Positions 1 to 64,000 of a stretch of 64,000 nucleotides of DNA are shown piece by piece; the first letter of the stretch is position 1, and each line of letters begins with the position of its first letter. The stretch covers positions 701,272 through 765,271 of the forward strand of contig NEWR02000009.1 of NCBI GenBank assembly GCA_002869885.2, given 5' to 3'. Source of the stretch: Nitrospira sp. CG24C. Its GTDB lineage: Bacteria; Nitrospirota; Nitrospiria; Nitrospirales; Nitrospiraceae. Under the pieces are notes generated by a model, which did not search any database, was not told the origin of the DNA, and saw only the letters and a list, made by a program, of their open reading frames with translations. The position numbers were made by a program, and so were the translations under genes.

Positions 1-105
1 AGAGTACTTGAGTTGTCTCCTGAGTATCAGTTGTTGCCTGGTCACGGACCGGCCACGACGGTTCGCGAAGAACTCGAGCATAATCCTTTCGTGTCTATTC
101 GTTGA
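1..105 (+). CDS. MBL-fold metallo-hydrolase, C-terminal fragment
   Basis: The first 105 bases are an open frame ending in TGA. It reads as the tail of a metallo-beta-lactamase-fold hydrolase: LLPGHGPATTV followed by a charged helix and NPFVSIR. The GHG turn near the C-terminus holds the last zinc-binding histidine in glyoxalase II-like enzymes, and a final helix ending in NPF is common in that group. The start and the HxHxDH motif lie outside the window, so the substrate cannot be told. The next gene begins 9 bases downstream on the same strand, so the two may be cotranscribed. Confidence 0.7.
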   Translation, partial: RVLELSPEYQLLPGHGPATTVREELEHNPFVSIR

Positions 106-114
106 AGTAGTCCC

Positions 115-1089
115 ATGAGTCTTGACCAGCGGAACGACGATCAGCCGATCCGCAGCGGAGAGCTGCCGGTTGCGGCAAAGCCAGTTGAGGATCTCAGAGA
201 GCCCACCGAGGACGGTGAATTCGAGGAGACCCCCTTCTCGAAATGGATCCTGCCCCTCAGCCTCTTTATCGCGACGATCTTTACCACCCTATGGGCTGGA
301 GCCTATCAGGCTTATAGCGGACCGATTCGTGGACCGGTGAATCTCCTGCTTGAACAGCCTGAGGTGCTCTGGCGCGGGATTCCCTTTGCGGCCACGCTCT
401 TGATCATTCTGGTGACCCATGAGTTCGGGCACTATGCGCTCTCCCGCATTCACAGGGTGCCGGCCTCGCTGCCGTTGTTCCTCCCGGGCCCTCCGTATTT
501 CGTCGGCACATTCGGAGCGATCATCCGGTTACGTGGGCCGATCATGAATCGTCGTGCGCTGTTCGACATCGGCGTGGCTGGTCCGCTTGCCGGCTTCATT
601 GCCGCGGTAGTGGCACTGGTCATCGGCCTGAACCTGTCAACGGTTGTCGATCGGACGGGAACCCATGGATTGCAGTTGGGCGAACCCTTGCTCTTGCAGT
701 TCATCGCCTGGCTGGTCGTCGGATCCATCCCTCCTCAGGCTGACATCGTCTTGCACCCCGTCGGGTTCGCCGCCTGGTTCGGCCTATTTGTGACGTCGTT
801 GAATCTCATTCCCATCGGCCAACTCGATGGAGGGCATGTGGCCTATGCCCTGTGGGGAAAACATCAACGTACGATGGCCTTTGTCATGATCCCGATCCTT
901 ATCGTGCTGGGATATGTGGGGTGGCCCGGCTGGTGGCTCTGGGCTTTCATGGCAGGACTCTGGGGTTTCGGGCATCCGCCAGTACACGATATTCACGTCC
1001 CCTTGGGCCAAAATCGGATCGTTGTCGGATGGATTGCATTTGCCGTGTTTGTGCTGACCTTTGCTCCTGTCCCTTTCTCTTTCCCCTAG
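115..1089 (+). CDS. Site-2 protease family (M50) membrane metalloprotease
   Basis: A 324-residue integral membrane protein with the M50 zinc site: HEFGH at residues 102-106 inside a hydrophobic segment, and the second metal motif NLIPIGQLDGGH at about residues 230-241. A hydrophilic N-terminus of about 42 residues precedes the first membrane helix, and at least six hydrophobic segments follow. Family members cut substrates inside the membrane. RseP and SpoIVFB are the known examples, but this short form has no PDZ domain. The ATG sits 9 bases after the preceding stop codon. The substrate is unknown; class assignment is secure. Confidence 0.88.
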   Translation: MSLDQRNDDQPIRSGELPVAAKPVEDLREPTEDGEFEETPFSKWILPLSLFIATIFTTLWAGAYQAYSGPIRGPVNLLLEQPEVLWRGIPFAATLLIILVTHEFGHYALSRIHRVPASLPLFLPGPPYFVGTFGAIIRLRGPIMNRRALFDIGVAGPLAGFIAAVVALVIGLNLSTVVDRTGTHGLQLGEPLLLQFIAWLVVGSIPPQADIVLHPVGFAAWFGLFVTSLNLIPIGQLDGGHVAYALWGKHQRTMAFVMIPILIVLGYVGWPGWWLWAFMAGLWGFGHPPVHDIHVPLGQNRIVVGWIAFAVFVLTFAPVPFSFP

Positions 1090-1530
1090 CAGGGGGGGAG
1101 GGAGTGGCCAGGTGCCCTTCTTGCTCGCAGAACGCGCACGATGAAGAGGATGGAAGGACACCCACATTGGTCCTGTGCTCCCGGAACGCGCGCCCTCAGA
1201 AGGGCCTCGTTCGACGGCCGCACGTAGACCAACATGGGTGCCCTCCCTAGAGAGGAAAACAAGCGAGCTTAGAAGGGTTATTGATTGATAGAAGAAAGTG
1301 CTCGTTCGATGCGCGCAGTGGAGACCACACCAGCCGCCTCGCTGAATGCCAATGCGGGTAAAGAGTTAAGTTCAACCCTCGTGTGACCCGTCTCGCTCGT
1401 CCCGCATGTCTCGCCCGTCTCGCGCTTCACACGTCCCTGGCCAAGTTCACCCACACCGATGAATTCCGTTTCAAATGCGAAACGTAGAATGTCCCGGTTT
1501 TCTCTTAAGGGCAGGGAGGTTTTCCTGTGC
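1090..1530. other. Non-coding, repeat-rich intergenic region
   Basis: No convincing gene. It holds a half copy of a hairpin repeat (1119-1146), the full 113-bp repeat (1158-1270), a 25-bp segment (1298-1322) repeated inverted at 11242-11266 with two differences, and at 1387-1407 a 21-base CT/CG-rich motif beginning CCCGTCTCGCTCG that recurs exactly, inverted, at 8412-8432. Confidence 0.6.
1158..1270 (-). repeat. 113-bp hairpin repeat, copy A
   Basis: This 113-bp segment recurs in inverted orientation at 11289-11401 with about five differences. It folds as a nested hairpin. The outer arms (1159-1172 and 1227-1240) pair with two mismatches, and the inner core carries GAACG paired with CGTTC and GCCCT paired with AGGGC around a TCTG loop. 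A diverged relative with compensated stems lies at 11442-11539. Confidence 0.75.
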
Positions 1531-2091
1531 CTATTTCATCTTGGAGGGCAACGCAATCGTTCTGCCAGCCACCATGAAGGTGCCTTTCCCGCAATGGTGC
1601 ATCGTCCGAGGGTTTTTCTTTGAGGGGTCGATCCACGCCTTGAGCACCTCGAGGATAAATATGTTGTATTTGGACGCCATCCGCATATCGACGACCTTGC
1701 ATTCGAGATTAGCATAGCACTCGTGGATGAGCGGCGCCTTGACGCGGGAAGCGGCCACCGGTGTCAGGCGAAATTTCTTGAACTTGTCGGTCCTGCGCCC
1801 CGAGGTGTTTCCGCAGCCAACTACCTGTGCCGCCAGTTCCACCGTCGGGATATTGATCACGCATTCCTTGGTCGCCTTCACCATGCTGAACGTGTGGTTC
1901 CGGTTACTGATCACGCACCCCACGAGCGGCGGCTCGAATTCGATCATCATGTGCCACGACAGGGCCATGATGTTGGCCTTCCCCTTGCCGGCTGTTGTAA
2001 CCAACAGGACCGGCCCCGGCTCGAGCAGGCGGTAGACATGAGACAAGGAAAGGGACTTTTTCACCGTGCAATTCCTGTTGTCACGTTTCAA
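1531..2091 (-). CDS. Flavin reductase family protein
   Basis: 186 residues matching the flavin reductase-like (split-barrel FMN-binding) domain. After a short N-terminus comes the family pattern: LLVTTAGKGKANIMALSW, a PPLVGCVIS strand, then an ECVINIP strand and CGNTSGR with a K-rich loop. These proteins bind FMN and either reduce it with NAD(P)H for a partner monooxygenase or act on other substrates; the partner here is unknown. An Old Yellow Enzyme is encoded just upstream on the same strand, but a 189-bp repeat lies between them. The ATG at 2091 gives the usual family length. Confidence 0.82.
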   Translation of the reverse strand: MKRDNRNCTVKKSLSLSHVYRLLEPGPVLLVTTAGKGKANIMALSWHMMIEFEPPLVGCVISNRNHTFSMVKATKECVINIPTVELAAQVVGCGNTSGRRTDKFKKFRLTPVAASRVKAPLIHECYANLECKVVDMRMASKYNIFILEVLKAWIDPSKKNPRTMHHCGKGTFMVAGRTIALPSKMK

Positions 2092-2135
2092 TGGCTAACC
2101 CCAGATGAAGTGGATCGTCACAAGACATCCGGTTG

Positions 2136-2324
2136 CTAGGAGCCTGTCCGACATTGACCGTTCTACTACGACGAATGATCCGCACCCACCTGCGTCGTTC
2201 TCGGCCAGAAAAATTCCTCAATGTATTCCAGCGAATACACCTCCGGTTTTTTCCGGCCTGCGGCCTTGCATCTGGCTGCGCCTCTTTCGCCTCATCACGA
2301 AGGCAATGTCGGACAGGCTCCTAG
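2136..2324. repeat. MITE-like element with perfect 21-bp terminal inverted repeats
   Basis: The ends are exact reverse complements: 2136-2156 begins CTAGGAGCCTGTCCGACA and 2304-2324 is its complement. The 189-bp interior has no gene but includes a small hairpin, TGTATTC-CAGC-GAATACA. The right terminal repeat contains the TAG stop codon of the alkene reductase gene (2321-2323). Size, terminal repeats and lack of coding suggest a non-autonomous mobile element; no transposase for it is present here. Confidence 0.75.
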
Positions 2325-3415
2325 GATTTCAAGAAAGGATAGTCCGTATACCCCTTTTCACCGCCGCCATAAAAAGTATTTCTGTCGTAGCGATTGAGCG
2401 ACGCCCCCGTTTCAAAGCGTGTAGGCAAATCGGGATTGGCGAGGAACAACCGCCCAAAGGCAATCCCATCCGCCAGCTCGTCGGTGACGGCTTCCTCGGC
2501 GGTCTCTCGTTGATAGCCACCAGCTGAGATCAGTTTCCCCTTAAACATTTTTCGAAAGAGCTGGGCCGTGCTCGGTGCGCCTTCATTCACACTGTCACTC
2601 CCTCCGGCATTCGTCGCTCTCGGTTCAATCATGTGCAGATAGGCCAGCCGCAACGGATTCAGCTGTTCAATCACATAGGTGAACAGACCGAGGGTATCGG
2701 TATCGGACATGTCGTTAAACGTGCCGTAGGGCGACAACCTGATCCCCACCCGCTCACTGCCCCACACATCAATGACGGCTTTCAAAACTCCGAGGACGAT
2801 GCGGGTCCGATTGGCCACAGTGCCGCCATAGGCATCGGTTCTGTGGTTACTGCCATCCTGGAGAAATTGATCCAACAAGTATCCATTGGCGGCATGGACT
2901 TCGACACCATCAAAGCCTGCAGCCTTGGCCTGGGTGGCGGCGTGACGGTACGAGGCAATGATGTCGACAATCTCGCTCACGGAAAGTGCGCGAGGCGTCT
3001 CATAGTCCACTAATTGCCAAGAGGCGGTATAGACTTGGCCCGTCGGCGCAATGGCTGACGGCGCAACTGGGACGCCTTCTTCGGGATGGTGTGAGGAATG
3101 AGAGATTCTGCCGACGTGCCAGAGCTGCGACACAATCTTGCCACCCTTGGCATGGACGGCGGACGTGACCCTACGCCATCCTGCCACTTGCTCATCACTA
3201 TAGATGCCTGGAGTGCCAGGGTACCCTTTGCCCAAGGGACAAATCTGACTGGCTTCCGTGATGATGAATCCCGCGCTCGCCCGTTGCGAATAGTATTCAG
3301 CGGCGAATGGGCCGGGAACATCTCCCGCTCCCGCCCGCATCCGTGTGAGCGGCGCCATGATCACGCGATTCGATGCGACAATGGCTCCAAAGGTTTCTGC
3401 TGTCAATAATTTCAT
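2321..3415 (-). CDS. Alkene reductase, Old Yellow Enzyme family
   Basis: A 364-residue FMN-dependent TIM-barrel oxidoreductase. Family marks are APLTRMRA near the N-terminus, SQLWHVGR, the catalytic HAANGYLLDQFLQD loop (His and Asn bind the substrate carbonyl), NHRTDAYGG, and near the C-terminus the phosphate loop AFGRLFLANPDL. These enzymes reduce activated C=C bonds of enals and enones, or nitro groups, with NAD(P)H; NemA and OYE are examples. The start at 3415 (MKLLTAETFG) fits the family; an upstream extension of 29 residues is not conserved-looking. The stop codon lies inside a MITE end, so the last residues may have been altered by insertion. Confidence 0.9.
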   Translation of the reverse strand: MKLLTAETFGAIVASNRVIMAPLTRMRAGAGDVPGPFAAEYYSQRASAGFIITEASQICPLGKGYPGTPGIYSDEQVAGWRRVTSAVHAKGGKIVSQLWHVGRISHSSHHPEEGVPVAPSAIAPTGQVYTASWQLVDYETPRALSVSEIVDIIASYRHAATQAKAAGFDGVEVHAANGYLLDQFLQDGSNHRTDAYGGTVANRTRIVLGVLKAVIDVWGSERVGIRLSPYGTFNDMSDTDTLGLFTYVIEQLNPLRLAYLHMIEPRATNAGGSDSVNEGAPSTAQLFRKMFKGKLISAGGYQRETAEEAVTDELADGIAFGRLFLANPDLPTRFETGASLNRYDRNTFYGGGEKGYTDYPFLKS

Positions 3416-3544
3416 AGAGGACACGCCCTTTTCGTTGAACGGTTGTGGATCATGAGCGACTGACTGATAGCTTAGTGGAAAGACATAGTGGAGACGCACC
3501 ATGGGAAGCCCAGCCGGTCTCCAACCGCCCTGTGGGTGTTCCCT

Positions 3545-3823
3545 TCAGGGAAGGGGCTCGCCCGACAAGAGCTGTTGCGCCTGGATGATCGCCTCCAGCA
3601 ATGCGCTCCGTTCCTCTTGCAGCTTCTTCGAAGGCGGCACGCTCGCCACAAATCGTTCCGCCGCTGCAGTCAAGGTCTGCAGCGTCTCGGCCATATCCCC
3701 CTTCCCAGGGGCAGGAGCCGACGAGGCTTCACGTAACAGCGCGCGCCTCCTCCTGGGCCCGACATACATCTGCGGGGCAATCGGGTTATCTTTTTCCAAC
3801 TCGGGTCGTCGAAATACCGCCAT
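3545..3823 (-). CDS. Hypothetical protein, 92 residues
   Basis: Not recognised. It is basic near the middle (GPRRRRALLRE), followed by a Pro/Ala-rich linker and a predicted helical C-terminal half (METL-type heptads running to LLEAIIQAQQLL) that could form a coiled coil. There is no signal peptide or membrane segment. It lies upstream of nothing on its own strand and stands apart from the alkene reductase by about 130 bases. Composition looks like real protein rather than a shadow frame, but the gene call is tentative. Confidence 0.45.
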   Translation of the reverse strand: MAVFRRPELEKDNPIAPQMYVGPRRRRALLREASSAPAPGKGDMAETLQTLTAAAERFVASVPPSKKLQEERSALLEAIIQAQQLLSGEPLP

Positions 3824-4330
3824 GGCTCCTCCAACAGATCAGACAACGAGAAATAATCCGCACACTGTACTCGATTCGCATCGGCAATTGCATCGGGGCG
3901 TGGGCACAAGGGGGAAAGGGTGCGGAGCGCTTCGGCAGAATGTCGGATGCGGGCGATGCGTGAGACCCGCGCGACTGGCGGGAAGGTTTCCGATTAAGTA
4001 GCCGTCCCCTTTTCTCCTTCCCTGGTTTTCTCTCACACTCCGCTTATTGAACTGAAGGGCGTAACCATCGAGCCGAGGCACAATCCAGCCCAACAAAGTG
4101 CGCTGCACCCGCGCTTCAATATGCCGACGATTCATATTCGATGGGTATGCGAAACGCCACATTGAGATCAACCAGTCCCGGAGAAAAGATCAACTTGGAG
4201 GAATTCTAACGAGGCAGGGCCAACCACACAATGCCGCGTGCGCGGACGAGTCAAAAACTGCTTTTGGAAACCACCAAACCACGAGGTGCAAGGTCAAGAA
4301 ATGACCCCACGAGTTTTTCCAAGAAATCGA
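3824..4330. other. Gene-poor stretch left of the defence-like cassette
   Basis: No gene is supported. A minus-strand frame from about 4132 (MNRRHIEARVQRTLL) looks protein-like for some 40 residues, then loses sense, so it may be the remnant of a broken gene. GC falls across this stretch toward the cassette. A 22-bp repeat lies at 4288-4309. No tRNA or integrase is visible. Confidence 0.4.
4288..4309 (+). repeat. 22-bp flanking repeat, left copy
   Basis: The motif contains the small palindrome GGTCA-AGAAA-TGACC. It matches 21 of 22 bases of the inverted copy at 8356-8377. The pair brackets the four-gene cassette: this copy ends 21 bases beyond the 3' end of the last gene. The GGGGTCA/TGACCCC character resembles REP sequences handled by RAYT transposases, though no RAYT gene is present. 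Confidence 0.6.
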
Positions 4331-4870
4331 TTAGGTTGAAGCTTCGACTAGGCAGACATCCCACTTTTTACGGCTACTACTGGCGAGTGAGCTCCGAAAT
4401 ATTTCCATCGAAGATGAAAGCAGTTCCATATCGTCGAACAAAATTACTATTGGGCCCCTTGGTGAAGAATCAGGCTGACGAAGGACTTTATTGATCTTAT
4501 TCACTATAAGAGCGGGATTGAGATTTACATCCCACTTACATGAGATTCCCAAGATTCCCGTAGTATCAACGTATCTGATTTTGTTTTCTCTAAACACTTC
4601 AAATGCGACTTTCCGATTGAGGCGCCCTAAATCAAAGCGTGGAGTAGGCCTCATATCCACTACTACAGATGGCTGAGCTTCATCTAACAAAGAGAGAAAA
4701 CGATCGCCAGATAAGTGTGTTGTGTTTGCGAAAATGAGCAGGGATGTCTTCGGCATCGGGAATAGATCTGGCTGGAAGAGCATTTGCTTATAGCGTACGC
4801 GCTGTCCTTGAGTCTGCAAACCAGACGGTTTCAGTAGCTTTAAGCGAGTGAGATCTCTGGAACTTGTCAT
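4331..4870 (-). CDS. DUF488-like protein, last gene of the defence-like cassette
   Basis: 179 residues. After about 40 poorly ordered N-terminal residues comes a pattern that resembles DUF488: a strand LLIFANTTH, helix DRFLSLLDEA, strand VVVDMRPTPRFD (about residues 69-80), RLNRKVAFEVFRENKIRYVDT, then a glycine turn. DUF488 proteins normally start with TIGHSN and carry VDVRS.P; here the GHS motif is missing, so any catalytic role may be changed. The ATG follows the deaminase stop codon by a single base (TGA-A-ATG), which implies translational coupling. The last helix-strand part (PIVILFDDMELLSSS) is not typical of DUF488. Function unknown. Confidence 0.6.
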   Translation of the reverse strand: MTSSRDLTRLKLLKPSGLQTQGQRVRYKQMLFQPDLFPMPKTSLLIFANTTHLSGDRFLSLLDEAQPSVVVDMRPTPRFDLGRLNRKVAFEVFRENKIRYVDTTGILGISCKWDVNLNPALIVNKINKVLRQPDSSPRGPIVILFDDMELLSSSMEIFRSSLASSSRKKWDVCLVEAST

Positions 4871-4871
4871 T

Positions 4872-6461
4872 TCAGTTACACCCCTTTACCAATTCCGCTT
4901 CAATTTCCACATAGCTGATACGCCTCAGATCCCATGGGCTTCCCCATTCAGGAGCACCTATTCTTGCGAGACCTGTTTCATTATTCTTGAGCTCCCGATC
5001 TTTCATGAAAGCTCTTTTGTAGAGATTTGGAGCAACACCTGTGAAGGGATGAAACAGTACTTTGCTACCCCCCTTACTTGGGGGGATCCATCCTTGATGG
5101 TTTAGCGTTATTGAGTCAGGATGAAGATCTAATGCTTTGCTTTTTGGATAAGGTTCAATGAACTGAACCTCATCTACCCCAGCACCCACTATATGTCGCG
5201 CACAATAGTGACAAGGAAAAGTGGTTACCCACATTCTTGTCCCAACAGAAGATACTCCTTTACGCGCAGCCGTTAGTAAGGCATCCATCTCCGCATGAAC
5301 TGCCCTACTGAACTCTAGTAGCCCCCCAATCCTAGACCGCCTTAGTAAACTCTGCAAGGCCTCCTTGGACTGCTTTCTAAGGGGCGGAAACTGCTTGAAC
5401 ACTTCATCAACTATCTCCTTCACAATTTCATTCTGTTCCTCTGTATTTCGACAATAGATTCTGTCGCCATAATAGGCACACCGCCCATCAACCTGAACAG
5501 GTTCAAAGCTTTCTCCGTACAGCCCTCCTCCGGCTACAGGAACTTCATTTGTCCCCGTTGCAACAACATTTCCGTTCACATCAATTACACACGCGCCTAC
5601 CTGACGAGACAAACACGCGCTCCTAAGCGCAGCGCCCTGAGCCTCAAACATTGCTGTCTCGCCAATAGTTGGCCGAACGATGTCAGAATGCGTGATGACC
5701 TTCACGAGCCGACCCAAGTCCTCATTAATTGTCCACAGCTCATTTGATGATGTGTCTTCCTCGATTCTATCTACACTGTTGTCAACGAAGTAGTCAGACA
5801 AATGGAAAGCGTCTAAAACTTTTTGCCCGTAGTCCTGAGGAGCCTTGGCATCTCGCTCCATAAATTCCTGCGCATTCCTGTTTCCAGCATCAGAATACTT
5901 TTCGTGGAGGCGATTAAGTCGTGTCGATTGCTCACATACAATTCCAATTAATGTAAAAGATGATCCGTATACACTTCGCAGAAGATGCACTTCAGCGGGA
6001 TGACGGATCGATTCCAAGATATAAGCTCGTCGTTTTCCATCAGGCTTGATGGGTCCGTCATCAGCGACCTTAATTCCTTGTTTCTTAGCCCTAGTTAGTC
6101 TGATAGTTTTCACCAAGGCCCTAGCAATAGCCGACTGGTCAGCCTGTCTCATTTTGTCTCCCAGATCTTGGAGACGGCTGACGCTCGTCAAGGTCTTAGT
6201 CAACGCTGGAACTGCCTCCCCTTCTCTCTTCGCCCACTCCCTGATCCTATCTGAAGCTTTAATTACTTCGGTCTCGTATGGTCCTCCCGGGAGTGCCTTG
6301 CTCTCCAAAATCGACTTTAAGCTGCGAGCTATTTCGCTTGTTCCCGAACCAACATGGCCGACAACAGCAAAAATAAGCTCATTAGCGCTATGCTCTGCGA
6401 GAATTTCACGAGCCTGCTTTGTTATGATTTGCGAAATAGGTATTAACTTTGGAGTGGCCAT
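4872..6461 (-). CDS. Anti-phage dCTP deaminase-like protein (DCD/AvcD family)
   Basis: 529 residues with the two-part build of the anti-phage deoxycytidylate deaminases. The N-terminal half is kinase-like, with a phosphate-binding loop GHVGSGTS at residues 35-42 in which the usual Walker lysine is threonine. The C-terminal half is a zinc cytidine-deaminase fold with HAE at 389-391 (zinc ligand and catalytic Glu391) and PCHYC at 416-420 (two zinc cysteines). Known relatives deaminate dCTP and dCMP during infection and starve the phage of nucleotides. The gene is third of four, 67 bases after tcmP and one base before the DUF488-like gene. Base composition is visibly AT-richer than the chromosome around it. 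Confidence 0.85.
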   Translation of the reverse strand: MATPKLIPISQIITKQAREILAEHSANELIFAVVGHVGSGTSEIARSLKSILESKALPGGPYETEVIKASDRIREWAKREGEAVPALTKTLTSVSRLQDLGDKMRQADQSAIARALVKTIRLTRAKKQGIKVADDGPIKPDGKRRAYILESIRHPAEVHLLRSVYGSSFTLIGIVCEQSTRLNRLHEKYSDAGNRNAQEFMERDAKAPQDYGQKVLDAFHLSDYFVDNSVDRIEEDTSSNELWTINEDLGRLVKVITHSDIVRPTIGETAMFEAQGAALRSACLSRQVGACVIDVNGNVVATGTNEVPVAGGGLYGESFEPVQVDGRCAYYGDRIYCRNTEEQNEIVKEIVDEVFKQFPPLRKQSKEALQSLLRRSRIGGLLEFSRAVHAEMDALLTAARKGVSSVGTRMWVTTFPCHYCARHIVGAGVDEVQFIEPYPKSKALDLHPDSITLNHQGWIPPSKGGSKVLFHPFTGVAPNLYKRAFMKDRELKNNETGLARIGAPEWGSPWDLRRISYVEIEAELVKGCN

Positions 6462-6528
6462 ATTTACATGTACCTGAATTGCGAAATAGCAACAACCGCG
6501 TACGCTATTGGGCTTCCTTCCAATATAG

Positions 6529-7437
6529 TCAAGTCAGGAATTCAGCAAGATCTAACTTCAATTGTTCGATAGGCTCTAGTGGAGTGACCGCTTTCCTGTA
6601 TGCACGTGACATCAGAGAAGGCGCAAGAGGATGATCAGTGGCGTGAATCATGTAGTACATTATTGCCCCGCCATCGTTCCTTTCAAAAATTGGCCACGGT
6701 TTCACGGAATTGTACCCGAGTTCTTCTTTAAATCTCCGGACGATTAATTCTACTCTTTGACTTGAGTCAATGTCATAGAGCCTCTTCCAATCCTCTCGCC
6801 CCCACCACTGTTCAACCCGCGTGGTATCTTTTATCCCTGAAAGGGCTCTGCTGAACCAATGATTTGGGAGAAAGTAAAACAGTTCTATCTTGTTCCCCGA
6901 AGTCTTATACCGAGCCAGACGCACCAGAGTTTCCCATCGGCATTCGAAAGTTCTCTGGTCAAGCAGACAGAAGCACGCTTCGCTCATCTTAATCTTCTGA
7001 GCGCTCAGTAAGCCTAACACCGTGGCATTAAAGTCGCCGGGAATTATTTCTATGGTGCGTTTAGGATCTGATGGCTGAGCCTCCTTCAATTTCTGCAAGG
7101 CCTCAACTTGCTCTTCCCCAGCATCAAACAGATAAAAGTTTCGAAACCACCTAGGCTCACTTTCTAGCACCAATTTAGCAGCCCACATATGTGGTTTATC
7201 AGGCTCCTGCGGGCCTGCAAACCCATCAATGTAGGTGCCATGCTTTGTGATCATTACAAAATAGAACAGATACCGTGATATTAGCTTAGACTTGTTCTCT
7301 GTCCAAATGGGTTCTCTGATAGGAGAAACTTCAGGCTCCGGTGGAGGACCTGGAGGGATATCGAATAGTTGTTCGGACTGTAACTGTTGCCTGATTACTG
7401 GCTTGCGTTTCTTGATTTTGGTTCGACGTAGGCTCAA
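6529..7437 (-). CDS. tcmP: Three-Cys-motif partner protein TcmP
   Basis: 302 residues. The hallmark motif HGTYIDGFAGPQ lies at about residues 66-77, followed by an acidic strand NFYLFDAG and by CLLDQRTFECRWETL (Asp160) and KIELFYFLP. The layout recalls a Rossmann-type methyltransferase fold, but no activity is established for the family. TcmP genes are named for sitting beside three-Cys-motif proteins, and here the gene follows one after 63 bases. The start at 7437 is TTG without a good Shine-Dalgarno site; no in-frame ATG lies near, so the N-terminus is uncertain. The first 40 residues are basic and then proline-rich. Confidence 0.82.
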   Translation of the reverse strand: MSLRRTKIKKRKPVIRQQLQSEQLFDIPPGPPPEPEVSPIREPIWTENKSKLISRYLFYFVMITKHGTYIDGFAGPQEPDKPHMWAAKLVLESEPRWFRNFYLFDAGEEQVEALQKLKEAQPSDPKRTIEIIPGDFNATVLGLLSAQKIKMSEACFCLLDQRTFECRWETLVRLARYKTSGNKIELFYFLPNHWFSRALSGIKDTTRVEQWWGREDWKRLYDIDSSQRVELIVRRFKEELGYNSVKPWPIFERNDGGAIMYYMIHATDHPLAPSLMSRAYRKAVTPLEPIEQLKLDLAEFLT

Positions 7438-7500
7438 TTTATATGCGCTAGATAGGTGGTTATTAACTGCATATCTCCAAACTTAGGCCCAACCAGATGC

Positions 7501-8247
7501 TTATCGTAATGCCTGAAAAATCGGTATGGCTTGAGGTTTCACGCGAGGCATCTCGTTCCAGACTTTCCGATCCAGCCGTCTTCCGCCAGCTTTTGGTGTA
7601 AACCCACCCCATTGCTTGAAAAAGAATGGCACTTTCTTATCTAGGCATTGATCTCGTATCTCACGCACCCAACTGGCCTCTACAGGCCTATAGTCAGGCC
7701 CGCTCTCTCCACCAACAATGACCCAGGATATCCCTTTGAGTGGTAGTCTTGGTATGGGACCAAGCAACGGCTCCACGGATACAAATCGGACGGCGGCAGG
7801 AACCTTTCGAAGCCTATCCACCCTCCATATATAGTCGCGACTTTCTACCGATACTCCTTGCCAAACGTTTTCTGGCCAAGGCAATTGCGGAGCTAGTTCC
7901 GCCAAACGCTCCGCTCTTTTTGTGAGTACTTGAAAGGAATGCCAATGCGCCTTCTCCATAACCTCAAACGTCTTGAAAATGAAACTATCTGGGACTTCTT
8001 CATGAAAAAGATCGCTCATACTGTTTACGAAGATCTTTTTCGGCTGTTTCCAACGAAGGGGTAGTGTGAGCTGATCTGGATGAAGAGTGACTGCGAAGCC
8101 GTTGGTGTAGCGCGGATTACCCATTACTTGAAGCCGACCCGCTAGCCGTTCTGCATAGCAATTCTTGCAACCCGGACTTACTTTCGAGCACCCAGTTATC
8201 GGGTTCCAAGTTGCATCGGTCCATTCAATAGCTGATTTGTCTCCCAC
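7501..8247 (-). CDS. DUF5131 (phage Gp37/Gp68) three-Cys-motif protein
   Basis: 248 residues with the typical start [20 protein letters not shown], then cysteines at 20, 27 and 30 (CX6CX2C), which suggest an iron-sulfur or zinc site. A repeating beta-alpha pattern follows: [49 protein letters not shown]. This is consistent with a barrel related to radical-SAM enzymes, but the reaction is unknown. The GTG start at 8247 is chosen because GGAGG lies five bases upstream and family members begin here; the frame stays open 63 codons further up without recognisable sequence. First gene of the four-gene cassette, partner of TcmP. Confidence 0.83.
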
Positions 8248-8355
8248 TAGCTCCTCCGATAGGCGCTTATTATAGCCCTGCTGGTCAGACGTGTATACGA
8301 GATGAACCACGCTATGAATCGAAGAGAGGGCTTCTGGAGAAGGTGAGGGAAGTAC

Positions 8356-8377
8356 TGGGGTCATTGCTTGACCTTGC
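8356..8377 (-). repeat. 22-bp flanking repeat, right copy
   Basis: Inverted copy of the sequence at 4288-4309, differing at one base in the loop of its palindrome (GGTCATTGCTTGACC). It lies 109 bases upstream of the first gene of the cassette, so promoter and leader lie between it and the coding region. Confidence 0.6.
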
Positions 8378-9138
8378 CCTTCAGCACCTACGAGAGCGGC
8401 CAGGGACCGTGATGCGGGACGAGCGAGACGGGCCAAACGAGATCTGTAAAACTCAACTCTTCACCCGCATCCAGCGAGGCGGCCGAACAGAAAAAAGTGT
8501 CAGGAACCATTTCGGCACTCGCACAAACATACATTCATCTAAAGGTCGCGACCTTCCTTGTTTGTTCCATCAGAGATAACCTCAGAGAGGTTAGGCTTCC
8601 ATTCACTGAATCCGCCGCAGAATACCCCTTTCCTAACGGTAAATCACGCCCCCCAGGGGATGCCTTTGGGCTTCGCGAACACGACAGGAGGAACGAGATA
8701 TCCGCAGGACTGAGCAGGGGGAACGCTGGGACCTAGGCCTCGCACAAGGAGTGATAACCAATATCCTTCTCTCCACCCAGGTGAGCGAGTGCGGCCCGCG
8801 ACATTCGCCGTAGTGGCGGGGCCCCACCCGGCGTCCTGAGAAGGAAAGCTGGAACTGACCGAAGCATCACGGTTGGCATAACCGTGACTGAGGGAATTCC
8901 AGAAGGCTTCCGCTCGGACCGCCGTGGAAGGGGTGCCACGAGAGGCGACGGAGCGCGGCGCACTCGCTCACCTGCTCCCTGCTCTGGGAGGTCTAGGAGC
9001 GAGGCACGGAGGCATCCCACTTCTACTCCTTTCCTCGTGAGAAATCATTCGGCCCCTTCAGGGACGTTCTGAGTTATGAGTTCTGAGTTTGGAGTTGTCT
9101 GGTCCAGTACTGAGATCTAGGAGAGGGGTTGAGGACGT
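8378..9138. other. Long gene-free, repeat-bearing region
   Basis: No gene is supported over about 760 bases. It contains the 21-base CT/CG motif (8412-8432, inverted, also at 1387-1407), the sequence GTGTCAGGAACCATTT (8497-8512), a long imperfect palindrome (8780-8972), and a hairpin CACGGTT-GGCAT-AACCGTG inside the latter. Confidence 0.6.
8780..8972. repeat. 193-bp imperfect palindrome
   Basis: The ends GGTGAGCGAGTGCG (8780-8793) and CGCACTCGCTCACC (8959-8972) pair perfectly over 14 bases. Pairing continues inward with interruptions, CCGCG...TTCGCC...GTGGC against its complement near 8935-8958. No coding sequence. It could be a decayed non-autonomous element or a transcribed structure. Confidence 0.5.
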
Positions 9139-9240
9139 TTGTCTGGCCTATCTTGTTTGTCTGGTTGATTTCGTTGTTCGGACCAAATGAACCAAACAAA
9201 CCAAAGAAACTAAATGAACCAGAGAAACCAGAGAGACAAG
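9139..9240. repeat. TGGTC/TTGGT low-complexity hairpin P1
   Basis: The left arm is pyrimidine/GT-rich (GTTTGTCTGGCCTATC...), the right arm is its purine/AC-rich counterpart (ACCAAATGAACCAAAC...). Together they form a long imperfect stem built from 4-5 base units. Related elements are at 17620, 21431, 21928 and 23589. This one lies upstream of the peptidase gene. Confidence 0.6.
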
Positions 9241-9301
9241 CCCAGGCTCGTTCACGGTACAATCATGGTTCTAGCGGCGCTCTCATACTGGAAACGAAAC
9301 A

Positions 9302-10303
<1,002 letters not shown>

Positions 10304-10315
10304 ATGACGAACCTC

Positions 10316-10609
10316 TTAACAGGATGCTGAAAAAGTCCGCCAGCGGCGTTCTCGCATCGCTCAGAGACTCAACGTTGAGAAGGAGTGCTGCGGATATCGG
10401 AAGCACTGGAGGGCATTTTCCGTTCGCCAAGATCCATTGTATGGGCGAACGGCTCCACGAAGTGCGGTGCGTACCTCCTCGCCTCTTCGCTCGCTGCGGC
10501 CTTGCTGGACGGCCTTTTTGAGCATCCTGAGCTATTGTGGCATCAGAGGCGCTCAGTGAGATTTTAGCGGTGGTTCATCTATAAACCGAGTTTTTCCGCA
10601 GCCTGTTAG
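10316..10609. repeat. Composite inverted-repeat element (outer TAACAGG ends)
   Basis: Outer ends TAACAGGATGCTGAAAAAG (from 10317) and, inverted, TAACAGGCTGCGGAAAAAC (ending 10608) match in 18 of 21 bases. The right end includes the TAA stop codon of the ORF6N gene (10606-10608). Inside is a second element (10321-10528). It fills the convergent gap between the peptidase and the ORF6N gene. Confidence 0.6.
10321..10528 (-). repeat. MITE-like element, AGGATGCTSAAAAAG family, copy 1
   Basis: About 208 bp with imperfect terminal inverted repeats (AGGATGCTGAAAAAGTCC and, inverted, AGGATGCTCAAAAAGGCC). Both ends match the 122-bp copy at 34850-34971 over about 40 bases each, in the opposite orientation; only the middle differs. 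No coding sequence. Confidence 0.7.
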
Positions 10610-11106
10610 GTCTTAAAGCCGATGCGGCGAGATTTTGTCGCTGGTTCCGCCATAAGCTCACGAATGGCCTCGAAGACCACACGAAACTGGCCATCGTATT
10701 TCTTCTCCAGCTCTGTGAGTCGGCGGGCAAGAGTTTTATTCGACCCGATCATTTCTCGGAGACACACAAAGGCCCGCATGATGCCAATGTTCACTTGAAC
10801 AGCCCTCTTGCTTCGAAGGATACTGGATAACATCGCGACTCCCTGCTCGGTAAATACATACGGCAGGTATCGGCGACCACCCCATCTTGAGGTGCCAAAA
10901 TGGCACCTCAAATCTTCATACTCCTTTTTGGCGAGTCTAAACATGAAGTCATCTGGGAACCGTTCCATGTTCCTTGTCACTGCACGATTGAATGCTTTTG
11001 TCTCTACTCCGTAGAGCTCTGCTAAATCCGCATCCAGCATGACTCGATGACCACGGATGACAAGGATCGTCCGTTCAATTCGTTCGCGAGGAACCAGAAC
11101 GCTCAT
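10606..11106 (-). CDS. ORF6N domain-containing protein
   Basis: 166 residues. The N-terminal half is a clear ORF6N domain: ILVIRGHRVMLDADLAELYGVETKAFNRAVTRN, FPDDFMFRLAKKEY, and YVFTEQGVAMLSSILRSKRAV. The rest is helical. ORF6N is a DNA-binding domain common in phage antirepressors and in chromosomal islands, so this gene is probably of mobile origin. The start at 11106 (MSVLVPRERIER) follows the family; a GTG further up at 11163 is possible. It lies between repeats with no operon partner, and its stop codon lies inside a repeat end. Confidence 0.82.
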   Translation of the reverse strand: MSVLVPRERIERTILVIRGHRVMLDADLAELYGVETKAFNRAVTRNMERFPDDFMFRLAKKEYEDLRCHFGTSRWGGRRYLPYVFTEQGVAMLSSILRSKRAVQVNIGIMRAFVCLREMIGSNKTLARRLTELEKKYDGQFRVVFEAIRELMAEPATKSRRIGFKT

Positions 11107-11288
11107 GTTCTTTTCCCGTCCGTCGAGAGTACTTGAGGCAAGCAGCAATACCGTTTTCATCACGGAAAATCAACGCGGCTGCGCCTGAAATGGAAGCATT
11201 CGAGTAGGCGAAACGGGAGCGAAGAGTGGCCAGGATCGCCTTTCACTGCGCGCATCGGACGAGCACCATCCATTTAAATGATCCGTCC

Positions 11289-11401
11289 AAGCTCGCTTGC
11301 TTTCCTCTCTAGGGAGGGCACCCATGTTGGCCTATGTGCGGCCGTCGAACGAGGCCCTTCTGAGGGCGCGCGTTCCGGGAGCACAGGACCAGCGTGGGTG
11401 T
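11289..11401 (+). repeat. 113-bp hairpin repeat, copy B
   Basis: Inverted copy of 1158-1270, about 108 of 113 bases identical. The core (11347-11375) reads GAACG-AG-GCCCT-TCTG-AGGGC-GCG-CGTTC, two stacked five-base stems with a constant AG on one side and GCG on the other, inside an outer stem of about 14 pairs. A further 25-bp stretch matching copy A's flank lies at 11242-11266. Confidence 0.75.
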
Positions 11402-11441
11402 TCTCCCATTCTCTTTACTGTGCGCGCTCCACCTTCTACTT

Positions 11442-11539
11442 GGAGGGCGGGCTAGATGGTCTCCCACTGCGCGTGTCCAACGAGGGTCTTCCTAGACCGC
11501 GCGTTGCACGAGCACAGGAGACCGTCTAGCCTGCCCTCC
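11442..11539 (+). repeat. Covarying relative of the 113-bp hairpin repeat
   Basis: The outer arms (11442-11464 and 11517-11539) pair in 21 of 23 bases and share no sequence with copy B's arms. The core (11478-11506) has the same geometry as copy B but changed bases: CAACG-AG-GGTCT-TCCT-AGACC-GCG-CGTTG. Every stem change is compensated on the other side. It ends 41 bases before the MarR start codon. Confidence 0.75.
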
Positions 11540-11580
11540 ACCCCTTGAATCTTCGTCCTAGTACGGACTACTCTTCCGCT

Positions 11581-12027
11581 ATGGAATTACCCGATCTGAA
11601 GGATGATCCCTATCTGAAAGTGTTGCGGCCGCTCGTCGAAGCCTATCTTGCCTTTTGGCGTATCGACACCCGCCATATCAAATCTCTTCGGCTGACGCCC
11701 TCACAGTTCGACGTCATCGCCACGCTGGGAGATACGGAGGGCATGACCTGCTCGGAACTCTCTGCCCAAACGCTCGTCACCAAAGGCACGCTCACCGGCG
11801 TCCTCGATCGCCTCGTCGCCAAAGGTCTGATCCGGCGGGATGCGATGAAGGGAGATCGCCGTTGCACCAAGATCTCGTTAACCGTAAAAGGCGATGCGCT
11901 CTTTCGCAAGACTTTTGCAGCCCACTTGGCCTTTCTTCGCCCATTCTTTGAACGTGCCTTGAACCCCGAAGAAGTGAACCAAACTCGCGCGCTACTCCTG
12001 CGCCTGCGGGATAGCTTCCAGCAATAG
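11581..12027 (+). CDS. MarR family transcriptional regulator
   Basis: 148 residues with a winged helix-turn-helix. LTPSQFDVIATLGDTEGMTCSELSA leads into the recognition helix LVTKGTLTGVLDRLVAKGLIRR, followed by the wing DRRCTKISLTVKGD, and helical dimerisation segments at both ends. MarR proteins repress nearby genes and often release DNA on binding small aromatic ligands. The ATG at 11581 (MELPDLKDD) is chosen; an in-frame TTG at 11545 overlaps the hairpin flank and looks unused. The next gene on this strand, an MBL hydrolase 100 bases on, is the likeliest partner. Confidence 0.85.
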   Translation: MELPDLKDDPYLKVLRPLVEAYLAFWRIDTRHIKSLRLTPSQFDVIATLGDTEGMTCSELSAQTLVTKGTLTGVLDRLVAKGLIRRDAMKGDRRCTKISLTVKGDALFRKTFAAHLAFLRPFFERALNPEEVNQTRALLLRLRDSFQQ

Positions 12028-12127
12028 GTTGGGGCTCAGGCTGAAGGGGTAGAGGCTGAAGGTTCAACGTGGTAAGAGATACTCTACTCGGATTAACCGT
12101 ACAACCAACCTCAAGCTCTGTGAACTC

Positions 12128-12883
12128 ATGCGCTTAACAATTCTCGGCTCCGGCACAAACATACATCCCACGCGCGCAGCCTCTGGCTACCTCGTCCGCA
12201 CCGACCATACGATCCTGCTGGACTTTGGCCCTCGCACGCTGGCGAATCTCCTAAAGACCGGCGTGAACCGGCATCGGATCACCCATATTCTTTTCTCCCA
12301 TTACCACGCCGATCACTTTTCAGACTTCATCACCTATTTCTTCGATGCGATGATCTTTACGAAATATCAAGGAGGGACAAGGCCGCCGCTGACCGTCATC
12401 GGCCCTCGCGGGACCAAGAAATTCTTCCGAACCCTCTTCGCCACCTTGCCAGGGTTCACACAAGCGCCGTTCGCAGTTCATTTCAAAGAAGTCGCCGATC
12501 GGGCGTTTATGATCGGAAAGACGACCGTGGTTCCCCGAACTGTGACCCACACAGAGAACCTCCATTGCCTGGGATATCGAATTGAGTATGGAGGGAAGGC
12601 GCTGGCCTATTCCGGCGACTCGCAATACTGCGACAGCCTCGTGCGCCTCTGTGGAGACGCCGATCTCGCAGTGCTGGATTGCTCTTTCCCGGCAAGTCGA
12701 CCGAACCCGGTTCATCTACATGCCGGTCAATGTGGGCAGGTGGCTAAAGAAGCTGGAATCGGCCAACTCGTCTTATCGCACTTCTATCCAGTCACAGACC
12801 GATACAATGTGCGGGAACAGGCAGGGGAAGCGTTCGGGGGGAAAATCGTGGTCGGGCAGGACTTGATGGCGATCAAACTGTAA
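12128..12883 (+). CDS. MBL-fold metallo-hydrolase, RNase Z-like
   Basis: 251 residues. The start LTILGSGTNIHPTRAASGYLV and the zinc motif SHYHADHFSD (His58, His60, Asp62, His63) place it in the RNase Z/ElaC side of the metallo-beta-lactamase family. Further ligands are plausible in YSGDSQYC and LSHFYP. The flexible arm and length of a true tRNA 3'-endonuclease are missing, so it is more likely a small-substrate hydrolase. It lies downstream of the MarR gene on the same strand; a long hairpin follows its stop codon. Confidence 0.83.
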   Translation: MRLTILGSGTNIHPTRAASGYLVRTDHTILLDFGPRTLANLLKTGVNRHRITHILFSHYHADHFSDFITYFFDAMIFTKYQGGTRPPLTVIGPRGTKKFFRTLFATLPGFTQAPFAVHFKEVADRAFMIGKTTVVPRTVTHTENLHCLGYRIEYGGKALAYSGDSQYCDSLVRLCGDADLAVLDCSFPASRPNPVHLHAGQCGQVAKEAGIGQLVLSHFYPVTDRYNVREQAGEAFGGKIVVGQDLMAIKL

Positions 12884-12887
12884 GAAT

Positions 12888-12975
12888 GATGAGTCGAAAG
12901 TCCATCAAGTCTATCAAGTCATCAGGTCTGAAGACTTTTGACATGAAGACCTGAAGACGTGACGACTTTCAGACT
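12888..12975. repeat. CAAGTC/GAAGAC long hairpin D1, likely bidirectional terminator
   Basis: The gap between two convergent genes is filled by nested inverted repeats: AGTCGAAAGTC against GACTTTCAGACT on the outside and AGGTCT against AGACCT inside. The units CATCAAGTC and GAAGAC repeat. A related hairpin is at 25424-25483. Confidence 0.55.
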
Positions 12976-12981
12976 GAGTGG

Positions 12982-13869
12982 CTACAATCCCCCTTCCTTG
13001 TTGTCGCAGCCCAGGATCTCGATAAACTTCGTGAGGCGGGCCTTTCTGAGGGGATCGTCAAGTTTGGCATAGATGGCTAAGAGGTTCTTGATCATGCGGG
13101 AGAGAATGGCACGCACCGGACTTTCTTGCAGATATTTCTCGTCGAACCCATAGCCGGCTTCGGTGAGAAACCGTTGGCAGTTTTTCTCGGTCAGCAATGC
13201 CCCCCCGTTAAAACAATCGACGAACACCTTGTAACGATCCGATTCGTACTTCACTAAGAAGTGCCCCGGCATTCCTATTCCATGAACCGGAAGGCCCAGC
13301 CGCTTCCCCACTAGGAGATACACCGTCGAAAGGCTGATCGGAATACCCGTTCGCCGGTCGATTACACAGTTGAGATAACTATTCTCCAACTCATAATAGT
13401 TCTTCGTGTTGCCTTTGAAGCCCTGTTCCGTGAAGAGGTAGCGGTTCAATGTCTTGATCGTTTCCTCCCCCGATGCCCGGGGGCCGATCCGATCTTGTAC
13501 TTCCTGCGCCATCTCATCGAGCTGTCGCCTATACGAGTCGACCGTCAGGGAGGGGTAGGCATAACGGGCGATCAGAAAAGCACTGCGTTCAAGATCCATC
13601 GAGCCGTCCGGCAGCGCCGCCAGCTGCGTGAGTTCATCCTCGAGATTCCCACCGCGGATTTCCTCGAGTATCGACACAAGGCGGTCGGCCATTTCCGGCT
13701 GTTCGATTTCCGCTTCCTGAAGCAGGGGAACCGCAGTGGGGCCGATGTCGATGAGTTTTCCGCTGATGGTCTGGACGATCTTCTCGTCCTCATCGGCCAG
13801 CAGCCGGATCAGCGCTCGGATTTGGCTTTCGTTTATCAGCATGGTGGGATTCCCGGACAGCCCGCTCAT
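12982..13869 (-). CDS. SirB1-type transglutaminase-like protein
   Basis: 295 residues. The N-terminal part is helical with a repeat-like feel (LIRLLADEDEKIVQTISGKLIDIGPTAVPLL). The centre carries the transglutaminase-like core of the SirB1 family: NYYELENSYLNCVIDRRTGIPISLSTVYLLVGKRLGLPVHGIGMPGHFLVKY, with the cysteine replaced in the usual position and a His in GHF. SirB1/YchA proteins are found across bacteria without a settled function. The ATG overlaps the permease stop codon (ATGA), making it the last gene of a four-gene operon. A later ATG at 13842 is also possible. Confidence 0.8.
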   Translation of the reverse strand: MSGLSGNPTMLINESQIRALIRLLADEDEKIVQTISGKLIDIGPTAVPLLQEAEIEQPEMADRLVSILEEIRGGNLEDELTQLAALPDGSMDLERSAFLIARYAYPSLTVDSYRRQLDEMAQEVQDRIGPRASGEETIKTLNRYLFTEQGFKGNTKNYYELENSYLNCVIDRRTGIPISLSTVYLLVGKRLGLPVHGIGMPGHFLVKYESDRYKVFVDCFNGGALLTEKNCQRFLTEAGYGFDEKYLQESPVRAILSRMIKNLLAIYAKLDDPLRKARLTKFIEILGCDNKEGGL

Positions 13870-14648
13870 CAGCCCATCGCCCGACGGAACACTTTAGCGC
13901 TCCCGTAGAGACAAAGGGCGTCAAAAATCACCATGACGATCACCACCATCCCGACATGGGGGAGAGCCTCTGTCCAGCCTGTCAGAATCAAAGGCCGCAC
14001 CGCGTCGATTGCCCAGGTCATGGGATTGAAGCGCGCCAGGAACCCCATCCAGGCAGGCATCCCCGCCAAGGGCACCAAGGCTGAACTCAAGAAAATCGCT
14101 GGAAGCGACAGGAATCCCAGGACAGAAAAGAAATCGCCGTGACTTTTCACGGAAAAGGCCATCGCCATGGAAATCGCCGTGAGACCGACGCCAAAGAGCA
14201 TCCCGATCATCAAGATCGCCGCAATGCCAAGAAGCCCCGTTGCCGGCTGGACGCCGAACAGAAAAGCCACCCCGAGGATCACGAGCACTTGGAGTGAGGT
14301 AATCGTCATGACAAAAATAAACCGGCTCAGGATCACGGAACTCCGATGGATCGGCGTGGTCATCAACCGTTCCAGAAACCCGTTCTCCTTGTCGAACAGC
14401 AGATCGACGCCCCCGGCGAGCCCATTGTTGAGCACCGTCATGACGACGACGCCGGCCGTCAGGAAGCTGATGTAGTCCGGGGCCTGCGTCACTTGCACAT
14501 CCGCGGCCCGCTGGAACAGGTTGCCGAAAAAGATCAGCCAGAACAGCATCGGCTGCACGAGCGTGAACAGCATACTAAATTTCTCACGGCTAAGCCGCCG
14601 GACCCACCGCATCGTCAACGCATGAATTTCCTGCCAGTACTGCGCCAC
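13869..14648 (-). CDS. ABC-2 type transporter permease
   Basis: 259 residues with six hydrophobic segments and the ABC-2 family pattern: a short cytoplasmic start, LFTLVQPMLFWLIFFGNLF, the long loop ending in RLMTTPIHRSSVILSRFIF, and paired helices ending near LVPLAGMPAWMGFLARFNPMTWAIDAVRPLIL. It is the membrane half of a DrrA/DrrB-type exporter whose ATPase is encoded 9 bases upstream. The start is GTG at 14648, preceded by AAGGAGA. The exported substrate cannot be inferred; related transporters move drugs, lipids or polysaccharides. Confidence 0.88.
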   Translation of the reverse strand: MAQYWQEIHALTMRWVRRLSREKFSMLFTLVQPMLFWLIFFGNLFQRAADVQVTQAPDYISFLTAGVVVMTVLNNGLAGGVDLLFDKENGFLERLMTTPIHRSSVILSRFIFVMTITSLQVLVILGVAFLFGVQPATGLLGIAAILMIGMLFGVGLTAISMAMAFSVKSHGDFFSVLGFLSLPAIFLSSALVPLAGMPAWMGFLARFNPMTWAIDAVRPLILTGWTEALPHVGMVVIVMVIFDALCLYGSAKVFRRAMG

Positions 14649-14657
14649 TGTCTCTCC

Positions 14658-15629
14658 TTATCCTGTCTGAATGTCTTGGCCCGACTCGGTCATGGACCGG
14701 CCTGTATGAGAGATGAACACGTCGTCGAGCCGCGGCCGGTGATACTCGATAAACTCCAGTTGGCAATCCAATCGATTGGCACACTCGAGAATCGCAGGCA
14801 GGGCCTTCTCAGGCGAATCGACCCGGATATCCAGACCCGTCGGCATCGCCTTTACCGCTCGCATGGCCGGTTGTCCCGTCAACGCGGACACCAACGCGGG
14901 AATCTTCCCCTGGTCCTTCAAGGTCAACGACACGATATCGCCGCCCAGCCCGACCTTCAGTTCCGCCGGCGATCCGAGCGCCACCAGTTTTCCCTTATCG
15001 ATGATGGCCAATCGATCGCAAAGCTGGTCCGCCTCATCCAAATAATTCGTCGTCATCACGATCGTCATGCCACGCGCCTTCAGCATCCGCAGATAGTCCC
15101 AAATTTTGAGACGACTTTGCACATCCAGGCCCAGTGTCGGCTCGTCGAGGAACAGAATTTTTGGGTTCGGCAAGAGACCGCAGGCAATGTCGAGTTTCCG
15201 TTTCATCCCACCGGAGTACGTCTTTGCCGCGCGATCGGCAGGCTCTTCCAATTCCACGAGCTTCAGCAACTCGGCAATGCGCTTCGCGGCTTCTGCCTTC
15301 GATAAGTGGTACAGCGCGCCGAGAAGTTCGAGGTGTTCCCTGCCGGTGAGAAAACGATCGATGGCCCGCTCTTGAGGTACGTAGCCAATGAGTTGCCGGA
15401 CAGCATCCGCCTCGCGAACCGTGTCGTGGCCCAAGACACTCGCCGTGCCCGACGTCGGTGTCAGCAGTGTGATGAGCGTCCTGAGCGTGGTGCTTTTCCC
15501 CGCCCCATTCGGCCCCAGCAGACCGAACATCTCGCCAGCATAGACCTCAAACGACAGATCGGAGACGGCCGTATGCTTATCATAGGCTTTCGTGAGCCGG
15601 GACACCTGGATCGCGATGGCGCGATCCAT
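14658..15629 (-). CDS. ABC transporter ATP-binding protein, DrrA-like
   Basis: 323 residues: Walker A GPNGAGKST (39-47), signature TYSGGMKRKLDIA, Walker B KILFLDEPTLGLD, and a C-terminal extension typical of the daunorubicin-resistance ATPases (a regulatory domain of about 90 residues). It powers the permease encoded just downstream. The ATG at 15629 overlaps the stop codon of the LON-domain gene (ATGA); a TTG one codon further up is less likely. Confidence 0.9.
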   Translation of the reverse strand: MDRAIAIQVSRLTKAYDKHTAVSDLSFEVYAGEMFGLLGPNGAGKSTTLRTLITLLTPTSGTASVLGHDTVREADAVRQLIGYVPQERAIDRFLTGREHLELLGALYHLSKAEAAKRIAELLKLVELEEPADRAAKTYSGGMKRKLDIACGLLPNPKILFLDEPTLGLDVQSRLKIWDYLRMLKARGMTIVMTTNYLDEADQLCDRLAIIDKGKLVALGSPAELKVGLGGDIVSLTLKDQGKIPALVSALTGQPAMRAVKAMPTGLDIRVDSPEKALPAILECANRLDCQLEFIEYHRPRLDDVFISHTGRSMTESGQDIQTG

Positions 15630-16318
15630 CAACCCCAGCCCTTCGCGCCAGATTGATCGTGCATCATGAACTCGATGAGGTCACTGAGACGGCGGGCTTG
15701 TTGGTGAAGACTGTCGGCTTCCAACAGAAACTGCTTTTCCAACGGCGTACACTCCAAATAGGTGGACAGGGTATTGACGAAAATCTCGTCGCTGACTTCT
15801 TCCCGGAAAAACTCCTGCCATGTCGGCGCGTCGTCGCGGGACCGGAGATAGGACTCCAGAGTGGTGAACAGGCGTCGGCGGACTGTGGGATCCAGCGACG
15901 TCTCTGTGCTCCGAACAGTAATCGAAATCGTGGCCTCACGATAGGCGTGGTCGTACCACTCGCGTTCAATCTCAAATCGTTCCAGTCCTTGCAGCAGGAT
16001 GTTGGATCGCCCATCGGCCAAGGACTGCACACTGGCCAATCGACCAACACAGCCCATGGAGAACACGGGCGGATGGCCATAATAGTCCGTTTCCCATCCA
16101 TCCTTGAGCAGGGCCATGCCGATACACTGCCCGCTCATCGCCGCATCCGAAACCATGGCGCGGTAGCGCGGCTCAAAGATATGCAGGGGGAGATAGGTCT
16201 TGGGAAACAGGACGACGTTCGGGAGCGGGAACACCGGAATTCGAGCTGGAATGGGAAACGGCGTCGCACTGTGAGGCTGGTCGCGCCCCGGTTGCTCTCG
16301 CTCGTGATCGGTCTGCAT
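15629..16318 (-). CDS. LON peptidase substrate-binding domain protein
   Basis: 229 residues that match only the N-terminal domain of Lon protease. IPVFPLPNVVLFPKTYLPLHIFEPRYRAMV is the diagnostic stretch, followed by GCVGRLASVQSLADGRSNILLQGLERFEI and a helical C-terminus. There is no ATPase or protease domain, which is normal for this stand-alone family; its role is not established. It opens a tight operon with an ABC exporter and a SirB1 protein, each overlapping or nearly touching the next. Confidence 0.88.
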   Translation of the reverse strand: MQTDHEREQPGRDQPHSATPFPIPARIPVFPLPNVVLFPKTYLPLHIFEPRYRAMVSDAAMSGQCIGMALLKDGWETDYYGHPPVFSMGCVGRLASVQSLADGRSNILLQGLERFEIEREWYDHAYREATISITVRSTETSLDPTVRRRLFTTLESYLRSRDDAPTWQEFFREEVSDEIFVNTLSTYLECTPLEKQFLLEADSLHQQARRLSDLIEFMMHDQSGAKGWG

Positions 16319-16485
16319 AGGTCACGATAGCTGATGGCCGACAAAGTTGTCAACGGCGCGAATCGACAGCGCTCGCTCATCGAGTTGAAGAAAACCCTTA
16401 TCAACACAGGAGATTTGTGCCATCCGTCGAAGCATGGTATAAGCGCACCAGACGATTCCTTCACCTCACGGACGGTCCATTGCCC

Positions 16486-17619
16486 ATGAACACACTGCCG
16501 CGCCATCTCCGTCACCTCCTATTCCTTGCGAGCAGTGTGCTGGGCGTCGTGCCAGGACTCGCAGCCGATACGACACAAGAATTCCGAGTCGCCACAGAAG
16601 GCTATCGCTACGCTTTCCCTCGCGATCATGGGGCACACGAAGAGTTTCGTACCGAATGGTGGTACTACACCGGCCAGGTCACGACAAAGGACGGACGGCC
16701 GTTCGGCTATGAACTCACCTTCTTCCGCCGCGGCATGCCGCACGACCAGACACAGACCCTGCCGTCGAAATGGGCCGTCACACACCTGTACCTGGCCCAT
16801 TTCGCCATTAGCGATCTTAGTAAGAGCCGGTTTCACTATGCGGACAAAATGAGCCGAGCCGGTCTGGGTAAGGCCGGTGCAGCAAGTGATCGGCTCCACG
16901 TCTGGATCGATCGGTGGAGCGCCGAATCGCCATCGGCCACTCCCGGCACTCAAATCCTCCAAGCAGCGGACGGCGACATGGCCATCCAATTCACGGTCTC
17001 ACCGGAAAAACCACTGGTCGTACATGGCACCGGCGGAACCAGCCGAAAAGGCTCGGTCGCGGGACAAGCCTCCCATTACTATTCCTTCACCAGACTGGGC
17101 ACGACCGGCAGACTTACGATCGGAAATGAATCGTTCGACGTGACCGGCACAAGTTGGATGGACCATGAGTTCGGGTCTGCCGATCTCGACAAAGATCTGG
17201 TCGGATGGGACTGGTTCAGCTTGCAACTCGACGACCAGAGGGAACTCATGCTCTACCGGCTCCGCCGGGCAGACGGATCGGCCCACCCGGCCTCGAGCGG
17301 CACGTTGATCGACCGAGACGGACAGGGGCGCCATCTTCTGCTCGAAGACTTCACGCTCGAACCGACAAGTTATTGGACCAGCCAGACCAGCCACGCCCGC
17401 TACCCGCAGCGTTGGCGCCTGACCATTCCCTCACAACAACTCTCATTGGAACTCGTTCCCCGCATGGCAGAGCAAGAACTCTCTCCCAAACGCAGCACGC
17501 AAGTCACCTATTGGGAAGGCGCCATCGAGACCACCGGCACGGCACAAGGAAAGCCCATTCACGGACAGGGCTACATGGAACTGACCGGCTATGCCGAACG
17601 GATCATGCAGAAACTCTAA
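16486..17619 (+). CDS. Secreted lipocalin-like (AttH/CrtC-type) protein
   Basis: 377 residues from the ATG at 16486, which opens a signal peptide (MNTLPRHLRHLLFLASSVLG..., cleavage near GLAA-DT). The mature protein has the two-lobed lipocalin-like fold of the AttH/CrtC family: FPRDHGAHEEFRTEWWYYTGQV near the start, GTSWMDHEFGS in the middle and a WDWFSLQLDD strand, ending GQGYMELTGYAE. Members include carotenoid hydratases and many proteins encoded near ABC permeases. The catalytic histidine and tryptophan-rich strands suggest a hydrophobic ligand. Single transcript. Confidence 0.83.
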   Translation: MNTLPRHLRHLLFLASSVLGVVPGLAADTTQEFRVATEGYRYAFPRDHGAHEEFRTEWWYYTGQVTTKDGRPFGYELTFFRRGMPHDQTQTLPSKWAVTHLYLAHFAISDLSKSRFHYADKMSRAGLGKAGAASDRLHVWIDRWSAESPSATPGTQILQAADGDMAIQFTVSPEKPLVVHGTGGTSRKGSVAGQASHYYSFTRLGTTGRLTIGNESFDVTGTSWMDHEFGSADLDKDLVGWDWFSLQLDDQRELMLYRLRRADGSAHPASSGTLIDRDGQGRHLLLEDFTLEPTSYWTSQTSHARYPQRWRLTIPSQQLSLELVPRMAEQELSPKRSTQVTYWEGAIETTGTAQGKPIHGQGYMELTGYAERIMQKL

Positions 17620-17763
17620 CTGGTCTGTCTGGTCCATTTGGTCTATTCGGTCTGTCTGGTCGATTTCGTTTAATTGGTTTGCTTGGTTTGTCTTGTTTAT
17701 TTGGTTGAACCAGATTAGCCGGATAAACCAGATGAACCAAACAAACCGAATCAACCAGCGAAA
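17620..17763. repeat. TGGTC/TTGGT low-complexity hairpin P2
   Basis: Begins at the stop codon of the AttH-like gene. Left arm TGGTCTGTCTGGTCCATTTGG and on to TTTATTTGGTTG; right arm AACCAGATTAGCC and on to GAATCAACC. The same pentamer-like units as the other four copies. It may end transcription of the gene before it. Confidence 0.6.
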
Positions 17764-17911
17764 CGGGTTGGCAATCGCGGTTTCTCGAACGACGGCTGAG
17801 CGAACTGCCGGATTGAGCCATGGATCGAGCAGCTCTGTCAGGATATCCTGGCAACAGCCCACGGCTGGGTGTTGAGCGTCCGCTGCTTCATCACCTGATT
17901 AGTCGATAACA

Positions 17912-18721
17912 CTACAACCGCTCATACTCCGCCCGCACAAACTGCGGGTCATACGTGCGTTCCAATCTACGGACAATAAAGTGGCCCCGTGCCATCTCCT
18001 GGAAATGGTCTATGAACAGGATGTTGATCACGACGCCTCCGGCGGCGCCGATCACGGGTACAGCTTGCGCGGCAACCTTCTCTGAAACGTTCACGCCGAA
18101 GCGCGTAGCCAACTGTCCGATAAGTCGGACGATAGCCGGCGCACCCTCCTCCACCAGACCTCTCTGGGCGATATACCCCGCAGCTTCTGAAACCGACTTC
18201 GCCAGAGCTGTACGCATCAGGAAGTAGGCGGATTCACTCGCATCATCGCTCTTGCTAGGCCCGCCAAGCGCGAAAACTTCAAGGCAAGCCAGTTTGGCGT
18301 CCGGTGTTCGGAGGCGTTCCCCCTCGCTTCGTGCGATATCCGCAATGGAACGCAGCATGATCGTGGTGGATAGGGGCAGTTCGACTGGGAGCCCGAGCAG
18401 TCCGAAGGCGCCGCCCCCCGCGCCGGTCGCTGCGACCGCAAGCTTATGGAGAAACTCCCAAGAGTTCGCCTGCGGCTTGTCGTCGAGCGTCAGCAGCGCG
18501 GCCTGTAGTGCCGTCTCCAGCGACCTCCTTGTCGCCTCGTTCACGACCTGTGCCCATTTCCCCGGAAGTAGCTGGAGCGCCTTCTCAATCGGCATGCCGA
18601 TCAATCCCGTGATCTTCGCGGCGAGGCCAGGATTCTCAAGGAGAGCCTTCGCGTATCGCAGCGCTTCTTTATCTTCGTATGATAGATTCACGCGACCCTC
18701 ATTCTTCCGGTTGCTCCCCAT
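17912..18721 (-). CDS. EcsC family protein
   Basis: 269 residues from the ATG at 18721. It fits the EcsC family: helical start YEDKEALRYAKALLENPGLAAKITGLIG, a glycine-rich pair of amphipathic segments (ATGAGGGAFGLLGLPVELPLSTTIMLRSIADIARSEGE), and a second glycine-rich run (VPVIGAAGGVVINILFIDHFQEMARGHFIVRRLE). EcsC is encoded with an ABC transporter in Bacillus, but no transporter is adjacent here. The glycine-zipper stretches suggest membrane association. The gene stands alone, with hairpin P2 beyond its 3' end. Confidence 0.8.
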   Translation of the reverse strand: MGSNRKNEGRVNLSYEDKEALRYAKALLENPGLAAKITGLIGMPIEKALQLLPGKWAQVVNEATRRSLETALQAALLTLDDKPQANSWEFLHKLAVAATGAGGGAFGLLGLPVELPLSTTIMLRSIADIARSEGERLRTPDAKLACLEVFALGGPSKSDDASESAYFLMRTALAKSVSEAAGYIAQRGLVEEGAPAIVRLIGQLATRFGVNVSEKVAAQAVPVIGAAGGVVINILFIDHFQEMARGHFIVRRLERTYDPQFVRAEYERL

Positions 18722-19020
18722 TTGTATATAAGGTGAGCCGCTACAGAAATCGTGGTCCAAGCGGCTTACTTATGGCAGCTTCCTTTATTTAGAAAAATCC
18801 AATCCGCCAGAAATATCACCCGCTTACATGCACTTGTCAATTGCCCAAGGCTGGAAGCGCAATCGAAGTCCAGCCTTTCAAGTCGACTCACGAGAACGAA
18901 CTCTCGGCACATGGATGAATGGCAGTTACAGAACCTATCTTGATCTTAGTGTAAGGTTGCACGCATCATAACAATACTGGTGTGATCATCACTGATGACA
19001 TTCAAACAAAGGAGGCCAAC

Positions 19021-19620
19021 ATGCGTTTCACATTCGTTCCCCTCACCTGCCTCGTGCTTGCGCTTATCGCATCCCCCGTCATGGCCAAGGAAAAGAAGCA
19101 CGAACAGCAGATGGACCCCCAAGCGATGATGGAGGTCTGGAAGCAGATGGCCACGCCCGGCGAACCGCATAAGTTGTTCGCCAGCCTGGCCGGTAGCTGG
19201 ACGACCACAACCAAGGAATGGATGGAACCAGGCAAGCCCCCGACGGAATCGACCGGAACGGCGGAGATGAAGATGCTGCTGGACGGACGCTTTCTCTATC
19301 AAGAATTCAATGCCCAAATGATGGGGCAACCTTTTTCCGGCGTTGGGATCGACGGATACGACAACATCACCAAAAAATATGTGACGGCCTGGATCGATAC
19401 GATGGGGACCGGGATCTTCATGATGGAAGGCACGGGCAGCGCTGACGGCAAGACCATTACGCTGAAAGGATCGCATCCTGAGCCTGGCGGAGGAAAAATG
19501 ACGCATCGTGCCGTCTGGAAGATCCTCGACAACAATACCCAGACGTTCGACATGTACGGAGCTCACCACGGCGGCAAAGAGATGAAGGTGCTGGAGATCA
19601 CCTATACCAGGAAGCCCTAG
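19021..19620 (+). CDS. Secreted DUF1579-like protein
   Basis: 199 residues. A clear signal peptide (MRFTFVPLTCLVLALIASPVMA) is followed by a DUF1579-type beta-barrel: HKLFASLAGSWTTTTKEWM, EMKMLLDGRFLYQEF, GVGIDGYDNITKKYVTAWID, and the final ITYTRK strand. The family is a lipocalin-like barrel of unknown ligand. The start is fixed by AAAGGAGG eight bases before the ATG at 19021. Single gene with its own promoter region. Confidence 0.82.
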   Translation: MRFTFVPLTCLVLALIASPVMAKEKKHEQQMDPQAMMEVWKQMATPGEPHKLFASLAGSWTTTTKEWMEPGKPPTESTGTAEMKMLLDGRFLYQEFNAQMMGQPFSGVGIDGYDNITKKYVTAWIDTMGTGIFMMEGTGSADGKTITLKGSHPEPGGGKMTHRAVWKILDNNTQTFDMYGAHHGGKEMKVLEITYTRKP

Positions 19621-19858
19621 CAAACAGGTCAGCCGCGCGCGGACCGGACTCGACTCGTTCGTGCGCGGCGGTCTCCCCTGGCCTCATCTGTTCAAAACAC
19701 AATCGACTCCGTTTTCAAGTCCGCACCGCACAGCCGAACTTCCCTCACGCGCTCCACACTTGCTCCCGACCATTTTCTTCGCCGTATCACCACCTTGACT
19801 CCCCTCCAACCGCTGTGATTAGGTCTCTCGCCGATCTTCTCTGTACAGGCTATCCATC

Positions 19859-20914
19859 ATGACCATGCTTCGATCCCGCCAGATCCAGCCACTGTTACTC
19901 CCGTGCGCCTTCGCCATATTCCTCTGCTTAACCGGCGCCGGCTGCGAGAAGGAGAGCCAGGCGATCGTCTCGATCGCGCTGCATCCGACGAACGCGAATA
20001 TCCTGTATGTGGCGACGAACGATGCCGTCTATAAGTCGCGCGACGAGGGGCAGCTGTGGGAGCGATTTCCGAGTTTCAGCGCCAGACGGGTGACGACGCT
20101 CGCGATCGATCCTGAGTTTCCAGCCACGATCTATGCCGGCACCATGGCCGACGCCGTCTACAAGAGTCCGGATGGCGGGCAACATTGGCTTCCCCACAAT
20201 GTCGGACTCAAAGAGCACGTCTCCTTTATCAATCAATTCGTCTTTCACCCGGTTGACCACGATCAACTCTATGCCGCTACAACCGTGGGCGCTTTTTATA
20301 CCAAGGACGGAGGGCGTGAATGGGAAGAACGCATGGCCGGGATGAAGGAAGTCCACATCGTGGTCTCCATCGCTATCCACCCCCGCGACCCTCGGGTCCT
20401 CTATGCGGGAACGACGGGAGGGATCTACCGATCCGACAGCGCGGCAATGGGATGGAAGAAAATCAACAACGGCCTGATTCCCGAACAGGAACTGATGGGG
20501 GCAATGGCGCTGGGGGTGAATGTCATTGTCTTCGATGTGGTCAATCCGGACATCGTCTATGCCGGAACCACGAAGGGCCTTTTCCGTACCGCGACGCGTG
20601 GGGAACAATGGGAACGGATCGGGCAATCGCTCCCCGACCTGTTCATCAGTAGTATTCTCCTCGACCCGGCCCAGCCGAAAACCCTCTATATCGGAGGGCC
20701 GGGGGGAGTCTGGAAAAGCCCGGACAGCGGGCAATCGTGGAGTCCGATCAACAACGGACTGGGCTCACTGAATATTCGTACCCTGGCAATGAGCCAGCGC
20801 GATTCGCGCCTCCTCTATGCCGGCACGAATGGCAGCGGCCTCTATCGCTCGATCGACGCCGGCGCAACCTGGACACCCCTGCCGCTCAAGGCCGCGCCCC
20901 CAGGAGCAGACTGA
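19859..20914 (+). CDS. Exported beta-propeller (YCF48/BNR-like) protein
   Basis: 351 residues. The N-terminus is a signal sequence ending in a lipobox-like LTGAGC, so it may be a lipoprotein, although the -3 residue is not the usual Leu. The remainder is about six repeats of the pattern SIALHPTNANILYVATNDAVYKSRDEGQLWE, with the BNR aspartate box S-x-D-x-G-x-x-W in most blades. This is the fold of Ycf48/HCF136 and of sortilin-type propellers, which bind proteins or sugars. Partner unknown. A convergent lipoprotein gene starts on the other side of its 3' end. Confidence 0.8.
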   Translation: MTMLRSRQIQPLLLPCAFAIFLCLTGAGCEKESQAIVSIALHPTNANILYVATNDAVYKSRDEGQLWERFPSFSARRVTTLAIDPEFPATIYAGTMADAVYKSPDGGQHWLPHNVGLKEHVSFINQFVFHPVDHDQLYAATTVGAFYTKDGGREWEERMAGMKEVHIVVSIAIHPRDPRVLYAGTTGGIYRSDSAAMGWKKINNGLIPEQELMGAMALGVNVIVFDVVNPDIVYAGTTKGLFRTATRGEQWERIGQSLPDLFISSILLDPAQPKTLYIGGPGGVWKSPDSGQSWSPINNGLGSLNIRTLAMSQRDSRLLYAGTNGSGLYRSIDAGATWTPLPLKAAPPGAD

Positions 20915-20924
20915 GGTTGAGGTC

Positions 20925-21407
20925 CTAGTATCCTGTCTTCGCTCCCGCCTCGCTATGCTTGTATCGGCTGCTGTAGGCCAGCATCTGGTCCGACAAGGCC
21001 TTCCACTCCTCGGCCGTCATGAGATCCTTCATCCTGAAACGGAGCAAGAGAATCTTCGTCGCCGACTGCATCCGAAGATTATTCGCATCGTCCAGAACCT
21101 TGGTGAACTCCTCCGGAGTCGCCGCGTAATTTGCGCTCAACTCATAGAGCCGACGATGCCCCGCGCGTTCCTGCTCGCGGCCGGCCTTCAACTCTGTGAC
21201 GATCTCACCCACGATCGATTTGACTTGCCCGGCTTTCTCCTGATCCTTGACTGTCCGATCGATCAAGGCTGCCATGTCCTGCTGCCCCTTCTGCCAGTAG
21301 GCCTCTCCCTTTCCTTCGCCACCCATCCCATGGTGACGGTGGGACGAACAACCGGCCAAGACAAGCAGGACAACGAGTCCGAGAACATATCCCTCAATCC
21401 GCTTCAT
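20925..21407 (-). CDS. Spy/CpxP-like (LTxxQ-type) lipoprotein
   Basis: 160 residues. The N-terminus is a lipoprotein signal with LAGCSS (Cys20). The mature part begins with a His/Gly-rich patch (SSHRHHGMGGEG) and is otherwise helical, with LLLRFRMKDLMTAEEWKAL near the end, a variant of the LTxxQ motif of Spy/CpxP-type periplasmic proteins. Relatives act as chaperones or metal sensors in envelope stress; the histidines would suit metal binding. The gene is convergent with the propeller gene, and hairpin P3 lies upstream of it. Confidence 0.65.
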   Translation of the reverse strand: MKRIEGYVLGLVVLLVLAGCSSHRHHGMGGEGKGEAYWQKGQQDMAALIDRTVKDQEKAGQVKSIVGEIVTELKAGREQERAGHRRLYELSANYAATPEEFTKVLDDANNLRMQSATKILLLRFRMKDLMTAEEWKALSDQMLAYSSRYKHSEAGAKTGY

Positions 21408-21430
21408 AATAAAAACCTCCTTTGAAATTT

Positions 21431-21516
21431 GGTCTATCTGGTCTATTCAGTCTATTCGGTCTGTCTGGTTGCATTAGACAAGATGGACCAGATAGACCGA
21501 ACAGACCAGACAGACC
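21431..21516. repeat. TGGTC low-complexity hairpin P3
   Basis: Left arm GGTCTATCTGGTCTATTC and on to CTGTCTGGTT (21431-21470); right arm AGATGGACCAGATAGACC and on (21481-21516). It lies between two divergently read genes, where a terminator is not expected. Confidence 0.65.
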
Positions 21517-21582
21517 TCACCTCGCATCCTGTTAGTCTGTTGTCACGACGACGGTCTATCCCGTATCATCCATCCAGCCACC

Positions 21583-21927
21583 ATGTCTAATCCAACCTCT
21601 CCCGCAACCGATCCTATTTCAGCGCTTCGAGAGGAGTTCCGCCATCACCTCGAAACATTCTATACCCAGCTCAAGCTGGCGCCGCCCTATGAGAGCGTTG
21701 AGAAGGCCATTCGTTCCCTCACGACTTCGATCCACGCGCTGCCGCCGTTGGAACGAGCGAGCCTGGCCACCGATGCTACAGCGCGCTGGCAGCATTTTCG
21801 CCAGGCCTTTGAGTCGTCCGGGCTCAGCAAGAAACATCGGGGCATCATTGCCGGTCTCGCCCGCAACCGGTCCAGCCTGAATCTTCCTGCCGAATATGAT
21901 CAGTTCCTGAATTTGTATCTCTCCTAA
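21583..21927 (+). CDS. Hypothetical protein, 114 residues
   Basis: Not recognised. A soluble, mostly helical protein (SALREEFRHHLETFYTQL..., then KAIRSLTTSIHALPPLERASLATD) with no cysteines, signal or membrane segment. Codon use and composition match the neighbourhood, and the ATG follows a plausible spacer. Flanked by two copies of the TGGTC hairpin (P3 upstream, P4 immediately after the stop codon). Confidence 0.6.
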   Translation: MSNPTSPATDPISALREEFRHHLETFYTQLKLAPPYESVEKAIRSLTTSIHALPPLERASLATDATARWQHFRQAFESSGLSKKHRGIIAGLARNRSSLNLPAEYDQFLNLYLS

Positions 21928-21993
21928 TCTGGTCTATCTGGTCTATTCGGTCTGTCTGGTTGCATGAGACTAACCAGATGGACCAGACAGACC
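21928..21993. repeat. TGGTC low-complexity hairpin P4
   Basis: Left arm TCTGGTCTATCTGGTC and on (21928-21962), right arm TAACCAGATGGACCAGAC and on (21971-21993). It begins right after a stop codon and lies between convergent genes, so it could stop transcription from both sides. Its left arm is nearly identical to that of P3. Confidence 0.65.
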
Positions 21994-22002
21994 CGGCTTG
22001 TC

Positions 22003-22623
22003 TCAAGACGGCAGTCTTGTTCCCTCGATCACCTCGCGCAGTTCTTGATACACCACCATGAGCCGGGCATTCTCCAGCCGATAGGCAAATACGACCGTGA
22101 TGGCGCCTGAGAGTAAAAAAACAGCTCCCAGCCCTATAATCCCGAACGCCAGCACCGCTCCACCGGGCGCCGTCATTTCTCCCTCGATGAACAAAGAGAT
22201 CACCGCCCCCACCGTACCGACAGCCACCACCGCAAACCAGAGCCCGGTGAGAAGAGCCGAGGACCAGGGAGTGAGTTTTCTGCAGAGCGCCGCCAGCGCG
22301 TCGCCTTCTGGAGACAGGGAGATCAGCCCTTTCAACGGCCACAATGTTCGAAAGCCCATAGCGAACAGCCGGTATTTCTGGCGAATCACAATCTGGTTCA
22401 CATCCCGATACAACCGGGCGGTTCCATGCGGCAACACCAATATACCGCCGGCGTCGAACCGGCCGGCCAACTGCGCCAGGGTGGTATGAGTAAATCGATC
22501 CTGCATGCGCGCCACTCCGCATCCATACCGACCGGCATCCGGCGTGAGGCGCACGAAGTAGAGCCAGTCTCCGAGTATGAGACCGAGACACATGGCACCG
22601 GCGAAAAAGCCAGCGAGAATCAT
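22003..22623 (-). CDS. Hypothetical membrane protein, 206 residues
   Basis: Not recognised as a named family. It has an N-terminal hydrophobic segment (ILAGFFAGAMCLGLILG), a soluble middle with HTTLAQLAGRFDAGGILVLPHGTARLYRD, and two further membrane helices (LLTGLWFAVVAVGTVGAVISLF and VLAFGIIGLGAVFLLSGAITVVFA), ending in a short cytoplasmic helix. Topology suggests a three-helix inner-membrane protein. It is convergent with the 114-residue gene and divergent from the methyltransferase. Confidence 0.65.
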   Translation of the reverse strand: MILAGFFAGAMCLGLILGDWLYFVRLTPDAGRYGCGVARMQDRFTHTTLAQLAGRFDAGGILVLPHGTARLYRDVNQIVIRQKYRLFAMGFRTLWPLKGLISLSPEGDALAALCRKLTPWSSALLTGLWFAVVAVGTVGAVISLFIEGEMTAPGGAVLAFGIIGLGAVFLLSGAITVVFAYRLENARLMVVYQELREVIEGTRLPS

Positions 22624-22856
22624 GCCGGTACCTATCCCACAGGGGCCGCGGGTGAATCAAGGGATGGGCCTAAGATAATCTGTTGACTCGTCCCAGGGAG
22701 TTGGCTATTGTAGCTTCGGTGTTGATCAGGCGGATCCCCTCGCTCCCTCAGGTGCTCCGCCGCACAAAGATTTTAACCCTAAGTAGTTGCGGCAGTCGGT
22801 TCATCCCTCGCTGGCCGAGGAGCGCAAGTCGCCTTTAATGTGGAGTCGGAGGTGAT

Positions 22857-23588
22857 ATGGATTTAGCGAAGGTCGAGCGCGTCTATACCTCATACGCCAA
22901 GATCTACGATCGAATTTTCGGAAAAGTGTTTCACGAAGGACGCCAGTCGGTGATTCGCAACCTGGACGTCCAGCCGGACGAAGAAATTCTCGAAGTGGGA
23001 GTCGGGACCGGGTTGGCCCTGCCGATGTACCCCCGCCATTGTCGGATCGTCGGGATCGACTTCTCAGAAGGGATGCTGGACCAAGCAAAGCAGCGAGCGG
23101 CAGAATACCAAATGGACCATGTGCAACTGCACCGAATGGATGCCGGCGCAATGGAGTTCAAAGACGACAGTTTCGACACAGTTGTCGCAGCCTACGTCGT
23201 CACCGCTGTCCCCGATTATCGCAAGGTCGTCAGCGAAATGATCCGCGTCTGCCGACCCGGAGGACGGATCATCATGCTGAATCACTTCGCCAACGACAAT
23301 AAAATCATCGCCGCTATCGAAAAAGTGCTGTCCCCCATCACGAAGAACTTAGGATGGCGCACAGACCTGGCGCTCCAGACCGTGCTGGAAGGAACACCGC
23401 TGCACGTCGCTCGGAAACAGAATGTGAATCCGATGCGGCTCTGGGCTTTGGTGGAATGTGTGAACGGAAAGAACGGGAACGGGAAGACCCACATCAACGG
23501 TGTGAAAAACGGAAACGGCTCTGCAGCCTACGCACATATCAACGGCACGCGTTTGTCGGAACAGGCCAGCGGACAGGCGCTGGGCTAG
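22857..23588 (+). CDS. PmtA-like phospholipid N-methyltransferase
   Basis: 243 residues. The S-adenosylmethionine site is ILEVGVGTGLALPMYP (motif I at 46-52), then VVGIDFSEGMLDQAK-type motif II and FDTVVAAYVVTAVPD. The sequence FGKVFHEGRQSVIRNL, the NHFAND motif and LGWRTDLALQTVLE fit the Rhodobacter-type phosphatidylethanolamine methyltransferase, which makes phosphatidylcholine. The last 45 residues are an Asn/Gly-rich tail (NGKNGNGKTHING...) absent from the family core. The start is secured by GGAGGTGAT just before the ATG. UbiE-type methylation is the main alternative. Confidence 0.75.
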   Translation: MDLAKVERVYTSYAKIYDRIFGKVFHEGRQSVIRNLDVQPDEEILEVGVGTGLALPMYPRHCRIVGIDFSEGMLDQAKQRAAEYQMDHVQLHRMDAGAMEFKDDSFDTVVAAYVVTAVPDYRKVVSEMIRVCRPGGRIIMLNHFANDNKIIAAIEKVLSPITKNLGWRTDLALQTVLEGTPLHVARKQNVNPMRLWALVECVNGKNGNGKTHINGVKNGNGSAAYAHINGTRLSEQASGQALG

Positions 23589-23690
23589 CCTGGTTGATCT
23601 GGTTTGTTTGGTTCATTTGGTTTGTTTAGTTCGTCGAGCTGGCCCGATTCAACCAAATAAACAAGACAAACCAAAGAAACTAAATAACAA
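23589..23690. repeat. TTGGT low-complexity hairpin P5
   Basis: Starts at the stop codon of the methyltransferase: left arm CTGGTTGATCTGGTTTG and on, right arm CAACCAAATAAACAAGAC and on, ending a few bases before the stop codon of the convergent gene at 23696. Same units as P1-P4. Confidence 0.6.
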
Positions 23691-23695
23691 TCTCC

Positions 23696-24535
23696 TCAGC
23701 CTATATCACTCGCCGTTGCCTTATCAGCCGCGCGCTGCTGCTCGAATGATTTCCAATTCTGCCATTCCCCGCCGGGAATGATCGTATTGCCCACCAAACA
23801 CTGGCCGGAGAACCGTTGGGCGATCAGGTCCGCCAGAAGCGAGAGCACCTGACCGGTCCGGCGATCCTGCACCCCACGGACCCGCAGCACCACGCCGAAC
23901 CCTGGCCCATCGATCGGCCCATACAACATACAGTGAACCCCTGTGACGCCCTTCGCTTCCTGCATCGACGCCGGAAGCAAATCTCCTTCCCACTGGATGG
24001 AAGGATGCCGCCCGGATGATGACGCGGTAGCTCGCCAGGTACAAGGCACTCCGGCCACATCCAGCTCCGCCAAGAGCCAGGTGACCGTCGGCCAGTCAGG
24101 CATTTCACTTTGAAAGGTCCATTGCGCCACCTGCTCTAGCGACAAGGGTTCAAGGCTCGGCGCCGCCACTTCTTCCAGCTGCGCTTCTTCGCATACCACA
24201 TAGAGTTCTCCCTGCGGATCAAACCAGAAGCGGAGTCTCCCGTCGGTCAACTCCGCTTGGATCACCCCCAGCGTCGAACAATCGGCCCCCTCCTGTTCAA
24301 ACATCGAGAAATCCGTGACGCCGGTCATCGTGAGTTTCGCGACGCGCGCCATCTGGCGAATACGATAGCGAATCACGACCGTGACCGTGGTTCCCGCCGC
24401 CACCTCACGGCCCGACGCCTCATCCAGCATGCGCCGCTTCGACACCTGCACATCCGTCACGTAGCCGCCGCGAAACCCGCCGGTTTGGCCCAGCAACCAA
24501 CGCAGATCGTCTTTCGACTTGATGGATTGTTGCAT
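23696..24535 (-). CDS. Hypothetical protein, 279 residues
   Basis: Not recognised. The ATG at 24535 (MQQSIKSKDDLRWLLGQTGGFRGGYV) is preferred to an upstream start that adds a low-quality leader. The protein is soluble, with alternating strands and a repeating hydrophobic pattern (LRFWFDPQGELYVVCEEAQLEE) that suggests a beta-rich fold, and a C-terminal segment GGEWQNWKSFEQQRAADKA. No catalytic motif is visible. Hairpin P5 separates it from the methyltransferase. Confidence 0.6.
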   Translation of the reverse strand: MQQSIKSKDDLRWLLGQTGGFRGGYVTDVQVSKRRMLDEASGREVAAGTTVTVVIRYRIRQMARVAKLTMTGVTDFSMFEQEGADCSTLGVIQAELTDGRLRFWFDPQGELYVVCEEAQLEEVAAPSLEPLSLEQVAQWTFQSEMPDWPTVTWLLAELDVAGVPCTWRATASSSGRHPSIQWEGDLLPASMQEAKGVTGVHCMLYGPIDGPGFGVVLRVRGVQDRRTGQVLSLLADLIAQRFSGQCLVGNTIIPGGEWQNWKSFEQQRAADKATASDIG

Positions 24536-24687
24536 GAGGGGAATTGTAGCGCAGCGGGAAACGAAAGGGCTAGCCCCTCTCCCATGAGAGGCCCTTGCTG
24601 TCAATCATACGACCATGTATGTTCCAGGCTAGAAGGGCTACCCGGCACGAATAGTTATCGTTCATCGTCATTGCACGAGATCTTCTG

Positions 24688-25371
24688 ATGCGCGCTGTCT
24701 GCCTGAAACATGTTCCCTTTGAAGGACCAGGAGCCTTCGCGACGGCGCTGACTGAGCGCGGCGTGAGCCTGGAGCGCTATCTCGTTCCGCAAGACGGACT
24801 GCCGAAGGATGCGGGCGATCTGTTGATCGTGATGGGCGGGCCGATGTCGGTGAACGATCCTGATCCGTGGATTGCGGAAGAGACATCGTTTATCCGGTCA
24901 GCGCTCCACGCCGGCACGCCTGTAATCGGCGTGTGCCTGGGCAGCCAGTTCATGGCTAAATCGTTGGGCGCCACCATACGTTCTGGCAAGGCGCTGGAAA
25001 TCGGCATGACACCGGTCAGGCTGACGGCTGAGGCGAAACAGGACCCGGTTTTCAGCGCGCTGCCTGAGTCATTCGAGGTCTTCGAGTGGCATGGCGAAGT
25101 ATTCGACCTCCCCAAAGACTCTGTGCCCTTGGCTGGCTCCGACATCGCTCCCCTGCAAGCCTTCCGCTATGGCGCGCTCGCCTACGGACTTCTGTTTCAT
25201 TTGGAAATGGAAGAGAGCGGTATCGACTCATTGTGCCGGGAATGTACGCCGGATCTCATGAAAGCGCGCTTGACCGCACAACAGATAAAAGCGACAGCCC
25301 TCCCTCATCTCCCGCAACTCCATCAGGTCGCCGATCGTCTGATCGACCACCTTCTCTTTCCCCAGCGTTGA
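24688..25371 (+). CDS. Class I glutamine amidotransferase
   Basis: 227 residues of the GATase1 type found in GMP synthase-like proteins. The nucleophile elbow is GVCLGSQF (Cys83), the oxyanion loop VMGGPMSVND, and the catalytic pair lies in LLFHLEMEESG (His171, Glu173). Such single-domain proteins release ammonia from glutamine or hydrolyse gamma-glutamyl bonds; the acceptor is unknown here. The ATG at 24688 follows a long leader with no obvious partner gene. Confidence 0.85.
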   Translation: MRAVCLKHVPFEGPGAFATALTERGVSLERYLVPQDGLPKDAGDLLIVMGGPMSVNDPDPWIAEETSFIRSALHAGTPVIGVCLGSQFMAKSLGATIRSGKALEIGMTPVRLTAEAKQDPVFSALPESFEVFEWHGEVFDLPKDSVPLAGSDIAPLQAFRYGALAYGLLFHLEMEESGIDSLCRECTPDLMKARLTAQQIKATALPHLPQLHQVADRLIDHLLFPQR

Positions 25372-25423
25372 TTACTTCCTTGCTCCTGCTGTACGCTTAG
25401 TTTCATTGCCGAACAGTCCGAAC

Positions 25424-25483
25424 GTCATCAAGTCGAAAGTCTGGGACAATTTCCCTGACTTGAAGACTTTACGACTTGATGAC
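25424..25483. repeat. CAAGTC long hairpin D2
   Basis: Arms GTCATCAAGTCGAAAGTCT (25424-25442) and AGACTTTACGACTTGATGAC (25464-25483) pair almost perfectly, with one extra T. It lies between the amidotransferase and dapL, 45 bases before the dapL start. It could be a terminator for the first or a leader structure for the second. D1 at 12888 shares the unit. Confidence 0.6.
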
Positions 25484-25527
25484 CTTCCGACTTTATGACG
25501 ATTGATTTACAAAGGAGAAGATCGGAC

Positions 25528-26703
25528 ATGTCTGGTTTTCCGATAGAAGTTGCCACACGAATCAAGACCCTGCCTCCCTATCTGTTTGCCGCCATCGACA
25601 AGATGAAGCAGGCCGCGATCGCCAAGGGCATCGACATCATCAATCTTGGCATCGGTGACCCTGATCTGCCGACGCCTGGGCCGATCATTGAAAGCCTGGC
25701 GAAAGCAGCCAAGGATCCCAAGCACCACCAATATCCCTCGTATGAGGGCATGCTGTCCTTCAGAAAAGCCGTTGCAGACTGGTACAAGCGGCGGTTCAAC
25801 GTGACACTCAACCCGGCAGATGAAGTGCTCACCCTCATCGGCTCGAAGGAAGGCATCGGACATATTCCACTCGCATTCGTCGATCCGGGCGATATCGTGC
25901 TCGTCCCGAGTCCCGGCTATCCGGTCTATCCTGTTGGAACCAGTTTCGCCGGTGGCGTCGCACACCTCATGCCGCTCACGAAGCAGAATGGCTTCTTGCC
26001 GGACTTGAAGGCCATTCCTAAGGACGTGGCGAAAAAAGCGAAGCTGATGTTTCTGAACTCCCCAAACAACCCGACGTCGGTCATCATGAGCAAGGACTAC
26101 TTCAAGCGCGTTGTGGATTTTGCCGAGGAAAACCAGATCATCGTCTGTCACGACGCGGCCTATTCGGAGATTTTCTACGACGGCAAACCCCCAGCGAGCT
26201 TCATGGAAGCCGATGGCGCGAAGGACGTAGGAATCGAGTTCCACTCGCTCTCGAAGACCTACAACATGACTGGCTGGCGCATCGGATTTGCCGTCGGAAA
26301 CAACCAGATCCTCGCAGGGCTCGGCAAGGTGAAGAGCAACCTCGATTCCGGCTGTTTCCAGGCCATTCAGGAAGCCGGCATCACTGCGCTCAGCCTGGAT
26401 GATTCAGTGACGGACGGTTTACGCAAGATCTATCAGGAGCGGCGCGATACTCTTGTCCCAGGCCTCAAACGACTCGGACTTGAGGTGGATCCGCCTCCGG
26501 CTGCGTTCTATATCTGGGTCACGGTGCCGAAGGGTTACACTTCCGCTTCGTTCACAGCTCACTTGCTGGAGAAAGCCGGAATCGTCACGACACCGGGCAA
26601 TGGCTTCGGCGCACCGGGCGAAGGATATATCAGGATGACCGTCTGCACGTCGAAAGAGCGATTGGCGGAAGCGGTCGAGCGGATTAAGAAGGCAGGGTTC
26701 TAA
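25528..26703 (+). CDS. dapL: LL-diaminopimelate aminotransferase (DapL)
   Basis: 391 residues, class I aminotransferase. The start IKTLPPYLFAAIDKMKQAA, GIGDPDLPTP and the PLP lysine in HSLSKTYNMTGWRIGF (Lys243) match DapL, which makes LL-diaminopimelate from tetrahydrodipicolinate and glutamate in one step. NSPNNPTS holds the PLP-binding Asn, and GFGAPGEGYIRMT the Arg that binds the substrate carboxylate. The ATG at 25528 follows AAGGAG; a longer start at 25495 lies in the hairpin flank. With dapA, dapB and lysA in the window it completes the lysine branch without acyl intermediates. Confidence 0.88.
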   Translation: MSGFPIEVATRIKTLPPYLFAAIDKMKQAAIAKGIDIINLGIGDPDLPTPGPIIESLAKAAKDPKHHQYPSYEGMLSFRKAVADWYKRRFNVTLNPADEVLTLIGSKEGIGHIPLAFVDPGDIVLVPSPGYPVYPVGTSFAGGVAHLMPLTKQNGFLPDLKAIPKDVAKKAKLMFLNSPNNPTSVIMSKDYFKRVVDFAEENQIIVCHDAAYSEIFYDGKPPASFMEADGAKDVGIEFHSLSKTYNMTGWRIGFAVGNNQILAGLGKVKSNLDSGCFQAIQEAGITALSLDDSVTDGLRKIYQERRDTLVPGLKRLGLEVDPPPAAFYIWVTVPKGYTSASFTAHLLEKAGIVTTPGNGFGAPGEGYIRMTVCTSKERLAEAVERIKKAGF

Positions 26704-26709
26704 GCTAGA

Positions 26710-26853
26710 GCAGAGGCGTCGAGGCGAGTGGCTTGCTCGCGGAACGCGCACGATAAAGCTGTGCTCGCTTGGGACAAGAGCGCGTCTCGGCGCGCTCGGG
26801 GTTGGGTGGGTGAGAACGTTGCGCTCAGTCACCCCTCACCTCGACACCTCTGC
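26710..26853 (-). repeat. Hairpin repeat, third variant with its own outer stem
   Basis: Arms GCAGAGGCGTCGAGGCGAG (from 26710) and, inverted, at 26832-26853 pair in 19 of 22 bases, two of the rest being G-U on the minus strand. The core on the minus strand keeps the family 3' side GCGCGTTCCG-GAGCA and a GCAC/GTGC stem. It starts 7 bases after dapL ends and precedes folK. Confidence 0.55.
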
Positions 26854-26890
26854 CCATCGCGCATCACGGTCATCTCCGGGGGAAGAAAGA

Positions 26891-27448
26891 GTGGGAAGAG
26901 AAACGGTGTTCATCGGGTTTGGTTCGAACATCGGCGATCGAGTCGATTTCTGCGACCGTGCGGTGACGTTGTTGAGCCTGCTGCCGCACTCCCAACTCTC
27001 GGGGGTGTCGTTGCTCTATGAAACCGAGCCGGTGAACGATCATGCCCAGCCTGGCGATGGCTGGTTCTTGAACGGGGTCGTACGGCTTGAGACGGATGTC
27101 ACGCCGAAGAGCCTCTTGGCTATACTCCGTGAGATCGAGTGCTCGCTCGGCCGGGATGAGGAGAACCGATTGGGCCCCAGAACCATTGATCTGGATATCT
27201 TGTTCTACGGCCAACGGATCATCGATGAACCGGATCTCGTGGTGCCGCATCCTCGCATGCACCGTCGCCGGTTCGTCCTCATGCCGTTGAGCGAACTCGA
27301 TCCGCTGTTCGTCCATCCATTACTCCAACGCACAATCAGCCAATTGCTCGCCGAAGCCGGGAAGCAGCCGGAGGTCCGCCTCCTGTTTCCCCAACCCTCG
27401 ACCCGCTACGGATCTCGCCCTGCTTGCAGCCCGCCTCCAGGCTCATGA
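26891..27448 (+). CDS. folK: HPPK, dihydropterin pyrophosphokinase
   Basis: 185 residues of 2-amino-4-hydroxy-6-hydroxymethyldihydropteridine diphosphokinase: VFIGFGSNIGDR at the start, YETEPV, and the signature GPRTIDLDILFYG with the Mg-binding aspartates, then PHPRMHRRRFVLMPL. It transfers pyrophosphate from ATP to the pterin in folate synthesis. The GTG start at 26891 has GGGGGA upstream; the frame continues back to an ATG at 26810, but that part lies in the hairpin repeat and is unlike the family. Its stop codon overlaps the panC start (ATGA). Confidence 0.88.
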   Translation: MGRETVFIGFGSNIGDRVDFCDRAVTLLSLLPHSQLSGVSLLYETEPVNDHAQPGDGWFLNGVVRLETDVTPKSLLAILREIECSLGRDEENRLGPRTIDLDILFYGQRIIDEPDLVVPHPRMHRRRFVLMPLSELDPLFVHPLLQRTISQLLAEAGKQPEVRLLFPQPSTRYGSRPACSPPPGS

Positions 27449-28344
27449 AAATTATCCGCACCCCACGATCCATGACTGTATGGAGCGAAGGATTACGCCG
27501 GGAAGGGGTGACCATCGGGTTCGTGCCCACAATGGGCGCGCTGCATGACGGCCATCGCTCCCTCATTCGAGCCGCACGATTACAATGCGATGCGCTCGTG
27601 GTGAGTATCTTCGTAAATCCAACGCAGTTTGCGCCGACCGAAGACCTGACGAAGTACCCGCGGCCCATCGCGAAGGATCACGCACTCTGCCGGGAGGAAG
27701 GGGTGGATGTCTGTTTTGAACCGACAGCCCAGGCCATGTATCCTGAGGGCTTCCAAACGACCGTGACTGTTCCGGCGCTCGCGCGCCGATGGGAGGGAGC
27801 GGCCAGGCCTCATCACTTTGCGGGCGTCGCCACGGTGGTGACGAAACTCTTCAGCATGGTACAGCCACAACTTGCCCTGTTCGGCCAGAAGGATTACCAA
27901 CAGGCAGCGCTGGTTCGGCAACTTGTGAACGATCTCAATCTCGGCGGGGCAATTCTGGTACGCCCGACCGTCAGAGAGCGCGATGGGCTGGCTTTGAGTT
28001 CGCGCAACGTCTATCTCAGCCCGGACGAACGTCGGATTGCTCCCCTGCTTTTTCAATCGCTCCAAGCCGGCAGACAGACGATCGAGGGTGGGAAAAGCGA
28101 CGTAGCTGCGATCGAACGGATCATGCGGCAGACTATCGAACAGGAACCCACCATTCATGTCGAGTATCTGGCCGTCTGCGATCCGGACAGTCTGGAGCCT
28201 CTGCCCGTCGTCGCAGCTCGTGCGGTACTCTTAGGCGCAATCCGGCTCGGACCGGTCCGCTTGATCGACAATCTGGTGGTGAAGATGCCTGGTGGAAAGA
28301 GTGGCCTACGCGTTGACCGGGAGGTCAAGGTCTTGACCGACTAA
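27445..28344 (+). CDS. panC: Pantothenate synthetase
   Basis: 299 residues with the ATP-binding signatures of PanC: FVPTMGALHDGHRSL (HIGH-type), FVNPTQFAP, the AGVATVVTKLF loop, FGQKDYQQ, and LALSSRNVYLS (KMSKS-type). It joins pantoate and beta-alanine for coenzyme A. The ATG at 27445 overlaps the folK stop codon, so the two are coupled. The 3' end overlaps by 39 bases the end of the PilZ gene on the other strand. Confidence 0.92.
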   Translation: MKIIRTPRSMTVWSEGLRREGVTIGFVPTMGALHDGHRSLIRAARLQCDALVVSIFVNPTQFAPTEDLTKYPRPIAKDHALCREEGVDVCFEPTAQAMYPEGFQTTVTVPALARRWEGAARPHHFAGVATVVTKLFSMVQPQLALFGQKDYQQAALVRQLVNDLNLGGAILVRPTVRERDGLALSSRNVYLSPDERRIAPLLFQSLQAGRQTIEGGKSDVAAIERIMRQTIEQEPTIHVEYLAVCDPDSLEPLPVVAARAVLLGAIRLGPVRLIDNLVVKMPGGKSGLRVDREVKVLTD

Positions 28345-28815
28345 GAGCCCAAGGACGACCTGCGCCAGACGACGGTGATGCTCCAGTTGAACATCGAGAA
28401 AGCGGATGCCGATCGATGACGGGCGAACGGAACAGACCATTGCCTTTTGAATACAGATCGTTTCATCTTCCACCGTCGGCTTCAAGACCAATTCGATAAA
28501 GGCCCCCTTCTGGAGCCCGGTTGTCTGCAGGGTACAGCCATCCATTGAGATGTCGGTGATTCGATTGGTCACGGGCGGCTGATTGCTGTCGAGAACCTGA
28601 GCCTCGATGGAGGCTGTCAGTCGTGTATACTGACGCCGATCGGACATCTGCCTGTTGGGGTGCGCACCGGAATAGAATAGACGAAAACGATTCGTGCATA
28701 GCTGGCAGCGAAACGGGAACAGGTTGACGAGGCTCAACAAGCGCTCGATCCCGCCCTCGCAATTAGTCGCGCGGACGAATGAGCTCCCACAAGTCGGACA
28801 ATGCACTTTCTTCAT
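28306..28815 (-). CDS. PilZ domain protein with N-terminal zinc ribbon
   Basis: 169 residues. Two CxxC pairs at the start (CPTCG and CQLC) form a probable zinc ribbon. The C-terminal part is a PilZ barrel with RRQYTRL at the cyclic-di-GMP binding site and DISMDGCTLQTTG in place of the canonical DxSxxG. The arginines are kept, so binding is plausible. Its ATG overlaps the stop codon of the MazG-like gene. The 3' end overlaps panC by 39 bases tail to tail. A link to surface behaviour is inference. Confidence 0.82.
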   Translation of the reverse strand: MKKVHCPTCGSSFVRATNCEGGIERLLSLVNLFPFRCQLCTNRFRLFYSGAHPNRQMSDRRQYTRLTASIEAQVLDSNQPPVTNRITDISMDGCTLQTTGLQKGAFIELVLKPTVEDETICIQKAMVCSVRPSSIGIRFLDVQLEHHRRLAQVVLGLLVGQDLDLPVNA

Positions 28816-29216
28816 GAGCCCGAACGGGCCTCGATTTGGACAGGCCCCTGCTCCGCTAGAATCGGTTCAATGCGCGCCGGCGAATACGTGGCCGGCTTCA
28901 CCCATTTCCCATCTTCACGCTTATAGCCACCGACCTTGCTCATGTTGGACCGATGGACTTCTCGAAAGACGGGATCCATGTCGATACCATAGGACACCGC
29001 TGTTCCGTAGACGACATACAAGAGATCGGCCATTTCCTTCGCCACGGCCGCCAAGTCACCCCCGGCCATGGACTCTTTCAATTCGTCGAACTCCTCCTCA
29101 ATTAGACGAACGCGCAGCCGTTTCGTTTCCTCATTTAGATCCGTAGGGGTCACTTGTGCCAGGATGCTGAATTTACGGTGAAACTCCTCCACCATAGCCT
29201 GTTCATCCCTCATCAT
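28812..29216 (-). CDS. MazG-like nucleotide pyrophosphohydrolase
   Basis: 134 residues, all-alpha NTP pyrophosphatase type. RLIEEEFDELKESM and EMADLLYVVYGTAVSYGID carry the EExxE and ExxD metal sites typical of MazG and of related dUTPase-like enzymes. Such proteins hydrolyse nucleoside triphosphates to monophosphates; the preferred base is unknown. Two ATGs in tandem (29216, 29213) share the site AAGGAG. It follows rmuC by 10 bases and overlaps the PilZ gene (ATGA). Confidence 0.82.
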   Translation of the reverse strand: MMRDEQAMVEEFHRKFSILAQVTPTDLNEETKRLRVRLIEEEFDELKESMAGGDLAAVAKEMADLLYVVYGTAVSYGIDMDPVFREVHRSNMSKVGGYKREDGKWVKPATYSPARIEPILAEQGPVQIEARSGS

Positions 29217-29226
29217 GGCTCCTTAC

Positions 29227-30615
29227 TTACGGTTCATAGGGCAATGATTTGCGCGAGACCAGCTCCACTGGGTCCAACATGGGAATCTCTTTTTCCGACG
29301 AGACTCCAAGCTCTTTGAAGCGGCGGGCCGCCGGCAAGATTCTCGTTTCGAGCGACCCGATCGCCTTATTGTATGACAGGACGCTCTTCCCGAGCGCCTG
29401 CCCAACGTCGTTCAAATGCTCTGTCAGGACGGCCATCCGTTCATAGAGATCCTTCCCCAACCGGCCTGCTTCCTCGGCATGTTCAGTCAATCGCTCTTGC
29501 CGCCATCCGTAAGCGACTGCCCGTAAGAGCGCCATGAGCGTCGTGGGAGTGGCAAGGACCACACTTCGAAGGAATCCATCCTCTATGAGGCGTGGGTCAT
29601 GCTCCAGTGCTGCGCCAAGAAACTGTTCGCCCGGTAAGAAGAGCACGACAAACTCCGGCGCCTGCGCGAATTGATTCCAATAGGCTTTCAGGCTCAACTC
29701 GTCCATACGCGACCGAACTTGTGCGGCGTGCCGGCGCATCCCTTCAAGACGCTGCTCCTCAGTCCCCGCTTCATGCGCGTCGAGATAACCTGCCAACACG
29801 GTCTTCGCATCCACAATGATCTGCCGCCCACCAGGCAACTGGACCACCATGTCGGGGCGGAGCCGTCCGCCGTCGACCGTGATGGACTCCTGCTCAAAAA
29901 AATCGCAATGCGCTACCATGCCGGCCAGTTCGGCCACGCGCTTGAGCGTGATCTCCCCCCATTGGCCTCGGATGGCCGGCGCACGCAACGCCTTCACCAG
30001 GTTGCCGGTTTCCGACTGCAGCCGCTGCTGCGACTCAGCCAAGAGCTTGAGATGCTGATCGAGACCTCCATAAGCCGCTTGCCGTGATTGCTCTAGTTGC
30101 CGGAGCTGGTCGTCGTATCGAGACAGCGAGTCTTGGAGGGGCTTGACCAGACTATCGATCGCCTGTTGCCGCTGAGCGAGATCGCCCTTAGCCTCGGCTT
30201 GGAGCGTTTCGAATGAACTGCGGGCAAGGGCTAGAAAGGCTTCGTTGTTCTGCTTGAGGGCTTCGCCGGAGAGAGCTTGGAAAGTCTCGGCCAATTCCTG
30301 TCTGGCCTGGCCCAACAGAGCCTTTTGTTCGTCGAGATGAAGCGCGGCCTCAGCCGCCTTGGTCTCCGCTACCGCACGGGCTTGGGAGGCGCCTGAAAGA
30401 TCCTGCCTTGTTCGATCGAGATCGAGACGATCCTGTGACGCCTGACGGCGCAATTCGTCTGCGAGTGATTCTGCCCGCTGCGCCCGTTCACCCGCAGTCA
30501 GCAGTTGCGCCTGTACGTTTGCGCGTATGCGGGCGGCAATCCAGAACCCGACGATCAGCGCACCGAGGAGACATCCGACGAGAACCCCCGCACCAAAGAC
30601 CGTGCCATCAATCAT
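29227..30615 (-). CDS. rmuC: DNA recombination protein RmuC
   Basis: 462 residues: an N-terminal membrane helix (VFGAGVLVGCLLGALIVGFWIAARI), a long coiled coil (about 35-190) and the RmuC domain with GNLVKALRAPAIRGQWGEITLKRVAELAGM and IIVDAKTVLAGYLDA, which contains nuclease-fold residues (D-x-K). RmuC limits inversions at short inverted repeats in E. coli; that is of interest in a genome so rich in them. Start ATG at 30615. Probably the first gene of the run rmuC, MazG-like, PilZ. Confidence 0.9.
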   Translation of the reverse strand: MIDGTVFGAGVLVGCLLGALIVGFWIAARIRANVQAQLLTAGERAQRAESLADELRRQASQDRLDLDRTRQDLSGASQARAVAETKAAEAALHLDEQKALLGQARQELAETFQALSGEALKQNNEAFLALARSSFETLQAEAKGDLAQRQQAIDSLVKPLQDSLSRYDDQLRQLEQSRQAAYGGLDQHLKLLAESQQRLQSETGNLVKALRAPAIRGQWGEITLKRVAELAGMVAHCDFFEQESITVDGGRLRPDMVVQLPGGRQIIVDAKTVLAGYLDAHEAGTEEQRLEGMRRHAAQVRSRMDELSLKAYWNQFAQAPEFVVLFLPGEQFLGAALEHDPRLIEDGFLRSVVLATPTTLMALLRAVAYGWRQERLTEHAEEAGRLGKDLYERMAVLTEHLNDVGQALGKSVLSYNKAIGSLETRILPAARRFKELGVSSEKEIPMLDPVELVSRKSLPYEP

Positions 30616-30769
30616 GGGTGACCGTCCAGATCGTGCCGCCAGCTAAGATTCGGCAGAGTTGTTGGGTGTTGCAATGAGACAAGCACGCGGTTGAAGATTA
30701 CGTAACCACCCGCGAAAGGTCAATACCGTAAATGGCTTTCGCCTTTTCAAAAGTGCCTTATCGATGACA

Positions 30770-33409
30770 TCACGGACGAGTCCCTGCCTGCTCTTGCACG
30801 ATGATCTCTCCTCGTTCCGCATCCAAGCTGATCCAATCACCTTCCTTCAACCTGGCAGTAATGCCGGCCACATTCGCAACCGCCGGCAATCCGTACTCGC
30901 GAGCAATAATCGCTCCGTGCGACAATGTCCCGCCCATCTCGGCGACCAACCCCGCTGCCACGCCAAACAACGGCGCCATACCCGGATCGATGACCGAGAC
31001 CACGAGAATGTCTCCGCGGCAGACTCGGCTCCAATCCTCCATCGATCGAACGAAGCGAACCGGCCCCACGACCTGCCCCCCACTGATGGGAATACCGTGC
31101 AGTATCCCCTCCGAAGCCACAACGGACGATGTGTACGCACCTCTAACCATCTCGCGCCAATCCTGAATCGTGTCTGGAACACTGACCGTGGCGTTTCGGT
31201 CTCGTTCGGTCCGCCGAGCCTGAATCATCCCTTTCCAATCGCTCGCTCTTCCCGCTAGCAAGTCGGCACGCGCTTCGATCGTAAGGTAGAAAACATCCTC
31301 CTTTGACGAGAGTCGCCCCTGTTCGACCAGCCACTCGCCCAAGCGAAGCAGAAGGCTTCGTGTTGCCGCCGAGTAGTACATCAAATGGTGCCGATTCGCT
31401 TCCCTTAGGGCGAAAAACCGGCAGAGCCGTCGATACCACCAAGAGAAAATGATCCACCGGTGGAATCGCCATCCGAATCTGGCTCGAATCTCTGCAAGCG
31501 ACCGCTCTCGTACCATGGTTTGGCGTTGAAGAATATCCGCCGGAGCGGCGCTGGTCTGAGCCAAAATCTGCGTTCGCAATACCGCCAGCAACAGTTCGGG
31601 CTTGTCTGCAAACCGAGGCGACATGGGGTCCGACTCACCAACCCCTCGGTGGCCGTAGTCGTCGAGATACCGGTTAAAGGCACGGAGCACGTCGGTTCCT
31701 TCGAGCTTGCGACGAGCCTCAATCGGATTCCAGCCCTCTTCGGTAAACAGCGACGTCACTGACGAATCACGCCGTACCATCTCGGCCATTTCCGCCAGGC
31801 GGACAATCTGTTGCGCGCTGATCACCACCGCTTGACCCTGGAGCGCCCCGTTCAGCAGAGATCTCCAATCTCCGCCTAGCCAGCGGGGCAGTACACCGCC
31901 TAACGCTTGCAAGCAATGCGCGACCCCTCCTGCGGTGGCAAATGTCAGCTCCCGTTCATCGAGCCATTGCGCCAGGGCATCGAGGCGTGAAGCGATGTCT
32001 TCGCCTGAGAGGGTCCGAATATGATCAGGGCGATGTTCTGTAGCCATCGCTTTCATCTCCGCGAACCAGGCCGGCCCACAACGGACAGCTTTTCTCATCT
32101 CGGCCATCATCACAACACCCGCACGGGCGAGCGCGATCCACCCAAGTGGGCGGATCGCCGGCGGCCTGACAAGGGTTTCTCCTCCCATCTGCTCCGTCAT
32201 TAAAGAGGGATCTCCCCGCAGTTGTGCAATGAGAGAGTAAAACAACGTCATATTGATGTAGGGACGACCTTTGAACGTACGGACTGACGAGAGCCCTTCT
32301 GGAATCTTGCACCCCATGCGCCGATAGGGTGAAAGAATGTAGCGTTCCATAAACTGTTCGAGAAACGACAGGCCGAGCGGGCTCGGCAACTCCGGCAACG
32401 TCTCCTTGAAGTTGGCGCGAGACCATTCACAATCGTCATTGGCCAGTGGTCTAGGCCCGGCTAGGCCGGAGATGGCCCGTGCTTGAAGCAGCCACAGGCC
32501 ACCCTCATCGTAGAGCCATTCGAGATCCACTGGATGGCCGAATGATTTTTCAATCTGCTTGGCCGCACGGGCCAGGGCAAACAGCTGATCGTCCGACAAC
32601 GTGGCACGACCCACCACCTCATCCGATAGCGGCACTTCGCAAAGACCCTGGCCTGTCACCCTCAAGGCCTGAGTTTGCCTGGCAATCGTCCGTTGGCTGA
32701 CCCGGGTGGGCTGACCGTTCTCTGCGATCTCAACCACATACTGGTCCGGCGTCGCGCTCCCATCCACGAGGGCTGCCGCAAGCCCCGCCACTGCATTGAC
32801 CATCACCTGGGTCACTCTGCCTGTAAGGGGATGGACGGAATAGGCCACACCGGCGGCGCTCGCCTCTAGCAGCGGTTGAATCACGATTGCCATGGCGGGA
32901 GGTGTTTCGTTCAACCCCGATGTTGCCTGGTAATTCAGAACCCGCTCATCCCAGATCGACAGCCACAGATCCTTGACTGCCGAACCTATCTCCTCCAGCG
33001 AAACGCCGAAGCGTGTGCGATAGACTCCGGCAAAGCTCGCATGAGTTCCATCTTCGTTTGTGGCTGACGACCTCACCGCCCACAGCCCCTTCGGCGCCAG
33101 GTCTAGCCGATGGACCTGTTCGATGATCTGAGCCGTCAACTCATCGATCGCGCAATCCCGAATGATGGTGTGGCAGCGGGAGAGTACCCGTTGACGTTCA
33201 GCCCCGGTGGAATGCAGGGCTGCCTGCCACTCCTTCTTTGGAGAAAATCCCGGCGCCCTAAGCGCGTGCTCATAGGCCTCCGTCGTGACGCAGAGTCCGG
33301 CTGGAACGGGAAATCCTCCTGCGAGCAGACGCGCTAAGCCTAGGGCTTTCCCACCGACAAGAGATGGTTGCGTGCAGGCGGCCAAGGGAAGAAGGAGAGG
33401 GCGGTCCAT
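30770..33409 (-). CDS. PEP-synthase-type dikinase, rifampin phosphotransferase-like
   Basis: 879 residues in three parts. The first (about 1-310) is the PEP synthase ATP-grasp: LVGGKALGLARLLAGGFPVPAGLCVT and VRSSATNEDGTHASFAGVY. The middle (about 330-770) opens with CEWSRANFKETLPELPSPLG. The last is the swivelling phosphohistidine domain, with GGTLSHGAIIAREYGLPAVANV (His near residue 825). The C-terminal PEP/pyruvate TIM barrel of true PEP synthase is missing. The layout and length fit rifampin phosphotransferase, so it likely phosphorylates a small molecule that is not pyruvate. It lies 14 bases after a glycerate kinase gene. Confidence 0.8.
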   Translation of the reverse strand: MDRPLLLPLAACTQPSLVGGKALGLARLLAGGFPVPAGLCVTTEAYEHALRAPGFSPKKEWQAALHSTGAERQRVLSRCHTIIRDCAIDELTAQIIEQVHRLDLAPKGLWAVRSSATNEDGTHASFAGVYRTRFGVSLEEIGSAVKDLWLSIWDERVLNYQATSGLNETPPAMAIVIQPLLEASAAGVAYSVHPLTGRVTQVMVNAVAGLAAALVDGSATPDQYVVEIAENGQPTRVSQRTIARQTQALRVTGQGLCEVPLSDEVVGRATLSDDQLFALARAAKQIEKSFGHPVDLEWLYDEGGLWLLQARAISGLAGPRPLANDDCEWSRANFKETLPELPSPLGLSFLEQFMERYILSPYRRMGCKIPEGLSSVRTFKGRPYINMTLFYSLIAQLRGDPSLMTEQMGGETLVRPPAIRPLGWIALARAGVVMMAEMRKAVRCGPAWFAEMKAMATEHRPDHIRTLSGEDIASRLDALAQWLDERELTFATAGGVAHCLQALGGVLPRWLGGDWRSLLNGALQGQAVVISAQQIVRLAEMAEMVRRDSSVTSLFTEEGWNPIEARRKLEGTDVLRAFNRYLDDYGHRGVGESDPMSPRFADKPELLLAVLRTQILAQTSAAPADILQRQTMVRERSLAEIRARFGWRFHRWIIFSWWYRRLCRFFALREANRHHLMYYSAATRSLLLRLGEWLVEQGRLSSKEDVFYLTIEARADLLAGRASDWKGMIQARRTERDRNATVSVPDTIQDWREMVRGAYTSSVVASEGILHGIPISGGQVVGPVRFVRSMEDWSRVCRGDILVVSVIDPGMAPLFGVAAGLVAEMGGTLSHGAIIAREYGLPAVANVAGITARLKEGDWISLDAERGEIIVQEQAGTRP

Positions 33410-33423
33410 GAAGTGGATACTAC

Positions 33424-34755
33424 CTAGAGGACAAGAAGGAGGTAAAGGTCATTCACGTTGGTGCCGGTGGGACCGGTCATGATGAGTTGCTTGAGCCGCT
33501 TCAATGCGGGATAGGTGTTGTGGCGCCTCAACGCGTCCTTCAGGTCCACCGAGAGGCGCTGTGCGCGCGCCACGGTATTGCCATCAATCACGGCGCCAGC
33601 CGCGTCAGTCGGACCGTCTGTGCCATCGGTGCCGATCGCCGCCACCCACACCTTGGCCAGGCCGGCGATTTCCAACGCAGCAGCTGCAGCAAATTCTTGC
33701 GCCCTCCCGCCCGTTCCCTTTCCAGTGACAGTCACAGTGGTTTCTCCACCAGCCACCACACAACAGGGCCGCTGCAGCGGTTTGCCCGATCGCACAATGC
33801 TTTTCGCGAGGGCGCCGAACCGCTGCCCCTCATCTCGCGCCGCTCCGGTTAAGGCCGACCTATTCACGAAAGTTCGCAGACCTGACTCGCCGGCTGCCTG
33901 TGCCACAGCCTTGACGGCCGCTTCGTTGTTCCCGACGATATGATGATGGACTCGACGAAACAGAGAGGAGCCAGGCTTTGGAGTCTCATCCACAAGTCCC
34001 TGATATCCACGTTCGAGATGCAGGCGCACTCGCTGAGGGACCGCCCGCCAGATGCGACGGCGTTTCAAAATCGTGACAGCCTCTTGATAGGTTGTCGGGT
34101 CCGGGACTGTCGGCCCTGAGGCAATGGTGCTGAGGTCGTCACCCAACACATCGGACAGAATCAGCGTCACAACGGTGGCTTCGGTCAACTCGGCAAGACG
34201 TCCGCCCTTGATACGCGAGAGATGTTTTCGAACGGTATTGACTTCACGGATACTCGCTCCGCATCGCAAGAGTTCCTGCGTGGTCCGTTGCTTGTCGGCT
34301 AGTGTAATCCCTGCGACAGGAGCAGGCAATAAACTCGAAGCCCCACCGGACAGAAGCACGATCAAAAGGTCTCGCCGACCAAGTTCTGCGGCCATGGCAC
34401 TAAGCCTGGCCGCCGCCTTCCGCCCGAACCGATCGGGAACCGGATGACCTGCTTCTGCAACAACAATCCGTTTCGTCGGCACAACATGGCCGTGCTTGAC
34501 CACAACGAAGCCGCCTTGCAATCGAGGGCCCAGCCGCTGTTCTACCGCCTGGGCCATCGAAGCCGTGGCCTTCCCTGCCCCGACCACGACGATATGCTCA
34601 TAGCGACGCAGGTCATACCGACGCCTGCCAATGACCAGTTCTTCTCCGTTCCTGGGAATAGCACGGCTGACTGCCGTACGGGCGTCTACCGCAGCTAGTC
34701 CTCGAACGATCAATTTTTTCAGAAGCGGCCGGATAGGAGAGGAAGGAATCTGCAT
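33424..34755 (-). CDS. Glycerate 2-kinase (MOFRL/DUF4147 type)
   Basis: 443 residues. The start region RRYDLRRYEHIVVVGAGKATASMAQAVE is the first domain of type II glycerate kinases, followed by LLSGGASSLLPAP and LSDVLGDDLSTIASGPTVPD. The C-terminal MOFRL domain shows VVAGGETTVTVTGKGTGGRAQEFAAAAALEIAG and AAIGTDGTDGPTDAAGA. It phosphorylates D-glycerate at O2 to 2-phosphoglycerate, feeding glycolysis or the reverse. ATG at 34755; a GTG one codon earlier is possible. It lies 14 bases upstream of the dikinase gene; a MITE is upstream of it. Confidence 0.9.
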   Translation of the reverse strand: MQIPSSPIRPLLKKLIVRGLAAVDARTAVSRAIPRNGEELVIGRRRYDLRRYEHIVVVGAGKATASMAQAVEQRLGPRLQGGFVVVKHGHVVPTKRIVVAEAGHPVPDRFGRKAAARLSAMAAELGRRDLLIVLLSGGASSLLPAPVAGITLADKQRTTQELLRCGASIREVNTVRKHLSRIKGGRLAELTEATVVTLILSDVLGDDLSTIASGPTVPDPTTYQEAVTILKRRRIWRAVPQRVRLHLERGYQGLVDETPKPGSSLFRRVHHHIVGNNEAAVKAVAQAAGESGLRTFVNRSALTGAARDEGQRFGALAKSIVRSGKPLQRPCCVVAGGETTVTVTGKGTGGRAQEFAAAAALEIAGLAKVWVAAIGTDGTDGPTDAAGAVIDGNTVARAQRLSVDLKDALRRHNTYPALKRLKQLIMTGPTGTNVNDLYLLLVL

Positions 34756-34849
34756 CACGATTACGCTAGACTAGCAGACTGCGGAAAATAGTGCTGGCCC
34801 ACCGAAATTCAATGATCAGTATGTCTAGCACAACAGGACACAATCTCGC

Positions 34850-34971
34850 AGGATGCTCAAAAAGTTCGTCCAGCAAGGCCGCAGCGAGTGAAGGCCCGAG
34901 GCGTACCCTCTGGGGTACGTTGAGGGTCTGAACGATGCGAGAACGACGCTGGCGGACTTTTTCAGCATCCT
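34850..34971 (+). repeat. MITE-like element, AGGATGCTSAAAAAG family, copy 2
   Basis: 122 bp with terminal inverted repeats AGGATGCTCAAAAAGTTC and, inverted, AGGATGCTGAAAAAGTCC, and a central hairpin GTACCC-TCT-GGGGTAC. Its right end is one base from the TAG stop codon of the transglycosylase gene (34973-34975). Confidence 0.7.
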
Positions 34972-34972
34972 A

Positions 34973-36046
34973 CTAGGGAGTCTTGTCCTGCTTGAAACAA
35001 CGGGAGGGACAAGTCTGCCGAGGAACTTTCATTTGGTAGGTTCCGCGTGGAAGCACATCTTTCTTGAATTCAGGATTCAGCATCTTGAGTTCCAGGAAGT
35101 AGGTTCCATATTCTTCGGCAATCGAGGTGAGGGCTCGTTGGGAATCTTTCACGTTGACGGTGACCGTTTCAATTTCCATCGGCACATACAGGTCTTTCTT
35201 GCTCAGCCCCAAATACTTCTCCGGCTGCGAATAGATTTCCTTGGCGGCAATGATTCTCGGGACATAGCGCATCGTTTCCCTCGGCCCGTGCATCTTCCAA
35301 TAGTCGGTAATATTTTGATCCTTCAACAGCTTACGAACTCGTTCTTCACCGGCATTGTACGAGGCCATGGCCATGAACCAATCGTTTTCCTTGAAGTCCT
35401 TGAGATAGCGCAAATACTTGACCGCCGCTTCCGTCGACATTTCCAGATTGCGGCGTTCGTCAAGGACCGCGTCGCTCTTGAGACGATAGCGCCGTCCGGT
35501 AGAAGGGATAAACTGCCACGGCCCGGACGCCTTCGCCTTTGAATAGGCGGCGGCCACACACTTGCTCTCCACCAGCAACATATACTTGAGGTCGTCCGGC
35601 AACCCGGCCTCGGCCAACTGTTTTTCGGCAGGAGGGAAACAACGTCCGGTTCGTTTGGCGAGAATGATACTTTCGCCCTGATCCTCCAAAAATTGATAGA
35701 ACTCATACTCAATGCGTTCGCGTACCTGCCAGTTATCGAGCGGAACCGGTTGGCCGGCAAAGGTCAACTTGTCAGGCAACTTAAACGAACTAAGGAAGTA
35801 GCGCTCTCCTTCTCGCTTGATTTCCGGGAGAATGACGAGGCGATCTTCTGGCTCGTTGGGATACTCAAGAGGATCGACCAGGATCACCTCTCGGTCCGGT
35901 TCACCATTGGCTCCAGATCGAGGCATACTCTCCTTCGCCTCGGACTGTTCAGGTTGCGGCTGTGCCCCTGTCACAATCGGAAACATGAGCACCATCCACA
36001 ACCCATTGAGTGCCAAGACTCTTCGAACCCATGTCGTCATGCCCAT
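34973..36046 (-). CDS. Lytic transglycosylase, MltD/SLT family
   Basis: 357 residues from the ATG at 36046, which has AGGAGG upstream; a second ATG two codons later is possible. A signal peptide comes first (VRRVLALNGLWMVLMFPIVTGAQ). The SLT lysozyme-like domain has LKYMLLVESKC with the catalytic Glu, SGPWQFIPSTGRRYRL, and MASYNAGEERV. It cleaves peptidoglycan strands to 1,6-anhydro products. The C-terminal part (TVNVKDSQRALTSIAEEYGTYFLELKMLNPEF) resembles a LysM-like repeat. Divergent from the uracil-DNA glycosylase. Confidence 0.85.
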   Translation of the reverse strand: MGMTTWVRRVLALNGLWMVLMFPIVTGAQPQPEQSEAKESMPRSGANGEPDREVILVDPLEYPNEPEDRLVILPEIKREGERYFLSSFKLPDKLTFAGQPVPLDNWQVRERIEYEFYQFLEDQGESIILAKRTGRCFPPAEKQLAEAGLPDDLKYMLLVESKCVAAAYSKAKASGPWQFIPSTGRRYRLKSDAVLDERRNLEMSTEAAVKYLRYLKDFKENDWFMAMASYNAGEERVRKLLKDQNITDYWKMHGPRETMRYVPRIIAAKEIYSQPEKYLGLSKKDLYVPMEIETVTVNVKDSQRALTSIAEEYGTYFLELKMLNPEFKKDVLPRGTYQMKVPRQTCPSRCFKQDKTP

Positions 36047-36155
36047 CCTGCCTCCTACGTACAGTGAACGATCCATAGCAACTTTGTATGCTAACAGTCT
36101 GATAAGGGACCGGCAAGCATGATCGACTTTCAGATTCGTGCTAGACTGCGCGACT

Positions 36156-36848
36156 ATGCGTGCGCTGGCCCTCCTCAACGATCGCATCACCCACTGCACT
36201 GCCTGTTCACGGCTCGTCACCTATCGGGAGACGATTGCCAGAGAGAAGCGGAAGCAGTATGAGGACTGGACCTATTGGGGACGTCCAGTCCCTGGATTCG
36301 GGGACTCCCATGCCCGCCTCTACGTGCTCGGGCTCGCTCCGGCTGCCCACGGTGCCAACCGAACCGGGCGGGTATTTACAGGCGATCGTAGCGGGGACTG
36401 GCTCTATGACGCCTTACACCGATTTGGCTTCGCCAGCCAACCAGGCTCACACCACCGGGATGACGGGCTGAAGCTATCGGACTGTTATATTGGTGCCACG
36501 ATCCGTTGCGCGCCGCCCGACAACAAACCGGCCCCTGAAGAATTCAAGGCCTGCCGCCCCTATCTGCGGGAAGAGCTCCGATTATTACGGAAGGTCCGTG
36601 TGGTTGTGGCGCTGGGCAAGATTGCGTTCGATCATTACTTGAAAGTCTGCCGTGATGAGGGATTGCCACTTCCCTCACCGCTCCCGAAATTTTCCCATGG
36701 CATCGTCCAGGTTCTTCCCTGGAACATTACACTGATCGGCTCATACCATCCAAGCCAACAAAATACCTTCACAGGTCTATTGACCAGACCGATGTTTCAC
36801 CACATCTTCGCAACGGCTCGCCAACGACTTGCCGAGCTGGAGGAGTGA
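36156..36848 (+). CDS. Uracil-DNA glycosylase, family 5 (UdgB)
   Basis: 230 residues. The active-site stretch GLAPAAHGANRTGRVFTGD, with His in place of the family 1 Asp, is the family 5 signature, and SYHPSQQNTFTG is the second DNA-contacting motif. Cysteines near the start (CTAC) and in IRCAPP would ligate an iron-sulfur cluster. The enzyme removes uracil, and in this family also hypoxanthine, from DNA. An in-frame GTG at 36138 is the alternative start. Confidence 0.88.
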   Translation: MRALALLNDRITHCTACSRLVTYRETIAREKRKQYEDWTYWGRPVPGFGDSHARLYVLGLAPAAHGANRTGRVFTGDRSGDWLYDALHRFGFASQPGSHHRDDGLKLSDCYIGATIRCAPPDNKPAPEEFKACRPYLREELRLLRKVRVVVALGKIAFDHYLKVCRDEGLPLPSPLPKFSHGIVQVLPWNITLIGSYHPSQQNTFTGLLTRPMFHHIFATARQRLAELEE

Positions 36849-36851
36849 AGC

Positions 36852-36909
36852 AGGCTGAGATCAAGGCTGAGCGAAGATCTGACTTCCCCCCCACTCAGCC
36901 TCAGCCTTA
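36852..36909. terminator. Bidirectional terminator-like hairpin
   Basis: AAGGCTGAG (36864-36872) pairs exactly with CTCAGCCTT (36901-36909), and AGGCTGAG at 36853 offers a second pairing. It lies between the convergent glycosylase and transaldolase genes; the poly-T tail is poor on both sides. Confidence 0.45.
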
Positions 36910-36949
36910 ACCTTTAATGCTGACGGACCTTTCAAGCCTACTGCCAGCC

Positions 36950-37597
36950 TTACTTCTTGGTCTGAGCCTCCCAATCCGCCAGAAACTTCTTGAGTCCGCT
37001 ATCCGTCAGCGGGTGTTTCACCATCTGCTGAAAAATCGAGAAGGGCATCGTACAAATATGCCCACCGGCGAGCGCAGCTTCGACGACGTGCTGAGGATGG
37101 CGCACACTTGCCACCAACACCTGGGTCTTATAGTCATAATTGCGGTAGATGGTCAGGATCTGGCGGATGAGTTCCATTCCGTTTGAACTGATGTCGTCAA
37201 GCCGACCGATGAAGGGTGAGACGCACCATGCACCGGCTTTTGCTGCAAGGAGTGCCTGGGTTGGAGAAAAGCACAATGTGACGTTCACCTTGATGCCCTC
37301 GGTGGCCAATCGCTTGGTGGCCTTCAATCCCTCTGCAATCAAAGGCACCTTTACGACAATGTTCTTATGGATCTTTGCAAGTTCCTTCCCTTCCTTCACC
37401 ATGGCATCGGCTTCGAGGCTGACGACTTCTGCACTGATCGGCCCATCCACGATGTTGCAAATTTCGACAAGCATTTCCTTAAAGCTGCGCCCTTCCTTGG
37501 CGACAAGCGACGGATTCGTGGTCACTCCGTCAAGAAGTCCGAGGCTGGCCGCCTCCTGGATTTCCTTGACGTTGGCTGTATCAAGAAAGAATTTCAT
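36950..37597 (-). CDS. fsa: Fructose-6-phosphate aldolase / short transaldolase
   Basis: 215 residues, the short TalC/FSA class. [27 protein letters not shown], the Schiff-base lysine in NIVVKVPL (Lys83), [33 protein letters not shown], and the C-terminal [15 protein letters not shown] are all family signatures. It works in the pentose phosphate pathway as transaldolase or cleaves fructose 6-phosphate; sequence alone does not separate the two. AAGGA lies before the ATG. Confidence 0.88.
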
Positions 37598-37792
37598 GGC
37601 ATTGTCCTTTCATGTCGAGATGAGAAATCATTGCGGTCAGTTCATTATCGGTTATTCTATGAAGAACTCAACCTGGCTACAATCCTCCCCCAAGCATATG
37701 CCAGTTTGACAGGCCCAAGACTGCCGGTTAGAATCCGGCTTCACCATGGCTCGTTTCTACGCTGCTTATATCTATACGACCGAGGAGAATGC

Positions 37793-38107
37793 ATGATGCA
37801 ACGATCGGCCTGGGTGCTCCTATTCAGTCTGATCCTGACCGGCTGCGGCGGTGGTAATCCCTATCTTGAACAGTCACTCAAACCGGCTGAGCTTCAAGGC
37901 AAGGACAAGGCCTGGTTTGAGAAAAACTGGGGAGCACCGAGCGGCAAGGCCACGAGATTTTTTGGCGGCGAAACCTGGACTTACTATCGCATCGCCGGCG
38001 GAAAATCAGGCCCACCTTTTTTTAACTTCACCCCTAATCAGTGCCAGATTACGCTCAAATTCGACAAAGAAGAAAAGCTGTCCGACTCCAGTTACTCAGG
38101 CTGTTAA
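37793..38107 (+). CDS. Small lipoprotein
   Basis: 104 residues. A lipoprotein signal ends in LILTGCGGG. The mature part (KAWFEKNWGAPSGKATRFFGGETWTYYRIAGGKSG) resembles small outer-membrane assembly (SmpA/BamE-like) domains: the KNWGAP and TWTYYR strands fit. Two in-frame ATGs in tandem (37793, 37796) follow GGAG. Its end overlaps by four bases the end of the minus-strand gene at 38104. The BamE-like reading is tentative. Confidence 0.65.
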   Translation: MMQRSAWVLLFSLILTGCGGGNPYLEQSLKPAELQGKDKAWFEKNWGAPSGKATRFFGGETWTYYRIAGGKSGPPFFNFTPNQCQITLKFDKEEKLSDSSYSGC

Positions 38108-38355
38108 CCGGCAAGTTTTTCCTGAAATTTGTGCGCGCAGGATCGGCTGCAGAAATAATACGTCTGCCCCCCAATATCTTCCGTTATTGCCGCTTCCCGT
38201 GGAACAAACACCAAGCAAACAGGGTCCTGAACCATGTGATCCTTACCGGGGAGGAGACCATCCGGCTCACCTGGGCCTTTGAGCGCCCGAACGGCACGCC
38301 GGAGGAGAAAATACAGGACCACAAGTAACCCGAGAATGAGGATAATTCTATACAT
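38104..38355 (-). CDS. YHS/TRASH-type membrane-anchored metal-binding protein
   Basis: 83 residues: an N-terminal membrane helix (IILILGLLVVLYFLLR) and a cysteine motif DPVCLVFVPREAAI...YYFCSRSCAHKF, the pattern of YHS or TRASH treble-clef metal-binding domains. A role in metal handling or in regulating a membrane partner is possible. Start ATG at 38355, tail-to-tail with the lipoprotein gene. Confidence 0.72.
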   Translation of the reverse strand: MYRIILILGLLVVLYFLLRRAVRALKGPGEPDGLLPGKDHMVQDPVCLVFVPREAAITEDIGGQTYYFCSRSCAHKFQEKLAG

Positions 38356-38553
38356 AGTGGGGCGTCCTTACTGATACCACAATCCTATGGGACAGCACGA
38401 CCACTGTCAAGGGTTCCCTATTCTATCTTGGCCGATATACTAACGAATTTTCGTTCCCACCTTCTATTCAAACGGCCTAGCTGTATATAGGCGGAAGGGC
38501 CTACCTTCCAAGAGAAATCAGTACTTCAGGTGGGTATGCTTCCGCATTCCATC

Positions 38554-38721
38554 ATGGTAGATTGCGTCATGACGATTTGCGATAAATGCCGCGGGGCGAT
38601 GTTACCGGAACGGGCAGTGGATCTGAACGCAGGGCTTGCGATCACAGTGTTCGCGTGTTTGAACTGTGGTCGCCGGAAATCAGCGGATCAGGAACCTCGG
38701 CCTATTACCGCACGACATTAA
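38554..38721 (+). CDS. Small zinc-ribbon protein
   Basis: 55 residues from the ATG at 38554: MVDCVMTICDKCRGAML, then ITVFACLNCGRRKS. The CxxC...CxxC spacing forms a zinc ribbon. Alternative starts lie at 38536 and 38569. The small size is compensated by the clean motif. It may be cotranscribed with the next short gene, eight bases downstream. Confidence 0.5.
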   Translation: MVDCVMTICDKCRGAMLPERAVDLNAGLAITVFACLNCGRRKSADQEPRPITARH

Positions 38722-38729
38722 CCGGCGCT

Positions 38730-38924
38730 ATGACAGAACCGAAACCGCTCACGTACGACGAGCACAAGGCAGCTGAAGCCGCCTTCCGTGGCGATCCGCC
38801 CAATGCCGATTGGACGGACTCAGCCCAGGAAATTTATGCTCGTCTATCTGCAGCGATCGCCACACGAAGAGCCGCTGCGCTCACTCTCTCAAGCGAGCGG
38901 GATCTTGAGACAATCGGTCGATAA
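38730..38924 (+). CDS. Hypothetical short protein, 64 residues
   Basis: Begins MTEPKPLTYDEHKAAEAAFRGDPPNADWTDSAQ and continues as a helix (IYARLSAAIATRRAAALT). Not assigned to a family. Composition and the clean ATG suggest a real gene; it directly follows the zinc-ribbon gene. Confidence 0.5.
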   Translation: MTEPKPLTYDEHKAAEAAFRGDPPNADWTDSAQEIYARLSAAIATRRAAALTLSSERDLETIGR

Positions 38925-39084
38925 CCCATAATGCAGTCCCCCTCCTGCGCCACACGATAACTGCTTCCGAATCTCTCCAATTTTCTTGGCTGATATGAGC
39001 GTGATGGCGCCTCAACAGAAGATCTGTCATGGCAACAGCTAATTGCCCCTTCAGATGTACGATGTAGGGAGCAGAGAGGAGGGC

Positions 39085-39888
39085 CTATCGGAGACTCAAC
39101 ACGTCCATCATGTCGTAGAGACCTGGCGGCTGCCGGACCACCCACCGAGCGGCACGTAGAGCGCCCCCCGCGAAGGTATCTCGGCTACTCGCTCGATGCG
39201 TCACTTCGATACGTTCACCCATTCCGCCAAAGAGAATCGTGTGGTCGCCGACAATGTCGCCTGCACGAATTGTTTGAATCCCGATTTCACCTTTCTTCCG
39301 TTCCCCGATAAGACCTTTTCTGGCGTAGACGCCGACCTGATCCAGATCGCGGTTCACGGCATGCGCCAAGACTTCCGCAATCTTGAGCGCCGTCCCGCTC
39401 GGCGCATCCTTTTTCAGACGATGATGGGCTTCAATCACTTCAATGTCGTATTCGTCCCCTAACGTCTTCGCCATCTCACTAATGACCTTATAGATCAGAT
39501 TGACGCCCACGCTCATGTTGGGGGACAACACGCAGGGAACTTGGCGGGCAAGCGATTTTAGCTCTTCAAGCTGAGGAACGGAAAATCCTGTCGTGCCGAT
39601 CACCATTGCTCTTTTGTGCTGCGCCACCGTACGTAGATGATGCAAGGTCGCTTCAGGGGAGGAAAAATCGACGACCACTTCGCCTCTATCAAGGAGCCCC
39701 GCGAGATCGTCGGTAATCGGGAGGCTCGCACGGCCACAACCAGCCGTCTCTCCGGCATCGTCACCCACAGCGTGATGGCCCTTCCCTTCGACCGCACCGG
39801 CCAACGTCAGGGTGGTCGAATCTTTGATAAGAGCGACCAGCCGACAACCCATGCGACCAGCTGCCCCTGCGACAATAACGTTGATCAT
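39085..39888 (-). CDS. dapB: 4-hydroxy-tetrahydrodipicolinate reductase
   Basis: 267 residues with the nucleotide site VAGAAGRMGCRL at the start, FSSPEATLHHL, GTTGFSVPQ, and the catalytic EAHHRLKKDAPSGTAL. It reduces the DapA product with NAD(P)H. It follows dapA by 33 bases on the same strand and ends the operon lysA-dapA-dapB. Confidence 0.92.
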   Translation of the reverse strand: MINVIVAGAAGRMGCRLVALIKDSTTLTLAGAVEGKGHHAVGDDAGETAGCGRASLPITDDLAGLLDRGEVVVDFSSPEATLHHLRTVAQHKRAMVIGTTGFSVPQLEELKSLARQVPCVLSPNMSVGVNLIYKVISEMAKTLGDEYDIEVIEAHHRLKKDAPSGTALKIAEVLAHAVNRDLDQVGVYARKGLIGERKKGEIGIQTIRAGDIVGDHTILFGGMGERIEVTHRASSRDTFAGGALRAARWVVRQPPGLYDMMDVLSLR

Positions 39889-39921
39889 CCGAAACCTTAC
39901 CCCTTACGCCTCACCCCTCCG

Positions 39922-40794
39922 TCAAATGAGGCCTGCATCCTTTAAGACCCGCGTCAGTTGATCCTTCGTCTCAGCCGCCATGGCACAAAGCGGTAGCCGC
40001 AACTCCGGATCGATTTTGCCCATCATCCCCAGCGCAGTTTTCACCGGAATCGGGTTGGTCTCATAAAAGAGTGCGGTGAAGAGCGGCGATAGTGCGAAAT
40101 GAATCCGGCGCGCTTCGTCGATGCGTCCGCTCAAGAAAGCCTTGACCAATTGCGCCACCTCGGATGGGACAACGTTCGATGTCACGCTAATGACCCCTTT
40201 CCCTCCAACTGCCATCATGGGCAACGTCAGGGCGTCATCTCCGGCAAGAACGATCATCCGATCGCCACATGTATGCGCGATCTCAGAGGCCTGTTGGACT
40301 GACCCACTCCCCTCTTTGATCCCGACAATGTTCTGAAACCCGCAGAGCCTCGCCACCGTGGAAGGCAACATGTTCACGCCGGTCCGTCCGGGAATGTTGT
40401 AGAGGATTTGAGGAAGGTCCACGGACTCCGCGATCATTTTGTAATGACGGTACAGTCCTTCTTGCGTCGGCTTGTTGTAATAGGGCGTAATGATCAGTGC
40501 CCCGTCAGCCCCTGCCTGCTTGGCATGCTTCGTGAGGGACACCGCTTCTTCTGTGCTGTTGGAGCCGGTCCCGGCAATCACGGGGACGCGCCGATTGACT
40601 ACCTCGACGGTCAACTCGATCACGCGGTGGTGTTCCTCGTGCGAGAGAGTGGCGGATTCGCCGGTGGTGCCGCAGGGCACAATCCCGTTCGTCCCGTTGG
40701 CAATTTGCCATTCTATAAGGTCGCCGAAAGCCCGCTCGTCAACCTTGCCATTCCTGAACGGGGTCACTATGGCAATCAATGCACCGGTAAACAT
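39922..40794 (-). CDS. dapA: 4-hydroxy-tetrahydrodipicolinate synthase
   Basis: 290 residues. MFTGALIAIVTPF, GTTGESATL, the tyrosine in PYYNKPTQEGL and the Schiff-base lysine in VGIKEGSG are all in place. It joins pyruvate and aspartate semialdehyde. The ATG at 40794 has AAGGGG upstream; a longer start overlaps lysA. The preceding lysA ends 29 bases upstream. Confidence 0.93.
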   Translation of the reverse strand: MFTGALIAIVTPFRNGKVDERAFGDLIEWQIANGTNGIVPCGTTGESATLSHEEHHRVIELTVEVVNRRVPVIAGTGSNSTEEAVSLTKHAKQAGADGALIITPYYNKPTQEGLYRHYKMIAESVDLPQILYNIPGRTGVNMLPSTVARLCGFQNIVGIKEGSGSVQQASEIAHTCGDRMIVLAGDDALTLPMMAVGGKGVISVTSNVVPSEVAQLVKAFLSGRIDEARRIHFALSPLFTALFYETNPIPVKTALGMMGKIDPELRLPLCAMAAETKDQLTRVLKDAGLI

Positions 40795-40823
40795 GTTCAC
40801 CCCTTCGCCGCGAAATCCGCTCC

Positions 40824-42086
40824 TCAATCGAGGAATGCCGGAATCGTTTCGCCCTTTATCAAGTCCTCGTACGTCTCCCTGGTCTTGATGACATGGATTT
40901 CCCCGTCTTTGATCAGGACTTCCGGCACCCGAGGTCGCGAATTATAATTCGAAGCCATCACAAATCCATAAGCCCCTGCACTCATCACCGCCAGCATGTC
41001 CCCAGGATTGACCTCCGGCAGCGACCGGTCCTTCGCCAGAAAATCTCCGGACTCGCAGACTGGACCGACCACATCCACGTGATGCTTGGGCCGCTGTAAT
41101 ACCGCCTCTGACAAGGGACGAATATCGTGATAGGCCCCGTAGAGGCTCGGACGGATCAGGTCGTTCATTGCTGCATCGACGATGATGAACCGCTTTGCTT
41201 CGCCGTCCTTCCGATATAACACCTTCGTTACGAGAATACCTGCATTGCCGACGATGACGCGACCAGGCTCCATGATCAGGGTGATATTCAAATCCTTCAG
41301 CAGTGGCGACACGGCATCTGCAAGATCCTGCGGCAACGGCGGCGTTTCGTCCGAGTAGGTAATGCCAAGACCTCCGCCGATATTGACATAGCGGATGTTG
41401 ATGCCCTGCGACTTCAAGGCTCCAACCAGCTTCACCACCTTCTTCACGGCCTCGACGAACGGTGTGACTTCGGTCAACTGTGACCCGATATGCTTGTGGA
41501 CCCCGACGACATCGATGTTGGCGAGCGAGGAAGCCAGGGCGAACTCTTCGAGCGCCCGGTCTGCGGCAATCCCGAACTTGCTCTTTTTGAGACCGGTCGA
41601 AATGTAGGGGTGCGTTTTCGGATCGATGTCAGGATTGATGCGGAGGGCGACTCTCGCCTTGGTTCCGACGGAAGCCGCCACTTCATTAAGCGCCTGCAGC
41701 TCGGCCGAGGACTCGACGTTGAACATGAGGACGTCGGCCTTCAGGGCCTCGCGAATCTCCTCCGCGCTCTTGCCTACCCCCGCAAAAACGATCTTCGAGG
41801 GAAGAACGCCCGCCTTGAGCGCCCGAAAGAGTTCTCCCCCTGACACAATATCCACCCCGCTCCCCTCCTTGGCCATAAGGCGGAGGATCGCGATATTGGA
41901 ATTGGCCTTCATGGCGAAGGCAATCACATGGGGGATACTTTTGAAGGCCCCGTCATAAGCCCGGTAATGACGAACGAGGGTCGTGTAGCTGTAGACGTAA
42001 CACGGCGTGCCGACCTCCTTGGCGATCCGGCTGACCGGCACCTGCTCGCAATAGAGTTCACCGTGTCGATACTCAAAATTATGCAT
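40824..42086 (-). CDS. lysA: Diaminopimelate decarboxylase
   Basis: 420 residues from the ATG at 42086: MHNFEYRHGELYCEQVPV, the PLP lysine in IAFAMKANSN, HIGSQLTEV, the glycine loop GGGLGITYSDE, and VGPVCESGDFLAKDR with the active-site Cys of the partner subunit. It makes lysine from meso-diaminopimelate. Its start overlaps by eight bases the end of the radical-SAM gene, so the two are coupled. It opens the run lysA-dapA-dapB. Confidence 0.93.
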   Translation of the reverse strand: MHNFEYRHGELYCEQVPVSRIAKEVGTPCYVYSYTTLVRHYRAYDGAFKSIPHVIAFAMKANSNIAILRLMAKEGSGVDIVSGGELFRALKAGVLPSKIVFAGVGKSAEEIREALKADVLMFNVESSAELQALNEVAASVGTKARVALRINPDIDPKTHPYISTGLKKSKFGIAADRALEEFALASSLANIDVVGVHKHIGSQLTEVTPFVEAVKKVVKLVGALKSQGINIRYVNIGGGLGITYSDETPPLPQDLADAVSPLLKDLNITLIMEPGRVIVGNAGILVTKVLYRKDGEAKRFIIVDAAMNDLIRPSLYGAYHDIRPLSEAVLQRPKHHVDVVGPVCESGDFLAKDRSLPEVNPGDMLAVMSAGAYGFVMASNYNSRPRVPEVLIKDGEIHVIKTRETYEDLIKGETIPAFLD

Positions 42087-44007
42087 CCTGCAAATCTTCG
42101 TTGAGATGCTCGATACCTGCAAGCGGGAAGCCTTGCAATGAGGCCTCGAACGCATCCTTGAACTTACGATAGCGAACCTTCACATTCGGAATGGCTAACT
42201 TCATCGCGTCTGAAGCCACCAACGCTTTGAGGGCGTCTGGCGTCGCCAGCTTGAGGTGCTCGAAGTTGACGATGATGTCCATGCTTGCCTGATTGGCCGC
42301 TTCCTTGATTCGCTTGATCAATTCCAAGGCATTCAGGCGATCGAGCGTGCCCTCAAGATCTACAAACAACGCGGCAAACTTGTCATGCCGCTTGGCCTTG
42401 ATGTGAAATATCAACTGCTGCGCCGAGAGCGCGTTCGGATCTAACGCCTGTTTCAACGCATGCAGCGCGCTAGGAACCAATTTCTCCTTGTCCAACACCG
42501 GGAGCTTCGCTTGGAGATTCTTCAACACCCCCGCGAGCGGCGATAGGGACGCTTTGGGGCAGGTTCGCTTGACCAATTTTCGGAACTCCCGATTCATCTC
42601 CAATCGCGGAATGAGCCGTTGACTCGTGCCCGACAACCGTTTCCAGATTGAAGGGATCGAATAGAATTCATGATTGGCCCAGTGGAAGCCATCTTGTAGC
42701 TGCTCGACCGTCATACGGCTAGGCTGGAACACCACATGCTTGCCGTCGTATTTCGCCCAGTCCCTATCGAAGATACGACCGGCCTTTTCGTAGCGGTCGA
42801 ACAGCGCCGTGCCAGGAAGGGGCGTCAGCACGTTGAAGTACGCCAATTCCACCTGGTTCTTCGTCAAGAAGTCGACGGCCCGTTCGAACACGGTCACATC
42901 GTCGCTGTCGAATCCGAACACGATCCCGGGATTCACCATGATGCCGTAATCGTGGAACATCTTGATTTCATCGGAGAACTTCTTGACTCGGTTAAACGGC
43001 TTGTTCGTTTCATCCAACGCGTCTTCATCGAGCGATTCCATCCCGACGAAGACCGACACGCAGCCGCTCTCAGCCGCAAGCTTGACCATCTCCTCGTCGT
43101 CGGCGAGAAACATCGTGGACTGGCAGCCCCATTTAATCTTGAGCGGCTTCAGCGCGGCCCAGAGCTCACGGCAATAGGTGCGGTTGCTGTTGTGCAAGTC
43201 ATCGACAAACGCGACAATGCTGCCGTCCTCGATTCCTACACGAATTCGAAGCGCGGTGACGAAGGCGGTCCACAGCGGCTCGTCGCGCAATCGCTCGACC
43301 AACTCACTGCGAATCCATCGCTGAACATTGCGAAGTTCCGTGATCACTTCCGGCACCGGCCGGCGCCGCGTGGTCTTTCCGTTAAACGGGGACACGCTAC
43401 AGAACTCGCAGTCGAAATGGCATCCGCGGGTCGTGAAACTGCACTGTCTCGTCATGTACGAGTCTGGGCTCAGCAGTTCGACACGGGGGCTCTTGTAATT
43501 CTCCAGAGAGGGGAACGATGTCATCTTATACATGCGCTGCATCGTCCCCGCTTCATAGTCCGCGACCAACTGCGGCCAGAGATCTTCGGCTTCTCCACAG
43601 ACGATCGCGTCGGCATACCGAAGGGCTTCGTCGGGGCAGTATGTGGGATGGACGCCCCCCATGACGATCGTCTTGCCTCGCTTGCGAAATTCCGTTGCGA
43701 TCTCGTATGCGCGAGGGGCATAGGTAGTCATGATGGAGAGGCCGACCATGTCACAGGGATAGTCGAAGTCGATATCTTGGACCGCTTCATCGACCAGACT
43801 TACTTCCCAATTCGCCGGCGTGTAGGCCGCGATCACCGGCAAACTCAGCTTGGGAAACCATACCGCACGCCGCTCCGAAGCAGTCAACCGATAGGGATTA
43901 TTGCGCGGGTAGGGATCGACCAGCAACAGCCGTTTGCCCGGTGCATGCTTGATCGTTGCCGCCTGGCCGATGAGCTGACTCTGCCGTACCGGTTGAATAA
44001 GATCCAT
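42079..44007 (-). CDS. B12-binding radical SAM protein with STAS-like tail
   Basis: 642 residues. The N-terminal domain (about 20-160) is the cobalamin-binding Rossmann type: RLLLVDPYPRNNPYR, TIVMGGVHPTYCPDEAL. The radical-SAM core has CHFDCEFC (Cys196, 200, 203, canonical CX3CX2C), then FVDDLHNSNR, and the typical SVFVGMESLDEDALDETNKPF and VNPGIVFGFDSDD segments. The last 100 residues (FAALFVDLEGTLDRLNALELIKRIKEAANQA...) read like a STAS domain, an unusual partner. Methylation or ring chemistry of lipids is common in the class; the substrate is unknown. It is cotranscribed with lysA. Confidence 0.82.
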   Translation of the reverse strand: MDLIQPVRQSQLIGQAATIKHAPGKRLLLVDPYPRNNPYRLTASERRAVWFPKLSLPVIAAYTPANWEVSLVDEAVQDIDFDYPCDMVGLSIMTTYAPRAYEIATEFRKRGKTIVMGGVHPTYCPDEALRYADAIVCGEAEDLWPQLVADYEAGTMQRMYKMTSFPSLENYKSPRVELLSPDSYMTRQCSFTTRGCHFDCEFCSVSPFNGKTTRRRPVPEVITELRNVQRWIRSELVERLRDEPLWTAFVTALRIRVGIEDGSIVAFVDDLHNSNRTYCRELWAALKPLKIKWGCQSTMFLADDEEMVKLAAESGCVSVFVGMESLDEDALDETNKPFNRVKKFSDEIKMFHDYGIMVNPGIVFGFDSDDVTVFERAVDFLTKNQVELAYFNVLTPLPGTALFDRYEKAGRIFDRDWAKYDGKHVVFQPSRMTVEQLQDGFHWANHEFYSIPSIWKRLSGTSQRLIPRLEMNREFRKLVKRTCPKASLSPLAGVLKNLQAKLPVLDKEKLVPSALHALKQALDPNALSAQQLIFHIKAKRHDKFAALFVDLEGTLDRLNALELIKRIKEAANQASMDIIVNFEHLKLATPDALKALVASDAMKLAIPNVKVRYRKFKDAFEASLQGFPLAGIEHLNEDLQDA

Positions 44008-44086
44008 GAAGTGGTCCTCCTGACCTCTACCCGGCTATCCAGCCGGGGGTATCAATACGTTCATTGAAATGTTTTCAACAATTCCT

Positions 44087-44102
44087 GTTGGCGTACGCCA
44101 AC
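44087..44102. promoter_or_regulatory. 16-bp perfect palindrome, possible operator
   Basis: GTTGGCGTACGCCAAC is a perfect palindrome 80 bases upstream of the radical-SAM start codon, in a 230-base gap. Operators of this form bind dimeric repressors. No regulator is encoded beside it. Confidence 0.45.
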
Positions 44103-44238
44103 TTTATCCTGAATGGATTGAAACTCTAGCTGCTCAACCTCGATGCCGCTGAACCCCGGCCCATCCTTGCACAACAATTGCCAGCGTTGCAGTATAGCGT
44201 TATCCGGCTATGCAGGTCCAGCAAGAGGGGCTAAAATC

Positions 44239-44505
44239 TTACCTGGTTCCCACCGGTTGTAACGGAGGTAGATTGACATCCTGTCCCTGTAACAGTGGGT
44301 CCGGCTGTGACTCGGAAGATTCGGCTGCCGCCGCTGCGCCACGCCGTTTCTCCTCGATCGCCTCTAACTCCTTTTGCCGTTCAATGGTCGAATTTACACC
44401 GACACTTTCAGGAGGAACCGGCGGCCCCACGGATCCGCAAGCCGCCAACAAGCCCATCATCATGCCCGCCACAATAGACATCGTACCCGGCGTCCACACC
44501 TTCAC
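44239..44505 (-). CDS. LptM-like small lipoprotein
   Basis: 88 residues. A signal sequence ends in GLLAACGSVGPPVPPES. The GC-PP pattern right after the lipid cysteine resembles LptM (YifL), which helps the LptD translocon and in enterobacteria lies beside lysA. Here it sits between argH and the radical-SAM/lysA operon. The mature part is short, acidic and alanine-rich. GTG start overlaps the argH stop (GTGA). Confidence 0.65.
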   Translation of the reverse strand: MKVWTPGTMSIVAGMMMGLLAACGSVGPPVPPESVGVNSTIERQKELEAIEEKRRGAAAAAESSESQPDPLLQGQDVNLPPLQPVGTR

Positions 44506-45914
44506 GAGAGCATCCGATCGAGTTCCTTGATCCGCCGCTCCACACTCGTTCTGGCAGTTCCACCGACCTGAGACTTTCGGTCGATTGCGGCAGTGACCGT
44601 CAACCGAGCGAGCAGACCCTTTTCAATTCGCTCGGAGAATGCCCGCAGCTCATTGAGCGAAAAAGCCGTGAATTCACGGCCTTGGTCCAGTGAGGCCCGC
44701 ACCAGTCGGCCCGTGATCGCATGCGCTTCGCGAAACGGCACGCCTCTGGTCACAAGATAATCCGCAACTTCCGTCGCTAACATTCCACCACCCTGAACCG
44801 CCCGCTTGAGAACGTCCCGGTTCACGGTGAGTCGGCGCATCAGTTCGGTCAAGACTTTTACTGAGGCGGTGACGGTATCGAGGGCGTCGAAGAGCGCCGG
44901 CTTGTCCTCTTGGAGGTCTCGGTTATAACTCAAGGGCAGAGCCTTAAGGGTCGTCAACAGATTCACCAAATGACCATAGACCCGTCCCGTCTTGCCCCGC
45001 ACCAGTTCGGGCACATCGGGATTTTTCTTCTGCGGCATCATACTGCTGCCGGTGCAAAAGGTATCGGGAAGCCCAACAAATTGGAACTCCTGAGACGACC
45101 AGAGGATCAATTCCTCACTGAGCCTGGACAGGTGCATCATCGTAATCGACAGCGCCGATGCTATCTCAATCACAAAATCCCGATCGGACACGGCATCGAG
45201 GCTGTTTTGCGTCACGGAGGGAAAACCCAATAGCTCTGCGGTGAACCGGCGATCGACTGGGTAGTTGGTCCCTGCGAGCGCACCGGACCCCAATGGCATG
45301 ACATTCACACGCACCGATGCATCGCGAAGTCGCCCCTTGTCCCGTTCGATCATTTCCACATAGGCCAAGAGATGATGCGCGAACAGCACCGGCTGGGCAC
45401 GCTGGAGATGCGTATAGCCCGGCATGGCAACCGTTAGATTCGCCTTTCCCTTCGCCACCAGCACCCGCTGAAAATCTTCCAGATTGGCCACGAGCCGACT
45501 GAGTTCATCCCGCAAGTACAGCCGAATATCCAATGCAACCTGGTCATTCCGGCTTCGGCCCGTGTGTAACTTGCCGCCGAGGGAGCCGATCAATTCTGTC
45601 AGCCGGCGCTCGATCGCCATATGAATGTCTTCATCTTGAGGGGTGAAGCGAAAACGGCCCCGATCAAATTCCGTCTTCACCGACTCAAGGCCCCGCACGA
45701 TCGTCCTGGCTTCAGAGGCGGTCAACACGCGTGCCTTCCCCAACGTCTTGCAGTGGGCGATACTGCCCTGGATATCATGGGCGTACAGCCGACGATCGAC
45801 CGCCACCGAAACAGTGAAAGATTCCACCAACCGGTTCGTCTTGTGTTTGAACCGCCCACCCCAGGCCTTTCCGCCTTCCAACACGGCAGGGCTGCGGCCC
45901 GTTGCTCGTCCCAT
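44502..45914 (-). CDS. argH: Argininosuccinate lyase
   Basis: 470 residues: the signature GSSMMPQKKNPDVPELVRGK, GKLHTGRSRNDQVALD, TVAMPGYTHLQRAQP, and the active-site region SDRDFVIE. It releases arginine and fumarate. The start overlaps the argG stop codon by one base (TGATG), and the stop overlaps the lipoprotein gene (GTGA). Confidence 0.93.
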   Translation of the reverse strand: MGRATGRSPAVLEGGKAWGGRFKHKTNRLVESFTVSVAVDRRLYAHDIQGSIAHCKTLGKARVLTASEARTIVRGLESVKTEFDRGRFRFTPQDEDIHMAIERRLTELIGSLGGKLHTGRSRNDQVALDIRLYLRDELSRLVANLEDFQRVLVAKGKANLTVAMPGYTHLQRAQPVLFAHHLLAYVEMIERDKGRLRDASVRVNVMPLGSGALAGTNYPVDRRFTAELLGFPSVTQNSLDAVSDRDFVIEIASALSITMMHLSRLSEELILWSSQEFQFVGLPDTFCTGSSMMPQKKNPDVPELVRGKTGRVYGHLVNLLTTLKALPLSYNRDLQEDKPALFDALDTVTASVKVLTELMRRLTVNRDVLKRAVQGGGMLATEVADYLVTRGVPFREAHAITGRLVRASLDQGREFTAFSLNELRAFSERIEKGLLARLTVTAAIDRKSQVGGTARTSVERRIKELDRMLS

Positions 45915-47125
45915 CAGGAGGAGCCCTTCTTTCTCTGAGCTCTGATTTTCAGCCGCAACGCGTTCAACCGAATAAAACCCTCGGCATCTTTCTGATTATA
46001 AACTTCGTCCTCTTCAAACGTGGCAATATCGAGACGATAGAGCGAATTCTTCGACTTGCGCCCGGCCAACGTGCAACTCCCCTTGTAGAGCTTCACCCTC
46101 GCCGTGCCGGTCACGTCCTGCTGCGCCATATCGATCGAGGCCTGGATCATTTCCCGTTCCGGACTGAACCAATAGCCGTTGTAAATCAGATCGGCGAAGC
46201 GCGGGATCAAACTGTCCCTGAAGTGCAGCACCTCGCGATCCATCGTCAACGACTCCAATCCGCGATGCGCCACATGGAGGATCGTTCCGCCCGGCGTTTC
46301 ATAGACCCCGCGCGATTTCATTCCAACGTAGCGATTCTCCACCAGATCGACACGCCCGATCCCATGCGCCCCCCCCAGCTTATTGAGATGCGCCAACAGC
46401 GTTGCCGGGCTCATCTTCTTGCCGTCGACGGATACCGGATTACCGGCATCGTAACCGATTTCAACTTCGAGCGGCTTGTTCGGCGCCTGCTCCGGCGACA
46501 CCGTCATTTGGAAAATTTCATCCGGCGGCGATTCCCAGGGATCTTCTAAGATGCCGCCTTCATAACTCACATGGAACAAATTCAGGTCCATGCTGTAGGG
46601 TTTGGCTTTCGTCGCCGTGATGGGGATGCCATGTCTATCGGCATACTCGATCAATTCACGCCGCGACTTCATCGTCCATTCACGCCAGGGCGCGATGATC
46701 TTGAGACTCGGCGCCAGCGCCGTGTAGGTCAGCTCGAACCGCACCTGGTCGTTGCCCTTTCCGGTGGAACCATGCGACACGGCTTCGGCGCCTTCTTTGA
46801 GCGCAATCTCGGCCTGACGCCGCGCAATGAGGGGCCGCGCAATCGAGGTTCCGAGCAGATAACAGCCTTCGTATATGGCGTTGCCGCGTAACATGGGGAA
46901 AACATAGTCCTTCACGAAGGTCTCGCGCAGGTCCTCGACGTAGACCTTTTTCACGCCAAGCTTTTGCGCCTTGACCTTGATCGCTTGCAGATCTTCGCCT
47001 TGCCCTAGATCGGCACAGAACGCGATAACCTCACAGCCGTAGGTTTCTTGTAGCCACTTCAAGATCACGGAAGTATCAAGTCCGCCTGAATAGGCCAGCA
47101 CGACTTTCTTCATGATACGACTCAT
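45914..47125 (-). CDS. argG: Argininosuccinate synthase
   Basis: 403 residues. The PP-loop [18 protein letters not shown] binds ATP; the citrulline and aspartate sites follow in [17 protein letters not shown]. It joins citrulline and aspartate. The start overlaps the argF stop codon (ATGA). Two possible ATGs (47125, 47113) are near; the first is taken for the coupling. Confidence 0.94.
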
Positions 47126-48093
47126 CGTCTCATTCGACTCCTCTTGCCTAATAGGTTCGTTAAGATGGCCTTCTGCATGTGCAACCGATTCTCCGCCTGG
47201 TCGATGATGACCGACTGCGGACCATCCAGCACCTCGGCGCTGATTTCTTCACCTCGGTGGGCGGGCAAACAGTGCATGACAATCGCATCGGGCTTGGCCC
47301 GATGCAACAGGCGGCTGTTTACTTGATACGGAGCCAACGCTTTTAGCCGTCGCGCATGCTCCCGTTCGCGTCCCATACTGATCCAGATATCGGTGTAGAT
47401 AACGTCAGCTTCCTTCGCCGCGACATGAGGATCGTGCCCTATTTCGATCACCGCACCGGTTGCTGCAGCCTCGACCCTCGCCCTATCCACAACATGCTGC
47501 TCCGGCTGATACCCCACCGGACACCCAAGAGTGATGGTCATCCCCATCTTCGCCACCGCCTCGATCAGTGAATTCGCCACATTGTTGCCGTCGCCGATAT
47601 AGGCGATCTTGATCCCCTTCAAACGTCCCTTTTTCTCGCGAATAGTCAGGAGGTCTGAAAGGGCCTGACAGGGATGGCTTAGGTCGGTCAGCCCATTGAT
47701 CACCGGCATCGTCGCTTCCCTCGCCCATTCCTCCACTATCGAATGGTCATAGGTGCGAATGACGATCGCGTCGAGATAGCGTGATAACACGCGCGCCGTA
47801 TCGGCGACACTTTCTCCTCGCGAAAGCTGGATCTCGGCCATGGGCAATACCAGAGCATGGCCGCCCAACTGGTTCATCCCCGCTTCGAACGACACTCTCG
47901 TGCGCGTCGATGGTTTCTGAAACAGCAGCCCCAATGTCTTGCCTGGAAGCAGTGGATGAAGAATCCCGCGCCGCTGCTTGTCCTTCAATAGAGCCGCAGA
48001 CTTCAGCAAACTCTCCACTTCCGCCTTGCTGATGGCCGCAACATCCAGAAAGTCTTTCTTGACTGCCTGCATTCCTATCGTTCTTGTCGTCAT
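47122..48093 (-). CDS. argF: Ornithine carbamoyltransferase
   Basis: 323 residues: the carbamoyl phosphate loop [25 protein letters not shown], and the ornithine site [12 protein letters not shown]. Makes citrulline. It lies 31 bases after argD and overlaps argG. The ATG at 48093 is taken; Met8 is an alternative. Confidence 0.93.
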
Positions 48094-48124
48094 CTGCGCG
48101 ATGTCTACTCTGCGTAAGTACGCC

Positions 48125-49321
48125 CTACGCCGCCTGTTTGCTGAAAATTTGATCCAGCGTCTCGATCAATCGATCGATTTCCAACTGGGTGATGATGAGG
48201 GGCGGCACGAACCGCAGCACATGCTCGCCGGCTCCATTAATGAGAATACCGCGAGCCAAACATTCGCTCACAACGGCTTTCCCATCCATATCAAGCTCAA
48301 TCCCCTGCAAAAGCCCAAGACCCCGCACCTCCCGCACCACCCGATGTCTCTCTTTACAGGCCGATAACCCCTTCGCAAAATACTCTCCCATCCGGCGCGC
48401 ATGATCGAGCACGTGGCCTTCCAACAGGGCATGACAGACGGCCAGGCCAGCTGCACAGGCGAGCGGATTGCCGCCGAATGTCGAAGCATGACTGCCGGGC
48501 GAGAAGGCCTTCGCCACGGAGTCCGTCGCGAGGCAGGCTCCGATGGGCACGCCACCCCCCAACCCTTTCGCCAAGGTCATGATGTCCGGCTGCACCCCTA
48601 ACTGCTCATAAGCGAACAGCGTCCCAGTGCGTCCCATCCCAGTTTGTATTTCGTCGAACATCAACAGCACATCTTTTTTTGAGCACAGATCTCTGACCCG
48701 CTTCAGGTACTCGCGACCCGCGACATGGACGCCCCCCTCGCCCTGAATCGGCTCAAGCAGAATCGCCGCGGTCTTGTCGGTCACGGACCGTTCCAGTTCT
48801 TCCAGATTATTGAAGGTCACATAGCGAAAGCCCGGGAGCAACGGCTCGTAATCTTTCTGAACTTTATCCTGGCCCGTGGCCGTCAATGTCGCGAACGTCC
48901 GACCGTGGAACGAGTTCTTCATCGTAAGGATCTCGAACCGCCCAGCTCCATACTTGTCATGGGAATACCGGCGAGCCAGCTTGATCGCCGCTTCATTCGC
49001 TTCCGCCCCGCTGTTGCAAAAGAACACCTTGTCGGCAAACGAGTGGTCTACCAACCTCTGGGCCAGCTTCACTTGCGGTTCGGTGTAGTAGAGGTTGGAG
49101 GTATGGATCAGTTGTGCGGCTTGGCGCTGAATCGCTTGAACCAGATCCGGGTGGCCATGCCCGAGGATATTTACGGCAATCCCGCCGACGAAATCAAGGT
49201 ACTCGCGCCCCTCAAGGTCGTATACCTTTGTCCCGCTCCCTCGAATGATCGAGAGCGGTTGACGCGTATACGTCTGCATCAAATATCGTGCGGCGTCCTG
49301 CTTCAGTTTTTCTGTCGCCAT
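48125..49321 (-). CDS. argD: Acetylornithine aminotransferase
   Basis: 398 residues from the ATG at 49321, which follows AAAGGGA. Class III PLP aminotransferase: VGGIAVNILGHGHP, FCNSGAEANEAAIKLAR, the PLP lysine in MTLAKGLGGGVPIGA and STFGGNPLACAA. It makes acetylornithine, and may also serve succinyl-diaminopimelate in other genomes, though DapL removes that need here. First gene of the argD-argF-argG-argH operon. Confidence 0.92.
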   Translation of the reverse strand: MATEKLKQDAARYLMQTYTRQPLSIIRGSGTKVYDLEGREYLDFVGGIAVNILGHGHPDLVQAIQRQAAQLIHTSNLYYTEPQVKLAQRLVDHSFADKVFFCNSGAEANEAAIKLARRYSHDKYGAGRFEILTMKNSFHGRTFATLTATGQDKVQKDYEPLLPGFRYVTFNNLEELERSVTDKTAAILLEPIQGEGGVHVAGREYLKRVRDLCSKKDVLLMFDEIQTGMGRTGTLFAYEQLGVQPDIMTLAKGLGGGVPIGACLATDSVAKAFSPGSHASTFGGNPLACAAGLAVCHALLEGHVLDHARRMGEYFAKGLSACKERHRVVREVRGLGLLQGIELDMDGKAVVSECLARGILINGAGEHVLRFVPPLIITQLEIDRLIETLDQIFSKQAA

Positions 49322-49430
49322 GACAGACGTATCCCTTTGTAAAGTAAGGGAAGGTAGCATAGGCCTATCAGTGGAAGCAACTTGCTGCTTCTTTACCCAG
49401 GTGACGCTTCATTGTGATACTCTCTGCCGG

Positions 49431-50075
49431 ATGAAACCCTGTGCGCAGTGTCAACAGCAGAATCAGGAAGACGCGAAATTTTGCCACCAGTGCGGAAATA
49501 CGCTTGCCGTCGAACCAGAACCACCGATCGCCGCCCCCATCACCCACTCTGAAATCCACCCCGATGAACATCTCTGGCGCCAATTCATCGGCCCCCACGC
49601 CGATCGCTACCTGAAACATTTTAATAAGTTCGGATTGGGAGAAGGGCCGAAATTCGCCCTGACCTGGAATTGGCCGGCCTTTCTGTATATTTCCTTCCTC
49701 TGGTTTCTCTACCGAAAAATGTATGTATACGCAGCGGTCTACGCCCTCGGTCCGATGATCTCGACCTACTTGACCGGCGACGTTACCGTGGGCCTCATCT
49801 GGAGCATCATGGCCGGAGCGACGGCAAATTATGTGTACTACTGGCACTGCCGTGAACATATCGACGACATTAAGAAGAACGTAGGGATTGATCCGGCGAA
49901 GCAGGATGAGGTACTAAAAGAACGTGGAGGCGTCCAGTCCTACGTGATCTGGATCGGAGTCGCCTTGTACGTGTTGTTCGCGATCACCATGTTCAAAATG
50001 CTTCAAGATGGACTGCCAGATGGTGAACGACCGGTAGAGAATCCAGCAAAACCGACTGCCGCGAGCAGCGTCTAA
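49431..50075 (+). CDS. Zinc-ribbon DUF2628 membrane protein
   Basis: 214 residues. It starts with a zinc ribbon, MKPCAQCQQQNQEDAKFCHQCG, then a proline-rich linker and the DUF2628 membrane part (FALTWNWPAFLYISFLWFLYRKMYVYAAVYALGPMISTYL, and two further helices). The ATG at 49431 is the first that starts the ribbon; the frame extends upstream without sense. DUF2628 proteins are inner-membrane and of unknown role. Divergent from argD. Confidence 0.8.
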   Translation: MKPCAQCQQQNQEDAKFCHQCGNTLAVEPEPPIAAPITHSEIHPDEHLWRQFIGPHADRYLKHFNKFGLGEGPKFALTWNWPAFLYISFLWFLYRKMYVYAAVYALGPMISTYLTGDVTVGLIWSIMAGATANYVYYWHCREHIDDIKKNVGIDPAKQDEVLKERGGVQSYVIWIGVALYVLFAITMFKMLQDGLPDGERPVENPAKPTAASSV

Positions 50076-50235
50076 GCTTGGGACATTCTCGTTGGCTACC
50101 AGTAGATCCAGACCTGATTCCAAAACCTTGCTTGTACACTGATTCCCTAGACCGAAAGTAGCCGCTTGACTTGGATACCTGTTCCAGTATGCTCTGGCCT
50201 ATAACCATACGCTTTCAAACTCAAGAGGACGCACA

Positions 50236-50841
50236 ATGGCTCGGTTAGTTCTGCTTCGACATGGCGAATCGCAATGGAACCTGGAAAACCGTTTTACCGG
50301 TTGGGTCGATGTGCCGCTCTCTCCTCGCGGCATTCAGGAAGCGAAAGACGCGGGCGAGAAACTTCGTAGTTTCAAGTTCGACCGGGCCTTTACCTCCGTG
50401 TTGGCCCGCGCAAATGAAACGTTGCGGCTCGTGCTCGAAACTATCGGCCAGACTGGTATCCCCATCGAGAAAGACAAGGCCTTAAACGAACGGATGTACG
50501 GCGAACTGCAAGGATTGAACAAAGACGAAACTGCGAAAAAATACGGCGAGGCCCAGGTGAAGATTTGGCGGCGAAGTTACGACGTGCCTCCGCCAGGAGG
50601 GGAAAGCCTGAAAGACACCGCAGAGCGTGTGTTGCCCTACTATGAACATACCATCAAGCCCTATCTCTTGAAAGGGGACACCATCCTCGTCGCGGCGCAC
50701 GGAAATAGTTTACGAGCCCTGATCATGGAGTTGGAGCAGCTCTCGCGAGAACAAGTACTGGAACTGAATATCCCAACCGGTGCGCCGCTGCTCTATGAAA
50801 TGGACAAAACGGGGAAGGTCCTCGATCACCGCTACCTCTGA
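50236..50841 (+). CDS. gpmA: 2,3-bisphosphoglycerate-dependent phosphoglycerate mutase
   Basis: 201 residues, the short-form dPGM. The histidine motif [29 protein letters not shown] (phosphohistidine His9), [27 protein letters not shown] and the second catalytic His in [12 protein letters not shown] are all present. It interconverts 3- and 2-phosphoglycerate. Confidence 0.9.
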
Positions 50842-50863
50842 CCTATCGCGGCCGGCCAGAAGA

Positions 50864-51358
50864 TCATCCGACGTCTTCCAGTAACCGCCCATAGGTGTCG
50901 ACCGGCACAAAATCAATCAGCAGGGTCAAAAGATTATGTCGCTCTACTTCTTTGACCAATCGATTCTCCTCCATCAACGTGGCGGCTTCCGCACTCACCG
51001 CAAGCGGACTTGCTCCTTCTTCAACCAAGCGGGTATATCGACGGCGGCGTTCCTGCCATTCGTTGAGGTAGGCAGTCCAGGAAGCTGAACCGACGGGAAC
51101 GAGCGAACCCCATCCTGCTTCTATCGAAGCCAAGATGAGTTCCAATAGCGCGGGTTGATATTTCTTCGGAATATGCGCTTCGATGGCCGCGAAAATCCAA
51201 AACAGATTGAGCGAGAGCACTTCTTGGGTGATGGCTTGAGCCTGCTCCGTTGTCGCCTCGATCCCATATTCCTCCAGCTGCTGAACCGACACACCGACCG
51301 GCATGGCGGCGACCAGAGCAGCCGCTGCTTGCCTCGGCGTCATCGAATTGGCTGACAT
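50864..51358 (-). CDS. Hypothetical protein, 164 residues
   Basis: The ATG at 51358 follows AGGAGG. All-helical: PRQAAAALVAAMPVGVSVQQLEEYGIEATTEQAQAITQEVLSLNLFWIFAAIEAHIP is regular, with no cysteines, signal or membrane segment. Not assigned to a family. Convergent with gpmA. Confidence 0.68.
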   Translation of the reverse strand: MSANSMTPRQAAAALVAAMPVGVSVQQLEEYGIEATTEQAQAITQEVLSLNLFWIFAAIEAHIPKKYQPALLELILASIEAGWGSLVPVGSASWTAYLNEWQERRRRYTRLVEEGASPLAVSAEAATLMEENRLVKEVERHNLLTLLIDFVPVDTYGRLLEDVG

Positions 51359-51463
51359 GCTTGGCCTCCTCCTTCGCCTTGGGTTTGAAAGCATACGCTA
51401 CTGTCGCCTGTGCACTCAAACGACACTTGTCCAAGCCTGCCCTCTATGCTAAAGTCCGCCGTC

Positions 51464-52033
51464 ATGATTCGACAGATTACCGCCACATGCTCACGATGGA
51501 TCTGTGCTGCCATGCTGTTGGCGATCTTAGCCACGAGCACAATTCTAGGAGCACCTCACGCCCAAGCAGACGAACCACGCTGGGGATTCGGAAGCGGACT
51601 GGGACTCACAGCCGGAACGGTCAATGGCACGGTATTCAACCTGGCATTCAGTGGTGACTACTACCTCGATCGAAACTTCTCTATCGGACCGATGATGCAG
51701 ATCAGCCCAATGGGCGATCTCTTTCAGATCTCCTTCGCCGGGGTCGGCCGTTATTATTTTCGCCTCAATAACGGCATCAACCTGGTGCCCTTCACGGGGA
51801 TCGGATTGATCCATGCAGACCTAGACCGCAGAACCGGCCCTGTGCCTGTCGACCGCAACGATACAAGCTGGTACATCCCTATTGGCGTCTCACTGGAGTA
51901 CCAAGCCTCTCACAATCTCGCCTTGACTTCGACGTTGATCGTGAATCTCCACGACATCAATCTTTCTCCTTCGTTACGGGAGAACGACCAAACAAGCGTT
52001 GCCTTGCTGTTTGGTTTCCGCTTCGGCCCATAA
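51464..52033 (+). CDS. Secreted outer-membrane beta-barrel protein
   Basis: 189 residues from the ATG at 51464 (start also possible at 51446). A signal peptide (WICAAMLLAILATSTILGAPHAQA) precedes a small barrel: alternating strands such as FGSGLGLTAGTVNGTVFNLAFSGDYYLD, SFAGVGRYYFRLNNGINLVPFTGIG, and the C-terminal strand SVALLFGFRFGP ending in an aromatic-proline. This resembles OmpW/OmpA-like small porins. Divergent from the 164-residue gene. Confidence 0.72.
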   Translation: MIRQITATCSRWICAAMLLAILATSTILGAPHAQADEPRWGFGSGLGLTAGTVNGTVFNLAFSGDYYLDRNFSIGPMMQISPMGDLFQISFAGVGRYYFRLNNGINLVPFTGIGLIHADLDRRTGPVPVDRNDTSWYIPIGVSLEYQASHNLALTSTLIVNLHDINLSPSLRENDQTSVALLFGFRFGP

Positions 52034-52117
52034 GTAAGGCAAGAGGGAAATCCCTCGCTTCGTTCGCGCCCTCCACTTTCTGCTCCGAAGTTCTCAGCGA
52101 CCCACGGCAAATAGACG

Positions 52118-52170
52118 CAGGCCTCGGCAGAGCACTGCGAGGTTGCGGCGCTCTGACAGGCTGAGGCCTG
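52118..52170. terminator. Terminator-like hairpin, tail-to-tail genes
   Basis: CAGGCCTC (52118-52125) pairs with GAGGCCTG (52163-52170), with inner AGAGC/GCGCTCT. It lies between the convergent barrel and ATP-grasp genes. No long T-run follows. Confidence 0.4.
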
Positions 52171-52204
52171 TGTCTGAGGATATTGGGTGAGGCAGAGGTA
52201 CCAG

Positions 52205-53227
52205 TTATGCCGCTTTGGCCGGCCGCCAGCGGAGCCCGATATTCAGCAGTTCTTGCAACAGATCTTTATAGGTATAGCCGTCCTTTTCTGCCGAATCAGA
52301 AAAATCTTCGTCGTGCGCAATTTGTGGGTTCGGATTGGCTTCCAGTACGTACACCTGCTCCTCCGCGTCCATTCGTACGTCGATACGTGCATAGCCGCTC
52401 AGGCCGAGGGTGCGATAGACACGCTTTGCGAGATGTTGAATCTTCTCGGCTTTCCCTTCAGGAAGATTTCTGGCTTCGCCTGACCGAATCCCATATTTGT
52501 CTTGATACGTGCGACTCCACTTGACTCGTTCTGTCGCAATCCGGCGGGCGTCATCTGGAAGCTTGTCCATCATCAACTCCCACACCGGCAAGACGTGGAC
52601 ATGCCCATTGCCCATCACTCCGACATAGAATTCGCGCCCTTCGATGTACCGTTCAATGAGGGCGCCGGTCCCCACACTCGCATGGATGAATTCGACTCGC
52701 TCCTTGAGTTTATCGTCATCCTGGACAATGGATGCCTGAGAGATCCCAAGCGACGCCTCTTCGGTCACCGATTTCACAATTAAGGGAAATGACAGCCACT
52801 TGGGCCGCTTAACCGTCCGCCCCTGCGGTACCACCATAAACTCCGGGAACGGAATACGATGGAACGAAAACAGCTTCTTGGAGAGAACTTTGTCGCGTGC
52901 CAACATCAAACCACGTGGGTTACAGCCGGTATAGGGCATGTGAAGCAGTTCAAGATACGACACGACATTCTGATCATACACCGCCACCCCATCGAACTCT
53001 TCAAGCAGATTGAAGGCGATGTGCGGCTTCCAGTCTTCTATGGCCGATCGAAGTACTCCTAGATCGCTCTTGACTCCTAGAGGCTTCACGTCGTGCCCGA
53101 GCTTGCGGAGCGTGGAGACGACATCGTATTCCGTCTTCCACTCGGCTCCTGTCACTTCCTGCCCATTGAGAGGATCTGGAGGGACCAGATCTTCGTGCAT
53201 CAAGACGAGAATTCTGAGCCGCTTCAT
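52205..53227 (-). CDS. ATP-grasp ligase, D-Ala-D-Ala ligase-like
   Basis: 340 residues. The start RILVLMHEDLVPPD, then LLEEFDGVAVYDQNVVSYLELLHMPYTGCNPRGLMLARDKVLSKKLF and LIVKSVTEEASLGISQASIV are the lid and first ATP strand of the D-Ala-D-Ala ligase class; ARIDVRMDAEEQVYVLEANPNPQI holds the Mg-binding Glu and Asn. The substrate is not known. It overlaps the metallopeptidase gene (ATGA), so the pair works together. Confidence 0.85.
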   Translation of the reverse strand: MKRLRILVLMHEDLVPPDPLNGQEVTGAEWKTEYDVVSTLRKLGHDVKPLGVKSDLGVLRSAIEDWKPHIAFNLLEEFDGVAVYDQNVVSYLELLHMPYTGCNPRGLMLARDKVLSKKLFSFHRIPFPEFMVVPQGRTVKRPKWLSFPLIVKSVTEEASLGISQASIVQDDDKLKERVEFIHASVGTGALIERYIEGREFYVGVMGNGHVHVLPVWELMMDKLPDDARRIATERVKWSRTYQDKYGIRSGEARNLPEGKAEKIQHLAKRVYRTLGLSGYARIDVRMDAEEQVYVLEANPNPQIAHDEDFSDSAEKDGYTYKDLLQELLNIGLRWRPAKAA

Positions 53228-54294
53228 ACCGCCACCTTATGTCGCCCGCTGCGCAAGCAGTTCATCGTGTGGACGGTCAGCAAGATGGTGAAATCTAATT
53301 TCGCCTGCTCTTCCGCGAGTGGCAGTCGCAGGTGAAGCTGACGGCAGCGCTGAATCATGTCCTCCAAGACCTGATCAATCGTGTACTGATATTCGCCGGT
53401 CCAGGCGGCGACCTTGCGGCGCACCTCTTTGCGGAAGCGGTTCAAGAAGGTGGCGGCGCTCAGCTTATCCGTGTGGGCAGGGGCATCGGAAAATAGTCGC
53501 TTCAAGTCTGGATCATACAATGATGGCCGTTCAACCCCGTAATGCCTGCGCTTTCGCTCATAGTGCTCGCGCAAGGTCTTCTTCAGTTCGGACAGCGGAT
53601 CAATCTCCTCACTCGTAACCACCTTGGGCGGAACCGCTGCCAGCCCTTTCATTAGCCCGTCGACATACTGCAGCTTCTTGAGCACCGGCCAGCCCTTGTA
53701 GCGGTCGGCCCATGTCGAATCTGGCGTCAGCCAGACTGCGAAGGTCTCCGCAAAATCTTCATCCGGATGGCTTTGCGCATACCACACATCGAGATGGCGC
53801 ACAAAGCTCCGACTATACGGCCTGGGGCTGTAATACTTGGGGTAGGGATCAGACGAGCGCCCAAAGACCCGTTGGCGAAGGCGAAGACGACGGAGGCGAT
53901 AAGCATTTTCGATGGCATGGCCGGCCTCATGCCGTAAAATGCGCATGCACCACTCCGCAGTCCCCCCCTCGACCTCAAGCATCTGATCCATTTCAAGTTT
54001 TGCGAGTCGTGGATGGGCCAGATAAAACGGAACGGCAATCCCCGGCACACCGTCCGGAGTAAACCATTCGTTGGACAACCAAAAATGAGGGAGAAATATT
54101 AGCTGCCTGGCTTCGAGTTCGGCGTAGAGTTGCCGGATCTGTTCTGACAGGAATACCCCGCCGAGGGTAATGCCAAGTTGGCTCATGGGGAGATTCAGAA
54201 GCATCTCGTTGGACCACGAGACCCATTCTGGCTCGTGACCATGGTTGTCAGACGCTGTCACGTCCTGTGCCCGCAATCGTTGCATCGATGCCAT
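53224..54294 (-). CDS. Putative zinc-binding metallopeptidase
   Basis: 356 residues from the ATG at 54294. The zinc motif HEAGHAIENAYRLRRLRLRQRVFG is followed by ESHPDEDFAETFAVWLTPDSTW, whose Glu is a likely third ligand. The pattern fits the large putative zinc metallopeptidase family of unknown target. It is paired with an ATP-grasp ligase by an ATGA overlap, which suggests a ligate/cleave pathway of unknown substrate. A TTG at 54309 and ATG at 54285 are alternative starts. Confidence 0.75.
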   Translation of the reverse strand: MASMQRLRAQDVTASDNHGHEPEWVSWSNEMLLNLPMSQLGITLGGVFLSEQIRQLYAELEARQLIFLPHFWLSNEWFTPDGVPGIAVPFYLAHPRLAKLEMDQMLEVEGGTAEWCMRILRHEAGHAIENAYRLRRLRLRQRVFGRSSDPYPKYYSPRPYSRSFVRHLDVWYAQSHPDEDFAETFAVWLTPDSTWADRYKGWPVLKKLQYVDGLMKGLAAVPPKVVTSEEIDPLSELKKTLREHYERKRRHYGVERPSLYDPDLKRLFSDAPAHTDKLSAATFLNRFRKEVRRKVAAWTGEYQYTIDQVLEDMIQRCRQLHLRLPLAEEQAKLDFTILLTVHTMNCLRSGRHKVAV

Positions 54295-54461
54295 ATTCTG
54301 CCCCGTCAACTTGCAAAAGGTGCTGTGGGAAATATAGCACGCGCCTCAACATTGCCCTGCTTGAAAAGGCCTTTGTATTGATTGCGGCGTATAGGTGGAG
54401 AAAAAATGTCCGATCAAGTCCAAGAATGAACCGACAGAGGCAATAGATGCCGTAAACCGGT

Positions 54462-54956
54462 CTAACGGAGGCGAGAAAGAAGGGCTGGTGCCGTGGTCCA
54501 AATGGTATCGATCACCGAACACACATAGGCGCGGGCCCGCTCAGGGTCAGTTTCCCAATCCGGTATCGCTTCATGCAAATCCAAAATCGGCTTGTCGTGG
54601 CCAAGACAGATCTGATTAAACAGGGGAACGTCTTGTCCATATTCTTCCCGGATGTATGCTTGGTGGTTTCGTCCCATCGCAATGATGAAGTCGGCGGCCT
54701 CAATCAGTTCCTCCGTAAGTTGTCGCTGGACATGACTGGTCGGATCAGCTCCCTTTTCACGCAATCGAGCCAGAACCCATTCATGCATCGACTGAGCCTT
54801 GGCGTCGATCCCCGCCGAGCTGACGACGTAGGATGTATCGGTACCGAGTCTGGCCTTGAGCGCGTACTCAGCCGTTACACTGCGAAAAATATTCCCCGTG
54901 CACACGAATAGAACTGACTGAGGTTTGCCGCTAGGGCGGTTTTCAATATTCCCCAT
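54462..54956 (-). CDS. Low-molecular-weight protein-tyrosine phosphatase
   Basis: 164 residues. The active loop is VLFVCTGNIFRS (Cys19, Arg25), and the acid lies in the C-terminal PDWETDPE. Members act on tyrosine phosphates in exopolysaccharide control or as arsenate reductases. The ATG at 54956 follows GGAGG; longer frames upstream overlap ttcA. Divergent from ttcA with a gap of 56 bases. Confidence 0.85.
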   Translation of the reverse strand: MGNIENRPSGKPQSVLFVCTGNIFRSVTAEYALKARLGTDTSYVVSSAGIDAKAQSMHEWVLARLREKGADPTSHVQRQLTEELIEAADFIIAMGRNHQAYIREEYGQDVPLFNQICLGHDKPILDLHEAIPDWETDPERARAYVCSVIDTIWTTAPALLSRLR

Positions 54957-55012
54957 GATGCCTCCGGCTGGAGATCGACAGCCGCGTGGCCGACCGCGTA
55001 GAATGCCGACCG

Positions 55013-55879
55013 ATGTCACATCCAACAAGCTCCCCACGCCCATACCTCAAGCTGGACGAAACCACGGAACAGCTGCAAACCAAACTACTTCGCCTTGTTG
55101 GGGAGACAGTCGGCGAGTATGGCCTTATCAAAGACGGCGACAAGATCATGGTCTGCCTTTCAGGAGGAAAAGACAGCTATGCATTGCTCGACTTATTACT
55201 GGTCTTACAACGGCGTGCTCCGATTCATTTCGACCTAGTCGCAGTAAACTTGGATCAAAAGCAACCAGGGTTTCCCGTTCATGTGCTTCCCGACTATCTC
55301 TCACATATCGGGGTCCCATTCCATATCGAGACGCGAGACACCTACTCAATCGTCAAGCGACTCATCCCTGAAGGGCAGACCACCTGTTCACTCTGCTCCC
55401 GACTCCGTCGTGGCATTCTCTATCGCGTCGCCACGGAATTGGGCGCGACCAAGATCGCCTTGGGTCACCACCGCGATGACATTATTGAAACTCTCTTCCT
55501 GAACTTATTTTACACTGGCAAACTCAAGACGATGCCACCGAAATTGCGCTCGAAAGATGGCCGGCATGTGGTCATTCGCCCTCTGTCCGCTGTTCGAGAG
55601 AGCGACCTTGCTCAATATGCCGAACTGCGCGCATTTCCCATTATTCCCTGCGATCTCTGCGGCTCACAAGAGGATCTCAAGCGAAAACAAATAAAGACGT
55701 TACTGCGCGAGTGGGAGCAACGTTCGCCTGGCTGTACAGACAGTATGTTCGCCGCTCTGTCGAACGTGGCGCCACCGCTTCTCCTGGACCGACGGCTGTT
55801 CGACTTCGTAGGTCTGCGCGCATCCGATCGCGCAGATGGACATGAGGATGCGTGGCTCGACCACGAGAGCAATACCTGA
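55013..55879 (+). CDS. ttcA: tRNA 2-thiocytidine(32) synthetase TtcA
   Basis: 288 residues. The PP-loop [18 protein letters not shown] adenylates the t[13 protein letters not shown] and CDLCGS are the cysteine pairs that hold the iron-sulfur cluster, and [29 protein letters not shown] is the family signature. It thiolates cytidine 32 in some tRNAs. ATG at 55013; an earlier Met at 54986 would lengthen it by nine residues. Confidence 0.92.
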
Positions 55880-55894
55880 TTGGAGGAGATATTA

Positions 55895-56455
55895 TTACTT
55901 GAGTTTCGCGGTAAAGAGCTTGCGGAACTTGGCAACCTTTGGCCCAACGACCGCGGCACAGTACCCCTGGAATGGATTTCTTGAAAAGTACTCTTGATGG
56001 TAGGGCTCGGCTTCATACCACGTTCCCGCCGACTCGACTTGCGTCACAATAGATCCGGGATACATCCCTCCTTTCATAACCTCTGCAATAGCCTCGTCTG
56101 CAACCTGTCTCTGGTCTGGGGTGTGATAAAAAATAGCCGAACGGTATTGTGTGCCGGCATCATGGCCCTGCCGGTTGAGTGTCGTAGGATCGTGGATAAC
56201 AAAAAACACCTCTAGCAACTCGCGATAGCTGACAATGGCAGGGTCGAATGTAATGCGTACTGCCTCTGCGTGCCCAGTCCTGCCGCTACACACGGCTTCA
56301 TACGTCGGATGATCTATCTGGCCACCCATGTAGCCAGACTCGACCGCTGCCACACCCTTCATTTGGTCATAGACCGCTTCGAGGCACCAAAAGCAGCCGC
56401 CAGCTAAGGTGGCAATATTCAATCCCATCTGTGCTGGGGATGCGATGTGTTCCAT
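55895..56455 (-). CDS. msrA: Peptide-methionine (S)-S-oxide reductase
   Basis: 186 residues: the active cysteine in GGCFWCLEAVYDQMKGVAAVESGYMGG (Cys21), VCSGRTGHAEAVRI, DPTTLNRQGHDAGTQYRSAIFYH. It repairs oxidised methionine. Convergent with ttcA. Confidence 0.94.
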   Translation of the reverse strand: MEHIASPAQMGLNIATLAGGCFWCLEAVYDQMKGVAAVESGYMGGQIDHPTYEAVCSGRTGHAEAVRITFDPAIVSYRELLEVFFVIHDPTTLNRQGHDAGTQYRSAIFYHTPDQRQVADEAIAEVMKGGMYPGSIVTQVESAGTWYEAEPYHQEYFSRNPFQGYCAAVVGPKVAKFRKLFTAKLK

Positions 56456-56652
56456 CGTCCAAACCTCTGGATGCGCGGCTTGAGGAGCAGGCGTAGAAGG
56501 TTCTATTTTCTTTCGGACATTACCTCTGCCTTATACCATAGGGAACTACGAAGCCGCGAATAGTTCTGTGGACGAGCGCATAGCTCCTCAGACTAATAGC
56601 AGGCGATGGGTTAAATCGTTAAATCTAAACAAGGAAGGGGAAACGAGAAAGG

Positions 56653-57048
56653 CTACGCCTTAAACTCTTCGTCGAGACCAGCAATGACCTGTTTGAGCTT
56701 TGTCTCCTCATCAGGCTGGATCTTCGTGAACTGAACCCCGAATGTATTGCCCTTGACCCACCGCACTTGGGCTTCGTCGATCCGCAACGGCCAGTCGAGT
56801 CCTGGGACATAGATCCGACACTCAAATGAAGCCCCTACGCCAACCGGCAGATCCGTTTCGATCATACAGCCGCCGGTAGAGAGGTCGAGCGTCCGACCTT
56901 GGCCTTCTCCCTGCCCACCTGAAATGATGCTTCTGAACTGCGATGTAAATCGTGGCTGTTGGCGTTTCTCTACAGGAAGCTCTTCTTTGATCATGCGAGG
57001 CCGAGAATGCTCCTTACCTAAATCCCGCTTTTTCCTTAGGAGAGCCAT
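56653..57048 (-). CDS. PilZ domain protein
   Basis: 131 residues. A basic leader of 30 residues precedes a PilZ barrel with RQQPRF at the c-di-GMP binding arginines and LDLSTGGCMIETDLP as the DxSxxG motif. GAGGTGA lies before the ATG at 57048. The gene lies alone, upstream of nothing on its strand and downstream of the pal gene by 85 bases. Confidence 0.85.
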   Translation of the reverse strand: MALLRKKRDLGKEHSRPRMIKEELPVEKRQQPRFTSQFRSIISGGQGEGQGRTLDLSTGGCMIETDLPVGVGASFECRIYVPGLDWPLRIDEAQVRWVKGNTFGVQFTKIQPDEETKLKQVIAGLDEEFKA

Positions 57049-57133
57049 GCGTATGTCACCTCAATTAACAAACAGCGAACCCCGGGCTCCATGAAGAGGT
57101 GCCGGGGTTCCTAGTTACACAGGAGTCGATAGG

Positions 57134-57781
57134 TTACTTCTTTACATTCAAGAGTACGTGTCCGCGACGATTCTGTTGATAGCAGGATTCTGCAGGGTCC
57201 GTACAGAAAGGACGGGCCTTGCCGTACGACACGATCACCACCTGCTTGGGAGCTACGCCAGATTCGATCAGATAGCTGCGCGCAGCCTTGGCTCGTTTAT
57301 CCCCCAACACAACATTGTAGTCGGCTGTGCCTCGTTCGTCACAATGACCCTCGATTTTCATCACCGTTCCAGGGTGCTCCTTCAGCCACTGTGCATCGAG
57401 GTTCAAGGCCTCCATGCCAGCATCTGAAAGCAGCCACTGATCGTATCCAAAGAAGACGTCCTGTAACCCAGCTTCGATAGCCGCTTTTTCTTCTTTAGTT
57501 ATTTCCGCGCGCTGACGGGCACTCATCCCAGAGGAAGAAAGCGATGCGATATCGCCACCCTTCCCCAGGCGCTCTTCCGAGGGATTCTGAGAGAAACCAC
57601 TTAATCCGCCCCCGCTCCCTCCCCGAGCCATGCCAGGAAAGTTTGAGTTAGCACCGTTTTGCGCAGCCCCTGCTCCCGTCTCTCCATCGGACTGCAGCCA
57701 CTTCATACTACACCCCTGACTAACCAACAGGATAAGCCCCATTGCTGCCACGACACTTGTTTTCATTGGACTTCTGATCAT
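57134..57781 (-). CDS. pal: Peptidoglycan-associated lipoprotein (Pal/OmpA family)
   Basis: 215 residues. The N-terminus is a signal with an imperfect lipobox (VSQGCS). A Gly/Ser/Asn-rich linker (about 25-95) follows, then the OmpA C-terminal domain: DVFFGYDQWLLSDAGMEALNLDAQWLKEHPGTVMKIEGHCDERGTADYNVVLGDKRA, ending GHVLLNVKK. It ties the outer membrane to peptidoglycan. tolB is not in the window. Start ATG at 57781 after GGGGGA; Met6 is possible. Confidence 0.85.
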   Translation of the reverse strand: MIRSPMKTSVVAAMGLILLVSQGCSMKWLQSDGETGAGAAQNGANSNFPGMARGGSGGGLSGFSQNPSEERLGKGGDIASLSSSGMSARQRAEITKEEKAAIEAGLQDVFFGYDQWLLSDAGMEALNLDAQWLKEHPGTVMKIEGHCDERGTADYNVVLGDKRAKAARSYLIESGVAPKQVVIVSYGKARPFCTDPAESCYQQNRRGHVLLNVKK

Positions 57782-57989
57782 GATAGTTCCCCCATCTTTG
57801 GAATAAGACTTCGCCTGTATAGATTAAATATAGCACCTGAATGAAAAGCTGAGGCGCTCCAGCAACCTGTAGACTTTTTACTTGAATTGTCAGGCTGTTG
57901 GAGACGGACATTGAGCGTAGCCGCGGTAGGCGGGGGGACACGTCCCTCTATCACCAAACCGGGAAAGAATAGACCCGAAAAGAAACAGG

Positions 57990-58136
57990 TTAAAGTTGGA
58001 CTGGCTTGCGATCGGCCCACCGAGCCGGGCGCATCACGGTACTTAACGCGGCTACGGCACAAATGAAAGCCAACATGGCCAGGCTCACCATCAGAAAAAA
58101 TCCAGCCCGGACATCATGGAGGACTACATGATTCAT
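57990..58136 (-). CDS. Small membrane protein, 48 residues
   Basis: Short frame MNHVVLHDVRAGFFLMVSLAMLAFICAVAALSTVMRPARWADRKPVQL with one transmembrane helix. The start is strongly supported by AGAGGAGGAG seven bases before the ATG. Possible partner of the zinc-ribbon frame 30 bases upstream. No family known. Confidence 0.6.
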   Translation of the reverse strand: MNHVVLHDVRAGFFLMVSLAMLAFICAVAALSTVMRPARWADRKPVQL

Positions 58137-58166
58137 GGTAAGCTCCTCCTCTTGGTGACTGTGCTC

Positions 58167-58304
58167 TTATCCACTCAGCCATCCGCAAGAACAAACCCAG
58201 GGCGCCGCGGGATCCTGCTTCCTCAACCAGCGTCCGCAACAGGGACAATGCCTTGTCCAGGCCTTCCGCTGTACTCGACCTAATAACCTCCTGCTGGAAT
58301 ACAT
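58167..58304 (-). CDS. Small zinc-ribbon protein, 45 residues
   Basis: Short frame with MYSSRRLLGRVQRKAW, then RHCPCCGRWLRKQDPAAPWVCSCGWLSG. The cysteine pairs CPCC and CSC at this spacing suggest a zinc site. AGGA lies eight bases before the ATG. It may share a transcript with the next small gene. Confidence 0.5.
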   Translation of the reverse strand: MYSSRRLLGRVQRKAWTRHCPCCGRWLRKQDPAAPWVCSCGWLSG

Positions 58305-58500
58305 GCCACGATCCTGCCTATAGCATAGCACCATTCAGACAGCCCCTGGACCCTGCTTGCCATACGAAGAATATTACTGGAAACACGAGGAATCTATGCA
58401 GCTTTGGTAGGGGGATAGCCCTCTCGAAAGGGCCAGGCAGATCAGTTGCAAGCTACTGATACTTCAATGACTCTATCCTAATGATTCAGCGAACAGAGCG

Positions 58501-58576
58501 TGGTGCGCCCGGAGGGACTTGAACCCCCAACCCCCGGATCCGAAGTCCGATGCTCTATCCATTGAGCTACGGGCGC
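58501..58576 (-). tRNA. tRNA-Arg (anticodon TCG)
   Basis: A full cloverleaf reads from the minus strand. The acceptor stem GCGCCCG pairs with CGGGCGC, followed by the encoded ACCA end. The D-loop is AGCTCAATGGATAGAGC, the anticodon loop CTTCGGA, and the T-arm GGGGGTTCAAGTCCCTC. The anticodon TCG (58541-58543) reads CGN codons. Confidence 0.95.
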
Positions 58577-58672
58577 ACTTTGCCATTTCAAACACTTTGG
58601 AGAAGGCCTTGTCAAGGAAGGAGTGCCCGCATGGGTCAATCCTAACGTGACAGAGACGATATCCGAGCATGC

Positions 58673-59173
58673 TCACACCAGCCCTAGTACTGTCTCCATC
58701 AATTGATTGATCGATCGACCGTCGGTCACGATAATGTGATCGGCAGCCGCTTGATATTTCGGCGTCCGCTCCTGCAACACGTCCTGAATTTCATCGACGA
58801 ACGACTTGGTCCCAGTCAACGAGGGGCGCTGATTATCACCGCCGATTCGTTTCACGATCGTCTCGACGGAGGCCGTCAGCCAAAATACAGTGCCATTCTT
58901 CTTCAACGCCTCGACATTTTGCTGGCGCAGTATGGCCCCACCACCGGTATCGATCACGATCTGGTCACGGCCAGCAAGTTCTCTGCAGATCTCGGACTCC
59001 AGATCCCGAAAGTATTCCCAACCCTCCTGGCCAACGATCTCCGGGATCGTACGTTGCGCGCGCTTGACGATTTCCGTATCGGTTGACACGAGCGCTCGTC
59101 CCAAGCGCGACGCAAGCTGTCTACCCACCGTACTCTTACCAGTTCCCCGATAGCCAATCAGCACGATGTTCAC
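58673..59173 (-). CDS. aroK: Shikimate kinase
   Basis: 166 residues. Walker A GYRGTGKSTVG, the Mg aspartates in STDTEI, GWEYFRDLESEI, the shikimate-binding DTGGGAIL and RPSLTG lid. It phosphorylates shikimate. The start is GTG at 59173; the frame extends upstream to 59314 without conserved sequence. Downstream of aroE by 70 bases of purine-rich repeats. Confidence 0.9.
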   Translation of the reverse strand: MNIVLIGYRGTGKSTVGRQLASRLGRALVSTDTEIVKRAQRTIPEIVGQEGWEYFRDLESEICRELAGRDQIVIDTGGGAILRQQNVEALKKNGTVFWLTASVETIVKRIGGDNQRPSLTGTKSFVDEIQDVLQERTPKYQAAADHIIVTDGRSINQLMETVLGLV

Positions 59174-59243
59174 AATGCACCGTGGGGGGTAAGGGGTAAG
59201 GGGTAGGGGGATATCGCACGACCCGAAGTGAACGATGGGGACT

Positions 59244-60098
59244 TCATACAAAGCGAGATCCCAAGACCTTACGCATGACATCGACTGGGGCAGCCTGATT
59301 AGTCCAGAGTTCAAACTGCGCCGCGGCTTGATAGAGAAACATCTCGAGCCCTGGAATCACACGGCAGCCTGCCGCCTTCGCATCCTTCAGTAATTGGGTA
59401 TCCCGAGGGTTGTAGACAATATCCATGACCGTCAATCCCGGATGGAGCAACGTCGCAGGCACAGAGGTTTGGTGTACTTTTGGCGACATACCAATCGGTG
59501 TGCAATGGATCAGCACGTGAGTATCCGGCAGAACCTTTCGCAACATACCTTCATCAAGAAGCGATTCCTGCACGGCCATCCCTGTCTTCGACCGGAGATC
59601 TCGAACCAAGACTGCGCGTTCCTGTTCATCGATCCCTAGTATGGTCAAGTGATCGATCCCTGTCTCTGCTCCGAGCGCGAAGGCAATCGCACGAGCAGCG
59701 CCTCCAGACCCCAGCATGACTACCTGACGCCCGTTCAAGGCCACACCGCTCTCACGAAGCGCACGCAAGGCGCCGGTCGCATCGGTGTTATAGCCTGTGA
59801 GGACCCCGCCCGCGGCCACAATGGTATTGATCGCGCCAATATGACTTGCGGTCGGCTCAACAGAGTCAAGAAACGGAACGGCCGCCACCTTGTGGGGGAT
59901 AGTTACGCTGGCGCCGCGAAAGTTTCCCAAGGCGCGAAGACCCTTGATCGCATCGCCGATCGCTTCCACGCGGAACGCCAGATACACAAAGTTCAACCCG
60001 AGTTTCTGAAACGCAGCATTGTGAATCGCGGGTGAGAGCGAATGCTCGACTGGATTGCCGATCAAACCGCAGAGCTGGGTATGGGCATTGATGTCCAT
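59244..60098 (-). CDS. aroE: Shikimate dehydrogenase
   Basis: 284 residues. The shikimate site NPVEHSLSPAIHNAAF, the lysine in SVTIPHKVAA, TDATGALRALRESG and the nucleotide loop VMLGSGGAARAIAFALG are present. It reduces dehydroshikimate with NADPH. ATG at 60098. Confidence 0.93.
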   Translation of the reverse strand: MDINAHTQLCGLIGNPVEHSLSPAIHNAAFQKLGLNFVYLAFRVEAIGDAIKGLRALGNFRGASVTIPHKVAAVPFLDSVEPTASHIGAINTIVAAGGVLTGYNTDATGALRALRESGVALNGRQVVMLGSGGAARAIAFALGAETGIDHLTILGIDEQERAVLVRDLRSKTGMAVQESLLDEGMLRKVLPDTHVLIHCTPIGMSPKVHQTSVPATLLHPGLTVMDIVYNPRDTQLLKDAKAAGCRVIPGLEMFLYQAAAQFELWTNQAAPVDVMRKVLGSRFV

Positions 60099-60200
60099 AG
60101 AAATTCACGAAGTCGCGGAGCCTGTTTCGTCCTCGAACCGGCTGACAAGCACCTTACGCCACAGTAGCGACAGGCACCACTCGCATAAAGGTGTTCCTGC

Positions 60201-60956
60201 TTAGGAGATGGTCATTCCTCCATCGATGGGAAAGGTCCCGCCCGTGACCCAGGTTGCTTCGTCGGAGACCAGATAGAGGACCATATTAGCCACCTCCTCC
60301 GGTTTCCCAGCTCGACGGATAGGATAGTGTGAGAGAATGGGATCCAGCAGTTCGGAGTTGCTCATCAGCGGAGCAGCCATTGGCGTATCGATGAGTCCTG
60401 GATTCACGACATTGCAGCGAATGCCATCCTTGGCGTAGTCAACCGCGAGGGCTCTGGTCAAAGCATCGAGCCCACCCTTGGAGGCGGCATAGACCGGTAA
60501 TGAGGAGAGACCGATCAAGCTCGCAATGGAAGAGATATTGACGATCGCGCCTTTCCCCTGCTTCAACATCTGCGGCAAGACGGCTCGCGTCATGCGGAAT
60601 ACCCCGGTCAGGTTGACGTCGAATACCTGCATCCAGGTGGCATCATCGATCTCATGCAGGCGTTTTCCAAAGTCCCCTACTCCGGCATTGTTGACCAGAA
60701 TATCGAGTTGTCCGAACTGCTGCACAGTCTGGCGTACCGTCTCCTGAACATGCCGTTCATCTGTGACCGATCCGGCAACAGCGAATGCCTTACCCTGCTC
60801 CTTCACGATGCCATTCACGACCCGGTCCAGCTCTTCCTGCCGCCTCCCCGTAATCACGACCGATGCCCCTTCGCGCACAAAGGCTTTTGCGATCGCCTCA
60901 CCGATACCGGCATTGCCTCCTGTGATGACCGCGACCTTTCCATGTAATCGATTCAT
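60201..60956 (-). CDS. SDR family oxidoreductase (FabG-like)
   Basis: 251 residues, classical short-chain dehydrogenase: ITGGNAGIGEAIAKAF, NNAGVGDFGKRL, ISSIASL and catalytic YAASKGG, and a C-terminal YPIRRAGKPEEVANMVLYL tail. Close to FabG but with the glucose dehydrogenase-like layout; substrate unknown. The start overlaps the trmI stop codon (ATGA). Confidence 0.88.
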   Translation of the reverse strand: MNRLHGKVAVITGGNAGIGEAIAKAFVREGASVVITGRRQEELDRVVNGIVKEQGKAFAVAGSVTDERHVQETVRQTVQQFGQLDILVNNAGVGDFGKRLHEIDDATWMQVFDVNLTGVFRMTRAVLPQMLKQGKGAIVNISSIASLIGLSSLPVYAASKGGLDALTRALAVDYAKDGIRCNVVNPGLIDTPMAAPLMSNSELLDPILSHYPIRRAGKPEEVANMVLYLVSDEATWVTGGTFPIDGGMTIS

Positions 60957-61831
60957 CGTACGTGATCCTCTCGCTCTTCGTGAGCATCAATGCCTTCATG
61001 GATAGTTTCAACCGGTTGGCCTACGGGCCACAAGCCAGATTCAATTTTTCTGGCCACCGTGATGAAGCCTGAATGGGCGACCATTCGATGATCCGGTCGT
61101 ACGCTGCGCCCCTGAATCGACCAGGTCCTCAGCAGAGTTTCAAATGTTTCGACCATGCCAAAGACCGCTGCTCGCTGAAGCGCTTCAACCGTCTGCACCA
61201 CTTGAGGAACGGTGGGAACAAAGCTCAAATACATGCCGCCGGAGCGAAGGGCCTGGGCTGCATGCGGCACCACCTGCCAGGGCTCAGGGAGATCGAGGAC
61301 GAGACGATCGAATAGCAGACCATCCTCCAACAGACTGATTCCCTCGTATGCGTTCCGACGAAGCGGGATGAGATTCGACACCGGCCCCATATACCGTTCA
61401 ATATTCGTCATCGCCGTTCGTGCAAAATCCTCACGGGCTTCGTAGGTGACGACCAAGCCCTGCGGGCCCACAGCGCGCAAGAGGGCCATGGTCAATGCCC
61501 CTGAGCCAGTTCCCGCTTCAAACACGCGTGCGCCAGGATAGACATCCGCCCACATAGGAATGAGCGCAAGATCCTTTGGGTACAATACCTGCGCGCCCCG
61601 CGGCATTTTCAATACATAGTCGCCAAACGTAGGACGAAGTGCCAGCATCGTCTTGTTGCCTGACAACATAGCCAAAGACCCATCAGGCTTTCCAATTAGA
61701 TCGTCGTGGAAAATTTTATGCCCACTCAGCTGGTAGAGATCTCCGGCCTTCAAGGTCAGAGCATACTGCCGCCCTTTCTTGTCAACCAAATGGATACGTT
61801 CGCCTGATTGAAAGTATGACATCAATTCCAT
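60953..61831 (-). CDS. trmI: tRNA (adenine-58-N1)-methyltransferase TrmI
   Basis: 292 residues. The N-terminal part is the TrmI beta-barrel domain (GERIHLVDKKGRQYALTLKAGD). The Rossmann fold follows with PGARVFEAGTGSGALTMALLRAVGPQGLVVTYEAREDF. It makes m1A58 in the T-loop of tRNAs. A second Met at residue 4 is an equally good start. First of two genes with an SDR. Confidence 0.88.
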   Translation of the reverse strand: MELMSYFQSGERIHLVDKKGRQYALTLKAGDLYQLSGHKIFHDDLIGKPDGSLAMLSGNKTMLALRPTFGDYVLKMPRGAQVLYPKDLALIPMWADVYPGARVFEAGTGSGALTMALLRAVGPQGLVVTYEAREDFARTAMTNIERYMGPVSNLIPLRRNAYEGISLLEDGLLFDRLVLDLPEPWQVVPHAAQALRSGGMYLSFVPTVPQVVQTVEALQRAAVFGMVETFETLLRTWSIQGRSVRPDHRMVAHSGFITVARKIESGLWPVGQPVETIHEGIDAHEEREDHVR

Positions 61832-62432
61832 TCTAGAAGTGCCACGCTAGGTTTTCAACAAGACAACGCCCACAATGATAATTTTCTTCGCCTCTACGAC
61901 GTGTTCACCGGGAGAGCTGATTGCAGTTTCTTTCGATATGCAAATCCACTGAGTCCGACCTGTTCAACACGAATACCCGACACAAATGCACTCTCCAACC
62001 TCCACTATCTTCAGACGTTCTCTGAAATCGTGCGGAGAAAAATTCCACCACGCTTTCCCCATACCCACTCATTCATATGAACGCCTATTTCCCGAAAGAC
62101 CTGTTCCGGAAATAGATGTGGCAATTAGGCTCATTGGCCTATAGTCACACCTACACATCTACAGCAAAGCTGCCACACCGCCTCTCAGGCCTTCTCATTA
62201 AACCGCTCTAATAGTGCTGCATTTCCCGCTAAATCACGCTCCGTTGTTCTCATGAGCAATCCAGCACAGTATTTGCTGCGTAGAGAGGCAGGAGGATCGT
62301 CTAGCGGCACAGCACACTAAATGAATCGTTTGCCGAATCGCTGTCTCTTACAGGATAGAACGCAAGAACGGAATCCGCTTGAGACCGACCATGCGGAGAA
62401 AGACATCCGCCAGTAAAAGGAGGAATCACGAC
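61832..62432. other. Long leader region of the sigma factor gene
   Basis: About 600 bases without a gene. An inverted repeat CTATTTCC / GGAAATAG with a 15-base loop lies at 62085-62115; nothing in it matches a known riboswitch. The region is AT-richer than average and may hold promoters for both the sigma factor and the trmI operon. Confidence 0.5.
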
Positions 62433-63689
62433 ATGAAAGATAGTCTTTCCCCAACCCCTGCGCAGAGAGAGTCTGTCACAATTGTAAAAGACGTTGACGC
62501 TGACGATCCCGAGGCGAGCGACCTCTTAGATGTGATCGGCCGGGATACCTCCGAAGAGGAGCAACTTGAGGAGCCGGCGAAGGCAACGACTCGTACCGCC
62601 GTGAGCGGCGGCCCATTCATGCTGGAGTCACTTTACTTTCGCTCCTTCGGGGAACGAGCCCTGTTGACCAGGGAAGAAGAAGTTGAGCTGGCGAAGAAGA
62701 TCGATTCCGGAACAACCACCATTCGGAAAGCTTTACGCCATGCGATACCAGTCTTCCAACGGCTCAAACGATCGGACTCTATTCTCGAGGCACACCGCAC
62801 ACTTCAAATGGTCAAAGGCTTGAGCGGGCTTTCCGCCACAGCGATCGATAAAGCCGAGCAGTGCCTCGCGGAAATGATCAAACAGGGAGCGGGGCAGCAA
62901 AGGTTTCCCCTTGCCATCGCCAAGCAACTCAAGGAAGGGTTGGCCGCCCTGCGCTCAGCCCGGATCGTGCTCGAGCAGGCAAAAGATGAATTGGTGCGCT
63001 GCAACCTGCGGCTCGTTGTGGATGTGGCAAAACATTACACAGGCCGTGGCCTAACTTTGCTGGATCTCGTGCAAGAAGGAAATATCGGTTTAATGAAAGC
63101 GGCCGAGCGCTATCAATATCGCAAAGGGTTCAAGTTCAGTACCTATGCAACCTGGTGGATCCGTCAAGGCATCACGCGTGCACTTGCAGATCAATCGCGG
63201 ACCATTCGCATTCCGGTTCACCAGACTGAAGCTTCCCACCGCATTCTCCGCGTGACCAGACGACTCGGTCAACAACTAGGCCGTCCGGCTCGACTCGAAG
63301 AAGTGGCACAGGTGCTGCGAATGAGACCAGAACGACTCCACGAAACCGTGCAGGCATTTCAAGAACCGGTCGCACTGGAGAAACCGGTAGGTGACGGGGG
63401 TACGGAATTCGGGGAACTGCTCCCTGACCTGCAAGCAATCCCACCCGATGCCCATGTGCACCGGACGGAAATGTCCCACCAGCTTGAGCGCATTCTCGAC
63501 ACGCTCACGCCCCGCGAGCAGACCGTCATTCGGCTGCGCTTCGGTATCGGCCAGGATCAGGCCTGCACGTTGGAGCAGGTAGGGCAGAGCCTCTCGGTGA
63601 CGAGGGAACGGATTCGCCAGATCGAAGCAAAAGCGCTCAAGAAACTGAAGACGCCTCAAATTAAAAACATGTTTGCCTCCATCCAGTAA
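62433..63689 (+). CDS. RpoD/RpoS-like sigma-70 factor
   Basis: 418 residues from the ATG at 62433, which follows AAAAGGAGG. Region 1.2 (LTREEEVELAKKIDSG) is followed by an insert of about 120 residues, then region 2 (VRCNLRLVVDVAKHYTGRGLTLLDLVQEGNIGLMKAAERYQYRKGFKFSTYATWWIRQ), region 3, and region 4 (LTPREQTVIRLRFGIG...TRERIRQIEAKALKKL). It lacks region 1.1, so it is more like RpoS or a second RpoD than the housekeeping factor. Its regulon cannot be told. Confidence 0.88.
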   Translation: MKDSLSPTPAQRESVTIVKDVDADDPEASDLLDVIGRDTSEEEQLEEPAKATTRTAVSGGPFMLESLYFRSFGERALLTREEEVELAKKIDSGTTTIRKALRHAIPVFQRLKRSDSILEAHRTLQMVKGLSGLSATAIDKAEQCLAEMIKQGAGQQRFPLAIAKQLKEGLAALRSARIVLEQAKDELVRCNLRLVVDVAKHYTGRGLTLLDLVQEGNIGLMKAAERYQYRKGFKFSTYATWWIRQGITRALADQSRTIRIPVHQTEASHRILRVTRRLGQQLGRPARLEEVAQVLRMRPERLHETVQAFQEPVALEKPVGDGGTEFGELLPDLQAIPPDAHVHRTEMSHQLERILDTLTPREQTVIRLRFGIGQDQACTLEQVGQSLSVTRERIRQIEAKALKKLKTPQIKNMFASIQ

Positions 63690-63710
63690 GCCGCGGTCTC
63701 ATAAATCAGG

Positions 63711-63741
63711 AAAGGGCGAGAACAACCCTCGCCCTTTTTCC
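63711..63741 (+). terminator. Rho-independent terminator of the sigma factor gene
   Basis: AAAGGGCGAG (63711-63720) pairs with CTCGCCCTTT around a short loop, followed by a T-run, 22 bases after the stop codon. Textbook form. Confidence 0.88.
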
Positions 63742-63864
63742 TTTCTACGAACTTTCACCCTGAATGCTGTTGTGCGACAATGAGGCCGACTCGAATAGAC
63801 GAGGCCCCATGACGAGTGTGCGTATAATATGGCTTCAGAATCCCCCACTGCCGAGAGCTCTTTC

Positions 63865-64000
63865 ATGAGTCTCGCCATTGGATCGCACCCAGGTCACGAT
63901 TTCCTAACACGGGGGGATGAACCTCTTCCGAAGTCTCTCCCACAAGTGGGTACACTTGTCCAGTTTCCCCAACCGATGCCCTATGGCGAGACATATGCCC
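63865..64000 (+). CDS. Unidentified protein, N-terminal fragment
   Basis: An open frame leaves the window: MSLAIGSHPGHDFLTRGDEPLPKSLPQVG and on. Not recognised. It could start 36 bases earlier at 63829, but a TATAAT (63823-63828) ends right there, which suits a -10 box and the ATG at 63865. Confidence 0.45.
   Translation, partial: MSLAIGSHPGHDFLTRGDEPLPKSLPQVGTLVQFPQPMPYGETYA

Follow-up and report, generated by a model that had tools for sequence, protein, structure and literature searches.

The usual view of nucleotide-depleting defence systems is that their action falls on the nucleotide pool as a whole. Homologues of AvcD are known to deaminate dCTP and dCMP and thereby to starve or poison phage DNA synthesis. 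In the AvcD systems of Vibrio and E. coli, the available text of PMC9455884 describes an RNA, AvcI, located upstream of avcD, that controls AvcD post-translationally. The same text describes lower phage DNA synthesis caused by AvcD and connects the way in which one phage escapes with the DNA polymerase of that phage. Based on the effect on phage DNA synthesis and the polymerase-linked escape, action of AvcD at replication is plausible. A second relevant system is Clover, in which, according to the accessible part of PMC12265719, the nucleotide-depleting dGTPase CloA is restrained by a partner protein, CloB, that produces an inhibitory nucleotide signal.

We analysed a stretch of 64,000 nucleotides from Nitrospira sp. 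CG24C (the window), in which an AvcD-type deaminase is followed directly by a second gene, here called the partner. The deaminase resembles AvcD of the AvcID system of Vibrio cholerae in its deaminase family, its zinc site (HAE and PCxxC) and its N-terminal P-loop region. It differs in having an apparently translationally coupled protein partner, whereas the two E. coli/Vibrio-like AvcDs examined have none: neither the plasmid AvcD from E. coli (locus L007) nor that from Photobacterium (L008) has a coupled downstream open reading frame. The pair is similar to Clover in that both are two-gene, nucleotide-depleting defences with a partner protein, but searches with Pfam, PADLOC and NCBIfam found no nucleotidyltransferase match in the window pair. 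A first-pass annotation of this DNA had noted that such a protein was not known to be a described partner of these deaminases. A literature search, for which most subscription journals were outside coverage, likewise found no description of a DUF488-like partner of AvcD.

An AvcD-type deaminase and its partner gene

The features of the locus are as follows.

4331 to 4870, minus strand: predicted AvcD partner, DUF488-derived and putatively adaptor-like, 179 aa (open reading frame with an ATG start)
4868 to 4874, minus strand: TGA-A-ATG junction, from the stop codon of the deaminase to the start codon of the partner (read from the sequence)
4872 to 6461, minus strand: predicted AvcD-type anti-phage dCTP deaminase, 529 aa, with an N-terminal P-loop region (NF041025, PADLOC dCTPase)
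5289 to 5297, minus strand: HAE of the deaminase zinc site, aa 389-391 (invariant in the AvcD alignment)
5202 to 5216, minus strand: PCHYC of the deaminase zinc site, aa 416-420 (invariant in the AvcD alignment)
4340 to 4744, minus strand: predicted DUF488-like alpha/beta domain of the partner, about aa 43-177 (AlphaFold2 models, hhalign)
4634 to 4657, minus strand: DMRPTPRF, the conserved D-x-R...F of the domain, aa 72-79 (partner alignments)
4760 to 4774, minus strand: QPDLF, putative sliding-clamp-binding motif of the partner, aa 33-37 (motif scan, partner alignments)
4832 to 4843, minus strand: LKLL, an N-terminal short motif of the LxL[VL] type in the partner, aa 10-13 (partner tails)

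The deaminase scored 423.6 bits against NF041025 over residues 28-492, above the curated cut-off of 400, and 504.8 bits against the PADLOC dCTPase model. Its P-loop region and its zinc site are both intact in the alignment, and HAE and PCxxC were found in 27 of 27 AvcDs of its clade. Its family and intact active site suggest that the window AvcD would be active. The partner matched no model in PADLOC or NCBIfam.

On the minus strand, the deaminase ends in AAC TGA, with the TGA at 4874-4872, followed by a single A at 4871 and the ATG of the partner at 4870-4868. The first-pass annotation had described this junction and had taken the one-base gap to imply a fixed stoichiometry. The junction reads directly as described; its spacing supports translational coupling only, and we do not retain the claim about stoichiometry. 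We compared junctions among 27 distinct pairs (26 homologues plus the window, after removal of three duplicates). The start of the partner falls between -23 and +16 nt relative to the AvcD stop, at exactly -4 in 15 of the 27 pairs and at +1, as in the window, in four (the offset of L111, -11, was counted by hand).

Upstream of AvcD in the window are genes for a three-Cys-motif partner protein, TcmP (6529-7437, minus strand), and a DUF5131 protein (7501-8436, minus strand), which together match the PADLOC candidate pair PDC-M41. We considered TcmP and DUF5131 as components of the system and rejected them: neither is upstream of other partner-bearing loci, and the single DUF5131 gene at another partner locus (L023) stands apart, downstream. 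An Rfam search of window positions 3000-10000 gave no match, a result that is informative about AvcI only if Rfam models AvcI.

The partner is conserved with one group of AvcDs

We examined 68 deaminase loci that had been collected by searching with the deaminase and not with the partner. Of 51 plasmid records matching the deaminase, 7 were examined. Counts made after this survey, such as that of the 27 distinct partners, leave out three duplicates (L015, L018 and L112), a partial match (L047) and three loci in which the HAE pattern was not found (L026, L116 and L127).

Where the AvcD is at least 43% identical to that of the window, a homologue of the partner is present at its 3' end in every locus (28/28). 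Among the remaining AvcD loci it is present in 2 of 40 (L122 and L125, both divergent), giving 30 of 68 overall. The partners at these loci are 150-195 aa long. The coupling of the two genes is not due to chance, and the pairing that the first-pass annotation had proposed from a single locus extends to other homologues of the deaminase.

Searches of whole genomes gave the same picture. A profile of the partner family had a strong match in 16 of 25 genomes, exactly one in each, at AvcD loci. In 385 alphaproteobacterial genomes, 18 have AvcD and 5 have the partner (E of 1e-3 or better). All five partners are in AvcD genomes and adjacent to AvcD, and there are none elsewhere in the 385 (Fisher's test, 1.2e-7; 6e-5 when the two genomes used as seeds are removed). 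In 295 Nitrospirota genomes, AvcD was over the cut-off in six, three of which have the partner. Every one of the three strong profile matches among the 295 is in an AvcD genome; three weaker matches are canonical-looking DUF488 proteins, as judged by eye. A tblastn search with the partner found one match among 72,556 plasmid records, on a Rhizobium gallicum plasmid, directly behind AvcD. Scans with a single partner sequence confirmed none of 52 pattern matches in genome contigs and none of 11 in viral contigs, and found nothing in phages. The operon and its conservation are thus established computationally.

The partner domain is a diverged relative of DUF488

The partner scored 14.2 bits (E 0.072) against the Pfam DUF488 model (PF04343), below the gathering cut-off of 22.2, and one of 17 members of the partner family matched this model at E 1 or better. 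By profile-profile comparison, the two are the same domain. We compared the 17 partners to 18 canonical DUF488 sequences, taken from the genome of the window and its relatives, using hhalign (probability 88.9, E 2.4e-6, 116 columns, score 43.3). None of 60 column-shuffled controls scored above 17.9. In addition, a partner profile retrieves canonical-looking DUF488 proteins at 7.8e-6 to 8.8e-4.

The partner and DUF488 have in common a D-x-R...P...F region and a strand ending in Y. VVDMRPTPRFD and RYVDT, the two stretches on which the first-pass annotation had based a resemblance to DUF488, are both present in the window protein. The further remarks of that annotation, that the GHS motif is missing and that the C-terminus is different, also agree with the alignment: GHS and C-x-E...CHR are in most of the canonical DUF488 proteins aligned and in no aligned partner. 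Within the partner domain, R74 and Y100 are invariant and D72 and F79 are at least 90% conserved. Outside of the D, R, Y and F positions the domain is very variable, with a mean column identity of 28%. Judged from these sequence comparisons, the partner is a diverged DUF488 relative at the superfamily level, outside of the family both by cut-off and by motifs.

AlphaFold2 predicts a compact alpha/beta domain preceded by a disordered N-terminal tail, both for the window protein and for its homologue in L013. In the L013 model the domain spans aa 52-181 (block pLDDT of 77-95). The tail has a pLDDT under 50 at aa 10-32 in the window protein and at aa 8-43 in the L013 protein. Foldseek matched neither model to anything at E 1e-3 or better. 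The best VIA-align matches were to precorrin methyltransferases (Z of 7.8 and 8.4), followed by phosphatase-like folds (about 7.7); these values are around the tool's own 'common arrangement' range, and the matches are to generic alpha/beta folds. A sequence search of solved structures found no DUF488 structure for comparison. The predicted fold, which the first-pass annotation had suggested as a check, is in no conflict with kinship to DUF488.

A clamp-type motif in the N-terminal tail

The partner also differs from DUF488 in having the extra disordered tail, which carries two short motifs. One Gln in the tail is invariant in alignments of 17 and of 19 partners, and the remainder of the tail is barely alignable. 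In a 22-row alignment, MAFFT displaced the Gln column for some of the partners, and invariance of the Gln is lost. The tail of the window protein offers two candidates, Q29 (in QMLF) and Q33 (in QPDLF). One MAFFT alignment placed Q29 in the column, and it is not certain from the sequence which of the two is homologous to the conserved Gln. In other partners the motif, Q-x-x-[LMF], takes forms such as QLDLF, QLSLF, QLSLPF, QLSFNL, QLELDL, QASLF, QALLF, QRTLF and similar. It lies 36-46 aa, mostly 38-41 aa, before the DxR strand; AlphaFold2 predicts the tail to be disordered up to the motif, in keeping with a motif in a disordered or exposed segment.

These sequences resemble peptides that bind the beta sliding clamp. 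The available text of PMC11139829 defines the beta-clamp-binding motif as Q-phi-x-[LM]-[FL] or Q-phi-x-[LM]-x-[FL] and names QLDLF as the strongest clamp peptide in several studies. The strict literature pattern occurs in 10 of 27 tails, compared to a mean of 0.56 in shuffled tails (maximum of 4 in 5000 shuffles) and to 3 of 157 background N-termini. A relaxed pattern, which allows any residue at position 2, F at position 4 and Y at position 6, and which was composed after the sequences were seen, the motif having been spotted before the patterns were fixed, occurs in 26 of 27 tails, compared to a shuffled mean of 2.9 (maximum of 10 in 5000 shuffles) and to 11 of 157 background open reading frames. 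Because the partners are homologous, the 26 occurrences are not independent events. The sole exception is L125, which has EGNLF and no Q.

The window motif, QPDLF, has a Pro at position 2 as its sole mismatch to the strict pattern, which 17 of the 27 tails fail in all. DnaE of the host has QTNIF at the position expected for its internal clamp motif (located by eye), which suggests that this lineage tolerates a non-aliphatic residue at position 2.

The second tail motif, LxL[VLAP], lies within the first 22 aa of 20 of the 27 partners, compared to 14 of 157 background open reading frames. It is possible that an LxLV-type strand at the N-terminus of the partner is a segment that docks on AvcD.

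There is a precedent for such an arrangement. Hda of E. coli is an AAA+ protein that regulates DnaA while docked on the beta clamp. Its clamp peptide, PAQLSLPLYL, is in a disordered N-terminus, as described in the accessible part of PMC11139829. The partner is similar to Hda in that a clamp-type peptide in a disordered N-terminus precedes a folded domain. They differ in that the fold of Hda is unrelated to that of the partner and Hda is not a defence protein.

Partner classes on the AvcD tree

In a tree of 61 AvcDs, those with the partner make up one side of one branch (support 98). We assigned the downstream genes to four classes: DUF488-like, a short open reading frame with a QxxLF-type motif, a short open reading frame with WPxW, and none or other. 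These classes change 8 times on the tree, compared to 29.8 when shuffled, with the labels 'smallQ' (13 AvcDs) and 'WPxW' (7 AvcDs) assigned partly by eye. So few changes indicate that the downstream partner switches between clades and that the DUF488-like partner is constant inside the clade of the window.

Twenty-six AvcD loci without a DUF488-like partner have a short open reading frame (45-120 aa) that starts near the AvcD stop. Eight of these 26 contain a clamp-type motif, as scored with a pattern of our own that predates our use of the literature definition, compared to a shuffled mean of 0.15 and a maximum of 2. The motifs found behind these other AvcDs are QLDLF, QLSLEF, QLSLDF, QLTLDF, QLSLKL, QPSLL and QTSLL. 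A WPxW[KM]-type motif is present in seven short open reading frames (L041, L043, L113, L117, L120, L123 and L126).

The eight frames with a clamp-type motif (L025, L028, L029, L033, L035, L042, L114 and L118) are 65-94 aa long, and we know of no family to which they belong. In several of them, a [KN][VI]I-x-L/F segment and a basic C-terminal stretch come after the motif. The WPxW-type frames stand behind deep-branching AvcDs. The AvcD in L034, which ends at 6015, carries a C-terminal clamp-type peptide of its own, QPALFDA.

Fusions of the partner to SPARTA

In two loci, the partner domain forms the N-terminal part of a longer protein, of 605 aa in L003 (Rhizobium gallicum) and 663 aa in L107 (genome G665). 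The remainder of each protein matches TIR-APAZ (366.8 and 452.4 bits, respectively), and the fusion gene is followed by a short pAgo (575.4 and 680 bits). Both loci thus contain SPARTA, but with two differences: the SPARTA match in PADLOC does not begin until some 190 aa of partner domain have passed, and directly in front of the fusion gene stands a coupled AvcD gene. The clamp-type motif is present in both fusions, as QASLF in L003 and QSNLF in L107; like the conserved Q motif in the predicted disordered tail, the fusions are a computational observation. A comparison of a single with a double origin of the fusion gave a p-AU of 0.166. Being fused to TIR-APAZ in these loci, the partner module is portable, and it ties together two defence systems usually considered separately. 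In the window there is no TIR-APAZ and no pAgo, and the open reading frame of the partner stops after the DUF488-like domain.

The AvcD of R. gallicum (L003, 4291-5908) is in two overlapping frames, and the fused TIR-APAZ and the pAgo behind it are open. This copy of AvcD is probably broken or misread.

Possible roles of the partner

A catalytic deaminase, a partner stripped of the DUF488 motifs and a tail that has kept a clamp-type peptide are together consistent with a partner that connects AvcD to the sliding clamp as an adaptor. The notion that we prefer, and to which we give an even chance, is that the partner docks the deaminase on the clamp, as a tether or as a trigger. The two genes would then make up one anti-phage unit. 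AvcD would be the catalytic subunit, starving or poisoning phage DNA synthesis by deamination of dCTP/dCMP, and the partner would be a non-catalytic adaptor. The DUF488-derived domain, the N-terminal LxLV strand, or both would hold AvcD, and the Q-x-x-L-F peptide of the disordered tail would be available to the hydrophobic cleft of the beta sliding clamp. Clamps loaded on DNA at replication forks would thereby carry the deaminase or switch it on. The closest model for this is E. coli Hda, which acts while held on the clamp through QLSLPL, a peptide at its N-terminus. We infer clamp binding from the sequence of the tail, and we infer that the partner binds AvcD and that clamp docking serves as a tether or switch.

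Given a conserved subunit that bears a clamp-type peptide, the replisome would be where the enzyme is brought or the route by which it is sensed. What AvcD senses and where it acts could then be probed through point changes in one short peptide. Clamp docking would not be a general need of AvcD, since the WPxW-type AvcDs and those with no downstream open reading frame do without the motif. More tentatively, and with rather less confidence than we have in the adaptor itself, a portable, DUF488-derived clamp adaptor may direct immune effectors (the dCTP deaminase and, in the fusions, a TIR-APAZ/Argonaute NADase) to forks, with replisomes as the address or the trigger. If so, docking on the clamp by way of one or another type of partner would recur widely among AvcDs.

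The strongest alternative, which we regard as a real possibility although somewhat doubtful, is that the partner acts as a protein antitoxin, or as a switch, restraining AvcD until infection and replacing the AvcI RNA. It overlaps with docking on the clamp, because clamp binding, if any, would be the sensor of such a switch. Among the AvcDs surveyed, the partner types track the tree as if regulators had been swapped between clades, and just 67 nt separate TcmP from AvcD in the window. Furthermore, the available text of PMC12265719 describes a nucleotide-depleting effector restrained by a partner in Clover. In contrast, upstream gaps of <100 nt are found in 11 of 30 partner-bearing loci and in 7 of 27 others, and thus fail to distinguish the types. 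Searches with Pfam, PADLOC and NCBIfam gave no match to an antitoxin family, and the fusion to TIR-APAZ argues for a module that targets or scaffolds rather than an antitoxin for AvcD only.

It is also conceivable, but in our view unlikely, that the QxxLF peptide and the LxLV strand both dock on AvcD, and that the partner serves as a structural or allosteric subunit without ever contacting the clamp. Both short motifs in the tail are conserved and the pairing with AvcD is strict, as would be expected. The motif-bearing short open reading frames behind other AvcDs suit an AvcD-binding peptide equally well. However, QLDLF, QLSLF, QLSLPF and QLELDL match the clamp consensus in the available text of PMC11139829, and QLDLF is the strongest peptide reported there. 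In addition, the motif is present in two otherwise unrelated kinds of partner.

The first-pass annotation had listed an effector among the possible roles of the protein. We consider it improbable that the partner works as a second effector enzyme on nucleic acid or nucleotides, an activity that DUF488 proteins may have. Homology to DUF488 extends across the domain, and the invariant R74 and Y100 could be catalytic. Nevertheless, the conserved GHS and C-x-E...CHR motifs of DUF488 are lost, and little of the domain beyond the D, R, Y and F positions is conserved. Finally, the window locus is in a defence-rich stretch with TcmP and DUF5131 nearby, but the notion that the partner is a neutral hitchhiker or part of the TcmP-DUF5131 pair is hardly credible, given that neither gene is upstream of other partner-bearing loci and that, across Nitrospirota and Alphaproteobacteria, the occurrence of the partner follows only that of AvcD.

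Other observations at AvcD loci

An AvcD-like frame in L026 (4501-5559) loses similarity after query residue 330 and is without a partner; it is probably a decayed copy. A cassette of multiubiquitin and ThiF genes adjoins two of the AvcD-partner loci, on the opposite strand (L005, 1118-3381; L006, 8495-10788). A third copy of this cassette, in L015, is a duplicate of that in L006.
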